Source: Ulota crispa
Taxonomy: Eukaryota; Streptophyta; Bryopsida; Orthotrichales; Orthotrichaceae
Assembly (NCBI GenBank): GCA_963920765.1
Contig: OY987248.1
Coordinates: 1,059,001-1,123,000, forward strand
DNA length: 64,000 nt
Reading direction: 5' to 3'
The notes beneath the pieces were generated by a model. That model did no database searches, had not been told where the DNA came from, and saw only the letters and a program-made list of their open reading frames with translations. Below are positions 1-64,000 of this stretch, one piece after another (the stretch's first letter is position 1; each line of letters opens with the position of its first letter). Both the position numbers and the translations under genes were made by a program.

Positions 1-445
1 CAATGAGCTTCCACAACCTCTCAACTTGAATAGCCATAGTTTGAAACCTTCAAAGGCCAAGCCCAAAATCCAAAGTCATAAACTTCCACGGCCTCTCACT
101 TGAATAGTCATAGTGTGAAGCCTCCAAAGGCCAAGCCCAAAGTCTAAAGTCATAGCATTTATTAGGCCTTCCAAATCTAACGGCCAAGATCTTGTTGGCT
201 TTTTATTATACTATGAAAACCAATTGTCGGCCTCTCACCCATAGTTTGGATCTCCATTTTTGCTTAACCCAAACTTTTCTTGAGAGGCCGTCATTTTGGA
301 TGAAAGGATGATGTCATAGGGGGTGAGGGACTTTGGACGTTAGCCTCTAGTAGAAAGGATCAAGCAGCCAAACTCTTGGTTTCTTGCAATTTGGTTGATG
401 GAAATCCACGACCTCTAGACCTTTGGCCATAGTGTGAAGCAACCC
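1..445 (+). repeat. Tourist-like MITE, copy A (cut by window edge)
   Basis: This stretch matches 39577-40132 in the same orientation over most of its length, sharing phrases such as AAAGGCCAAGCCCAAAG and CTTGAGAGGCCGTC. Its right end reads CATAGTGTGAAGCAACCC followed by TAA, equivalent to the complete copy's right end. An internal segment of about 75 bp is duplicated in tandem within the first 150 bases. The left end lies outside the window. Confidence 0.75.
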
Positions 446-454
446 TAAGTATCT

Positions 455-610
455 TTTCACAAACAATACTACAAGGAAACCATGGTCAAATTTACAAAAA
501 GTTGATGAAGATTGTGACCTAAACTACAGTATATTGTAGATTAGGTCACAATCTTTGTTAACTTTTTGTAATTTTGACCATGGTTTCCTTGTAGTATTGT
601 TTGTAAGAAA
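455..610. repeat. Near-perfect foldback hairpin
   Basis: Two arms of about 68 bases are reverse complements (left arm contains ACTACAAGGAAACCATGGTC, right arm GACCATGGTTTCCTTGTAGT) and are separated by a loop of under 20 bases. The core GTGACCTAA/TTAGGTCAC recurs in the hairpin at 2048-2139, so this is a small family of foldback elements. A transcript would form a long double-stranded RNA. Confidence 0.85.
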
Positions 611-785
611 AATGTCTTTGAATATATGTATAATCTTAAACCATCTTTATAAGTTGGTATGTGAAATTAGTACTTCAGATAGAATCCTAGTGGAGGTATA
701 AGGTCCTACTATCCCTAGTGCTATTGTTGCTATCCTTTTGACTTAGCATAGCATTCTTAATCATAAGTGGGAAGGTCCTTTCGTT

Positions 786-932
786 AGAAGAAAATTTGAA
801 AAAACTGCGTTAAAGTCAGTATAATCTACTTGATGTTGTTTTGTTCCTAATGCAAAAAAAAAAATCATTAAGAACAAAAGAGCATCAAGCAGATTATGTT
901 GACTTTAACACAATTTTTTCAATTTTTCTTCT
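786..932. repeat. Foldback hairpin with A-rich loop
   Basis: The left arm (AGAAGAAAATTTGAAAAAAC, TAATCTACTTGATG) is complementary to the right arm (CATCAAGCAGATTA, AATTTTTCTTCT) over about 65 bases, with an A-run near the loop. It is not obviously related in sequence to the hairpins at 455 and 2048. The 62-codon open frame here is a by-product. Confidence 0.75.
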
Positions 933-1094
933 AGTGTTTGCACACAAAAAACATAAGTACATAGAAGTAAGTCAACTAAAGAATCAAATAGAACAAACTA
1001 TTCTTGAGGATTGCCAATCAAGATTTTAATTTAAATTTAAGGGTGACTGGATTATTCCAAAAAGAAATACTTTGCATATCTATTATTAGCTTAA

Positions 1095-1323
1095 CCCCTA
1101 AAGGATGTTGCCTACCAAAAGTGTTAGCTGTATTCATACAAAGACCATCACTTGAAGAAATGACTTTATGACAAATGTCAAAAAATTCCCAAAAAAACCT
1201 AGGTAGTATGTTTATGATTTGATTTAAGATTTACTGCTTCAATAAAAAATTATGGGCTACCCAAATATCCCATCTATATACAATATATGAGAGCATATAC
1301 AATGCAACAACATCCTTTAGGGG
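1095..1323. mobile_element. TTAA-flanked MITE, short family, complete copy
   Basis: The element is bounded by the inverted repeat CCCCTAAAGGATGTTG and flanked on both sides by TTAA (1091-1094 and 1324-1327). Relatives lie at 42072-42315, 50012-50230 and, as an end fragment, 62791-62814. TTAA targets and CCC-starting ends are features of piggyBac-type transposons; that assignment is inference because no transposase is present. Confidence 0.8.
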
Positions 1324-1507
1324 TTAAGGCACATATTTGTTGTTATTCTATCTTAGTTCCTTTGCCTACTTTGAATTGTCCGTGTCTAAAGGCAACATGG
1401 GATGAAGGATTAAGGTCAAAGTACAACATGGAATTAAGGTAAGAAGGCAATGTAAGTGGGATTAAGGTCCATTAGTACTAGTAGTTTGATCACCCATATT
1501 ATCAATC

Positions 1508-1830
1508 TATATTATAAAGCGTGCATTATATGTCTCGTAATATTCAAAATTCTCTATTAATACCGCAAAATCTATTAGAGAGGGGGAGGAGAGAAAAGGC
1601 TCCCAAAGGGAGGGTGAAAAATCATTATAATTTTTTTTTAAAATTCTATGTTATAAGGTTTGTTTAGAATTACATAAATTTTTTAAGTAATAATTCACCC
1701 AAAATTGGAATTCAAAATTGAGGGGAAGGAGAGGAAAAGGTAATAAGGAAAAATAAGGGTGAAAAGTCATTTAAAAAATCACCAAATATTATGAGAGACA
1801 TGGAACAAAGTGCATGCAAGGCATACTTGT
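1508..1830. repeat. Possible small foldback element with internal duplication
   Basis: Imperfect inverted sequences (GCATTATATGTCTCGTAATATT near 1524 against AATATTATGAGAGACATG near 1785) enclose two related G/A-rich segments, near 1571-1640 and 1720-1790, that both read like GGAGAGGAAAAGG followed by GGGTGAAAA-TCATT. Boundaries and family are uncertain. Confidence 0.35.
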
Positions 1831-2047
1831 TGAAATTAAAATGACACTATTGTTTACTTGATTCAATAATGTTACATTTGGACTACCCAATGTCTTGACT
1901 TTGAGAGTTTAACCTGGAGAAATGGAGCACTTGCCTCAAGACCTTGGATGAACCAAAAAAAATCATTCTCATCAAGATGAGGTATTTCTCTTTCTAGGAA
2001 CTTCATTAAACTCTACTGATGCTATAGAGACTGGATATTCAGTTTGG

Positions 2048-2139
2048 GAAACTATGGCCTTTTTGACAGAAAAATGTGACCTAATTTACAATAAATTGTA
2101 GATTAGGTCACATTTTTCAATAAAAAAGATCATGGTTTC
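2048..2139. repeat. Foldback hairpin, related to the one at 455
   Basis: The arms TGTGACCTAATTTACAAT and ATTGTAGATTAGGTCACA sit either side of an AA loop, and complementarity extends outwards to GAAACTATG/CATGGTTTC. The core and the outer CATGGTTTC phrase are shared with 455-610. Confidence 0.75.
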
Positions 2140-2816
2140 TTGTGGTGGGAGTTTTTCCTCTTTATGTAGAATACATACCTCAAGGTTTATGCTTATGAAT
2201 CTACACCTTGTTTAGTGTATGGAACTATACCCAAGCTTCTATGTAATTTGTAACAAGTACGCATTTTTGCACAACATTTTTATGAAGTTTTCTCCTGGAA
2301 TTTCTTTACCTTTTTCTTATTCTTTGTTTACTTGAATATTTGTTTTTGTTGTTTTGTACTCTTTTTTCTTTTCTTTTTTTGATGATAAAGAGTTTACAGG
2401 GTTGCCAACAGAGGAGCTTGAAAAATGGCTGGGAAGCCCAAAAAGGAGTTTCGCATTCACAAACTCACAAGGCATTGCCATTGTCAACGAATTTGAAACA
2501 TAAGACTTTTCTATACTGAAATAATATGGTAAAATCTAAGGATCATCCTAGTTTTAATGTAAATTATTTTTAAAAATTGCTGCAAAGAAAGAGCTAACCT
2601 ATAGCAAACACCAAAACACTCATCTCCAGTAGGGTTTATGCATGTTCTAAACAAAACGGACATTTTGTCATTGAGTTGACAATCCAATGGAACTAGGGCC
2701 GCGCAACAAAACCAAGAATAAAAGGATTGTATTAAGCATTAAATGATGCCCACTCTCGTTTTTTTTAATGACCAGTTATTTTATTTTGTTTGGTTTTGGC
2801 TGTTGTTGGGTCGTCC

Positions 2817-3138
2817 ATAACATTCAGTAGCGCTACCAGGCGCTGCCCTCCTTCGAGATGAAACGTTGTGGAATATTCCACACCCATCTTTAGCTATGGG
2901 GACACTTGGCTGAATTTGTCAAAGAGTTTATGAAAAAGAGGTTGAGTTTAGTGCACATATGTTGATGTGCGGGCCAGCCATGTCAAAAAATTTAAAAGAA
3001 AAAAAAAGAAAAAAAGAAAAAAGAAAAAAGAAATAAGAAAAAACTTTTTCTATTGTTTTTGGTGTGTCAGGATGAAGTTCTTGGATGATACCTGAAGAGA
3101 GGGAAAGGCAGCCTCTCTTCACGCTACTAAATGTTATG
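2817..3138 (+). mobile_element. MITE with CATAACATTCAGTAG ends, copy 1
   Basis: The left end reads ATAACATTCAGTAGC and the right end GCTACTAAATGTTAT, its reverse complement with one change. The inside contains TGGAATATTCCACACCC and a long A/G run, and matches 44997-45341 in reverse orientation. No transposase is present. The purine run at 2995-3045 is a simple repeat. Confidence 0.75.
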
Positions 3139-3399
3139 TCTCTATGGTTTTTAGTTGTATAAATTTGTGAACACTAGCTAGTTTTTCTTGGCTTTATTTT
3201 CTTCATTCTTGACTCTTTATTGAAAATTTGGTATTTAAAAAAAAAAACCTCCTAAAAATTTCTATATCTTTTGAGTTTTATTTTCCAAATCTACTGCAAA
3301 ATGCTACATATAGAGCAATAACAATACAAACACATATAGGCTTGCTACTGTGTGTCAATAATTTGCAATGAAAATGGGACATAGCTTCTACAACTAGAG

Positions 3400-3735
3400 G
3401 TTTAGGGGTGACTTCATGTGTAGGGTGACCGCGGGTATGGGCAACTCCTGCATCCAAGCGACTTTAGGCCGTAGCCGCTTTTTGACCCGCGGTGGCCTAC
3501 TTGGGCCCGCACGCGCCCTCCAGAACCCTCAGTTGCATGTCCTAAATCTCCACACGCCCTATCGGACCAGCATGCACCCTCTCCGACCTCCATGTGCACG
3601 CGCCCCCTAGACCTCCGTGGGCCCTCCCGCACCGGTGGTTCTAGGTGGACCCGCAGTCGCACCATCCCACTCAAATGCGCCCAGGCGCAATTCCCCAACT
3701 CCAGTCGCTCCATATAAGCCTGTCGCCCATGCCCT
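3400..3735. other. GC-rich island in AT-rich DNA, no gene recognised
   Basis: Base composition changes abruptly to GC-rich with many CpG sites between about 3420 and 3730. Open frames on both strands give proline/arginine-rich translations without recognisable domains. It could be a decayed gene edge, a transposon fragment or an insertion of other origin. Confidence 0.4.
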
Positions 3736-3739
3736 TTTT

Positions 3740-5545
3740 GTTACCTTTCTTCCTCAATACGGCTATACGGCTTGTAACTATGTATGCAAGGTCACAAACA
3801 AAAGTTTCACATGTTGATAGTAGTCAACCAAATTATGATGCAAAATGCCATAAATTTCTACAAGAGGGGCTCTCTCTTGTCAACCCATCCTTACAAGGAT
3901 TTTATATCATAAGCACTTCAAAAACATCAAAGTGCCCTTTAAATGGTGACAATGTTCATGGTCAATTACTATTTTGCTTCTTCTTAATTTAGTGTATGAG
4001 AAAGCCTTAACCCTTGAAGGGCCCTTGGACTCTGGAGCTACAATACCAAATACGGTCGCAATTAATATTTAGAAGTTTGAATCAGCTAGAAATTAAGTGT
4101 TACAATCATACATATTGAAAGGTTGTATGATGGTGGGTGCATATATTTTTTTGAAAAATCCTCAGAGCAGCTCAAATATGTCTATACATACAATCATACA
4201 TACGGCCGCAAAGGCCGTTTGGGCCCTTCAGGGATCAACTTTGCAAAACAATGTTATGTAATCAACTTGCTTTTTAAGCTTATTGATATTCAAATGATTT
4301 GAGATATCTATCATTATTTCATTATTTGTAACCCAAACAGCTCCTCAATTTTGTATGTTTGCAGATAAATTCGGGAGAATGTGAGCAAATTGTCATATTT
4401 GACCACGTCACTCGAAGGAAGCTCTAGGGTGATGTCTTTTCTTTGCTCTTTATTCTTTTTCTTTGGTAATTGAAGCGCTTTCATATTTTATTCTTAATGC
4501 AACGTACAATAATTTCAAATGCATGGCAAATGTTATGGCACATTGTTTACAAAAATGAAAAAAGAAAAGGTGAGAAGCTACATTTTTTTAGTTTTCAAAG
4601 TAGTATGAACATTTTGTAAATTTCGTATTGAAAAGATTGATACAAATCCCGCGTAAGCATAGAATTTGTAAGATAATTATTAGTGAGCACGTTGTAAATC
4701 ATGTTGACAATTGTGAAGAATATAAAAGTTGTAAATTGTAGTTTAAAATATTTTAACATCCATTCAAAAATATCATATCAGTATGGTTTTATTTGGGATT
4801 TTTTAAAACATTAAACTGTAAATAATCAATGATGCATGCACATTAGCACTACCTTGTATGAAATTAAATACCATTTGTTCCAAAAATTTGTAGTAATTTT
4901 TAGGAATGCAATAAATGCAAATATCAAAACATACTAATAATCAACCAACAAGTGTTATGTATCTTTTGGTACTTATCTCATGATCTTTGGTAATGTATGA
5001 TCAAATGACAAGTTGTCACTTAGCATGGATAATACTAATAATGTGGCACAGTATAAGAATGTGTAGTTTGTACTCATTCATGCTCAAAAGTTCATAACTA
5101 ATGAAGCAATAAATATTCATTGAATAACTTGATCATAAAAACAAGGTAATTGCAACAATCCAAAAAAGCTGTTAATTGATGATGGTGCTTAATTAGGGTT
5201 TGTTAGCTAACATGATAGTTTGTCCTTCCAAAATATACTTAAAGGTAATAGTTCAAATAATGGCCTTCAAATTTTGGCTTTTACGAAAAAAACAAGAAAA
5301 AAGATTTAGAAACGAATGTAACCAAAACTTTAGATATCAAGTATAAAATAAAAATAGACCATACTATACTATAATTTACTCAAAAGTCAATCGAATTTTT
5401 TTTGTAAAATTATTTTCAATCAGTAGTAATTATTTCTTTTGGTATGTTTATTATTACAATTGTAAATCTATCCGCGTATGTTTTAATTTTGAATTGTTAT
5501 ATACAACTTTGGTGTATAATTTACCATTGGATAAATTTTATAGTT
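3740..5545. other. AT-rich intergenic stretch, nothing recognised
   Basis: No open frame with recognisable motifs, no clear inverted termini and no RNA gene were seen. Confidence 0.6.
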
Positions 5546-5548
5546 TTG

Positions 5549-6475
5549 TAAAGGACCAAGCCCTTTTTTCAATGAAAGTTACTAAAAGCTGCCACTTTGG
5601 GGGAATGAGTAGAAATATAGGAAAAATAGTTATTTTTGGAAATCCAACCATAAGATCTTGCTTTAGATTGTGGAAGGTATTTGTGGAAAAAAATAACTCA
5701 TTCTAAATGTAGAGGAGTGAGATATTGACATTTGAAGTGAAATGAAAGTTTTTTTCCTTGTTGCCCAAAATTTTTAGAAGCCTTTCATTGCCCCTAAATA
5801 AATATAATTGCTTTATGCATAGTTGAGGTTTATTTTCCCATGTAGAAGACCAAGTTAGGTAAGTGTGGGAAAATTTTCAAATGAATTGAAGGTGTGAATC
5901 ATAATTTGTAAAAGCTTGCAATGCCATAAAGCCATGAAATTTGCATATACACTAGGCAAAATTGGAGGATATATGTAAAATTCAGAAATGTGAATTACTT
6001 TGATCCAAATGACAAAAACCAAGGATTCTTAGTCTACTACAACTTGGAAAAAGAATCAAAGAAGTCAAAAAACAAATTCACAAAGAGCTCAAAAATGTAA
6101 AGCACCAAAGGCAAAAGGAATGGAGGTATGGAAGTCCAGTACCTGCCCGCAAACTAAAACTTTTCACTCATATATCAAAATTGAATGATTCAAAGCTCCC
6201 CACATATGTATAAATCTAAAGAACCAATTTCTGATTTTTGTTTTGAAAAAATGTTATTTAAAAAAAAATTGGCTGCCTGCTCTCTTTTGTTTTTCAGAAA
6301 TTCATGCATAACTTCTTCAATAATTGTTAAAATGAAGGAAATATTAGATGCCCACGTAAATCTTTGAATTCCCCATCTTTAATAAAAATTTCAAAAAATC
6401 ACGCAAAATATTCTAGCCATATGTACATGCCCAAAATCTTGTTTATCTCTCAAAGGGACAATGATCCTTTAGGGG
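5549..6475 (+). mobile_element. TTAA-flanked element, long family, left tip eroded
   Basis: The sequence is a reverse-oriented relative of 9482-10406, sharing TAAAGGACCAAG at the left, TGCCACTTT near 5590, CAAAGCTCCCCAC near 6190 and CATGCCCAAAAT near 6425. The right end is CCTTTAGGGG followed by TTAA. At the left the expected TTAACCCC has been lost. No long coding frame is seen, so it is non-autonomous. Confidence 0.75.
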
Positions 6476-6673
6476 TTAAATATTTATGCTTTTGAAAGTT
6501 TGGTCACCCCAATGTTCCCAAAGAATTGAGAATTAACAAGACAAAATCAGAAGGCCTCAACATTTTTAAGAAATAAAGTAAAATTCACCATAACTTCATA
6601 ATTAGAATATAGGAAGAATATTTTGGAATTGATGTGTAAATTAGTATTGTAGATAATCGAGGTTTATATTATA

Positions 6674-7081
6674 GGGAATTGCTAAAGCCACACCCAAAAT
6701 TGCTAATGTCACACCCCCTATAAGTATGTATTTTGCAAATTTAATGCTATTTTTTTTATTCAAGTGGTCCATCATTCATTCAATCAAAGCATTACCATCT
6801 TCTTGAAAGAAAGAAAAACAAATAAGTTTTTTTGTTGAACTTTTATTGCACCATTGCTATTTTTTTAATATATTTTTGCTTTAAATAGTTCAAAAGTCTT
6901 GTATTTTTAGTTTCAAATTCAAGCACATCTAATTTTTTTGAATACAATTTTAGAATGATAAAGATGAAACAAATCTATTGATCCAAATTTAAAAAATCAA
7001 CATTAAATTCTCATAGTTTATGGTCAAAGAACACATTGGGGTGTCGCGTTAGCAATTCTGGGTGTGGCTTTAGCAATTCCC
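6674..7081. mobile_element. Mutator-like MITE with perfect 9-bp TSD
   Basis: Terminal inverted repeats GGGAATTGCTAAAGCCACAC bound a 408-bp AT-rich element with no coding capacity. It is flanked by a perfect 9-bp direct repeat TATATTATA (6665-6673 and 7082-7090). A 9-bp duplication is characteristic of the Mutator superfamily; the superfamily call rests on that length and the G-starting ends. Confidence 0.85.
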
Positions 7082-7285
7082 TATATTATATCCAGTCAAT
7101 TGTATAAACCAATACAGTCATTTGGGTTTGACATTGAATTTGAAACTCAGAATTTAAATTCTTTATAAATCATAATTCAAACAAGGTATTGATAAGTTTT
7201 AAAAATAATGTTTGTCAAATTAGGTTTTGAATGATGACCTCATTGTTGTAGATATTCTAGATTTGTTGATTGCTTTAGTGTATTA

Positions 7286-7986
7286 GAGCATCTGCACCCT
7301 TGCATGCAACTTGGAGCTATCAAAAGGAGGTGTTAAGGGTGCATTTAGAATTGTGGGCTTGCTCAAATTGCATATGCCCCACCATTTTCATTGAGCAAAA
7401 ACAAAGAGTGTATCATAAGGTAGGAGGCTCATGAATGGAGCATCTACGGGCTGAAATTGAATTTTGGGTATGTAAAACTTCTTGAAATACTTTCAGTAAA
7501 ATTTCTTTGAAAGACAAGAAGAATTGGCATCCAACCCAAGTTGTTTCATGTTTTTTGAAACTTTGTGGAATTATTTATGAAATTTTGAAGTGAAAAGGCC
7601 ATAGGGCTCTAAAATGGAGCACCCCTCAAATGTATATCACATGTACATTATTGAAGGGCTATGAAAGACAACATGTACAAACACAATACATTTGAGGAGG
7701 TGCTCCATTTTAGAGCTTACTCTGAATTAGAGCCTCCTACCTTAGTGGCAAAGTGTTGAGCTTCAGTTGCAAGCCTTTGTTGTCGACCAACCAACAAGCT
7801 TTGATTATCTTGGATTTGGGCATGCTAACAATTATCCAAAACCTCAATGTTCGTGTTTTTGAGCTACAATTGAGTGGGCCTTGGCTTGCATTTGCCGTTA
7901 ACGCATTTGTGGTGAGGAGTGCCAAACGAAGCAAGCACACAAAGTGGCATTTTGGGTGTGTTTTGCGTGCAAGGATGCGGATGCTC
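7286..7986. mobile_element. GAGCATC-type element (PIF/Harbinger-like), 0.7 kb
   Basis: The left end GAGCATCTGCACCCTTGC and the reverse complement of the right end GAGCATCCGCATCCTTGC match. The flanking trinucleotides are TTA on the left and TCA on the right, compatible with an aged 3-bp duplication. A TA-flanked MITE (7418-7742) is nested inside. Related termini occur at 11532, 18042, 25182 and 61323. Confidence 0.65.
7418..7742 (+). mobile_element. AGGTAG-ended TA-flanked MITE, nested copy
   Basis: The ends AGGTAGGAGGCTC and GAGCCTCCTACCT are inverted and flanked by TA on both sides. The 325-bp body carries AAACTTCTTGAAATA and GAAAGACAAG, also found at 8698-9151 (reverse) and 17377-18011 (same orientation). 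TA duplication suggests the Tc1/mariner (Stowaway-like) group. Confidence 0.85.
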
Positions 7987-8697
7987 TCAATTTGTTTGTT
8001 CAAAAACACTTTTGAATTAAGTCAACTTAATAAAATTCATTCCTATTTCTATTTCTATATTTTTGATAAAGTGATCAATATAGCAATGTTAAATCCAAAT
8101 TTTTGATACATAATACTATTGATTAGGGGCATGCAAAAACATGTTCCATGTTTCAACCTAGTTTTTTGCCAAATCACAACCTTGTTGGATTGAAAAGGGC
8201 ATGATGAAACATTAAAATTACTTTGATGTTTTACAATTAGTTGTTGTTTGAACTCAACTTGGGTTTTAGATAATGCCAAATCCAAATTTGAAAACAAAGC
8301 GCTTTTGACACCAATGCGCCTCAAAAGTGCAACTGTGTAGGCATTTCTTAGTGAACCCAAACTTGGAATGTAAAACACACAATGAAGCTATACAAGTTCT
8401 CATTCTCATCTAGTCAAACAATCAAAGTATCAAAGTTTGAAAGTTTGGTGACACTAGGAATCTCCAATGTAGTTTGGATTATCCGTTTTACCTTGCCAAG
8501 CAATAATCACACTTTTTTTTTTGACTATGCACAACATAAGTTTGAAACCATCCATCAACCTAATACAGGGCTGTTTGGATTTTGAGAGACTAAGCTTAAC
8601 CTTTGGAACATACAAGGCAATGCCACTATGTTGTAAGTTTGAAATCAGCAAGTCCCAATTCAAGGCCATTTCTCCAACTTTGATGGACTTTAGAGTA

Positions 8698-9151
8698 AGG
8701 TAGTCGGCTCATAAATCGTGCAGGCACTAAAACCGTGCACCTTCTTAAATTTATCTGACACATATATGTTGTTTTTCAAAATTTTCAATAATGTACAAGC
8801 AGTGTACATTTAAGAAGGTGTACAGCTTTAGAGCCCTATGACCAGGGTTTAAATTGTTGGTGAATGAATGCTGAGTTGTCCACTTGTTATTGAAGAATTT
8901 TTGGAGGGAAGGGAAACTAGTGGACAAATTTTGTCAGAATTCGCTAGCAATTTAAACCCTGCCTATGACCTTTCCACTTCAAAATTTCATATCTAATTTC
9001 ACAAAGCTCCAAAAAATCTGAAATAAGTTGGATTAGGTGTCAATTCCTCTTGTCTTTCAAGGAAAATTTACTAAAAAAATATTTCAAGAAGTTTCACCTC
9101 CCCAAAATTCAGTTGCAGCCCTTAGATGCCCGGTTCTTGAGCCTCCTACCT
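8698..9151 (-). mobile_element. AGGTAG-ended TA-flanked MITE carrying a hAT insertion
   Basis: Reverse-oriented copy of the 7418-7742 element, flanked by TA at 8696-8697 and 9152-9153. Its extra length relative to the nested copy is explained by the 118-bp hAT MITE at 8843-8960 plus that element's 8-bp duplication. Confidence 0.85.
8843..8960. mobile_element. 118-bp hAT-type MITE with perfect 8-bp TSD
   Basis: The ends CAGGGTTTAAATTG and CAATTTAAACCCTG are inverted repeats, and CCTATGAC is duplicated immediately outside (8835-8842 and 8961-8968). An 8-bp duplication plus CAGGG-starting termini are the hAT superfamily signature. It has no coding capacity and lies inside another MITE, so it is the younger of the two. 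Confidence 0.9.
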
Positions 9152-9481
9152 TACAAAACAAGATGCTTGAGAAAAAACTTGAATGTTTTATGTAAAAAAC
9201 CAGTTTGCCTCCAAAAGATTTGTTTCCATTTTTTATTTGTCCAGCCAAGGATTTGTTTTATGTATTTTCTTTATTTTGGTTGATTGAACGATATGCACCC
9301 AATAATGCAAGTAAGGAAAAAATGGATAGAATCATCCACGTTTATACATTCATCCAAAAATACTAAAATTGGTATATTTCACACAAGACATGGCAAACTT
9401 GGTGTTTGTTTGACACTTTCGTTCATATTTTCATCCAATATTTTGTGTGTTAAGGTAGGCAATGTCAAAAATGAGGTTTAA

Positions 9482-10406
9482 CCCCTAAAGGACCAAAGTC
9501 CCCTTGGGGGACAAATGGGATTTCGGGCATGTACTTATGGTTAATCTACTTTTTGTGATTTTCTGAAACTTTTATTGAAGGTGGAGAATTCAAAAATCTA
9601 CATGGGCATCTAATTTTTTCTTCATTCTGACATTTGATGAAGAAGTTATGCACAAATTTATGAAATATGGTGTTTGAGGGACAGCCAAAAACTTCTTTAA
9701 AATTTTCATTTTTTTCAAATAAAAATCTGAAATAGGTTCTTTAGACTTATATAAACGTGGGGAGCTTTGAATCATTCAATTTTGATAGATGAGATGAAAG
9801 TTATGAGGAGTTTTTGTTTGTGGGCAGTTCTAGATTCTCTACTCTAAAATAAACTTTGAAGTCATTTATTTTACTCAATTTTCAATATTTTGAAAAAAAA
9901 AAAAAAAAACCAAAGGATGTAGATTGTTTATCACAAAATTACAACCGTTGGGATTTGCATTTTTCATTTTTATAATTAAATTCTTAACAATCTAGTGTTT
10001 TGACTCATTCTCTACTTCTTTTTACTTACTATTTTTTTCCCATGTGTTGTATAGTTCCAATTGATTTGAAAATTTTCCCACACATACCTAACTTGGTCTT
10101 CTACATGGGAAAAATAAACCTCAACTTTGTGTAGAGTAATTTTTTTGATCTAAGAGTGGTCAAAGCCTTCTGAAATTTCTGGGCAATAGCCAAAAAAAAA
10201 CTCATTTCCGTAATTCAAATGTAAATATCTCACTCATTTTTGTATAGATTGAGCTGAATTTTTTACCATGTGAACCTCTTGTATTTTACTGTAAGATCTT
10301 ATGGTTGAATTCTTGTAATTTTTTTTTTTCTTACCATTATACTTGCTTCCCCAAAAGTGGCAGTTTTCTATGTTTTTCAGAGAAAAATGGCTTGGTCCTT
10401 TAGGGG
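9482..10406 (-). mobile_element. TTAA-flanked element, long family, complete copy
   Basis: The 925-bp element has ends CCCCTAAAGGACCAA and TTGGTCCTTTAGGGG, with TTAA on both sides (9478-9481 and 10407-10410). Partial or complete relatives lie at 5549-6475, 38465-38796 and 63594 to the window end. The first 11 bases are shared with the short TTAA family, suggesting mobilisation by the same or a related transposase. Confidence 0.85.
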
Positions 10407-10889
10407 TTAAGTTGTGACAAAAACTCACTTAAAAAAAAGTTTCTTGTACTCACCTCATATTCAATGTCCTCCAAGTGTTGCCATGTATGCATTTTTGGTT
10501 CAATGTATTGCACATACGTGTTTATGGGGCCATGGTGAAAAATCTCAGTTTTTTTTTTTGACAAACAAGGACAAAAGTATATATCTATCCCCTGTTTTAG
10601 AGTTGGTCACTCTTATCCTCTTCAGCGGTTCCAAACTAAATCAAAATCTCTGAATGCAAAACGTGATTTCGAACATTCCCAAATTCAATCTCCTCATGAT
10701 AAATTTCTAAACTTTAACATTTTATGACATGCGGAAAATCATAACTTTTCCACCCTTGGCCCCACATACACATAAGTGCACTAAGCTGAGACTGCATTTC
10801 TTTTAGTGAACCCAGGTTTTGGGACTTTTAGAGTGAAGCTGTTAAACCCAGCTTTTTAAGCTCTCGATCAATCAGATTCTGAGATTTCA

Positions 10890-11230
10890 ATGACGTGTGG
10901 GGGCCAGTCGGTGATTTTTTCCGGAGCCAGGGCATCAGGAGATTTCTTCCAAGTGATGCTGGAGTAGGTGGCTCTGACACATGGCAGGGGCCGCAGAGCT
11001 GCCCGGGACTCTAAATGCGGGACGCCGGCCCCTGCATTTCCCCAGCACGCTTCTGGCACGGCTGGAGTCTGACACCTTTTGGACCCCGCAAACGGCGCTG
11101 CGCCGGCGGGACCGCGATCCCGGGGCCGGGGGGGCTCTTTTACAGGCCAGCTCCTTTTCAAACGACCCTCCCAGTACTGTGAATCTGTGACTACTGTCCA
11201 GGGGGGAAGGGAATTCTTACCAATTGCGTG
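10890..11230. other. GC-rich, CpG-rich island, no gene recognised
   Basis: A sharply bounded GC-rich segment (densest about 10970-11140) contains many CpG sites and open frames on both strands without recognisable domains. It is flanked by ordinary AT-rich DNA. A captured gene fragment or an unmethylated remnant are both possible. Confidence 0.4.
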
Positions 11231-11531
11231 ACCACTGTTCACTGTTCAGTTCGAGTTGCTGATTCAGTGGAGGATCCACGTTAGCAAAGAATTTTTTATT
11301 GTTTTTTCATTGGTCAATTGATCCCCGCCCGTTCATGCGTTTATCGAAAAAAATTCATGGATCGAATCAAATGATCTCCATACACCATCTCATTCATCCT
11401 CACTAAGTCCTTAACCCCTACTTGCCCAGGCCATTTTCATCATTTTCATCAAAATTAGAGGCTTGGGAGACCTATAATTTTGATGCATCTTATCTCAGTC
11501 AATCGGATGAATCACAAATAGTGCCTATTAA

Positions 11532-11895
11532 GAGCTTCTCCAGCCCTGTTCCCCACACGGAACATTAGAAACGGATTTTCCCGAGTGACTTTCCCTATGT
11601 AAGGTGTGGTTCCTGGCGGGGTCCAGCTTGACTTGCCAAAAGGAGGAGAAAAATAGCAAACTGTGGGGCCACTGTTTGTGATACTCGAAAGTGATATGCG
11701 CTGGCAGTGGGTCATGCCACAGCAGCAAACGAGCTTCCAAAACTGGACGCACTAAAAATTTGCGTCTCAAAAGGGAAGTTTGACGAGCCTGGGTAGGATT
11801 CCCCGTGTGGCGAGTTGGAGCTAGACCGAGATTCTGCACCCTCGCGCGCCCGGACTTGGTGTTTGGCCATCTAGCAAGCAAGGCTGGAGGTGCTC
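11532..11895. mobile_element. GAGCATC-type MITE with TAA duplication
   Basis: The ends GAGCTTCTCCAGCCCTG and CAAGGCTGGAGGTGCTC are inverted and flanked by TAA at 11529-11531 and 11896-11898. The 364-bp body is GC-richer than its surroundings. Three-base TWA-like duplications point to the PIF/Harbinger group. Confidence 0.75.
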
Positions 11896-11915
11896 TAAAG
11901 ATAGTGGAACAACTA

Positions 11916-12228
11916 TACCAAATAGTGCATTTAGGTTGCCTTAACAATTAGGTTGCCTTAACTTGGCAAAGTTACCTAGTAACTCACCTTTGACCACCTA
12001 TAGGAGCATGCAACTCTCTTTGTACTACAATAATTTCTCATTTTGTCTAATGTTCTAGCTTTCCTACTCCATGACTTTGGTGCTTGTTGCTAAACCCAAC
12101 CTTTGCTAGCTTCCTCTAATGTTTATCAGGGTAATTAATGACAAAAGTTACTATAATTTTGGTAATTATTTAATTAGTGTGAAATGTCAAAAAATTAGTA
12201 TGGGGCAACCTAAATGCACTATTTGGTG
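11916..12228 (+). mobile_element. GGTTGCC-type TA-flanked MITE, copy 1
   Basis: The inverted ends share ACCAAATAGTGCATTTAGG and are flanked by TA (11914-11915, 12229-12230). The phrase TTAGGTTGCCTTAACAATTAGGTTGCC near the left end repeats GGTTGCC twice. It matches 17705-18006, whose TA duplication is independently proven by its position inside another element. Confidence 0.85.
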
Positions 12229-12908
12229 TACTTAGAAAAGGGCTCTCAAATTTTGGGAACAATTGACCTTGGCAAATAGGAAATTATAACATTTGATTAA
12301 AGAACATGTGATGGCAAAATCTCAAATTTTTGGCAAGTAGTTGCTATTTATTGATTTTTACAAATTTAGAAGCCCCTTATTCATCTGAATTTTGGTGAGT
12401 AGCAAGGTAATGCACACACTTGCAAATTATTGAAGATTGTACTTTTTTATGTTAAGTACCGAATTAGGGCTTCAAACTGCTTTTACGTGGAAAACAATGG
12501 TTGGCATAGTTGGTGAGGGTTGCCACAACAAGAGTCTAAAAACATGCTTGAACCATTGCCAATAGGTTTCCCGTTACCACAGAGCACACACAAGAAAGCT
12601 TGTCAGGGATAATAATTGGTTGCAACTTGAAGGATGTTGCTTGCCACCACGCCCTATATGGTGCCTCACCCAATCGAGGCTCTTAACCCCTGAATGTTTG
12701 AGCGTGCCACTACAACAACACAAGGTGTTTTTCTTGTATTTGGAATAGATTCACACCTTTACTATGTTTGAGATCAACAAAGAAGTAGATAATAGATCAA
12801 AGCTGTTCTAGTGAGCTACACAAGATCCCAAATTAAAACTTCTTATTGGTATCAAATGCAATATATATGGCAATGTATATACTATGCCCTATGGTCAAGG
12901 GTTAAGAT

Positions 12909-13161
12909 CACCATATTCAATAAATTGGGGAAAAGGGTATAATTTGGGACTTTCAGACTCGCTTTCAAAAGTTTGAGGTGATCTCCTCAAATTGAGCTTA
13001 GCATTTTTTTTGTACACGTGTCCTCACATGAGAGGAGGTATTTGCAAGAAAAAAAATCTTAGTGGCTCAGACTAAATTTGATACCTTCAAATCTAACTTT
13101 TTGGGTTTGAAGGGGAATACAAGTTGGGATACCTCTTTTTTCAAATTTATTGAATATGGTG
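12909..13161. mobile_element. Foldback element with CACCATATTCAATAAATT ends
   Basis: Inverted ends CACCATATTCAATAAATT and AATTTATTGAATATGGTG enclose a body with TGTACACGTGTCCTCAC and GAGAGGAGG. The body resembles that of 48481-48716 in opposite orientation, so the two belong to one family with diverged tips. Confidence 0.65.
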
Positions 13162-16100
13162 TTTAAGGCACTTGTACGACATTTGGCTTGCCTTGCCACT
13201 AATCCACTTGCATGGACCACTTGAGTGCCTTCATAATTAACGCGTTGTTCATTAGTTTGGGAGAAAGCAATTTCCCAAAACGTATTATGGGAATACTAAA
13301 TTTTACATTTGTGAGAATACTTTGGTGATTTGAAGTGAGTTTTTTTTTTTGATGATTCATGTAAGGTATTTCATCATTGATGTAAGGTCTTGAAGAAATC
13401 ATCATAAAATTCACTTTAAATCACCTAAAAACTCTTAAAAATGAAAAATTCAAAAGTCCTAACATGTAAGCTTTTTCTTGATTTAATGAATAATGCTTCA
13501 ATTGTAATTTACACCAAGATCAAATTGGACCCATTGCCTCAAACAAGCCTCTAAAATCTTGTGATGACACTTTTGGGCCTTTAGGACGTTCAAGATTTAA
13601 TCTTCAAAGTTCCACACGTTTAGTTTAAGTGGCGTCCTCTCAATTTATAAAATAATAGAAATAAATCATGTATGGAGTCTTAGGAGAATTTTGTGGCCTA
13701 CATATGATAAATATTAAATAAATTCTCAAATATGAAATTTGACACTCTTACATGCATCACAAAAAAATTCATCAATCTACTATGAGAAAAACTTAATTGT
13801 GAATGGATAGTGATTCCAAATGTGATTTTCATGATTAACTTAACTGGCTAAAAATACTGCCAAAATGAGCTTAGTAAACCAAATTTGGCAATATGGTATT
13901 CACATTTTTTTATAGCTAAAACAATGCTCCGGTATGTAAGTTTCACAAAAATGGCAAATTTTGGTTTTGAGGATTTGCAATCTCATCTCTTTGTTGACCC
14001 AATCTTTGAGTAAGAAGGTAGTGGGCAACAAATGCCAAGTTAAAGGAAGATTTTGGCTAGAGTGCAAGCATCCTCTCTCAAGCGTAACATTTGGATTGAG
14101 TTATTGAAGGTTTTGTTTACGCCACTTGTGCAACTCATTTATAATAAGTTCTAACCAAGTGCAAACTACGGATATAATGAAGCAAAAAAAGTTACAATGC
14201 AATACAACTTGTGTAAGAAAAAATGACATTTTGAGGAGTTAATTGTCTTGCAAACAAAAATTGCTTATGTAGAGAGGTGGAGAGAATTTGAAGTTGAATT
14301 GGAGAATTAGTTAGACACCACTTCATTCAAACTTTGGAGATGGCTCAATTGTTTTTTGCATTAGTATGGATGCTATGTTGTCATCCTTTATGAAATTTCT
14401 AGCACTTCAAACTAAGCACATTGTGGGTGTAAGATGTAAATTTGACACTAACAAAGGGCCAATTTGCAATACAAGGTGAGGTAATTTTGAGCCCAAGTAG
14501 GTTCCAATCCTTGCCTCTAAGCAAGTCAAATTTTGAAATCAACATCTAAGGCATTTTTGTAAAAAGTCAAAACCACAAAATTTTACATTGTCTTTGTTTG
14601 AATAGCTAGATTCTTTGAGGAATGGATTGCTTGTGGGGTTGTTGTCAAAATCACTAAAGCATTATTACTCTAATGCAAAACCAAGTACTAGATAATCAAA
14701 TTTGTTAGAAGGAAATAAAATCTCAATGTCTCTATTTTGTATCTTTCTTTAATGTACTATTTTGGAAACTACTAGAATTTGAAGTTATGACTTCTACTTT
14801 TTGGTTTCAATACCTTTACATATGATAAAAAGGGCTTTCATTAAATAGTTTACAAACTTTGAACTATACATGTAATTAGGTACTTTCTATGTCCTTGAAC
14901 ATCAATAGATCTCATAATATTTTCTAGATATTTTGCATGAATCAATAAAAATAAAAAACAATATTCCAATATATTACATATGGTTACTAATGTTTTGCAA
15001 ATCAATGCAATCAAGTTGGTTTTCAAGTTATTATTTATGGACTTTGGCCGTCTACAAGTGGTTAAATATGACAATTTTGTTGTACTCTTTATCATAATAA
15101 TTACTTAAAGTAGTTCAAGTGGACTTAATTTATAGCCTCAAATTTTGATAGCCCACAATTCTAGTCTAAATTGACCCAAATGGCATTTTCAATGAAGTCT
15201 TGCCATGGAGCCCAACACAAGCCCCTATTAGATGTCATGTTGTGCTTTGCAACTTAATTTGCAAATTCTTCTAGAAACCCTTAAACCAGCCAAATGAATG
15301 CATTTCTAAAAAAAAATTCATGCTAGCTTGGAATCAAAATGCAAAATTTGCAAACAAGTTTGTAGTGTAAAATTGTTTGTTGTTTTTGCATTTTCCATTT
15401 TTGGGGGCTAACATGAAAGTTTATCCAAAACTACATTTGTGAATTCTTGTTTTTGAGATGCAATTTGAGTTCATTGACATGATCAACAAACAAGATGTTG
15501 TAGCAAGACATCTACAAATTTGTAGAAAGGTGCTTGCATAGTTTCTAAAAAGGCAAATTGAGGACCCATCAAGGGGCACCTTCACTCTACGCACTACATT
15601 CCAATTCTACAAGTCCTAGTTTAATGCCACATCTCCATTTTGTTGAATTGTGTTATTGAAAAAGAAAGTTTAAAAGAATTTGGACTATTATTTGTAAAGA
15701 TTTTGTTGGGGTTGATCTCCCATGATATGTTCCCATCTTTATTTCACACAATTCTTGGAACTAAGTCCCATTTTATTTTTGGCACCAAAAACTTCTAGAC
15801 ATTTAGGTATATTAAAAGGTAATGGGCTTGATATTATGTGTGAAATTCTAAATAATGTTTAGCATTTCAATAAGTTAGATTTTGTGAAATTAAATGATAC
15901 TTTGTGAAATGGAACCACATAGGAATTGCTCCTAAGAGGACAAATACAAACAAGCATAAAAACGTCATATACAAATGTACTAGTATTTTGATTTCAAACA
16001 TAACAACACAAGTGAAAGGTTTGTGTTTGGGCATGGTTTTCACTACATGTGGCAAGAGGACCATACAAGGGCCATATACATAAAATTTTGTACCTTGCAA

Positions 16101-17085
16101 CACAACAAGTTAGCCCTTCAAAAATGCAACCTTTAGTTTACATATAATTAAGACTTAAAGTTGTTATCATTGAAAACACATCAAATCACCCATGAAATAA
16201 ATACACAAATTTTGAATATAGAAATTGAATGACCAAATTGTATCTTGTTGCAAGAATGCTTTCTTTGAACAATTTAGCATAAAATCTTGTTTTGGACTTT
16301 AGGACATCAACAAAAATAAACCATTAGTCAACGCTGGTATTTATATATTTTTTTCCCAAAGGTTGTCAATTTTTTTATAAAGAGTGATTGAAGAGCATCA
16401 TTGGTAGCTTCAATGTCCAAATTGATGATACTTCAAGGCCCAAGGGAAAAACAATTGTTGTGAAAAAACAAGAAGTAGAATATTTGACAAAATTTTGGAT
16501 GTTTAAAGTTGAACAAACAAGTAAATCAATGACTACAAATTGGAATGCAAGTCAAGTGACAATGCAAAACAAGTTCATTTAATAAATGAAAACCTCAAAA
16601 CAAGATGCAAAAGTCTTCTTCATCTCATACATTTGTCAATGAGCTTTTTTCTTTTTCTTTTTCCAAATGAATATGTAGAACACTCTTGGTTAATAATAGT
16701 GGGTGTCCAAAACAAAATTTCCATTGGAAGACCGAAATGAAATTATTCAAAAAGTAGGCATAACTCAACCAAGAAGTTTCATCTTTTAAATTTATGAAAT
16801 TCATAACAAAAGATTTGATTTGAGTATTTTTTGGATGCATAGAATCTCTTTCAGTTGTGACGCTTCCTCCTTCTACCAAGAGATGAGTATGCAAATAGGC
16901 ACCAAGTTCTTTCTCATTTTCTCCCCAAAAAGTGCCTCTAGTATTACCCAAAGGTCCAATGTTTATTTGCAAATACCAAAATTTTCTGCCCCCTTGCAGC
17001 AAACTTCCATGAGGGCATAGACAGTGCTTGCAAAAAGGTAGACATAACTTGTACATTAGCAAGAGAACTTGGAGTTTAGGCCTCT
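13162..17085. other. AT-rich intergenic DNA, nothing recognised
   Basis: Open frames here, including a 145-codon one on the minus strand at 16625-17062, show no recognisable domain, splice structure or codon signature. No RNA gene or clear element ends were seen. Confidence 0.6.
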
Positions 17086-17340
17086 ACGGCTTTGCCGTTC
17101 CCAATTCCCAATAATGTGGAGAGACAATACAAGCTTCCGTCCATGCCATTATGGAGGACTTTTTAGACCGCGCTAGAGTTCACGAAAGTAGAAGAAAAAG
17201 TTGAAAAGTGTTGGAGAGAAGTTGCTGAAAGGTGCTGGCAACAACGCAATGGCTACACATTAGCGTGAATACAATGAGTTAGCGTAAGTGCGAAATTGGA
17301 ATGTTTTAGAAAGGGCAACGCCGCTACAAAAATTGGCTTG
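17086..17340 (+). repeat. Dispersed repeat, related to 46590-46800
   Basis: The segment shares TACAAGCTT, CATGCCATT, CTAGAG(C/T)TCACG and GGTG(C/T)TGG with 46590-46800 in the same order and orientation. TCTACGGCTTTGCCGTTCCC at the left and GGGCAACGCCGCTA at the right look like loosely inverted ends. Confidence 0.45.
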
Positions 17341-17376
17341 ATCCCTGACCCTGCAAATCACTTTTCATGTTTTCTA

Positions 17377-18011
17377 AGACAGGAGGCTCATGAATGGACC
17401 ATCTAAGGGTTGAAACTGAATTTTGGGGAGGTGAAACTTCTTGAAATATTTTTTTTAGTAAATTTTCATTGAAAGACAAGAGGAATTGGCATCTAACCAA
17501 ATTGTTTTGTGTTTTTTGGAACTTTGTGGAATTAGTTGTGAAATTTTGAAGTTGAAATGCCATAGGGCTCTAATATGGTGCACCTCCTCAAATGTACATT
17601 GCCTCTACATTGTTGAAGGCCTATGAAAAACAACATGCACAAACATAGTACATTTGATGAGGAGGTGCATCATTTTGGAGCCTGCCCACTTTTAGATCCT
17701 CCTACAATGAATATTGCATTTAGGTTGCCTTGACAATTAGGTTGCCTTACCCTGGGTAAGTTACCTCATGGCTCATCATTTGGCTACTTGGAGGTGCATG
17801 CAACTCTCTAAATATTTGGGTTTCACATGATTTATGACTTGAAAGCTACTAATTTGTCTTTTCTCAACTTCATTGTTGTTAACATGCCATTTAAATACTA
17901 TTTATTGCAATGATTTTTGATGAAATTATTGTAGTAGCATTAAGTATTTATATCGTGTGAAATGTCAAGAAATTAGTTTGGGGCAACCTAAACGCAATAT
18001 TCACTGTACCT
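17377..18011 (+). mobile_element. AGGTAG-family MITE split by a younger MITE
   Basis: The left end AGACAGGAGGCTC follows TA at 17375-17376, and the body matches 7418-7742. The right inverted end is cut between CTCCTA and CCT by the GGTTGCC-type MITE at 17705-18006, after which CCT and the flanking TA resume at 18009-18013. Removing the insertion and one TA leaves about 329 bp, close to the other copies. Confidence 0.85.
17705..18006 (+). mobile_element. GGTTGCC-type TA-flanked MITE, copy 2 (nested)
   Basis: The inverted ends CAATGAATATTGCATTTAGG and, read in reverse, CAGTGAATATTGCGTTTAGG bound 302 bp. TA lies on both sides (17703-17704 and 18007-18008), and the uninterrupted host element needs only one TA there, so TA is a true duplication. 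Confidence 0.9.
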
Positions 18012-18041
18012 TATTCAAGGAAAGCGATCGAGCTGCTGTGA

Positions 18042-18375
18042 GACCTTCTGCACCCACACACGCGCAGGGACCCTGGCACGCAATATTTGGATGAGAAATG
18101 CTCAGGGTCCCTCAAAAGGTTCTCTTCACTCTCAACCTGAGCGTGTCAAGGAACGGCTCTTGAAATTACTATTCATTTTGAGTTTAGTGAGTTTTATCTT
18201 TTTCTCCACTTCTTCTACACTTGATGATTGGTCAAATAACTTTTTGTGGGACCAAACGACTATTTGTGGAATACACTTGAAGAGTAAGGGTGAGTGAACA
18301 AATTTTTTGAGGGCTCTCCAAAAGCAGATGGAATCACTTGGCGAGTCATGGATTGAGCGCAAGGGTGCTGATGCT
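18042..18375. mobile_element. GAGCATC-type MITE with TGA duplication
   Basis: The left end GACCTTCTGCACCC and the reversed right end GAGCATCAGCACCC match, and TGA flanks both sides (18039-18041, 18376-18378). The 334-bp element lies just upstream of the GC-rich 5' region of the NSP1-like gene. Confidence 0.7.
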
Positions 18376-18479
18376 CTGATGGCCATGGAATCCAAAAACC
18401 TATAAACAAAACACGATTTCATATTAAAAACGTATTTGTCGCTTTTGGGTTTTCTGACTCCTCGGCCTCTGGCCACCAT

Positions 18480-19460
18480 GGAAGTTCGCTCTTGATATTA
18501 TTCTCTCAGAGTTTTGATTTCTTGAGATTAGTTTAGAAAATAAGAGTAAACAAACTGTTTAGAGGGCGGATCCTGCGACCAGAAGGCGTGCGACCGTCGA
18601 ACGGTCCCGTCCAGCAGTAGCAGCACGCCCCCCGCGCCCGCGCCACCGAAGCCCGCCTCGTTGAAGGGAAAGGGTGAGACGAGAGAGACAGCGCGCGGTC
18701 GGTTGCATGAATCTCCGGAATCTTTCACAGCACATGCGAAGTGAGCTTGCCGGATGATTGCTGGCGCAGCCAGCGGGACCATTATTCTCCAATCCACAAC
18801 GCCCACTCGTCGGTCACGACAATCCCTCAGCATTCCCGCTTTAGCACATTCCACCGGCTAACCTAGTAGAACCTAGTCAACCTACTGATCGACGGCGACA
18901 GACGATTGTTTCCAGTTTCCACTCACGGTGAGTAACCCTAGTCCCTAGCAATCTACAGCTGAAAATAGGCACCGGCACGCCTGGAGCAGGGCCGTCTTTC
19001 AGCCGAGAATGGGCAAACCAGATTCATTCACTCCTGCGTCGTGTAAACCACAGCTCCGCAGAAAGAGAAACCACCGAAACCAACAACCAGGCCAGTTTTA
19101 TCTAACCCTGACCATACTGGAAAGTGATGACGCCACCTCTGACGACGAGCAAGCGCAAGCAAGCAAGCAAGCCCCGCGAGAAGAGCGCGGTGCATGAAGT
19201 GGCCGCAGTCGGGGGTCAACTTGTCGTGGAGCCGAGTGGAGGGCCCCAGGCGTGCCGGGGGGCCACTTCTTCGTAGCTTTGTCAGAACCATCGCCTACTC
19301 TTGATCACCCTACCACCACCCCCAACCATCTCCACGATTTGGCTCGCCGGCTAAGTAAGTTACTCCTTTTCTCCTTCTTTCTTCTCTATGACGTCGCGAG
19401 TGAGGCATGTGACGAGACACAGGCAGGTGTCTCTCGACTCTCGGACGTTATCTCCATATA
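18480..19460 (+). promoter_or_regulatory. GC-rich upstream region of the NSP1-like gene
   Basis: The composition rises sharply and CpG is frequent from about 18560 onwards, as is common around plant gene promoters. Open frames here are short and have no recognisable domains. A strong donor-like CACG|GTGAGT near 18928 leaves open a transcript start further upstream than the one proposed at about 19480. Confidence 0.4.
19451..19458 (+). promoter_or_regulatory. Candidate TATA box
   Basis: CCATATATTC lies in a pyrimidine-rich stretch at the downstream side of the GC-rich region, about 370 bases before the probable donor of the leader exon. This is only a sequence resemblance. Confidence 0.25.
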
Positions 19461-19484
19461 TTCTGTGGTTTTTTGATCGATTGT

Positions 19485-19825
19485 GTCGGCGACTGGCATT
19501 CTGGATTTCTTGTTAGCGTTCTTGTCAGGGCAAAGTCCGACTCGCGTCGTGCTTAGGGATAGCTTTTGTCCATTCCGCCATTCGTTTGTTTATGTTACTT
19601 ATGCAGTAGTGCGCAACGGCAGGGGGGTCATGCAAGGAAGAGGGAAGCGGAGTGAGTATCATCGGCGCTCGTTTGTGCTGCCGCTTCGTGAGGGCGCGAT
19701 CACCTAAACCTCCAACTCCCTCGCCGTTGTCGCCGTCGTCGTTTGCTCTGGTTCCCGTGCGACGCTCGCACTCTGTTCCCCCGCACTGTGCCGTTCTACC
19801 TCGAAACCCTATCCAAAGATTCGCA
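19485..19825 (+). other. Probable 5'-UTR exon of the NSP1-like gene
   Basis: A C/T-rich stretch ends in TTCGCAG|GTACGC, a good plant donor. The matching acceptor is TTTGTTTTTGCAG at 20779-20791, 31 bases before the start codon, giving a leader intron 19826-20791. The exon start is a guess based on the TATA-like motif; transcript data would fix it. Confidence 0.4.
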
Positions 19826-20822
19826 GGTACGCTTGCCGGCATGCATCCATCCATCCATCGCTTGTGCGATGCTCTTCGGAGTGCGCTTCAGATTCTAGCT
19901 CGCAGGCTGATAGGATGGTGGAGAGAGTAGTGCGAACAAGCTCCTCAAGCATTTTCTTCATTTTTTAATGGATTGATTCTTTCTGAGAGCTTAGTATTCT
20001 AGTAGGAGAGCTGGACGAGTGATTGAAATGTGACGAGAGCCCGAATGGCATCTTCAGTGGGAATAAGTCTGAGATTCCGGTCCTTGGTGCCAGGGTTTGT
20101 TGTCTTCGGATTCCTCACGGATGTCTGACTGTCTCGAGAATTGGATCCAAGTAGCGTCTTGTTGTGGAATGCTTTGGTTCACGGATGGATGTCTGCAAGG
20201 AGTTTTGTTAGTTGTAGAGATTTGCAGCAGCATCTTTGGAATGGAGTGCAGAATCTAGGTTAGAGAAAGCCTGTTCCCTCTCTTGTTAGATTCATTCAAA
20301 CCTCTCCAAGGGTTTACTCACAGAAGAAGATGAAGGGTTTGACACTGGATTATTTTGACCCCTTGATCTACCTTGAGTTTTATGGAGTTATTCTTCCTGT
20401 TAAGCTTAATTATTACTCCTTAAACATGAATGCACGTCTGTTTTTGGAAGGACAGAAGTGCCTCTACATGTACTCTGCCATGTGCTTGTAGCTCGGTATG
20501 TGAGAATTATGAAACCTCTTGTGAACACAACCACGAGGATATCAACCAAAAAATTTGCCATTATAGAGTGTGTCGTTTGAATGTGCAATTGTAGAGTGTG
20601 TCATTATAGAGGGTTTAGTGCTTATGTTGTTGCCGTCTACAGAATGCTGGAGTCAGTAGCTCGACGTGCTCGTGTTTGGTTCTATTCATTTACATGGAAA
20701 ATTCTTGTGTTTGAGACCTGAAGGGATGGGAATTCTCCTGTGCAGATGGTACTGAAGTTTTGCATTTAAGAAGCTTAATTTGTTTTTGCAGCTGTTTCCT
20801 AGTGCATCTAAAATCAAAAAGT

Positions 20823-23800
20823 ATGGTTCTAAAACCATGTCCGGACGATGATGGAGTTTCGGAGTTTGACGTCGTTGCGTCCATCATGTTGATCCAGGTG
20901 GGTGTCCTCGGCTTTTGCCTTTCCCTGAGTTCACCAGATTTGTAAAGTTGGCGTGTGTTCGTCGTGAATCTAGTGCCCTAGATTTTGAGAGATTCGAATT
21001 GTGCCAATACAATGAAATTGACGTTTGAAGGTTCCCAGTGCAACTAAAGATTTAGGACGGAAAGTTCTAGATTGAGAAATATAGGGGTTTTAGAGAGGAA
21101 ACCTTGCCACCCACCTTTATTCTGATGGTATTGTTTGGTGGTCTCATGTGTTTTCAGGGGCCACTAGATTTGCGAGAACGATGAGAACGCCCACTGTAAT
21201 GAAGGTGGTTGGAACTATCCATTTTCAAGTGTAATTAAGTTTGCTACATGAGTCATTGGATTTTCCAGGGGGGGACTTTGTTTCGGTACCTTTAAGAATT
21301 CATGTCTTGGAATCATTTTTGCTTTTATTTATTAACTCCTTAGCGTTCAAGCTTGAAAATAGAGAGGTTAGAACTTCACTTTCATTACAAGCTTACAGTC
21401 TATAATAGCAGTTTCTTCAAAACATATTGTTTGTTGTTCGAATATAGAGGGTATGATTTCTCCTTTTCAAATGTACATTTTTCTGACCTAATTTTAGCCA
21501 TTTGGGCACGTATGAGTTCAAAATGTTTGGAGTTAAAGATATATGTCTAAATCCAGGCGCGTGAAAATTTGGCAGGCTCCATCGACGCTGCAGCTCCAAA
21601 TTCTTTGATATTTGGGAGCAACAATAGTTCCAATAATTCCAGAGGAGGGAGCCAGCACTTGACCATGGACATGGGCGGAGGGAATCCCCGCGGATCGGCG
21701 CCATGCTGGCGCTCCCCGTACAGTAACCCAGAGCTGGAATATGTGTATCTGGTACGTTGTACTCACACTCACCCTCTGGTTGCACCAACAAGGTAGAGGA
21801 TAATGTTTATATCACTTAGTGCTACAAACTCTATGATGTTTTGTTCAAACAACTTCGAGCAAACCCACACAGCAATCTAGAGAAGGGTATGGAAATCAAG
21901 AGGCTGAACATTTTATCCAATTTTAGCTTAGATGTGTGCTTATTGAGAGATTAATTCAAGAGTGTGCAAAGATCACTTTGGGATACAAAGCCAAATCCGT
22001 TGCTATCAAATTATTGCGGATGAATATTTTATGCAACCATCTAACACGGTAGGTTGTAGACCATTGTTGATGGGAAGTCAGTAAACCAACTCCGTTTGCT
22101 TTATTCAGTAACTATAAACATTTAGTGAAGTCATGCTTACATCCAACTTGCTAACAGGAAGCTAATCAGTTGTATTGGAAGATTTAAGTTGCTGTCGGTA
22201 TCAGTTAAAAGTCTCCTCTACCTAAACTGATTTCTTTGCTGTGTATTGAATCTCAGGGCTCTCCACAATCATCTCAAGGCTCACCGCAGGTGTCAATGTT
22301 GCAACCTGAGGTTGTCATTCCAAACAATCCTTACGTTCTGCAGGTACAGTACATTGCATCAGGCTTCCCCCATGAGCTGGAATGATTTGGATATATATGT
22401 TCTTATTGTCTCCAGGAAGAGACCGGTCCTGTTGTTTGGTGAAAATGAGACACCTGTTAAAAAGCAATACAAACGTTTTGTGATTCTTTACTCTAGAGAA
22501 TGAAAATTTCAAGTCTAATAGAAACATGTAACATTCTGCGATGTAACATTAGTGGCATTCTAAGGTTGTTGAAGGAGGTTTGCTGAAACTTTCAACGAGT
22601 GAGGGAAAGAAGTATTCTGGTAGCCTTATTTAGTTCTATCTGGGGTAGAGACGCTTGTGGTGTTTTTACTGTGAACGCTTTCCAGAGACTGATTGAGCGT
22701 GTGTGTGTTGCGCAGCCGACAGTAGCAGCAGGCAATGTTTACGATAATCACGGCCAATTCACGTTCGCAGCCGCGGCGGCGGCGCCCGTGGCGAACTGTG
22801 CACCACCATGGTTCATGCCCGTATCAGGAGTCAACCTGCACTCCCCTTCGTCCCACCAAGCATTCGCCCCCCCAAACAATCTCGAATCCCAATCCCAATC
22901 ACAACAATCGCAACCGTTGTATCCATTGCGGGGCGACTCGATGCAGTTTGACGATATCTGGTCCAGCTTGGATTCCGACCTCCTGGACAGGGTCACGTCT
23001 GAAGACATCAGCATGGTGGAAGCGTACGCGCCCCCGGGATTTGATCGATCGCGCCTCACTGTACCGCTGACGAATTACAACAACACGTGGACGATGGACC
23101 CGCAGGCCATACCCGAGGAGGCACAGAGCTGCAATCGCGCTGGCAACACCGCCACGTACGCGCATCCCCAGGAGAGTGGCGGGCAGCATCACTACGGCGA
23201 CGTGATACCCGCGTTTTCTCACGGGATCGCACCGGCAAGCGCGCAAGGGTTCGGAAGCTTGATCTCGGGCCCTCAATTGGACTTCTTGACGGGTGACACC
23301 ATCTCCGAAAGCTTCTCCAGCACCAGCCCCGCTGCCGAGCAGTCGCTCTCGCATGCGCACGTCCATTACGGATTCGGCAACTCAGGCAATGGCAACACAG
23401 GCACCGGGAATCTAGACATTGTGAATCGAGACAACGGGAATCTAGACAATGGGAACCGAGACAGTGGGAATCAAGACAATGGGAGTCGAGGCAATGGGAG
23501 TCGAGACAAAGGGAGTCGAGACAATGGGAACCGAGGCAATGGGAACCGAGACAATGGGAATCGAGATAATGTGAGAGATCCTCGTGCTAGATTGTTGCAG
23601 CAGGAGGGTGATTCCAGGGAGCAGGCGCGGGGTGGTGGTGGTGGTGTTGCAGTGGGTGGGAAGGGGAAATCGGGGGAGGGTGAGTTTGTGGGGAACATGT
23701 TGGCGCCCATACGGTCGCTAGGGGAGCCGCTGTGGGCGGAGCAGCTGCTGAATCTGTGCGCGTCGGCCATAGCTAGCAAGAACATCAGCCGGACGCAGCA

Positions 23801-25180
23801 CCTCATGTGGGTGTTGAACGACTTGGCGTCGGTGGTCGGCGACGCGAATCAGCGATTCGCGGCGTACGGGCTGCGGGCGCTCTTTTGCAGGATCACGGGG
23901 CGCATGGAAGAGGCCGCGGCGACGTTCATGCGGCCGCGGCACCACGACCAGGAGGTGAGTTTTGGCCCGAGAACTGTTCACCGGGCGCTCGTCAAGTTCC
24001 ACGAGTACCTGCCCTGGCACCAGAACTGCTACAGCATCACCAGCCAGACGCTCCTGGAGGTGTGCGCTGGGAAGAGCCGGCTGCACTTCATTGATATTGG
24101 TGTTGGGAAAGGGATCGAGTGGCCCATCTTTATTGACGCGCTCGTGAGCCGCTCCGGCGGCCCGCCCTCCATCCTCCGCATGACCATGGTCCGTGACTTG
24201 CGACGGGAGGAGCTCAACATCGGCACCGCCAAGTCGGTGAACTCCGAAGCGGCGGACTTCCTAACGCGGCTGGTGAAATTCGCTAGCTTGCTGGGCTTGC
24301 ATGTCGAAGTGAACATGGTCCAGAAACCGCTGGAGTGCATCACGCGCGATGATCTCAGAATCCGCGAAGGCGAGGTATGTTTACCCCACCCCACCTGTAA
24401 CCTTAACCCCTACGCCCCTCTATTGTCCTTATTTTTTCGGATCTGTCTGAACTGTGCTTTTTTCTAAGATATGGTTCATCGAATCAGTCATTTTAGAACA
24501 GATCTGTTAGGGACAAAATAACGGCTGGTTAAGAAATGTGCAAGTATCTGACGGAGAGGTTGTTGTGAATGCAACCCCAGGTTCTCGCCGTGGTGTGCCA
24601 GTTCCGGCTCCACCGGCTATCCGAAGAGGTTCTGGCGCGCGAGAGCAACGAGCCGCCGCCGCGGCTCTCCCCCCGCGACGATTTCATGGCGTTTCTGCAC
24701 AAGCTGCAGCCGCACGTCTTCATCCTGAGCGACAACGACAGCGACCATTGCTCGCTGGACTTCCTGACGCGGTTCCAGCACTGCATCAGCTTCTGGTGGC
24801 TGTGCTACGAGGCCATGGACATCAGCTACGCGGGCAAGGACCCCGAGGAGCGGCAGATCATCGAGTACGAGGGCTCCATGATGCTGCTCAACACCGTGGC
24901 CTGCGAGGGCATCGCCCGCATCGAGCGCAACGACTCGTACGAGCACTGGCAGCGCCGCGCCTTGCGCGCGGGCTTCGTCCCACGCGAGCTCAGCGAGGAG
25001 TCTAAGAAAGTGTCACAAAACCTGGTGGCGAGTCACGGCTCGTTCTGGGACGTGGTCTTTATGGGCAGCAACGCCATCAGCCTCCGGTGGCGCAAGCAGC
25101 CCACCACCTTCACCTCCGTCTGGAAGGCGGCGTCCTCCTGCTCCAAGCCCTCCTGCAAATGCAGCATGCTGCACTGCTGA
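20823..25180 (+). CDS. NSP1: NSP1-like GRAS transcription regulator, five coding exons
   Basis: Predicted exons are 20823-20897, 21557-21751, 22257-22343, 22716-24374 and 24581-25180, giving 871 residues. Every intron begins GT, ends AG and is phase 0. The GRAS domain covers roughly residues 457-865: a first leucine-rich region starting EPLWAEQLLNLCASAI, a VHIID-equivalent LHFIDIGVGKGIEWPIF near 575, the segment VVCQFRLHRL at the start of the last exon, and a SAW-like end with LRWRKQPTTFTSVWK. The phrases LAS-VGDAN, SRSGGPPS, ILDIGV-like FIDIGV and the C-terminal W-KGQP/W-RKQP pattern match NSP1 rather than other GRAS branches. In studied plants NSP1 is nuclear and acts with NSP2 to activate symbiosis and strigolactone-biosynthesis genes. 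The protein is much longer than typical NSP1 (about 550) because of its N-terminal half, which is low-complexity and holds an NRDNG repeat. Exon 1 and the exact exon 2 acceptor are the least certain; translation could start in a later exon. Confidence 0.85.
23385..23577 (+). repeat. In-frame 15-bp minisatellite in the NSP1-like gene
   Basis: About a dozen imperfect 15-bp units of the type GAGACAATGGGAATC encode repeats of N/S-R-D/G-N-G at about residues 343-407. Because the unit is a multiple of three, copy-number change would keep the frame. The segment is predicted to be disordered and lies before the GRAS domain. Confidence 0.9.
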
Positions 25181-25181
25181 A

Positions 25182-25469
25182 GGGCATCTCCACCGGTGGC
25201 TCAAACACGCCAAGTGTTGAGGCCCCCTCTCAAAACCCTGTCAAGACACTTTGTCCTACCGTGTCAAGTAAGGGCCCTTCAAGACACTCATCTATTCATC
25301 CTAAGTTAAGTGAACTTTGTCCTCTACTTTCCTTGATAAGTGGTCAACTGATTATTTATGGGGCGTGTTAGAGTGCAAGGTTACCTTTTTGAAGAGCATA
25401 GGTGGAGATCAAGCCGGCCAGCCAAAACAGATGGAAACTCTGAAAGAGCCCAGACCGATGGAGATGCTA
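25182..25469. mobile_element. GAGCATC-type MITE in the 3' UTR of the NSP1-like gene
   Basis: The left end GGGCATCTCCACCGGTGGCT resembles the reversed right end TAGCATCTCCATCGGTCTGG and the reversed right end of 61323-62789 (GAGCATCTCCACCGGTGCCT). The element starts one base after the stop codon. No clear 3-bp duplication remains. Confidence 0.6.
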
Positions 25470-26200
25470 TATGCGTTTGCACCCTACCCCTTCCCCCGGC
25501 TCTTGTCCCCATCCCCCCCGGTTTGATTCCTGTGCAGGGTCGGCTGCATGTTTGGAATTTTGCCCCTTTTTTCTACTGCAATGCGGAGAGTCAGAGACTG
25601 ATTGTATATAACTTGGGAGATCCTAAGGATCTTCAATTTGTTAGACTTATTATTATTAGGGGTGCTAGAAGCTCGAGATTTCCTGCTCCTCCGCGATGTG
25701 CAGGCTTGTTTACCACATTTGGGCCACCTCGTGACATGATTCTCTCTGTCTGCAAAGGACCCGCCCCTCTTCCCTAGAATTTTAGAAGGCAATCGTGAAT
25801 TAGCCTACTTCCGTAGGGCCAGCTTTGATATCCCCGTTCTATTATTACCTACCGTTCCAGCCGTTTGCTGCTGTGTAATGGGAAGGATGTCGGCCTGCTT
25901 TGCAACCCTGTTATATCACTATTTCTTTTCTCACAATCTTTTGCATTTCTGATGGTTGCTCTCCTCCTGTTCTCTTTCCTCGGTCTGTTTCGTGTTTTTT
26001 ATGGTTTTGCATAATTCATCTACAATTCTTTATTGTTGAAAGCTGAGGTGGCCATTGAATTTAGTGAACGTGGAAAGTGGAATGCGCTTTGGAGCGATTG
26101 TATTGCACTTGCAGCAAGAGCTCTTTCAATGATATCAGACGTTGGGTTAGCATGGAATCTCACCAATTCACCATGTCTCTTACTTGTGGTGAATGTGTAC
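25470..26200. other. 3' flank of the NSP1-like gene
   Basis: No further coding exon is recognised. The T-rich stretch at 25840-26030 could hold the polyadenylation region, but no single clear signal stands out. Confidence 0.4.
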
Positions 26201-26209
26201 CATGTATTG

Positions 26210-26924
26210 CAGGCCTCTCTAATTTGTGCATTGTCACAAATTATCAAATTAAGCTAATTTGTGCACATCATGAAAGTTAATTTGTGCATTGGCACAAATT
26301 AACACACTAAGCTTTGTCATGCGCATATTTGATATCAAATTAATTGTAACAAGGCATGGAATTGCATGCACTATAACACCCCCTCAAGCAAGAGGTCAAA
26401 CAACGATTTATGATGCTCATCCTTCAAAAATTTAAGAATAGAGAAGTTGGATTTAATTGTGGCCATATTAGGAAACATGGTGGTTAAGCCGCCATTAAAG
26501 TTGTGTAGTGACTCAAAGCAACCTTCAACAATCTTCCAAGCTTCTTGAAACAAAGTTGCAATGTTGTTGCAACCATCTAACGATACAATCAAAACCAGTT
26601 CACTCGAGTAGGCAACCTTGGGGGCACAAAAATCTTGCTTGATGTTAGCAATGGTATGCTCGTTCCATGAATATTGCAACTGTGCTAAAAAATTATGGAT
26701 AATAGAATTCAAATCTTTAGGTTGGAGACAAACTAAATGGTGAGGCAGGATTGGAGGGAGATCTTTGTCAGCTTCATTATTTGCATCACTCTCAGCTTTT
26801 ATGCTCACATGCTGATAAGGTCCTTTTTAATAAAGGAAAAGTGGGCTTAATTTGTGCATACTCTTGGAAGTTAATTTGTTAATTTGTGCATCTATTTATA
26901 GAATGCACAAATTAGAGAGGCTTG
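26210..26924 (-). mobile_element. Compact hAT element with perfect 8-bp TSD
   Basis: The inverted ends CAGGCCTCTCTAATTTGTGC and, reversed, CAAGCCTCTCTAATTTGTGC bound 715 bp. ATGTATTG is duplicated exactly outside (26202-26209 and 26925-26932). The subterminal motif TTAATTTGTGCA recurs several times in both orientations near both ends, as expected of transposase-binding repeats in hAT elements. The interior holds only the C-terminal part of a hAT transposase, so this is a deletion derivative needing a helper. Confidence 0.9.
26371..26808 (-). pseudogene. hAT transposase C-terminal fragment
   Basis: A 145-codon open frame on the minus strand ends with GGLTTMFPNMATIKSNFSIL and LFDLLLEGVL. This resembles the hAT C-terminal dimerisation region of plant transposases, where a GGLATVFPNTATVESDFS-like segment precedes the end. 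The N-terminal zinc finger and the RNase H-like catalytic core are missing, so it cannot be catalytic. The frame is open throughout and fills most of the 715-bp hAT element, so the internal deletion may be fairly recent. The methionine at the start may be accidental. Confidence 0.7.
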
Positions 26925-26932
26925 ATGTATTG

Positions 26933-29690
26933 TGCACCATCAACTACATTGATGTTGAATGTAGTTGGTTAACTTATTAAGGTAGGTTGATTTTAATGCC
27001 AAGTAATTAGTTATATTTTGTATGTTGAATAATTTCCTTTGAAGCTTGGGTGAATTCCAAAAATGACAATTGAATATTACACATAGTAGTTATTAAAGGG
27101 AAAATCAAATAGTAGATTTTTTAGATTAGGGTCCTAGGTTTAATCTGCTAGAGTTGAACACTTTATTGTTTATAATATTTTTATAATCTAAATTCAGTGG
27201 CGTTTGTTTTTGGAATATCCAAAAAAGTGCAATGAACCAACAGGCTTGGGATTGAGGCTTAGGGGTAACAACTAAATCTAGAAGATTGTTAAACTGTAGC
27301 ATATGTGAGTAGCAAGCTAACCAAAGTATAAGTTTTAATATAGACAACACCAATAAAGATACTAAACTAGGATATTGTACAAAAGTAGATGCATAAACAA
27401 TATCTTCGTCACTTTTAAACCATGACCTTGATATAATCAAAAACTTCCCAATAATAGGCACATATAGTTAATTATGGCTTGTTTGCAAAACTAGTACGTG
27501 TAGAATCTTGCCTAAACTACACATCTTTTGAGCAGCTAAGGTTGATCTCTAGTGTAAAATAAGGAGCAGTTTAAAGTTCACAATCTTTCATACAATGTCC
27601 ATGGAGCATACGCAAAGATAATCAAGAATTTATTTTGATTGCCAATAAGATTCTACAAACATATTGAAGGATTTGATAGTAGGAATCACACTCATATGCT
27701 TATTTTGGACATTTTTTGTATGGTTTCCTTATATCAAGAAAGGAACAAAGCTCTTGAGTGTTGATGGTGTTACAAAAATAGATGTGGGTTTTTCCATGAT
27801 CTTGTCAAGTTCAACATGTTCTCTCTTTTCCTTTATCCTTGATTACACTCTTTACCACCAACAGAATCTTGTCAACATTTCTTTTAAAGATAGGAAGGAA
27901 AGCCATTTTCACTCTCTTTGAACTTTGAAATTTTCAACTATTTTTGCCTCTTTTAGTTTCAAGTAAACTTGCAATGTGTTAATGTTCTTTTAGTGTAACA
28001 TTATTTAACAAGGTTAGATATTCTCTACACCTAAGTTCAAAAAGTAGAATGTATTGTCCTTGTCAAGAGCTAAAAATCCAATCAACATGTTAAATAGGAA
28101 GGACAAAATGGTTTTCACAAACGAGTCAAAGAAAGTAGAGTCCTTAAATTGGAGAGTGACATTTAAATCATGGAGTTGCATAATATAAGGAGCAGGGCTT
28201 TATTTAATGCTTAAATTATCCTTTTTTTATATGCATTTAGATGACAACCTAACTCTAATTCTAAATGATTGATTTTCTTGTTTTTGTTACAATTGACTAC
28301 AACTTTGATTGTGTTCAATTTCTTGTTTGGTAGTAAATGAATTTTTGCACAATAATGATTGATTACAAGAGTGACATCATCTAAGGTAGAAGATTATTTT
28401 CTCATCGTTTAGGGCAGTTGCTTATACCTAAATTCTTGGTTATATTTAAACATGGTTAGATCCAAAAATCAATACATTATTGAGTATTACAATAATTGGA
28501 GAAAAGAAATATGGTAGACATGTTCACAATAACAAGCTTGTAAATTTGTTTATAATGCATACATAATATTGAATGATAGCACACTTAGGTTACATTCACA
28601 TTAAAGGTGATCAAAAAGAGAGGGATAAAACATATTAACCTTGCACAGGTTTTAGAGGAGGTTAAATTACAACCCATGTGAGCATACTCTCACTTGTGAG
28701 AACTTATTCACACAAAAGGGAGAAAGACAACCTTCAAACGGCAAGCATGGTACAAAAAGATCAAACCCTCATCACTAGGTTTTAGTACCCTCACAACTTC
28801 CTTTCAACATCCATACACTTTGAAGGTTATAATATCAAAAGACCAAAATTTTAACCCTCAAAAGCATAAGATAACTTGCACACGTCATGTCATATGTCAC
28901 ATCAAAATCATAGTTAAAATTAAATCCCTTGGTGCAAACACTCAACAAGAGTTTGAATTTTTTACTTTGTGAGTTTCATGGTTTATCTTTTGGTGCAAAT
29001 GTACTCATATGGGTTTAGCAACTTGACTTAGTTATGATAATCACATTTGAAAGTCACTCCTCTACTCCTTCACCTATATAATCACAAACACCCATGTTTA
29101 TAACATAAATTCTAATGCTTTTCAATCAAAGAGGCAGCTCACACTATGTCCCACATTCCATTGAAATCTTATAACCTAATTGGTGTTGAGCCAAAAGTTG
29201 GAACTTGGCACTTCACACTATACCCCAAGTCTCACGTCTTGCTTCATTTCATTTTGCTTACATGGCAACACTTTTTAAAAGTTTTGGTGCCAACAAAGGC
29301 GGAACTCCACTCAAGGTTTGGGTTGACTGTTTTGTTAAATCCAACTTTCAACCCAAATTTTACCAACATTTTTGCATAAAATATTCACAACTTTCTTTAG
29401 TACTCCTTTTTCCTCTTACGAACTCAATAAAATTAGAATCTCATGTTGACATGGGACTTGCAAAGATGAGACGTGGGACAAAATATGAACTGCACCTAAG
29501 TTGTGGGCTTTACTAGGCTTGGTCTAGCTATTAAAAGATTTATTTTTAATCACTAACACAAAACTCTCAAATCCAAGGGTTCAATAATTTTCAAAAGAAC
29601 AAACTGTCCTTCTTGGGCTACCAACGTTCCCTAAACAAGCTAATAATTGCTGGAATTCTACAAACTCCAAATGATTGCTACACGTACATG
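26933..29690. other. AT-rich intergenic DNA, nothing recognised
   Basis: Short open frames without domains only. No clear inverted ends or RNA genes were seen. Confidence 0.6.
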
Positions 29691-29699
29691 GAAAAAAAT

Positions 29700-31150
29700 C
29701 AATGGAAATTGGAGATTTTAGCAGAAAATCTTACCTGTCAAGTCTGAAGTCGCAGATCGCGATCTGGAGCTACTGCAAATTTTGCCTCCATCACTTCCTT
29801 GGATTCTAAAATCTTGCTGACAATCTCCTTGCGTCGGCCACGTCTTGCTGCGCCTGCCACACCCTGGTTGTCCCCTTCCCAACTTGCACAACAAACGAGG
29901 CAATTAGTAGCACCTCCAAACACAGGCACAATTAGCTGGATTAGCGTGTGCATTGATTAGGGGGTTAGTAAATTAGCAGGGGTATAGTTAGGATTACGCA
30001 CGCTTACCTAGTTACCTTCTTCTCATTGCAGCAGCGGCTCGTTGTGCGCTTGGCAACGTCGGCGTTGATGGCGTTGGCTCCTCGCCGTCGTTGCAGAGTT
30101 TGCAGCGCCTGCAGGTGCACTGGCGCTCGCCCGCACCCCGCAGCCCCTCATTCAAGGCTTGTTCATTATGCACAAGCACACAATCCTATTGCTGATTGCT
30201 CAGTTGCTTAGTTGCTTAGTTGCTCACTGAGCATTTAGAATTGCATAATCTCTTGAAGATTTTGGACAGCGCTCCGCCAATCGCCATTCTAGCGCCAATT
30301 CTTGGTGGCTTTGAAATTTGTGAGGCGCCATTTGTCTCTTGCATTCACTGCACCTGAGAATTGGATGCTAGTTTTGAGATCTGTGATTCTTGGGAAACAC
30401 AGAGAATTTGAGATGGAAGGAAGCAGTTTCAAGTTCCTCTTCTTTCAGTTTAAATTTGCACAAATCTCTTTGCTCTTTTTGTAGTTTGTTGAATTGCTGA
30501 ACTCATTCTCCTTGTTCTCTTGATGATTCAATACCTTCATTCTCATGCAACTTGAAAGCTTGCGGTAGCTGCTTTGAGTCTTGCCCTTCTGGTGTTTGTG
30601 CACAGAGGGCTCGGGTTCAGGACCTCTACCTTAGGGTTTTGCGCATTTGGGGGGGGGTTTCAGATCTTTGGGGTGGATTCTTGGAGTGGGGTTCACTTGG
30701 GTGACTTTCGTGCTTCAGCTGCAACTGTGGGTTAGGGTTTAGGGTGCAGGGGTGCATGCCTCCATGCTCTTGCCTCCTAGAGGATTTTCTGTGGTTTACG
30801 GTTGCCTCTCTCTCTCTGCACAACCAGTTCTCGTGCTTCATATTGCTGTGAGTGCTGTGTTTGCTGTAAGTGCTGTGTTTCTGGAGACTGAGTTCTAGTG
30901 GTCGTTGTTGCTAGTGGTTGCTTTGCCAGATTTTTATTTTGGGTTGAGGGTTGTGTGCTATTGTTTTGTTTGTTGGGTTGGACAGGTGCTGGTTTTCTTT
31001 TCCCATGGCTCCGCGACTCCACCTTCTTGAGAATTTCAGGGTGCGCACATTATTCTTCAACCGCAACACCAATGGCTTGGGGAAATATGTCACGCCCTGT
31101 GAACACTACATTTTGAATTTTATGTTTACATTTGAATTTTGAGTGTGAAT
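29700..31150. other. Moderately GC-rich block, no gene recognised
   Basis: Composition and splice-like pyrimidine stretches suggest it could be the upstream part of the hAT gene region at 33.4 kb or an old gene fragment. The open frames on both strands are short and show no domain. A small direct repeat of GTGCTGTGTTT occurs near 30850-30885. Confidence 0.35.
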
Positions 31151-31549
31151 GGTTCTAAAATGCATTCGAGTTCAGAAGTGTAGTGTAATGTGTATGTGTT
31201 TTTTGAAGCAATTGGATAATAGACTATAGACGGTTGGAAGTCACAAGCCTAAAGTTAGTTATAGAAGTGAAGAGACTTTCTTTCCACATATAAGGCTATG
31301 GACTTCTTGATATTTCTTTGGAGTAGAAATTAGACTCTATCTTCCCTTGCAGTTTCTTTGTTTTCTTTGTATTCAGTTTTTGTGCTTCATAATATGTATG
31401 TGCCCAATCTAAGTTGATTGTAGAAGGCAATATTCTTTTGTGTGAGTGTTTATCACGGCTTGCGTGTAGTAAGGTCGTTGTTGTTTGAGAACTTTGAGTG
31501 ATCTGGTTTATTTATGTTTGCATTGATTGATGCAATTGAACTAAACTTT

Positions 31550-32945
31550 GATTGAAGGCGATGGCCACTTGTGACTCAGCAAGTGAGCATACCAGACCAT
31601 AGCTGATTGTAATTGTTTAATTACAGCCTGAGAGAGGTAAGGCAATAGTGTGAAGTAGTTATTTTCATTTGTATTTGAGGCAATGGCCAATTGGAAACTC
31701 AGTGAATGAGTGCAACAGGCTATAGCCAGAGCAAGGGTGATTAACTTGTAGAGCTTAAGGCAATGGTCGTTTAATATTTGTTTATAAAAGTTGAGGCTAT
31801 AACCAAAGAGAGAGCAACTCAATGATTGAGAGTTTGGGATAATAGCTAATTGCATACTCAGTGATTGAGTAGAAATTAGCAAAACATAGCTAGAGTTGTT
31901 ATAGAAATTTTACTTGTGAAAGAAAAGGCTATGAACTGTAATGTGTATCCATGTTGTGGAAGTTAAGACTATTGCCATTGACAGTGTCTCAGTGATTGAG
32001 AGCAAAAGGCTATAAGATTATATTTGAAAGTGTATTTCTTGTTGTAACAAGATGCAATTTTAATTGATTATAGCCAAGGCAAGTGGCAAAAAAGGCTATA
32101 GATAAGAAAAGTATTCAGACTATTGCCGGTTGATTAACAAAGATTATGCGAGTGTTTTCAGATGAGAGCAATGTTGAAGGCACTTGACATAACCCTAATT
32201 GTATCACTCAAAATATAAAATAACTAAAGAAATGTGATATCTCTAAGAGAAATAGTGTTGATTATAATTGAAGTTGTGAGGTTATAGCCAAGTTGTTAAA
32301 TCTAAGAGAAAGGCTATGAACTGATTGATGCGATGCTTGAGTAAGGAGATGATGGCCATGATCTGAGAGTGATTCTCTGCATGTTCCCTTTTATGATTGA
32401 ACATTGGAGCGAGGAGAAAGACTATAGTCAAAGCGTGAAGCAAAGATTATAGCTAAGTACAAGCTCTTGATCATTGCGAAATACTGTAGAGTGAAAGCAG
32501 ATGGCAGTTGACAGATGATGTTGTTTTTTTATATAGTGAGTACATGATAGTTTTTGTGATAGAAACTGAGGCATTAGCTTATAGATTTAGTACTTTGTGA
32601 TGGAACTGAAATGGTTATTGACTGAGTAGTAGAATTATGTTGTATATGATTATGGGAAAACTATAGATCAATTAATTATGCAATTGATTAATTCTTTTCT
32701 GAATCCTTTCTAAACTAGGCCATAGACGTGCTGAAAATAGAAATGGTTAAGGATGGAAATTAGTTGAATTTGCTATGAATGGTTATTGATTATAAAAGAC
32801 TAATGCATGGTTTCTGACAGACACTGACTGCCAGACTACTACCACATTGTGATGTTGTTAACACACAATAACCAGACTATAGCCTTGGACCATTTGGCTA
32901 CTGATCGTGACTATTGCCAAAGATTATTGCCTGTGTTTGTTTGAT
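31550..32945. repeat. Cluster of a degenerate short motif (CTATAGCC / CTCAGTGATTGAG)
   Basis: More than twenty variants of GGCTATAGCCAA, GACTATTGCC and GGCAATGGCC occur over 1.4 kb, several paired with ACTCAGTGATTGAG. Spacing is irregular, so it is not a simple satellite. It lies directly upstream of the decayed hAT gene. Confidence 0.5.
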
Positions 32946-33417
32946 GCATGTTAATTCCCTCAATTCCATTTTTTAATAATTACAGCATTTGCATGGGATT
33001 GCATACATGACTAATGGACTGATTATTAGTTACTGAAACCCATATGAGAGAGGATAAACACAAGTCTATTTACCCAATTCCTAAGTAGATGTACCTTTGT
33101 CATAACCTTATTCTTACATTTCCTTAATTGAACAATATTTACCTTATATTTGACCTTAGATCCTATAAGTTTAGCTATTCTAGGCTCTCCCTGAACGAAT
33201 TTGGTGTTAGCTTGTCCTTGTGTTTTGCAAAGCAAGCCATCAAATTATTACTACCTACCAAATGTTGACGTTGCAGACGTCTCAGAGACACGCCTCTGTG
33301 AATCCTTGATGCATCCAACAACCCGGCCTTGCCCAGGTTCTGAAGCGGCGTCACTTTTGAGATTGCCAATCTTCAGATCAACGATGAAGTTGGACGTCAA
33401 GAGAGAGGAAGGCAGAG

Positions 33418-36245
33418 GTGGCAACACCTCTAGTGCCAAAACGACAAAAAGCTCAAGCCAACACAATCAACAGAAAGTGGATGGAGAGTTGGTCTTGTAA
33501 GTTTACGTGGGCGGAGGGGGAGTTTGACTCCAAGGGCGACTTAACTAGGGTGATATGTCGCTATTGCACTTCCATAACTAGAAGAAAGAATGTAATGGTT
33601 TCCAAGGCCGACAACTTGGAAAAACATGAGGGCAAACGCATTTACCGTGAGGATGGCGTGCCTCTTCTTGAGTTAAAGAAAGGCGACACCTTTATTGACA
33701 AGAACTGCAGTCATGCCAAGTTGTATGTGCTTTGGGCCGGGAGGAAGCAGACTGGCACTGTGTTGGAGCAGCTCAATTCTGATCTTCATGGTGACATGAA
33801 GATGAAGGTATTGTAGTTCTCAACTTTATTTCAAGTTCTTTCTGATGGGAGATTCATGTGTGACTATGAGAGGCAGCAACACCTTCTCAAACACTTTAAG
33901 GTAAAACACATTCCTAGAAGGCACTAGTCTGAAACTGCTAGTTGGGAGATTAGTGATCACCTCCACATTTCTATTCTGCTTGCTCTAAAAAGTGTTGTGC
34001 AGTTTGCCAATGTTATTTTGATTAGTGCTCAAGAAGTGACTGCAGTGGACAACACTTCCTAGATCGGTGTTCACGTATACACGATGGATAACTGGGAGCG
34101 GATTCCGCACCTCTTGCACTTGTCTTGTCTATCGGATGGTGGCAAGGCTGATCAATTGACGCAGGTTATCATGCATGCTTTGATGGGGGAGGGTGGCTTA
34201 ACCCGTGAGCATATTGCAGGGAAACTTGTCTATTTCGGAGCTGATGGGCCGGGTCAGCACCTTCCAAGGTTCAAAGACTAGGGTGACTACCCAGATCAAA
34301 GAGAAATGGGCTCCCTTCACATTGGGAGCAAGTTGCGCCTCCCATTGAGTGAACCTTGTGGTGGAGACACTTTTGAAGTACCCACTAGTCTTACGATTGG
34401 AGGGTCTCTTCCAAAGTGTGTATGCATACTTTTGCAGGAGCAACAAGTGACGTGTTGAGCTTCAAAGGTTGGCTGATCTCATGGAAACTAAGGGCCAGAA
34501 GATGGTAAGAAATAATGACACTCGTTGGATCTCAACAAGGAGCCCAGCACAACAAGTAATGGCTGAGTATAAGCCCTTACTTGTGAAGTCTGGTGTTGAC
34601 ATGAGCGATACTGCAGGGCAGAAGAGCAATGCACTTGCCACGGCCATATTTGATTACCTCTTAGATGTTGAGGTCTTGTTGTCACTGGCTTGCTTCATTC
34701 CAATGCTCAACTCAGTCCATTGCCTGATAAAGTTGTTCCAATCACGAGATATTTTTATCTGTGATTTTATGCAAGCTATTAAGCTTTGCCAAGGTGAACT
34801 TGTGAGACTTTTTGTTGATCCTTCCATTGCATTCAATGACAGTGACTTCAAAACATACAAGTCGCTTGTGAAGCTTCAATCTGATGACATACCCTTGGAG
34901 TGGAGAGCTTTGTCAAATGAGAGTGGGTAGTCACATCTTGTTTTCAGTTTTGGCTTCACAAGTGTATATGCCCGTTGTCACGACAAGGTGATCAAGGAGC
35001 AACTCTTTGTCACAAAAGAGGAGTTCCTTTGCGTCCAGCTGAATGTGGAGCGACAGTTTGGAGGTACAATTTGAACTGAGCATGCTGGTTTGCAGTAAGT
35101 TCTTTGTAGAAATTGCTGTTTGTAGGTTGTAGTTGTGGTGCATGGTTTAGTTGCTTTTTATGTTTCTTTCTCACTTGATTTCATTGAGTGCAGTATTCAC
35201 AGTATCACACTCGATTTGCAGGGCAGGAAAGACGCTCATGAGTTGGCTTTGTATGTTCTTTTGAGTTGAAGATCTGAGGCTTCCTTTGTGTGTTAAGTTG
35301 CTATGGTCACTTTGTTTTATGCCTTGAGGTGGTTTCAGGCAATTTCCAGCAGCAAAGCAGCTGGTGGCTGTGACTTAGTTGCACTTGAGTGTCTTCGTGG
35401 TTTCTTTTTTCTAGCTTTCTGGGTTCAGTCATGTCTCTGACTTCTTTGTGTCTTGTTAGTGAAATACAAATAAGATAAAAAGAGAGTAAGTACAGTATTA
35501 TTAAGTTGTTTGTGCTCTACTTCCTTTTTATCTTGTTTGTAGATCTCTTTCTTGATACTCTTTTTTTATAAGTTTTGACATGGGCTTATTTGCTTACTAT
35601 GTGCAATGTTCACAAGTGGTTATGGTATTCCATGCCTACAAAGATGGCTCAGAACTTGGTGGACAAGCTAGATCACCAGTTTCCTCAGCATGAGTTACTA
35701 GATGCCTTTAGGGTTATTTATCTCCAAGACTGGTTGCAAGAAGGTGCTGAAGACAGCTTTTCTGGCCACTTGGCTGTGATCAAAAGCTTTATGCGCGTGT
35801 GTCAACATTGGCAGGAGACAATGCTGAAGCACTTCCTTACACTGTCTCTGAGATGCTCTCTGTGTCCAACCTGGACAATCGGCAGGGGCTCTTTAAGCAG
35901 ATGATGAAGTCAAACTCTGAGTGTGCTTGTGGCTTGCCATTCAACCTCAACCCAGTTACCAAACTGTGAAGAAGCCTTTCTAAGTCTAGGCACTTGAAGA
36001 CTTTGATTTCATAGTACCTCAAGTTGGTTGAGATTGGCTGTTGTTTGGTTCTTGGGTCAGTTGAGGATGAGAGGTGTTTCTCCACTCTCAAATTCTTGAA
36101 GTCCTACCAAAGGAACCCCTTTGGGAAGCATTTGCCATTGGTGGTCCGTATGTTTGGTCAGAAATACCACACACTTGAAACCTTTCCTTATGAAGAGGCT
36201 ATTCAATCTTGGAAAAGTGCTGTTGAAAGGCAAAGCAATGTGTAG
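33418..36245 (+). pseudogene. Decayed hAT-family transposase with BED-like zinc finger
   Basis: The first open part (33418-33816) has a BED-like finger segment with VICRYC and a following NLEKHEGKR. The frame continues to 34281 through in-frame stops at about 33814, 33928 and 34060, with WERIPHLLHLSCLSDGGKAD and KLVYFGADG, which match the catalytic-core region of ZMYM6/GTF2IRD2-type hAT proteins. A frameshift leads to 34469-34930, where NDTRWISTRSP is the usual ETRW-like motif. After a non-coding interval of about 640 bases (possibly an intron), 35575-35904 and 36024-36245 carry VEDERCFSTLKFLKSYQRN and a HLPLVVRMF tail, the hAT C-terminal dimerisation domain. Several stops and frame changes show it is inactive. 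I could not find its TIRs or TSD. It is not closely similar to the hAT fragment at 26.4 kb. Confidence 0.75.
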
Positions 36246-36249
36246 AAAG

Positions 36250-37560
36250 GCAAGGCAAGTTGTATGATAGGCCAATGGGATGTGAAGAACAACAATATCC
36301 TCATTACTAAAGCCCTTCCAAACTCCTTAGTTTTCATGAGATTAAACTTCCTTTGTACCTCTAGATATTAAAGTCAACCTTGACTTCAAGGTTTTCCCAA
36401 AACCATTGAGCCTTTCTGTAATTCGTGAAAGATGGAGCATGGAGGATTGAAGTATAGTAAAAGATGGAGAATGGAGAAGCAGCAATAGAAGATGGAGCCT
36501 AGAGAATGAAGAAGCAGCAGCAACAGAAGATGGAGTGGTGGAGCTTGGAGATTGTATAAGCAACAGCTCCAAGAACCAAGAACCAAGAGTTTGAGTTTTT
36601 TGGCTAAAGTGTCTTGTTTGTCTAGTGCTATGCTGCAAAACACTGATACTGCAATGGGCAGTCTTGCCATGTGCAAGTCAAGTTCAACTCCTGAATCAGT
36701 GGTAGACCTTGAAGTATAAGTGCATTAGAACATGTGTCTTGTACAGATTTGAACAAATTGCCCAAAACTGCTTAATAAGCATGTGTTCTTGAGTAAGCTT
36801 AATAGTTGTTAGATTGTTAGTTGTTACTGTTTACTTCCAAGTTACCACCTAATTCCCTTACTTACTGACCACTTAACTTACATCAATTGCAACAAAATCG
36901 CTAAGTGGAGACATTCTCATGTGTTACTTAGCAATCACAGCCACTAAAATAAAAAGTAGAAAGGATACATTGCCTCAAAAAAAACTGGCTTAGCAAACAA
37001 ACCACGAAAAAATACCGAATTAGCTGCAAGTGACCTCCAGAACGGACTGTGGATTCGCATTTTACAATAAAGGCATTCACAGAAATTTTGCGGAAATTCT
37101 ACACTCACTCACCCAATTTATCCGTGCAGTTTTTACCAATCACTAGTCATTTAGCTGGGATATTGAAACTTTTACAGGGTGTGTAGCCAATCAGTGAAAA
37201 ACCCTGAGGGCGCCCAGGGAACCCTGAGGGCTACTGGCACCACTTGGTATGATTTCAATGGTGATCGCAAGTTAAGGAATGAAGGCAGAAATCAGGCAGA
37301 CACAAACTCTCTGAGGTCTCTGAGGCCTCTGACTTCCCAAATCTGCCAAGCACCGGCGTTGGTTCTCTGGGGTTTTTTTGCCTGGGGTTTGGCAGACCCT
37401 CAGCTCAATGGTAGGTGCTGCTGCTCACGGCGACCAAGGGTCGGCGACCACTGTCAAAAATCTTGGCTTGCGGCGGAGGCTTTCTGCAAACGGGATAATG
37501 GTCATAAGATTGTGCCATCCTGAGGAAAAGGCTCACCAGCAATCAAGAGCGTTGCTGCTG
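36250..37560. other. Stretch downstream of the hAT gene, only simple repeats
   Basis: A purine-rich run with repeated GAAGATGGAG units lies at 36430-36550. A GC-richer patch lies at 37180-37560 with short frames and no domain. The 3' end of the hAT element may lie here but could not be placed. Confidence 0.4.
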
Positions 37561-37566
37561 CTGGTA

Positions 37567-37881
37567 AGGTAGGAGCACCCATAAACGTCAAACTAAGGGT
37601 TTTGAACATGATGAGTATTAATAAACAACTAGCAAATTATAGGATCCTATTAGGAACAAAAAACAAATGAGTTTGCACTTTTAAATGTATTATTTGGATG
37701 TTTGTGAGAATAAGTTGTGAATTTTTAAAGAGCAAACTGCCATTGCACCCATAATCACTTTTAAGAATTCATGTTCACATCTTGTACATTCTTGTCATTA
37801 CATCTATTCACTTCCACAGATTTTCCAAGATTTCAGAAGTGACGGTTATGGGGACACTAACGCTTATGGGTACTGCTACCT
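37567..37881. mobile_element. AGGTAG-ended TA-flanked MITE
   Basis: The left end AGGTAGGAGCACCCATAAAC and the reversed right end AGGTAGCAGTACCCATAAGC match, with TA on both sides (37565-37566, 37882-37883). The first bases are shared with the elements at 7418, 44587 and 45655, although the bodies differ. Confidence 0.8.
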
Positions 37882-37883
37882 TA

Positions 37884-38464
37884 AGGTAGTAAGCTCTAAA
37901 AGCGTTTAGTCATTTTGAACCGTCAATGTAGGGTCACTAAAACAATGCACATAGATTCTTAAATGGGTCACATTTTTTTATGTTTGGAAATTGTACTTGT
38001 GCATGAACTATTTTAGAACCTCAAGAGAGTGACATGAGCTACCACTAAGTGTGCTTATTGTCATAATTGTGTTTAGATTTGTTTTTCAATAAAATATAGA
38101 TATATGTCATACTAAATGAAAGCTTGTTCTCAATCATGATTTGAGTATTAGAATATGGAATGGGTGCTTGCATGCTCTAAGAGCCTTATTGGAGCATTCT
38201 CAACTTTGTAGTGGTTAGTTTTAGGACTCATGTGTTCTATTTACAAGCAGCCTTTGCATCATGAATGCTACCACCTATGATCAAGAATATATACCTATGC
38301 ACCTTTTGCTTTGATAAATTGTAGTTAATTCATACCAACTCAAAAAAAATCAATTTAAATGGCCATAGAATTGTTTCTTCTTTGACTTTCCATCAAAATA
38401 TTTCCAAATTTCTAACCAAAATTTATTTTAGTACAGAAGTCATCTTTTCCTTAGATGGTAATTT
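37884..38464. other. AT-rich intergenic DNA
   Basis: Begins with AGGTAGTAAGC directly after the TA of the preceding element, so a second AGGTAG end may start here, but no partner end was found. Confidence 0.4.
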
Positions 38465-38796
38465 CTTATAACTTTCATCTCATTTATAAAAATAGAATGA
38501 TTAAAAGCTCCCCAACGTATATATAAGTCTAAAGAACCTACATTTCATAATTTTATTTGAAAAAATGCAATTTTTAAAAAAGTTTTTGGGCTGCCTGCCA
38601 AGAGTCATTTTCGAGGTTTTCTTTTTTAACTTCTTCAACAAATGTCAAAATGAAGAGAAAACTAGATGCCCACATAGGTCTTGAGATTCCCTATCTTCCA
38701 TAAAAATTTCAAAAATTCACACAAAGTAATTTAGCCATAGGTACATGCCCAAAATTCCATTTGTCCCCCAAACGGACTACGATCCTTGAGGGGGGG
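38465..38796 (+). mobile_element. TTAA-flanked element, long family, right part only
   Basis: Matches the right third of the 5549-6475 element (CTTTCATCTCATTTATAAAA, AAAGCTCCCCA, CATGCCCAAAATTC). It ends in a G-run followed by TTAA at 38797-38800. The left two thirds are missing. Confidence 0.7.
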
Positions 38797-38800
38797 TTAA

Positions 38801-39573
38801 CAAAATCTAGAAACAATTATTTGTTTGTAATGCGAGGAGAAATATTCAAAATGTTCGTTGACTAATGGCTCTTGTAGAATTACATTGGGTGTTCTTAGTA
38901 GGGAATCAGTCCATGCATTTGGAATTCAGTTCTAAACAATGTGCGTGACACCAAAATATCTCATGGTCGTCATGGTCTTGTACAATCCAAATTCATCTTC
39001 ATAATCCAGAATCAGGTTAAGTATGGCATAACATTTTAGCAATGTTTCAATAACTTGAGCCTCTTGGTAAATTTTCATGGCAACCGCTTTATTTTATGAA
39101 AAGGTGTGAGAAAAGAAGTGGATAACACCTAATGCATTCATTACTAGTAAATGATACCCAAATCAATGTTATTTTGTTGAATTGTACATTTTAATTTGAA
39201 CATTTTGAATAGAGGTGTGTTGGTTAGGACATATTTGTATTGATTAGAACTGCTTGATTGAGGTCTTGTTTTTTACTAGTGATTTGATGAAGCATGCCTT
39301 TCACGCTGCCAAAATACTTCATCATTTCCGTAGAACTGGGTTTGAACTCAAGCTTGGTGTGGTAACTACTAGGACTCAATGCCTTTGATCATTGTCCTAG
39401 TTTATTTAAGTTTTAGGTTTTTCTTTTCTGGATTTCTCAAAGCAAATGATGGGAGGATTGGGAGCTTTCATTGCAAAATCAGATTCAACCTACCCTCATG
39501 AGAGGCTAGCACAGAACTGACCGTTGAACTTTGATTGTGGATCCGAATTCTTTTGGGAGATGGGGTAGTAACA
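38801..39573. other. Intergenic DNA, nothing recognised
   Basis: No domain-bearing frame or clear repeat was seen. Confidence 0.5.
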
Positions 39574-39576
39574 TTA

Positions 39577-40132
39577 GGGTGGCTTCACACTATGACCGGG
39601 CAAGTCGAGAGGCTGTGTGATTGAGTGGCCAAACTTTGGTGACAGGTCAACAAAATGGGCTGAAAATAGTTATTAAATTATTGTTTTTGATACCTCTGGC
39701 CGCCCTTAGTGTGAAGCCTCCAAAGGCCAAGTCCAAAGGCCAGACTCTTGATAATAAGTTTTCATGGACTCTCAACTTGAATGGCTAGAGTCTGAAACTT
39801 TCAAAGGCCAAGCCCAAAGTCCAAAGTCACAGCATTTATTAGTCCTTCCAATCCAATGGCCAAGATCTTGTAAGCTTTTAATTATTTTATGAAAACAATG
39901 TGATGGCCTCTCAACCATAATTTGGGTTTCTATTTTTGCTTGACCCAAACTATTACCGAGAGGCCGTCAACTTTGGATGAAAAAGTGATGCCATGTAAAC
40001 ATTTGGAGGATAATGACATTTGGAGTTTGGCCCCTAGTGTGAAGGGTTGAGTGACTGGACTCTCAATTTCTTGCAATATGATTGGTGCAAACCAACGGCC
40101 TCTCAACCTTTGACCATAGTGTGAAGCCGCCC
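39577..40132 (+). mobile_element. Tourist-like MITE, complete copy B, TTA duplication
   Basis: The left end GGGTGGCTTCACACTATG and the reversed right end GGGCGGCTTCACACTATG match, with TTA on both sides (39574-39576, 40133-40135). The 556-bp body has several GAGAGGCCGT and CAAAGGCCAAG phrases and matches 1-445. A 3-bp TTA duplication with G-starting ends is typical of PIF/Harbinger Tourist elements. Confidence 0.85.
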
Positions 40133-40135
40133 TTA

Positions 40136-42068
40136 GAGTCATGAGCTAAACTGACTAGGCGTTGTTTGGTTTTGTTGAAATCATGTGGAGCAGTTGCTCA
40201 CTTTCTATAAAAAAAACACAAAGAAACAAAGAAACCATCAAAAATATTAACTTAATAAATTCGTCTCACCATTTAAAAAGCTATTAGGAGAGTCACTCTC
40301 CATTTTACTCTAGGATCAATTCAAGAAACTCATGTCACCAAACATAACTAGTTTTTCAAAACATTTCATTGAATTTTGGTGTAATCTTCTTGGATACCAG
40401 TTTCTAGAATATGAGCCACAATCCTATGCAAATATCGCAAACTACTATACTTACATCTTTTTTGGCTTTGCAAAACCCCCCATGCATACCCGTAATTGAG
40501 GAATTAGTTGAATATAGTTGATTATGTACAATAATCTACTTATCACTAGACCATTTGACCAGTTATTGAGTACAAAAGTAGGTTTTGTTTTCAATCAAAA
40601 TTTGAAGAATAACAAATGGATCAGAACAAATTTTCCACAAAGGCACGAACTTCGAAATTGATTTTTTTTGTTTTTTGTAGTTGCATACACCAGCAAGGGC
40701 TCACAGCAATAAGCCCCAAAGAGAGTTTCATTGAATTGGCACAATTTGGGAGGCACAACCTCAAGGACTATGCTCAATAATTGTCCATGAATCAATGCAT
40801 TTTTTTGTTTGCCAAATCACAACTATCAAAATTGCATTGGATGATAAATGGAGGGATCAGTTTGGAGCGGTGCAAATCTGTTATTTTTATTTTTATTTTT
40901 GTCAATCTGGCGACTATTTGCCAAAAAAATGCCCTGCCATGAATTTTGCAAGTTGCATGTGTCCTTGGATCACCAGCATCCGAGGAGATTCTGAGCTTTC
41001 TTGGTAACAATCTTACAATTTTCCTCTTCAACCAATTTTTTAGTGCACCAAATATTGCCTGTATGCTTATACTATAGTCAGACATTCCCTAAAATCTAAC
41101 CATTTTTTGTCCGGCTTATTCTCATTTCAACCGAGTTTTTTTACATTCCATTTGGCTAAACTTCTATTGCTTTTTTTGGATCTCCTTGCTCATTGCATGG
41201 AACCACGTACTTGTATCCATGGCCAAAGAGAGCCAACTTAGACGCACTCCAGTAACTGACTAAGTTAGAAACTATGGGACGCGAGGGGTTATTGAGTCAT
41301 TGGGTTCAGTAGCATTGGGGGAGGAATTTTAGCCTCACCAACTAAATTTTGACATCTCTCATTCAAACTAGTTTTTCACAAGCATGCCCCGGTCATTTTT
41401 AATAAATTTCCTTTACGTAAACCATAATATACTTATGATTATTAAACCATAATATACTTATGATTATTAATTTTTTAGAAAAATTAACTAATTTTTTACC
41501 AAGTGTTTTCAAGTTTCAACCGCTTGTTTGCAATTTCAATTGGCTGAGAATACACTAAATGCCGTTTCTCCCTGGACCTTGGGGTTGAATACACGTAGGA
41601 TGGGGTAGGCATTGGGTGTTGTAATAGCGTCTGTCTCCCAAGACATGGTAACTTACAAGTTAGGGCTTCTTTTTTTTTTGGCGTAATTGAGTCAGATTGG
41701 CCAAAAATTAAATTAAAACTTTGGACCACTTTGGGCAGATCCCTCGTCTTATTATCCGATGGACTGTCGACAACTATAATTTGGCAAACAAAAAACAAAG
41801 CCTTGTACGACAAGTGTCCAGGACATGATACACATCTCCAGGACCAGGACATGGTACAAGTTTCCAGGACATGATTCAAGTCTCGGAGAGATAGTTCAGT
41901 GTCTGATGTACTGGACAATAAGAGAGCCATGGCCCATGGCCCCCACCTGGGGTACCATGTGTGGGTACGGAGAACATTCAGTGCAAGACAGCGCTGGGAA
42001 CGTGAGTCTGATCCCCATTCAGTGTTTGGAACATGCTCATGTTCCTCTTACATTTCAGTTGCTCATTA
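40136..42068. other. Intergenic DNA with two tiny tandem repeats
   Basis: A 25-bp unit containing CCATAATATACTTATGATT is duplicated at 41418-41469, and a CCAGGACATGATTCAAG-like unit of about 24 bp occurs three times at 41818-41880. A segment near 40800-40915 and one near 41690-41795 are weak inverted relatives around TTTGTTTGCCAAAT. No gene was recognised. Confidence 0.5.
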
Positions 42069-42071
42069 TAA

Positions 42072-42315
42072 CCCCTAAATGGTGTTGCCTACCAAAAGTG
42101 TTGGCTGTATACATGCTGTATAAGGACCATTTAGTACTTGAAGAAATGACATTAAGAAAAATGTCAAAAATTTCCCAAAAGATTCTACTTGATTGGTAGT
42201 ATGTTTATGATTTTGCTTAAAATCTATTGCTCCAATGGAATTCATGTGCTATCCAAACACCCCATCCGTATAGAACACAAGAGAGTGTATACAACACACC
42301 AACATCCTTTAGAAA
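42072..42315. mobile_element. TTAA-type MITE, short family, diverged copy
   Basis: The body matches 1095-1323 closely (TTGCCTACCAAAAGTGTT, GAAGAAATGAC, AAAATGTCAAAAA). The left end is CCCCTAAATGGTGTTG and the right end CAACATCCTTTAGAAA followed by TTAA. The eroded tips suggest an older insertion than the copy at 1095. Confidence 0.8.
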
Positions 42316-42319
42316 TTAA

Positions 42320-43788
42320 TCCCAAAAAAACACACACAACTCACAAATTTATTGCAAAATTATCCCATGCAAAATGAAGTCTAAAAACTCATACTTGAGA
42401 AGTATCACTTTGCAAATATCAAGTTTTTTCTTTCTTTGACATCTATGAGGAAAGTATAGTGCAACTATTTGCAAATGCATGGACTCCGTTTTTGTTAAAT
42501 TAATAATTTTCATACTCCATAGAAAAGTCTGATTTTTTGCAAATTGCAAAAATTCGAGGTGCTACAAATTATTCAATACTTTGACTATTAAATTTGGATC
42601 TTGTTTAGCGCCTCTAAGGAATGTTTCTAGCATATTGAAATAATTATAATAATTGCGTTTGAACTACTACATCACACCCACTAGCATTTGCAATGCATAT
42701 TGATGGTTTACATATTGTAAGCTAAAGCGTTTGCTCAAAGAGTCCTTAATCTCGCATAACATTAGTTAGCAAATAAAGAGTTTGTTCTCCAAAATAAAAT
42801 TGCTACCATCTTGTGGCTGTTAGAAGTTGAACAGTTGAACCTTCGTATAAGAGTTGAAGAGAAACAAGTATCATGCAATGCAAGATACAACTCAATAGTG
42901 AAGGATAGTGGGCTCTAGTGCAAAAAGTATTTTTTATTAGTGGGGTTTTTAATGATGTTCTTCATATTTATGAAGAAAACACTTTCTTTTACTTGCATGA
43001 GGTATATAAGACCCTGTTATTGTTGTTGAATCGCATATATATGGTAAGATGAAAGGTTATCAATAACTAAAATGCCATAAGGAGAATATTTGAACAATTC
43101 AAAATTGAATGTATATGTGAATTGGTGTATATGCATTAGCATGAAGGAGCATGTGCAATAGGTTTATGTGGTAAAAGAGCCTTTGGCACAAGTTGCATAG
43201 TTCTCTTCACCAAAAACATTCTCTTTATTAATGGTGAATAAACAACCTTGTAAGTTGTCTAAATCTTAGAGACATAAGGCTTCCTTTTTTAGAGAAATTG
43301 TTTGTTTTTGAAGAAAATCTCATTTCTTTCCATCAAACCCCATACTACAATGTTCTTACTTACATCAATTGCTTTAGGACCACCCATTTTTTGCAAGTAG
43401 ACTTTGAAATGGTTTAAGAAAAAGAAAAGAAACATCACTGATCAAAAAGACAAAAACACTATGCCACCAATTTTTGCAAAGATTTACAACAAATATTTTA
43501 TTTATCAATTGTGGAAGGATCTCATGCATGTTGCAAATATATGAACAACTTAAGAATACATGAATTGCAAAGCCAACCACATACTTTGCCAGTAGATTTA
43601 GAAAATTACATGTTCCTATTCATTGTGGAACTTGCAACAATCTTCCAGCTTGAAACAATAAAAGCATGCAATTCCGCAACTTTTGCAATCGACCAAGTGA
43701 GCATTTTGCATTCAAAAAATATTGCACAAATGAATGTAGTGGTCAAAAAAATTCTAAAAATAATTGTGGTTTTAAACATTCCATGTCT
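42320..43788. other. AT-rich intergenic DNA, nothing recognised
   Basis: Short open frames without domains only. Confidence 0.55.
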
Positions 43789-43792
43789 AATA

Positions 43793-44362
43793 CTCCCTCT
43801 GTCCCATTATAAAGCTCCAAAAAATTTCTCCATGAAGGATTAACTATATTTTTAGTCATTATGTTAGTGACAAATGCATTCTAGAATCAATATATCACCT
43901 ACCAAATATCTGCAAAATTTCAAGTTTTTATGTTGCTGTGAAGACACCCAAATTCCATGCAAAAAGTACCATACTTGTGCATAGGTTGAGAAGGCTGCCG
44001 GCTCCTCATTACTTTAGTCTTTGTACTAATGACACATGTATTCTAAAATCAATATACCACCTACCAAATGTGTGCTTTGATGTTGCCATTTGGGCACCCA
44101 AATTCCATGCAAAAAGTACCATATTTGTACATGTTGCTAGCTCCTCATTACTGATGATTTAAAGATTAGTAGCAACAATGATACTTCATATGGGCAAGGC
44201 CAAGCTTGTTAGGAGAGGAATGCTCTTTAATTGCTTAAGTTGTCCCCATGAGATCATTGGACATGACAAATACTTTTTCAACAATTGAAACTAACAAAAG
44301 GAAGCTTTTTAGTGGGACAAGAACTATGCCTAATTTGGAGCTTTATATTGGGACAAAGGGAG
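43793..44362. mobile_element. Stowaway-type MITE with internal duplication
   Basis: The left end CTCCCTCTGTCCCATTATA and right end ATTGGGACAAAGGGAG are the classical plant Stowaway termini, flanked by TA on both sides (43791-43792, 44363-44364). The inside contains two tandem copies of a segment of about 157 bp (sharing CCCAAATTCCATGCAAAAAG and ATATACCACCTACCAAAT), which explains its length of 570 bp. Confidence 0.9.
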
Positions 44363-44586
44363 TACCATTTTTCCTTTGTCATTTTGTGCCCCATTCAAAA
44401 ACAAAGTGTTTTTTCAAAACTTAAGTTAATAATTACCATTTTCGGGGTGAGGGTGATTATAGCTTGCGCGGATATGAGGTCAAGTTCATGGCAATAAGCC
44501 TAAAATCCAAAAATATCAAAATTGGTACAAAAAAGGGATATGTGGGGTTTTCATGCAGCGGAGCCAGTCCAGACTCTAGAGGAGTA

Positions 44587-44960
44587 AGGTAGAAATACCA
44601 TAAACGGTTAAAATAAGCTACTTTAGCCTGTAAGATATGGGATTTTTTTTGAGAAATTAAGTTCCATTTGTGGAGAAACAAGGATAAGGAAGAGTGAAAA
44701 AAAAACAAAACAAAAACAAAAAAACTCAAGAATGAATATTTTATGCAATATAAATGTGGATTTAGGGTTTGGACTGATTTTGGTTTCATATGTGTAATTT
44801 AAACGGCTACCTCTAGAAGCTTGATCTGAAACAAATTTGAACCAATCAAATGCAAGGAAATAGCATCTTTTCAAAACCTTTCTCAAAACCATCTCTTGTT
44901 GGTTTGAGAATAGTTTACGCTACCATTATCGGGGAGTAACCGTTTATGGTATTTCTACCT
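44587..44960. mobile_element. AGGTAG-ended TA-flanked MITE with long TIR
   Basis: Inverted ends AGGTAGAAATACCATAAACG and CGTTTATGGTATTTCTACCT bound 374 bp, with TA outside (44585-44586, 44961-44962). It holds T-rich sequence and a pyrimidine/purine run near 44690. Confidence 0.85.
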
Positions 44961-44996
44961 TATTGGAACTGCTTGTGAAGGGGAATGCGAGATTCG

Positions 44997-45341
44997 TAAC
45001 ATTCAGTAGCCTGAAGAGAGGTTGTCTTTCCCTCTCTTCAAGTATCATCCACAAACTTTGTCATGACACAAAAAACAAAAAATAAAATAAAAGTTTTTTT
45101 TTTTTTTTTTAATTTTTTAAAATTTTTTTGACATGGCTGGCCCACACATCAATGTATGTGCACTAAACAGAGCCTCTCTTTCATAAACTCTTTGAGAAAT
45201 TCAACCAAATGTCCTCTTAGCTACTGATGGGTGTAGAATATTCCACACTCTTTCATCTGGCTGGATGAAAGAGTGTGGAATATTTCACACTTTTCAGTTG
45301 GAGGGAGGGCAGCAGGCGCTGAGTGCTACTGAATGTTATGG
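44997..45341 (-). mobile_element. MITE with CATAACATTCAGTAG ends, copy 2, with inner palindrome
   Basis: The left end TAACATTCAGTAGC and right end GCTACTGAATGTTA match copy 1 at 2817-3138 in reverse orientation, including GACATGGCTGGCCCACA. It contains an extra palindrome around 45235-45290 (GTGTAGAATATTCCACACTC repeated inverted) absent from copy 1. Confidence 0.8.
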
Positions 45342-45654
45342 ATTAGGGCTGTGAAAAGGGAGATCAGAAGCATTTTGTAAGTGCATATGTGGTATAATTA
45401 AAACCCATGGATGGTGAACTTCTAGAAATAGCAAAAATGTACAAACTCCTCCATATCGGATTTCGCTGTCCACTTGGGCTGCTGGAGTGCTGGGCTACCA
45501 TTTATTATTAAACAGCTTGCAGTCTAGCCTTAATAAAATCATCCAGGGTGGCAGTCCTCGTTTGGGTTAAGTTTCTGTGCCAAAGGAGGAGGCTGAGATT
45601 GTAAAGCTAGACTGCTAAGATTGGAAGCTGGGCATTTGCACACGGGTGAGCGTA

Positions 45655-46357
45655 AGGTAGAAGCACCCAAATGTGACACTTACCTCAGATGTGGTAATCT
45701 GGAGGGTCTTTTGAGAATGTAATGGCAGGGTTTTTTTTGTATTTGTTAAGGTAGAGCGACTTGCACCCTGGACCTCATGCAAGTAGGGAAAATTTGCCTA
45801 TAATTGGAAAGAATGAATGAGGTGTGCTTGTTCATCCAATATATTGTTAATACAAGCTACTTTCATCCAAAAACTGGCAAATCTGGTGTGTGAGGAAGGA
45901 GGGACTTGGCAAATTCATCCACTTTTTTCCTGAAATTTCTTAATGTATTGGGAGCCGGTGACATGTCAAGTAAGATTCTGGCAAAATTTGCCAAAAAAAA
46001 AACCCTGTAATGGCATGTTCTTGTTAGGATATGGGTACAAATTCAAGCAAAACTATTTTTGGAATTTTCTAATATTGTATGAATAAATTATGAATTGTTG
46101 AAGGTCACTCCGTAGATTGACCTATTGTGTACACTAGACCCCTGAAAAAGCGACAACAATAAGACCATGTCATGACAACAAAAAGAGCATGTCACGCCCA
46201 ATCAAAAACTGTCACCTACACAATTTCTATTCTCTTATGTCAACTTGCGTGTCTAATTTGGGTGCATTTGTGTCTTGTTTGGGTGCAAGAGTGTCTACTT
46301 TAGGTTTAATTTTAGATGTCGCAAAACAGCTAGTGTTACAATTGGGTGCTCCTACCT
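45655..46357. mobile_element. AGGTAG-ended TA-flanked element, 0.7 kb
   Basis: The left end AGGTAGAAGCACCCAAATG and reversed right end AGGTAGGAGCACCCAATTG match, and TA flanks both sides (45653-45654, 46358-46359). A further AGGTAG near 45751 may mark a nested or older end. No transposase frame is visible. Confidence 0.75.
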
Positions 46358-46589
46358 TAATCGATGCATGCTTCTAAGCCTCCACAATCCATCAAGGCGT
46401 CCTCAGTCTGGCTAGGATGAGGGTACATTAACAGACAACACAATGGAGGTGGGTCCAAGTATAAAAGCAGCACCAACACAAAGCACCACCGCACACGGAA
46501 AGGTTATTTTATTGGGAGGACATGGAAAGGTTATTTTATCGAGAGGGCATGTTGTTCATACCTCCACTATATTGTTGTTACAAATTTTC

Positions 46590-46800
46590 AAATATTGCAT
46601 TGAGATGGTACAAGCTTTTGTTCATGCCATTGTGAAGGTCTTTCCCAACCACACTAGAGCTCACGGAAAGACAATTATAGTTGAAAGGTGATGAGTGAAA
46701 GGTGTTGGTCACTGCAAGGGGCAAGGGGCGAGGGGGTTAGGGTGAGTGCAATGGGAGTGTTACGGAAATGGTAGAGCCGCTATTGGAAGTGACCCGCCAT
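46590..46800 (+). repeat. Dispersed repeat, related to 17086-17340
   Basis: Shares TACAAGCTT, CATGCCATTGTG, CTAGAGCTCACGGAAAG and a GCCGCTA-containing right part with 17086-17340. Ends are not sharply defined. Confidence 0.45.
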
Positions 46801-48480
46801 GTGACTCTTCAAAACAAATTTTACGTTCTCTTTCAATGAAAGCGGTGGAGGTGTTTTAATAGGAGAAAATTGTCTTCACTTTAGCTCTAAAGTTAAATGG
46901 AAAGCTTGTGGTCACAACACAAGAGCGGTCATGGCCGGCACTCAAAGGAAACTTGTGGAGTCCAAACAGCTGGTCGCTATCAATTGGTTAGCAAGTGCAA
47001 TTACTTTTTTGATAGTTCCTTCTACAATTCTTCCATCTCACTTACAATTGACCTCTCCAACCTTATGTTCCTACATCCTTGTCAGGTTCAAAGCCGATTG
47101 CGCATTGGGGTTGCAAACTTCACAAGAAGGCTATTACAGAAATTTTCACATGTAACAAGGCCCTCCTTTTGTTGATTTTGGGACTCTTATATGTGCTTTG
47201 ACTAAGGACGCCCTTAAAACACACAAACCCCTAAGAGACCAAGTGCCGTGACTACTTACATGGTGGTGATGATTAACCCAAGAAAAATTCAACGACAAAA
47301 TTAAAAACAAGTTCAAGGGTATTGGTGATATTGATTTTTTAATGAATTTTTTCAAACTATACCAAAAGAAAAGATAAAATTGAACAATTTTAAATTATTG
47401 AATGACTTTTCAAAAACTATATCTTCTTGCGGGTGTAAATGGAGTTAGTGGACATGCACTAAAGATTGTTTGTTGAATAGCAAAAATTTCAAAGGAGCAT
47501 GCTCATTGGTTGCAATCTACAATTTTTTATTTTTTAATATATTTATTTAAGAAAAAACCAATAAAAGTAGGCATATTTGCAATGGAAGTCTTTGGTTCTT
47601 TCAAATGAGTGTAATAAATAAAAGGTTGTAAATTTTATGATAGCTTTTGTTACAAAAGTTTTAACACAATCTTCTTTGGGTGCAAGTTTGCCTTCAATCC
47701 AATGATCAGCTCCACTCTAGTTGAATGTTGTTAATATGGATTTGATGATTACTTGAATATTTGGTTTATATATATATAACTATTCTTTATCCTTAATTGT
47801 TGTAGTGCCCTTTTGAACCATTCAAAATCTTTCAAAAGTTACGCCAATTTAACAATCATTTGTTAATGCATTTCTCGTGTGCATGATTCATACGACGTGG
47901 ATTACATATACTAATTCATGAAAATAATGATAGGAAGACTTGAAGTAGCAAAAACTTATTTGTTTCATCTATTATCTCATTCCAATTGGCATTCCTGACC
48001 ACAAAAGCAAACCTTGTTATTTTTAAATTATTTTCTCCAAATCTTCTTAGTTAATTTTTCAACACATTGTCAAATTGCACAAGTTGTAGGACATGTGCAC
48101 TTTCTACAAATTCTTCTGAATGACGGCAATTATCAAAATAATTAGGAAAATTTATCTCTAAAGTTTCTGGCTCGTGGTCTTATAATTGTTAGAGATGCTC
48201 ATCATCAAGTTTTAAAAGGACGCACTTGAAAATATCAACCTTAAGCATCATATTTTTAAATCCATCAAACAACATAAGAGCTAAAGATTTTAGCCTTGCT
48301 TTATAAATAAGATGTTGAAACAATTTTAAGCTTCAAACAATTGCAAAGTTTTAGAGATTGTTTTGTAATGCAAATATACTAAAGAAATTACCAACTTAAA
48401 CAAGTTGGGCAATTGTAGACAAAAAATGGATTACAAACATGCAAAGCATTATTCATATTTGGAAGAAATTTTTGCAGCAA
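46801..48480. other. AT-rich intergenic DNA, nothing recognised
   Basis: Short open frames without domains. A (TA)n run lies near 47769. Confidence 0.55.
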
Positions 48481-48716
48481 CACGTTATTCGTTAAATTGG
48501 GACAAACGGAGGTACCATTTTGTACTCCACCTTAAATCAAAAAGTTACCTTAAACCAGATTCAAAGGTATTATATTTAGTTTGAGCTACTAGGAATTTTT
48601 CCCTTGCAAATTCCTCCTCTCAAGTGAGGACACATGTACCAAAAAGAACGTTGAGCTCAATTTCAGGAAGCCTCCTGAAACCTTCGAATGTCCCAATTTA
48701 ACAAATAACGCGTTCA
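48481..48716. mobile_element. Foldback element, family of 12909-13161
   Basis: The left end ACGTTATTCGTTAAATTGGG and the reversed right end CGTTATTTGTTAAATTGGG are inverted. The body shares CTCAAGTGAGGACACATGTA, TTGAGCTCAATTT and GGAGG phrases with 12909-13161 in opposite orientation. Confidence 0.65.
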
Positions 48717-50007
48717 ACACAACAGACATTTTGGTTGACACCATTTGCACTGATTAATTATAATTAATTTGACTATTGTAAATTAGTATTGCACACATTA
48801 AGTAGGAGATATTAGTAATTTGATACCAAAGCAAGGTAACTACTCATCCAAATAAAATTTCAAAAAGGATTTTTATTTACCAAATTGTCTTAATTTTGGT
48901 CAAGTCTTATTGATAATTCACATAGGATTTTAGGTTTTTTTGGTTATCTTCTAGACTTGGTATGAAATAAACTACTAAATTAGAAGAAAATGTTGATTAT
49001 TTATATACTTGGCAAGACCATTAGATTTTCATGTTGAAAGTGTAAATTTTAAGAATAAGAAATGTATTTTTGTGATTTCTTTTGTTCATGTATAGTGATT
49101 TTAGCTAGTTGTGTTTCAACAAAGTTAGATGTTTGTATGTTGCAATAGAATTATCATGATAGGTAATCGGACTTTGCCTGAGACTTGGAGGTATATATGA
49201 CTACCGATTAAGCCAATGGTATTTGACTGAGCCAATAGTATAAGACCTTATTCAAGGACAATTTTAAACTTTGGACCTACGTTATTTTTTTTGGAATGAT
49301 CTTGAGTGTACAAAACTTTTGCAACCAATCTTAATTCAAATCTTGACTAAGTTTTTTGGATCCATGTCTTCACACAAATAAAGCCATTGTCAAGAATCGA
49401 TTATTACCATGGTTGTGATAAAAATTCATTACTTGTAGTTTCTTAACTATCAAACAGGTGTATAAACTATTTTAAGAGGGAGAAAACTAAACTGTTTTGA
49501 ATCAAGAGGATGGAATCAATGACTACTAAAGAAAAATTTCTTTGTTGCTGCAAGAAGGAGAGCATTGTCAAGAAAATGGAGCTAGAAAAACTTTCCAAAT
49601 GCTATATTTTTCCAAACAAGAAAGGCGGGAAACTCAGAATACGTCCCACATCCCAACCCAACAATTCTCAAATTTTGAAGAACAGAGTCATCCTCACTTT
49701 GTATTCAATTGCAAAGGGACAAACGAAATGTCAAAAGAAACAAAAAAAACTAAATATTTCAAACTAAAATTTAAAAAAACAACATTGTGTAAAATTTGCT
49801 TCCAAATTGGGTTTCCATTTTTTCCTCAAAAACAAAATCCCACTTTTTCTTGGCGTCAAAACTTCTGAAATATGCAGCCATGTTACCATTTCTAAAGGAC
49901 TTATAAGACTTAGGTTGAGAAGCATTAGTCCCAACTTTCAACATTTCAACCAAAGATACTCTAGAGCATCCAAGGGGGCACTTAAGACATAGAGTAAACT
50001 GCCCCCA
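48717..50007. other. AT-rich intergenic DNA, nothing recognised
   Basis: The overlapping open frames at 49510-49992 have no recognisable domain and low-complexity lysine-rich translations. Confidence 0.55.
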
Positions 50008-50011
50008 TTAA

Positions 50012-50230
50012 CCCCTAAAGGATGTTGCCTACCAAAAGTATTGTTTTACATTCATACAAGAATCATTTAGTTCTTGAAAAAATGACTTCATGATAAATGT
50101 CAAAAATTTCCCTAAAACCCTAAGTCGCTGGTAGTATATTTGTAACTTGGCTTAAAATTTACAATTTCAATAGGATTCATGTGCTACAAAAGTACCCCAT
50201 CCGTGTACAACACAGGAGAGGGTATACAAT
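50012..50230. mobile_element. TTAA-type MITE, short family, right tip missing
   Basis: The left end CCCCTAAAGGATGTTG follows TTAA at 50008-50011, and the body matches 1095-1323 as far as GGGTATACAATA. It is then replaced by the G-run that begins the segment hosting the LTR element. Confidence 0.75.
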
Positions 50231-50521
50231 AGGGGGGTTCAAACATAAAATCTAGCCTATAAGTTTTTCACCTCATAGGTTCCCCTCTCACTAGTGAATT
50301 ATTTTGTTCACTTGCACAACCAAAGTCTGATACACGCGTGAATTTACAATTAGGGTTTTGTGCACAAATAAGGGTCTAAGCGTCTAAGACACCAAAGAGG
50401 ATGAGTCACACCAAAGTGAGTTTCTGAAATTCACTCTTAAAGTGAATTATGTTAGGAGTGAATTCCAAATGTGGCTCACCTCGTTGTTCACTAGTGAATT
50501 CACTGAGATGAATTGCAACGT

Positions 50522-52679
50522 TGTCCTGATGGAGATATCTCCATCATGTAGATACTCGTTATATATTTATGTTTGTGTTGATTTCAATAAATCAACAGTT
50601 GAGGCAAAAAGAGTGGTCGTGGTGAGGACCACGGTTTGGTGACAGCGCAGCGGCCATAGATTTCAGTGCGCTGCGCCGTCTTGTCACATGCACAGCTCAG
50701 GGGAGTAGGTAGCGGGTTGGCTGGGCCAATTTCCTACCTCACTAGCTGCCAAGCCGCGAGCCGCCATCACCGCTCGACAAGTCCGATGGGATTCGAACCC
50801 GGACCGGCGGGCGACCAGAGACAACCGCTTCTCCAACCAACCAAGTCCACGACTTGGCGACTGAAGACAAACGTTTGACGCTATTATATGCTCGCAAGGG
50901 CACGTGGCTACTTTATGATGGCATTTATTTTGTAATTTAATCATTTTTATATGTTTATCTAGATGTTTTGGAAGGCTCATATATTTTGCCTTTGTTTAAA
51001 TAAAAATACTAAGGGTTTAGAAGTCAATAGGAAAGGTGTGAAAGGAAAAAGGGTTTGGCATCTATGGTGGGGTTAGGATAGGGAAGGCATGGGCTGATGT
51101 GCCCCACCTCCTTACCTTAGATAGGGTCGAAATTATGGAGGAAAGATCCCTTAGTTGTTGGAAGTTAGTGTATGAGTGTTGGTGGGAAGAAGAGAAAAAA
51201 ATCCCGAAACTTTGATGTGAGATTTTTTTCTGTGTATACGTGATTTTGAATTGAAATTTAAGGAGGTTGTTCCTTGTGTGATTACCTTTCCAAAATGAGT
51301 TTGCAAATTTGATTTGGAGTTGTGATGCAAAAGTTATGAGCGTTTGAATTTTGGAGTCAAAAAGCCAAACTATGAAGAAAGGCTGAGACTTCGACAAGCC
51401 ATAACTTATGATTTGTATTTCATTTTGCAACAAGATTTGAAGAGAGTGTTTATCTTAGTATTGGCTTTTTAGAAAGTCTTTAAACTTGAGGTTTGAAGCT
51501 TGGACGAGAAAGTTATGGAAGTGTGAAGGTTTGGAGGTGGCTGCCCTTTTGTTAGGAGAAAGCCGAGACTTTGAAGAGCTACAACTTTTGGACAATATGA
51601 GATTTTCTTCTCAAATTTTTAGGAGTGATAGTTTGTTGTCATAGCTTTTTAAATTGTCTTTAATCATTTCATTTGGAGTTTTATTGAAGAAGTTATAGTG
51701 GGTAGAAGTTGCAGGTTTGGGTGCTCTCTAAAAAATTGAGACCCACACTTTGATTGACTAGAGCTTTCGGACAGAGTTTTGTTTTGAAGTACAAATTTTA
51801 TGGGTTGAAGCCAGTGATATCATCTTTCTAAATTGATATCACGTTTCTATGGGTGATGTATAGAACAAAAGTTATAGAGGTTTATAGAGGCAGTGTTTAG
51901 TTTGTAAGGAGGAAGAAGAGCCTCTACTTTGAACCCACATAACTTTTGGACAATATCTTAGATTGAGTTGAAATTTGGAGGAATGTTAGAAGGTTAGAAG
52001 AGCTTTTCAAATTGCTATTATACTTAGCATTTGAATCTTTGAGCCATCTGTGGCACTAGATAGAAGGTCGCTGCTTTTCTATGACTTGTTATTTGTGATT
52101 TTCCCCATTGTTTTTATTAAAACATGAAGACTTGAAAACTTGAAGACATGAAGACTTGAAGATCTGAAGATATGAAGATTTCAAGAGGAATGTTTTGGAT
52201 TTATTTTTTATGTATGTGTGAGATGTGGCTTTGTTATTCCTAGCCGGTTTTGGAGGCTCGTTTGTCAATTCATTTCCATTCTGTTTTGTAAACCTTGTTG
52301 CGGGCAGTCTGGGTTAAACCAAACTTAACCCCATTTATTGTCGTGGTGACGAAGTGGGATTGATCACCCACATGGTCGAGACTTGCTCTGTTCTCACGAT
52401 CTGGAGTTTTGGCCAACAGATCGTGAATTTGATTTTAGGATCCGGTCATACGGACGGCAGCTCGTGTCTGCTGTCCCGATCTACCCGTCCCGTATCTAGT
52501 GGGCTCTTATCCCTATCTTGACCCTTATACCATTAGAGCCAGCCACAGGATAGGCCAACGGAAGACTGAAGACTGAAGATTTGAAGAGAAGATCAAGATT
52601 GAAAAGGATATAGTTGACAACGCACGATCGCAGCAAGACACCCTGCGTGTTCTCAAGGCGCGCTCCTCTCAACCCGACA
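50522..52679 (+). repeat. 5' LTR of the Ty3/gypsy element
   Basis: Direct repeat of 58931-61088 at a constant offset of 8,409. It contains a tRNA-like segment on the minus strand near its start and a run of short GAAGACTTGAAG-like repeats near 52130-52190. Unusually long for a Ty3/gypsy LTR, though within the known range. Confidence 0.95.
50780..50870 (-). other. tRNA-like (SINE-like) pol III promoter segment in the 5' LTR
   Basis: On the minus strand, GGTTCGAATCC (50789-50799) is a perfect B-box, and TGGACTTGGTTGG (50837-50849) resembles an A-box about 50 bases upstream. The surrounding GC-rich sequence is unlike the AT-rich rest of the LTR. It does not fold as a complete tRNA by eye, so a tRNA-derived SINE remnant captured by the LTR is more likely than a tRNA gene. 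Confidence 0.55.
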
Positions 52680-52729
52680 TTTGATGCTTCCACTGAGAGA
52701 GCTTTGGGGCGATTATTGCGCTTGTTGAT

Positions 52730-54300
52730 ATGGGAGACAGTAACAAGGCTTTCGGCGCCAATACCGGTGGTGCCGGTGGAGCTGATTTGCCTCGAGAGGT
52801 TCCAAGCGCCACTACCAGAAGTGTTGGTGGACCTCAGATGCCAATGGAGGATCTCCTAGGAGCATTGGCCATATTCATGGAGCAACATCGAGCCAACCAG
52901 GGTGGTCAAGTAGCCACCGAGGCGTTGAAAGCTGTTGTTGTGAAGACCGGTAGGTTTGACGGCAAGAACATAACGAAGTTTTTGCGAGCCTATGTTTGCG
53001 AGATGGAGGTGCATCAAGTTGATGAAAATCAAATGATGGCTACCTTCGACATGGCAGTTGTGCCTGACATTCGTGACCGTGTGCGAGAGATCCGCGAAGG
53101 AGTTCACACTTGGATTGCCTTTGCTGAGCGTCTACGTGACGAGTACTTTGACGAGGACACGGAAAGGATGACCAGAAGATCTTTTCTAGAATGGGTGGAG
53201 CAGCGGCCAAGAGACAACATGGGTGCTCATGAGCTGCTGAAGGCCTTTGAGAAGAAATTTTCTCAGTTACCCATGATTGAGAGACGCCTCCTCAACACCA
53301 GGAAGGCAGAGCTTTTCCTTCAAGCAGCTGATGCTGCATTGGAGGATAGACTTCTTCTACTTCTTGGAGATTGTACCACAGAAGGTGGTTTTACCACCGA
53401 TTGGAGAAAGGTGGAAGAGACCGTGACCTTGTTGGCCAAACAACAATGTGTGAGGTCAAGAGGATTTGGAGCAGGAGTAGACACTAATCTAATTTCAGCT
53501 CCAAAAAGTCCCAAAGTATCTTTTGCACCATCATCATCAACAACTCCAGGGTCTATCTTGAAGACCACCAAAACCAACGAAGGTAATGCTCTTGAAGAAC
53601 TCATCAAGAGTTTCAAAGAGCTGAAGGTGGAGTTTATTGAGTTGAGGAAGTCTCAGGCATCTGGCTCTTCTTCATCGTCACAGCCATCTGATGGAGGGAG
53701 GACACTTCCTTGGAGATGTATATGGTGTGACAAGAGCGAACAAGATGGCAAGCATTGCCTTCGAGACTGTACAGAGTGCGACGAGGCCTTGAAAGATGGC
53801 ATCGTTGAATTTATTGACGGCAAGCTTCATGATTCATCCACAAAGACACCATTGAAAACCAACTTTGGCAGAGGAGGGATGAAAAAACTTATGGAGGGAA
53901 AGATGGGACGATCTAGTTCCATACATGTACGTGAAGCTGATTCATACCACATTGAAGTGGAGCAGCACTCAATTGGAGCTTCACCCATTCAAAGAGCCAC
54001 ACTAATGAAACGAGGAGCCCAAGCCATCAGAAATGTAACTAGATGGGAAGACCCGATTGATGCAAGCAGCATCAAAGCATTTTTGGAGAGAGATCAAGCC
54101 AATGTTGATCACTATGAGGCCTCAATTGAAGAGAAGCGTGGAAGAGTTGAAGCCGAAGATGGTGAAGAGCCTTCATCAAAGAAGAGGGCTCAAGCGCAGA
54201 AAGATTCTGCAAATGAGTCGAGGTGCAGAGTACAAACGCGCTCAAAAACACAAAGCCCAAACTTTGTGCACCCTGAGGATGATTTGCTTCCTGATAAAGA
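52730..54300 (+). mobile_element. gag region of the Ty3/gypsy element
   Basis: The N-terminal part has a capsid-like helical segment with RFDGKNITKFLRAY and IEERLL-like leucine-rich stretches, as in retrotransposon gag proteins. A CCHC-like knuckle with CIWCDKSEQDGKHC lies near 53.73 kb. Downstream is a charged linker rich in K, E and S. Confidence 0.75.
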
Positions 54301-54849
54301 CTGGGGGCAGTCTAGCGGTAGCGGAAGAGGCTATGAAAAAGAAGATTCTGGCAAACCAAAGGGGAAGAGCTTTGCTTACAAGCTCCAGTCCGATATTGAG
54401 ACTTCCATTGATATGAAGGGAGTATTGGAGGAGAGGATCTTGGATGCCAAGATCGAGTTCACATTGAGGGAAGCACTTGGCATAGCCAAGAAAGACTTCC
54501 ATGAGCTGATCATCGACATCATCAAGCGAAAGAGACAGATGACAGCGGAGACTGTGATGGTGAGTGCTTTGGACACTCACATGACCATCGATGAAGAGAT
54601 TGAGATTGGCGAAGTTTTTGCCATGATGGGAGACCATGAGGCTCATTGCAATGAAATTACACTCACGGAGGTGGCAAGAAAAGAGCCAGAGAGGGTGCTT
54701 TGCTCAAATAGAAAGGCTAATGAGACAAAGGTTCAGATATCTGATGATGGAGTATCAAAAGTTGAAGCTAAGACCTTTGAGTTCACTTGTGATCATTCCA
54801 CTGATAGACCTCATGATGTCGAGACTGAGTTTCAGCAACCATATTGGGC

Positions 54850-55230
54850 TAAAGCCACCACTGAGATAAGAGTGAAGCTTGGTGGGATGGATGAGTCTGT
54901 TTTGGCCCTTGTAGATCATGGTTCAGAGATCAACATCATATCTCGCAAGACCTATGAGAAGGGCAAATGGCCAATTCACACAAACCATGGCTGGGTGATG
55001 AGAGCAGCTAACAATGGGCGCAGTTCATTGTATGGAGCTTGCCCTTCAGTGCCAGCAAAGATTGGAGATGTGGAGGTTGAGCAGAATTTCTTTGTTCAGA
55101 ACACTGGGGCATATCCAGTGCTTCTGGGCCAACCTTTCATCACTGCCTCACGCATGGAGACCAAAGTATTGGATGATGGATCTCACTATGCTCGAATTCG
55201 AAGTATAGATGGGAAGAAGTCAGTGCAGTT
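54850..55230 (+). mobile_element. Aspartic protease domain of the Ty3/gypsy element
   Basis: LALVDHGSEINIISRKTYEK gives the retropepsin catalytic D-x-G followed by the hydrophobic strand. The later YPVLLGQPFI matches the family's second conserved segment (LLGxPF). It lies between gag and RT as expected. Confidence 0.85.
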
Positions 55231-56069
55231 CTTAACTGTAAGAGCTGACAACGAGAGGCACCGAATGCAACTCAGAGAAGTATCTTTGCCGACTTCTCTG
55301 AACTTTCCAGATTTCTAGAAGGCACATGTGGGATGTGGGGATCCACGGGTGCCAAGGATATCAATACTAGAAAATTCCCCAATATACATACTGCTTTCAA
55401 GTGTGGATTTTTGAGCGTGACAAAGTGTGGATTTGCGAGTTTCATGGATGCCAAAGACTTGGACCATATACATAGGAGATTTATCAAAAAGAAAGAGAAA
55501 AACCTAAAAAAAATGAAGGTTCTTGAAGAAGATGAGAGCATTACTGGTATGTATGAAGAAAGTGGCATGCCAGATGATATCTTGCATACTTTGCAAGATT
55601 TGAAGACAAATAAGGGTGCAGAGCCGACTACTCATTGTCTTATTGATGTCCATACAGCTGCGATGCATCATGAAATTTCTACAGCAATGGCAAAGCTGTG
55701 TTCTTCCAACATCGATGGACATAGACTTGAAGCTGCAGTATATACCAAGTACAAGACTGTGAACAAGAAGGTGAAGCCAGTGGCTACTCAGCTACCATTT
55801 GACACTGATGATTACATCAAACAAGCTGAGAAAGAGCCAAGTTTGAGAGAGTCAAGGAGAATTGGACATAAATTCACCAAAGAGACTCTAGCTAACCTCA
55901 AGATTGGAGGAGATGATTTTCTGACTGAGCCAGAGAGAAAGAAATTTCAAGACATGCTTTTGATGCATGGAAAGGCTTTTGCTTCTTCTTCAGATGAGAT
56001 TGGGTGTGTGCAGCCAAGTGTTGTAGCACCAATGGTCATATTCACAATACCACATATACCATGGGATTT

Positions 56070-56730
56070 GAAGCCTATTCCAGTGCCTAGAGCTCTACTG
56101 CCGAAATTAGTGGAGTTGCTCAAAGAAAAGACGCGCATGGGTATATTAGAGCCTTCAATGGCTCCATATTCAAACCGTTGGTTTACTGTGCCAAAGAAGT
56201 CAGGAGCATTGAGATTCATTCAAGATATGCAGCCTGCAAACAAAGTTACAATCAGAAACAAAGGATCAGGCCCTGTTGTGGACGAAGTGGCGGAGGCATT
56301 TGCTGGACATGCAATCTATTCCATTGGAGATCTATACTCTGGTTATGATCAATTCCAACTTGCTGCTCAAAGCAGGGATTTGACGACTATGAAGACTCCT
56401 CTTGGATTGGTGCGTATGTACACATTGCCTCAAGGCGCTACTAATTCAGTGGCACACATGCAAAGCGCTATGAATCAAATTCTAAGAGACTTTGTGCCAG
56501 AGAAAACCATACCTTTTGTGGATGATATCCCAATAAAAGGATGCGAGGAGAATCAAAGAGACTTGACGGTTCAGAGTGATGGTTGCCGAGCCTTTGTGAG
56601 CAACCATATCCATGACGTGGCTCAAATCTTGGGCAGACTTGAGGAGGTGAATTTGACTCTATCCATTGATAAGTCAAAATTTGGGGTGAATGAAATTGTG
56701 GTGGTTGGTCACTTGTGTGGCTCTTATGGA
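56070..56730 (+). mobile_element. Reverse transcriptase domain of the Ty3/gypsy element
   Basis: Visible motifs in order are GILEPS, FTVPKKSGALRFIQDMQPAN, SIGDLYSGYDQFQL, TPLGLVRMYTLPQGATNS and the catalytic FVDDI. The sequence resembles Ty3/gypsy RTs reported from fungi and early land plants more than the common angiosperm clades, by memory only. Confidence 0.9.
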
Positions 56731-56989
56731 AGAAAACCTGACCCTGAAAAGGTTGATGCTATTGGAAGAATGAAAGCCTGTAGCAATATCACCGAAGTAA
56801 AGAGATTTCTTGGAGCTTGTGTCTTCTACCACATATGGATTCTCCATTTTGCTCATATAACAGAGCCTCTCTACAAATTATTGCGTAAGAGAACCAAATT
56901 CATTTGGGAAAATGAGCAAAACTTGGCTATGGAAGAGTTGAAGAGGATTTTGGAGTCGCCACCAGTTCTCAAACAAGTGAACTATGATT

Positions 56990-57370
56990 GCAAGAGGCCG
57001 GTGATCGTGACTGTTGACACAAGTCCAATTGCCATAGGTTGGGCTATTGGACAAGATGATGAGGAAGGCAAAAGATTTGCTATTTGATTTGGAGCAAGGA
57101 TCTTGACAGAGCGTCAGAGAGCATATCCACAGGTGAAAAGAGAACTATGGGGTGCTCTTACAGCTCTGAAGGCAGATAGAAACTACCTTATTGGAGCGGA
57201 GATGGTACTGGAGACTGATTGCTTACCTTTGCTGAGGATGATAGCAAATTGTTCTTCACCAGATATTGCAATACTTCGATGGATTGCCTACATCAAATCT
57301 ATGAATCCGGTTCTAATACATATTGAAGGCAAAAAGAATTCTGTTGCCGATATGTTGTCTAGAGCAAGAT
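56990..57370 (+). mobile_element. RNase H domain of the Ty3/gypsy element
   Basis: VIVTVDTSPIAIGWAIGQ supplies the first catalytic aspartate region. QVKRELWGALTALK and LETDCLPLL follow, and the domain ends with IHIEGKKNSVADMLSR, the usual NxxADxLSR-like signature. Confidence 0.85.
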
Positions 57371-57639
57371 ATTCTAATGAAGATGAGATGATGGGCCACG
57401 AAGATGTCGAAGATTTATTGCATGGAGGCTATGTGGTGACTATTGATGCTGAGAACTCATCCATCGATGCTTTGCCATTCAAAGTTGAGTTCTATGAAGG
57501 GAAATTGAGAGACATTGGGCTATATTTGAACACAATGAAGCTGCAAGAAGGTTGGACAGACAAAACATTCAACGACATCAGGCATCAATCCTATGGATAT
57601 CTTTTGAGAGAAGGATTTCTATGGAAGAGGGCAAAAAGA

Positions 57640-58760
57640 GGTGATGAAGTACCATTGAGAGTGGTGGGGGACTCTAAGACCAAAGCTGAAGTTCTCAAGG
57701 AGTTCCATGATACACTTTGGGCAGGTCACAGAGGTGTATGGGCCACTTACACAAAAATCAAGGAGAGGTACTGGTGGAAAGGACTTTACAAAGACGTTGA
57801 AGAGTTTGTAGTTTCTTGTGTGGTGTGCCAACTGCAATCTAAGGTGCGCCACAAAGATGAGTTACATCCTACTTACCCTCTAGCAATCCATTTTCAGTGG
57901 ATGATAGACTTGGTAGCCATGCCAAATGCTATGTGGGGAATGAAGTACCTTGTTTTGGCACGAGAGGAGCTCTCAAACTTTGTTGAGGGCAGAGCCTTGA
58001 GGACTAAGGCTACCAAAAATGTATGCCGATTTATACTCGAAGACATCTTCAGTCGTTATGGCAGCATTGGCCGAATGAGAGCTGACAGAGGGGAACTAAA
58101 TGCCACTGAAGCCAAAGAGTTCTTCAAACGTTATGGTGTGCAGTTGAAGCTGACGACGGCTTACAATCCTGAAGCTAATGGCAAGATTGAGAGAGAGCAT
58201 CCTCCGATCATTCATGCTTTGGTTACAGCTTGTAAAGGCAAACCAAATATGTGGCCAAAACTATTACCATTTGCTTTGTGGGCCGATAGAACTACGCACA
58301 GTACAGTTACTGGTTACATGCCTGTGGAACTTGTGTATGGGCAGAAATCGATTATGCCAACAAAGGAAGATATTCCTACATGGGTGTTTCTCTCATGGGA
58401 GGACGGTATAAGCAGAGAAAGACTGTTGGAACTTCGCATTCAGCAGCTTGGAAGGTTGTCAAGCGACCTTGATATTGCATTGGAGAAGATGAAGACAGCG
58501 AGGCTCAGCAACAAAGAAAGATTTGATAAGACACACAGATTAAGGACCAAGCAGATCAAAGAGGGTGATTGAGTCCTAGTATTTGACAGTACATTGGAGC
58601 ATCAGCATAGTACAGTACGCAAATTTGCTAAGAGATGGTTTGGACCCTATGTTGTGATGAAAGTGCACACCAACAGCACTTATTCACTTAAGGTATTGGA
58701 TGGGACTTCTTTGCGCGTACCTGTTGCTGGTAAACGAATCAAAGCTTTTCGAAGGAGTGG
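57640..58760 (+). mobile_element. Integrase domain of the Ty3/gypsy element
   Basis: An HHCC zinc-binding segment (H-x4-GHRG ... CVVCQ) lies at 57.7-57.84 kb. The catalytic core shows IDLVAM, RADRGE and NGKIERE as the D, D and E positions. A GPY/F-like RWFGPYVV lies in the C-terminal part. No chromodomain is recognisable after it; the tail is acidic. Confidence 0.85.
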
Positions 58761-58930
58761 AAGATTTCATTATAAAGACCTTGAGGAGATTTTTGATCCT
58801 CAAGAGGTGGGAAGCCACGAAAAAGCTGAAGATAGAGATGAAGATTCGGAAGATGCAGAAGACAACCAAGATATAGAGGACGAGCAAATTTGGCACATAC
58901 CGGAGGATGTGCAGATTTAGAGAGGGTGCA

Positions 58931-61088
58931 TGTCCTGATGGAAATATCTCCATCATGTAGATACTCGTTATATATTTATGTTTGTGTTGATTTCAATAAA
59001 TCAACAGTTGAGGCAAAAAGAGTGGTCGTGGTGAGGACCACGGTTTGGTGACAGCGCAGCGGCCATAGATTTCAGTGCGCTGCGCCGTCTTGTCACATGC
59101 ACAGCTCAGGGGAGTAGGTAGCGGGTTGGCTGGGCCAATTTCCTACCTCACTAGCTGCCAAGCCGCGAGCCGCCATCACCGCTCGACAAGTCCGATGGGA
59201 TTCGAACCCGGACCGGCGGGCGACCAGAGACAACCGCTTCTCCAACCAACCAAGTCCACGACTTGGCGACTGAAGACAAACGTTTGACGCTATTATATGC
59301 TCGCAAGGGCACGTGGCTACTTTATGATGGCATTTATTTTGTAATTTAATCATTTTTATATGTTTATCTAGATGTTTTGGAAGGCTCATATATTTTGCCT
59401 TTGTTTAAATAAAAATACTAAGGGTTTAGAAGTCAATAGGAAAGGTGTGAAAGGAAAAAGGGTTTGGCATCTATGGTGGGGTTAGGATAGGGAAGGCATG
59501 GGCTGATGTGCCCCACCTCCTTACCTTAGATAGGGTCGAAATTATGGAGGAAAGATCCCTTAGTTGTTGGAAGTTAGTGTATGAGTGTTGGTGGGAAGAA
59601 GAGAAAAAAATCCCGAAACTTTGATGTGAGATTTTTTTCTGTGTATACGTGATTTTGAATTGAAATTTAAGGAGGTTGTTCCTTGTGTGATTACCTTTCC
59701 AAAATGAGTTTGCAAATTTGATTTGGAGTTGTGATGCAAAAGTTATGAGCGTTTGAATTTTGGAGTCAAAAAGCCAAACTATGAAGAAAGGCTGAGACTT
59801 CGACAAGCCATAACTTATGATTTGTATTTCATTTTGCAACAAGATTTGAAGAGAGTGTTTATCTTAGTATTGGCTTTTTAGAAAGTCTTTAAACTTGAGG
59901 TTTGAAGCTTGGACGAGAAAGTTATGGAAGTGTGAAGGTTTGGAGGTGGCTGCCCTTTTGTTAGGAGAAAGCCGAGACTTTGAAGAGCTACAACTTTTGG
60001 ACAATATGAGATTTTCTTCTCAAATTTTTAGGAGTGATAGTTTGTTGTCATAGCTTTTTAAATTGTCTTTAATCATTTCATTTGGAGTTTTATTGAAGAA
60101 GTTATAGTGGGTAGAAGTTGCAGGTTTGGGTGCTCTCTAAAAAATTGAGACCCACACTTTGATTGACTAGAGCTTTCGGACAGAGTTTTGTTTTGAAGTA
60201 CAAATTTTATGGGTTGAAGCCAGTGATATCATCTTTCTAAATTGATATCACGTTTCTATGGGTGATGTATAGAACAAAAGTTATAGAGGTTTATAGAGGC
60301 AGTGTTTAGTTTGTAAGGAGGAAGAAGAGCCTCTACTTTGAACCCACATAACTTTTGGACAATATCTTAGATTGAGTTGAAATTTGGAGGAATGTTAGAA
60401 GGTTAGAAGAGCTTTTCAAATTGCTATTATACTTAGCATTTGAATCTTTGAGCCATCTGTGGCACTAGATAGAAGGTCGCTGCTTTTCTATGACTTGTTA
60501 TTTGTGATTTTCCCCATTGTTTTTATTAAAACATGAAGACTTGAAAACTTGAAGACATGAAGACTTGAAGATCTGAAGATATGAAGATTTCAAGAGGAAT
60601 GTTTTGGATTTATTTTTTATGTATGTGTGAGATGTGGCTTTGTTATTCCTAGCCGGTTTTGGAGGCTCGTTTGTCAATTCATTTCCATTCTGTTTTGTAA
60701 ACCTTGTTGCGGGCAGTCTGGGTTAAACCAAACTTAACCCCATTTATTGTCGTGGTGACGAAGTGGGATTGATCACCCACATGGTCGAGACTTGCTCTGT
60801 TCTCACGATCTGGAGTTTTGGCCAACAGATCGTGAATTTGATTTTAGGATCCGGTCATACGGACGGCAGCTCGTGTCTGCTGTCCCGATCTACCCGTCCC
60901 GTATCTAGTGGGCTCTTATCCCTATCTTGACCCTTATACCATTAGAGCCAGCCACAGGATAGGCCAACGGAAGACTGAAGACTGAAGATTTGAAGAGAAG
61001 ATCAAGATTGAAAAGGATATAGTTGACAACGCACGATCGCAGCAAGACACCCTGCGTGTTCTCAAGGCGCGCTCCTCTCAACCCAACA
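58931..61088 (+). repeat. 3' LTR of the Ty3/gypsy element
   Basis: Same length as the left LTR and near-identical. It is preceded by the purine-rich AGAGAGGGTG, a possible plus-strand primer tract. The right flank ACGT repeats the left flank. Confidence 0.95.
59189..59279 (-). other. tRNA-like (SINE-like) segment in the 3' LTR
   Basis: Second copy of the A-box/B-box pair (B-box 59198-59208, A-box 59246-59258 on the minus strand), identical by eye to the one in the left LTR as expected from LTR duplication. Confidence 0.55.
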
Positions 61089-61322
61089 ACGTGAAGTCAC
61101 CTGAAAAAGTTGATGTTTGAAACCCATAATAGGGGGTTTCATATATCTCAAAAAAACAATGAACAAATGGTTTTGAACAAGTTTTTGTTCACCAGTGAAT
61201 ACACTATGACGACCTTTGGGAGGTTGTCATGGCTTGTTCACAGAGTGACTTTCCAACGTCTTTCGCAAATCTTATTCATGTGAACAATTTTGGTGTTGAA
61301 CGGCACATTTTAAATCTCCTAA

Positions 61323-62789
61323 GAGCATCTCTGGTCTGCAGCAGCCCATTTCTTTTCAACAATTTGGAGCCAAAAGGCACCAAGCTTTTAGCTCTGGCAA
61401 TTGGACCCTTGAAAAAAAATGATAATTTTTTTTACATGGAGCCAAATTGTCTCCTTCTAGGATAAAGTAATCGCCACATGGCTTTGCATGTCACTCTTAT
61501 TTTTGCCAAAGTTGCTAGTTGGTTTTAAGGACAAAACCGCTGCATCGCGAGTGGCTTCGTCACTTTGCACTAGCGCATTGTTGCTTGTCGCTTATTTCTC
61601 TTTGGTTGTCACTTTCAAAGTGCCATAATGCAAGCTCTTAAGTGTGCTTCCCACCTAAGTTATGGATTTCTTTACGTTGATGCAATCTCTGTAAATTGCC
61701 TCATTTCACTTGTGTGATTGCCAATTTTGTAGTTGTGGTAGATACATAGTGCGTCAAAACTTACAATAATGGTGGGTGCACAGCAAGAGTGCAAGACAGT
61801 CATTTATAGTAAAACTTTGAAGTTGTTGTTGATGATGAGAAGCTTATGGAGTTACAATGTGCTAGTTTAGGGTTTTAGTGTGTGCTCATTGATGAGAGGC
61901 TTACGGAGTTACAATGTGTTGGTTTAGGATTGCGGTGTGTGTTTAATGGCTCATTTTTGCTTTTTTGCTCAGTTGCAATAATCTGTAGAGAGATTGTCAT
62001 GTTTGTTTTGGATTTTTGAAGTTATTGTTTTTTGTTAGGGACTTTGAATGCAAGCCTCGTCATAAGTAACAAAAATACGTTGAAAATTGTATTACTATAG
62101 CTATTGGGGAGCAAAAATATGTTGAATATTGTATTATTGTAGGAGTTGAAATTATACTCCTCATCAAGACATTTTTCATGTACTTGTATTCAAAAAAATT
62201 ACTTCGTTGCCAGATTACTACCTACTCTTTTCACTCAATGCCATACGTTTTCTCCTTGCAAATAAAACCAATCGCCTATTTGACTTTGTGTCTTTCAAAC
62301 AAGGAGCCGTAGTGGATGATGACCAAAAACAAAAAAAAATACCTTGGTCCGGAGGATTTGAGACTCGCCATCACTGTTTGGCACGACCCTCCCAGGGTGG
62401 TTTCCTCAAGCAGGCCACGATTTCTCCACCAATTGACCTTGGCATAGACGTGCCACAAGATCCCTAAAGACCAGCAACTAGTTATATGGGCGAGCTCGAC
62501 GATTAATTCTCTGCCGTGCTTGAATGTAGGGCAAAAGCCAAGTCAACCGCATGGCATCTGGATAGGATCTTGAGCTAATGAAATTTAGAAATAGATGCAT
62601 GCTCGGAATAAATTGAAAACTCATCTCGCTACGAACGAAGAACGTCTTTGTAGGTCATTGTCTCCAGAGACAAATGTGGCAAGGTCGCTCTGAAATTTGA
62701 GCGGGACGATCACCGGTGAAGATGAGGAGCATAAAAATAACCTTTGACCTCGCTCACTGAGCGTGTTGAAGGCACCGGTGGAGATGCTC
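61323..62789. mobile_element. GAGCATC-type element (PIF/Harbinger-like), 1.47 kb
   Basis: The left end GAGCATCTCTGGTCTGC and reversed right end GAGCATCTCCACCGGTGCC share GAGCATCTC, and TAA flanks both sides (61320-61322, 62790-62792). No transposase is recognised in the interior. CACCGGTG occurs near 62711 and 62773 and at the start of the MITE at 25182. The shared terminal repeat is short, so the pairing of these ends is likely but not certain. Confidence 0.5.
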
Positions 62790-62790
62790 T

Positions 62791-62814
62791 AATACAGCAA
62801 CATCCTTTAGGGGT
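62791..62814. mobile_element. End fragment of the short TTAA-type MITE
   Basis: TACAGCAACATCCTTTAGGG matches only the right tip of the 1095-1323 family. The rest of the element is absent here. Confidence 0.5.
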
Positions 62815-63086
62815 CCTTGTTCACTATCAATGTGGGTATCAAACATAGACTCTTTGTCAGTCTTCTCCTCAGCCCACGTCACCAAATTCCACGTCACAGG
62901 TCAAGGTCAAGCCACCCTCTTGGCAGACACGCAAATAGGCAACCACTCCAGAAGATTCTAGACAACAGCAAAAACAAAAAGCCCCATCAATGTACTGGCA
63001 TAACCGGCATTCCGTGTATTGTCAGCCGGTTGAGATTGTCAATAAATCCAGTTGAATCTGAAACTACCGGTAAGAAAAGGAGGTGA

Positions 63087-63461
63087 CTAGGGAGACACCC
63101 CCAGTTGCTAGGAAGACACCCCTATGGCTAACCTATTAATTTTAGATTACTATTACATTGAAATATGAAATAAAATTAAAACAATATTTTAGCGCATTTT
63201 TTGCATTTGTAAGAGTTGCAAACATATATCTGATTTGTGACATGGTCAAGAGTTAAACTTATAAATGATAGAAGTGACGAGTTTAACTTTTGACCATGTC
63301 ACAAATGAGACATATTTGTTATATGTTTGCAGCGCTTGCAGATGCATATGTGCGCTAAAACATTGTTTTGATTTTTTTCATATTTCAATGTAATACAATC
63401 TTAGATTTAATAGGTTGGGTTATAGGGGTGTCTCTCTAGCAACTGGAGGGTGTCTCCCTAG
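63087..63461. mobile_element. 375-bp foldback with GGGAGACACCC ends
   Basis: Long arms of roughly 170 bases are inverted: CTAGGGAGACACCC with GGGTGTCTCCCTAG at the tips, TTAGCGCA with TGCGCTAA, and TTGTGACATGGTCAA with TTGACCATGTCACAA inwards. The loop lies near 63265. TA lies inside the symmetrical CTAG at each tip and may be the duplication. Confidence 0.85.
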
Positions 63462-63593
63462 TTTAACATTTACAAAAAAACTCATGTTGCAACCTGTCTA
63501 TTCAATAGTCAAATGACATGTTTACCTAATATTTGGAAGATGAAAGGACATTCTTAATGAACCTTATCAGATAGCTCATAATTTGTATTTTAA

Positions 63594-64000
63594 CCCCTAA
63601 AGACCTAAGTAGTTTTTTTTAGTGAAAGTCAGTGTTAACTATCACTTTGGGGGGAATGAGTAGAAAAGTAGGAAATAAGGTTTGTTTTGCAAATCCAATT
63701 ATAGGATCTTGCCTTAGACTAGACGAGGTACTTGTGGGAAAAATCAGGTCATTCTAGATGGAGAGGAGGGAGATATTTACATCTAAAGTGAAAAAAAAGG
63801 TTTCTTCTTGTGCTGTCCAAAAATTTCAAAAGCCTTTGTCCACACTGACATGAAAAAATTACTCTACACAAAGTTGAGGTTTATTTTTTCCATGTAGTAG
63901 ACCAAGTTAGGTATGTGTGGGAGAATTTTCAAATCAATTGGAACTATATGACACATGGGGAAAATATTAAGTAAAAAGAAGTAGAGAATGAGTCAAATCA
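63594..64000 (+). mobile_element. TTAA-flanked element, long family, cut by window end
   Basis: TTAA at 63590-63593 is followed by CCCCTAAAGACC and a body matching 5549-6475 (CACTTTGGGGGGAATGAGTA, AAGATATTTAC-like, ACCAAGTTAGGTATGTGTGG). Its right end lies beyond the window. Confidence 0.75.

Follow-up and report, generated by a model that had tools for sequence, protein, structure and literature searches.

The 64,000-nucleotide stretch of DNA analysed here (the window) carries on its plus strand a GRAS gene whose five-exon model can be read directly from the sequence and encodes 871 amino acids with no internal stops (Table 1). All four introns begin with GT and end with AG, and each exon length in the model is divisible by three. 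GRAS is the sole Pfam family in the protein, at residues 461–854 (E 4.7e-73), and this match covers positions 2–374 of the 374-position PF03514 profile, a full-length domain that makes the protein a member of the GRAS family; the half encoded by exon 4 corresponds to profile positions 2–201. If the model is right, about 460 residues precede the domain, which agrees with the some 450 residues given in an earlier reading made from the sequence alone. Part of this length is accounted for by the tandem array in exon 4 (period 15, 11.1 copies, 83% matches in Tandem Repeats Finder), which encodes G-N-R-D-N-like repeats. Exon 4 of the paralog on contig C9 (L024) carries a different repetitive stretch, rich in P, A, Q and H as judged by eye, and the two N-termini seem, from these repeats, to expand independently.

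Table 1. Features of the GRAS gene in the window (positions counted from the first base of the window).
Feature	Position	Strand	Remarks
Predicted 5' leader intron	19827..20791	+	From splice-profile scores; absent from the model of the sequence-only reading
Exon 1	20823..20897	+	25 aa; putative start MVLKPCPDDDGVSEFDVVASIMLIQ; open frame, coding status unproven
Exon 2	21557..21751	+	65 aa; peptide resembles C9 exon 2
Alternative in-frame ATG in exon 2	21665..21667	+	Context ACCATGG
Exon 3	22257..22343	+	29 aa; phase 0 at both ends
Exon 4	22716..24374	+	Low-complexity N-terminal part, then first GRAS half
15-bp tandem array	23406..23571	+	In frame, in exon 4; Tandem Repeats Finder
Intron 4	24375..24580	+	Phase 0, within the GRAS domain; same site in C9 and C8
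Exon 5	24581..25180	+	Second GRAS half, C-terminal tail, stop
Cys/His tail CSKPSCKCSMLHC	25139..25177	+	Common to the three NSP1 copies

Three comparisons assign the domain to NSP1. Among all PDB sequences, the best match of the GRAS part is 9x2r_A (E 5.8e-58), a chain that we take to be Medicago NSP1, its partner chain matching Medicago NSP2; SHR (8.6e-41) and DELLA (1.5e-26) follow, and NSP2 comes last of 15 (3.4e-07). Conversely, when the solved NSP1 was searched against the 275-Mb assembly of 157 contigs, which holds at least 28 GRAS loci, the top three genes were the window gene (C7) and genes at C8:10.58 Mb and C9:4.30 Mb, with best pieces of 126.2, 122.2 and 116.7 bits, respectively, against 85.5 for the next gene. 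The best match is therefore reciprocal, with C7, C8 and C9 as co-orthologs, the PDB direction referring to C7 only. Our tree comprised 33 rows, namely 27 GRAS domains of this genome (one of two loci with identical domains being left out of the 28) and six solved references (one NSP1, NSP2, AtSHR, AtSCR, DELLA and AtSCL3; SCL32 was not among them), and the bootstrap for it had not fully converged (correlation 0.989). NSP1, C7, C8 and C9 form one group in this tree (100/99), separate from SHR, SCR, DELLA, SCL3 and NSP2, with C7 sister to C9 (100/99) and C8 outside, while AtSHR, AtSCR, DELLA and AtSCL3 each pair with genes of this genome at 100/99 or 100/100. The best PDB match, the reverse search and the tree thus concur with the NSP1-like label of the sequence-only reading, and a GRAS family tree, the kind of check that it had proposed, placed the domain with the one known NSP1 included.

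SHR is the second-best solved match of the gene, and NSP1, SHR and a third group of genes from this genome adjoin in the tree; angiosperm NSP1, SHR and SCL32 also lie together in the GRAS tree according to PMC5332381. The window gene could on these grounds belong to SHR or a related adjoining group and merely resemble NSP1. However, the genome has SHR-like genes of its own (C3:17.77 and C1:36.67), which join AtSHR at 100/99, and the three genes of the third group likewise stand apart (100/100). The branches are adjacent, yet these neighbours form groups of their own in this genome and their introns lie at other positions of the domain, whereas the window gene sits with NSP1 at 100/99. We therefore regard an origin in the SHR neighbourhood as highly improbable and treat the gene as an NSP1.

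Within the NSP1 group, the GRAS domains of C7 and C9 share an identity of 0.709, with dN 0.216 and a high dS of 1.13 (ratio about 0.19), and those of C7 and C8 an identity of 0.568, with synonymous sites at or near saturation. The GRAS domain encoded by exons 4 and 5 is under constraint, beyond what chance would give. The plastid contig of the assembly (C157, 112.5 kb) carries psaA and psaB; its PsaA and 8htu_A disagree at nine of 750 positions, counted by eye, and PsaB has the same leading PDB entries. We take 8htu and 6l35 to be photosystem I of Physcomitrium, and by these two conserved plastid proteins the host is probably a moss. The topology C8,(C7,C9), as drawn from a tree that held no named moss NSP1 to anchor clade names, would fit the two clades published for moss NSP1, the duplicated clade I and clade II, and that report (PMC6232258) describes expanded NSP1 in crown mosses, typically with four copies. 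Like those clades, this genome has several paralogs, one duplicated pair and no clear NSP2, although we found three copies rather than four.

The sequence-only reading called the five-exon structure unusual, and this stands with respect to angiosperms and falls within the genome itself. Angiosperm GRAS genes are almost all mono-exonic, as stated in PMC5332381 (not there for NSP1 in particular), and PMC5612761 gives 52 of 59 Medicago GRAS genes (88%) as intronless. Here, by contrast, the GRAS domain lies in two or more pieces at 18 of 28 loci, and C9, the nearest paralog, has a similar layout of exons 2-3-4-5; GRAS genes here commonly carry introns, and the window gene does not stand alone in this. 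Four phase-0 introns are not striking either, because 22 of the 35 modelled GRAS-domain introns are in phase 0 (11 are in phase 1 and 2 in phase 2), a proportion from which four in four would arise with a chance of about 0.16, 21 of the 35 introns coming from one seven-gene group and hence not being independent. The window gene is an ordinary member of its family, with a gene model that is partly supported. The greater length of its N-terminus, which had been set against the shorter angiosperm NSP1 genes, is borne out against the one solved chain: 9x2r_A has 554 residues, the match spans its residues 166–549, and about 165 residues precede the domain there, compared with about 460 here.

C7, C8 and C9 all have intron 4 in phase 0 at one and the same residue, and its position matches no clear break of any other GRAS gene among the 28 loci. 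As an intron common to three copies of a gene whose family is mostly intronless in angiosperms, it could serve to date the gain or loss of introns in NSP1, which depends on comparison with the genes of liverworts, hornworts and ferns. Among the literature matches listed, titles and the beginnings of abstracts do not treat the exon structure of moss NSP1, from which it cannot be claimed that this structure is unpublished; the name PpNSP1 gave no literature match, and no paper on an NSP1–NSP2 structure was among the matches listed.

The exons upstream of the domain differ in how well they can be traced in the paralogs and in their splice sites. We scored splice sites with a profile trained on only 27 introns from other GRAS genes of the genome, 8 of the 35 having been kept out because they fell short of the margin or belonged to the NSP1 paralogs, and ranked them among the 373 GTs and 378 AGs of positions 19300–25200. 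The four model donors fall within the top 0.5–1.6% of the GTs, and the acceptors of introns 1 to 4 within the top 28, 13.8, 24.1 and 5.8% of the AGs; the acceptors of C9 exons 2, 3, 4 and 5 rank at 29.2, 0.6, 20.8 and 11.7%. When window positions 19301–22720 were compared in translation with C9 (L024, 2501–5700) and C8 (L025, 3001–5700), exon 2 alone was clear of chance, scoring 67 against 40 for reversed C9, with the other listed C9 scores at 37–44. DNA comparison outside the GRAS exons gave nothing better than E 0.02 among the best 10 of 36 and the best 10 of 25 matches.

As a peptide, exon 2 scores 66 against C9 exon 2, which ends at an equivalent donor, and 0 of 3000 shuffles did as well; this similarity comes from the 3' half (0 of 3000) and not from the 5' half, which 150 of 3000 equalled. 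The C9 counterpart of exon 3 is a 78-bp exon that starts with GS and ends in Q before the gt, and shuffles were as good in 74 of 3000 global and 2774 of 3000 local alignments, so that the likeness consists mostly of position and ends and supports this exon weakly. Further downstream, the alignable N-terminal part of exon 4 scores 65 against C9 (1 of 300 shuffles as good; 12 of 1000 for its first 90 residues alone). The N-terminal part of C8 has no such similarity, being equalled by 217 of 300 shuffles in the comparison with C7 and by 235 of 300 in that with C9, and we read the coding part of this copy as two exons. Extra upstream exons are imaginable in C9 and found no sequence support in the comparison with window positions 19301–22720. 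The model is thus well supported in exons 4 and 5 and, within exon 2, in the 3' half, but weakly in exon 3 and poorly in exon 1.

Exon 1 found no above-chance match in either C9 or C8 when the leader and N-terminal region were compared in translation, and a stretch including part of it did no better than chance against C9 exon 3 (score 41). C9 exon 2 has 196 bases, a multiple of three plus one, and starts with one extra base, so that its incoming intron would be in phase 2 if the acceptor is correctly chosen. Since exon 1 is without a counterpart, the acceptor of intron 1 is weak and the intron before C9 exon 2 differs in phase on this model, the start codon and the statement that all introns are in phase 0 are unproven; the earlier five-exon, four-intron model reads as it was described and is secure from exon 2 onwards only to the degree set out above. 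Translation might instead begin at ATG 21665 in exon 2, or in another first exon, with exon 1 as untranslated leader and with fewer or different coding exons; from ATG 21665 the protein would be 61 residues shorter. The similarity to C9 is solid past this ATG and weak before it, it stands in an ACCATGG context, and the acceptor at 21557 scores 0.0, while the one at 21576 scores better (5.3) and would not keep the frame of exon 1. Against a start in exon 2, the reading frame of exon 1 begins with an ATG, stays open and runs on into that of exon 2, and the exon ends at the second-best donor within 19300–21560, which ranks in the top 1.3% of the 373 GTs; also, the profile by which the acceptors appear weak has few training introns behind it. 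We consider a start downstream of exon 1 a serious contender that falls somewhat short of an even chance.

Upstream of exon 1, a 5' leader intron is likely. Its predicted donor, CAG/GTACGC (19826), is in the top 0.3% of the 373 GTs, and its acceptor, TTTTTGCAG/CTG (20792), in the top 0.8% of the 378 AGs; the acceptor at 20746 is an alternative with a marginally better score (9.8 compared with 8.8).

The sequence-only reading had also noted that exons 2 and 3 could be skipped without loss of frame, and this arithmetic holds if the model is right, both exons being divisible by three with phase-0 ends. Alternative skipping would yield isoforms with different N-termini, and the weak acceptors of exons 2 and 4, which recur in both paralogs (top 28% and 24% in C7, 29% and 21% in C9), would be in keeping with it. 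The donor of exon 2 ranks in the top 0.5%. However, exons flanked by phase-0 introns are symmetrical in any case, and such introns are frequent among the GRAS genes here (22 of 35), C9 exon 2 is asymmetrical if its model is right, and the acceptor ranks come from a profile of 27 introns. We therefore think such skipping unlikely.

What the protein does is a separate matter, and its description as a symbiosis regulator is doubtful for what is probably a moss host. Physcomitrella is reported to lack NSP2, RAM1 and RAD1 by loss (PMC6232258). In the present genome the best NSP2 match is at C3:9387737 (228 bits, 42%), the one candidate among 38 matching pieces that was taken through a reverse test; the PDB search ranked NSP2 11th of 15 for it, behind SCL3, DELLA and SCR, and we rejected it. 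The NSP2 reference pairs with no gene of this genome in the 33-row tree, and these searches of the assembly found no convincing NSP2. D27 and carotenoid-cleavage genes are present at the family level, at which CCD7 and CCD8 are not separated.

Given that no clear NSP2 was found, the D27 and carotenoid-cleavage families and the losses reported for Physcomitrella, an NSP2-independent co-regulator is the most likely role. The protein would act in the nucleus as a transcriptional co-regulator that uses its GRAS domain to pair with other members of the family, the long low-complexity N-terminus serving as a loosely constrained regulatory tail. Without a clear NSP2 as partner, homodimers or heterodimers of NSP1 would be the most likely mode of action, and the processes regulated may be strigolactone or nutrient responses rather than mycorrhiza. 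Taken together, we consider it probable that the locus is an intron-bearing moss NSP1 of the GRAS family and one of three paralogs, with this NSP2-free role included. Several points speak against so complete a reading: exon 1 and the start codon are unproven, nothing beyond the GRAS domain ties the gene to known NSP1 function, the tree contains a single NSP1 from outside, the dS values are high or saturated, the moss identity draws on two plastid proteins, and the 3 kb upstream hold no P1BS phosphate element, of which only about 0.6 would be expected by chance. An intact and constrained NSP1 in such a plant offers a handle on the role of NSP1 apart from symbiosis, a value that comes from the reported multiplication of NSP1 in crown mosses and the reported loss of NSP2 in Physcomitrella.

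All three copies end in a Cys/His tail after the last GRAS Trp motif, with the pattern C-S-[KR]-x2-C-K-C-[SN]-[ML]-L-H (C-x4-C-x-C-x3-H). C7 shares 11 of the last 13 residues with C9 and 7 with C8, a conservation that about equals the domain identities. One pattern scan found the motif in none of the other 25 GRAS loci of the genome, and the solved NSP1 has only 5 residues past the match and no Cys/His tail. Conceivably the tail binds metal, has a redox function or carries a lipid, and thereby allows dimers of moss NSP1 to dispense with NSP2, combined with a lineage-specific set of skippable N-terminal exons; we regard this combination as a long shot.

Several further GRAS loci deserve mention in their own right. 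Target sites of miR171 are a hallmark of HAM genes, and a GRAS gene at C11:2.04 Mb (L008) matches the miR171 target site perfectly at position 1563 on the plus strand, a site that the window gene does not have. Seven genes (L036–L042) share a four-piece domain layout and form a group of their own (100/100) with no solved reference within it; by this grouping they would represent a lineage expansion. At L027 (C5:16.84 Mb), one of the 18 loci with a split domain, a gap of about 15 bases with unconvincing splice sites separates two pieces of the domain that are in different frames, possibly a frameshift or a pseudogene. Two GRAS genes about 9 kb apart on C2 (15289761–15290870 on the plus and 15300149–15301258 on the minus strand) have identical domain translations, while their 4,110-base loci differ, and we read them as a recent inverted duplication. 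Elsewhere in the window, three long frames at 52730–58572 on the plus strand represent a retrotransposon, whose domain order makes it probably Gypsy-like; two of them contain reverse transcriptase, RNase H and integrase zinc-binding domains above the Pfam cut-off, with the integrase core just below it.
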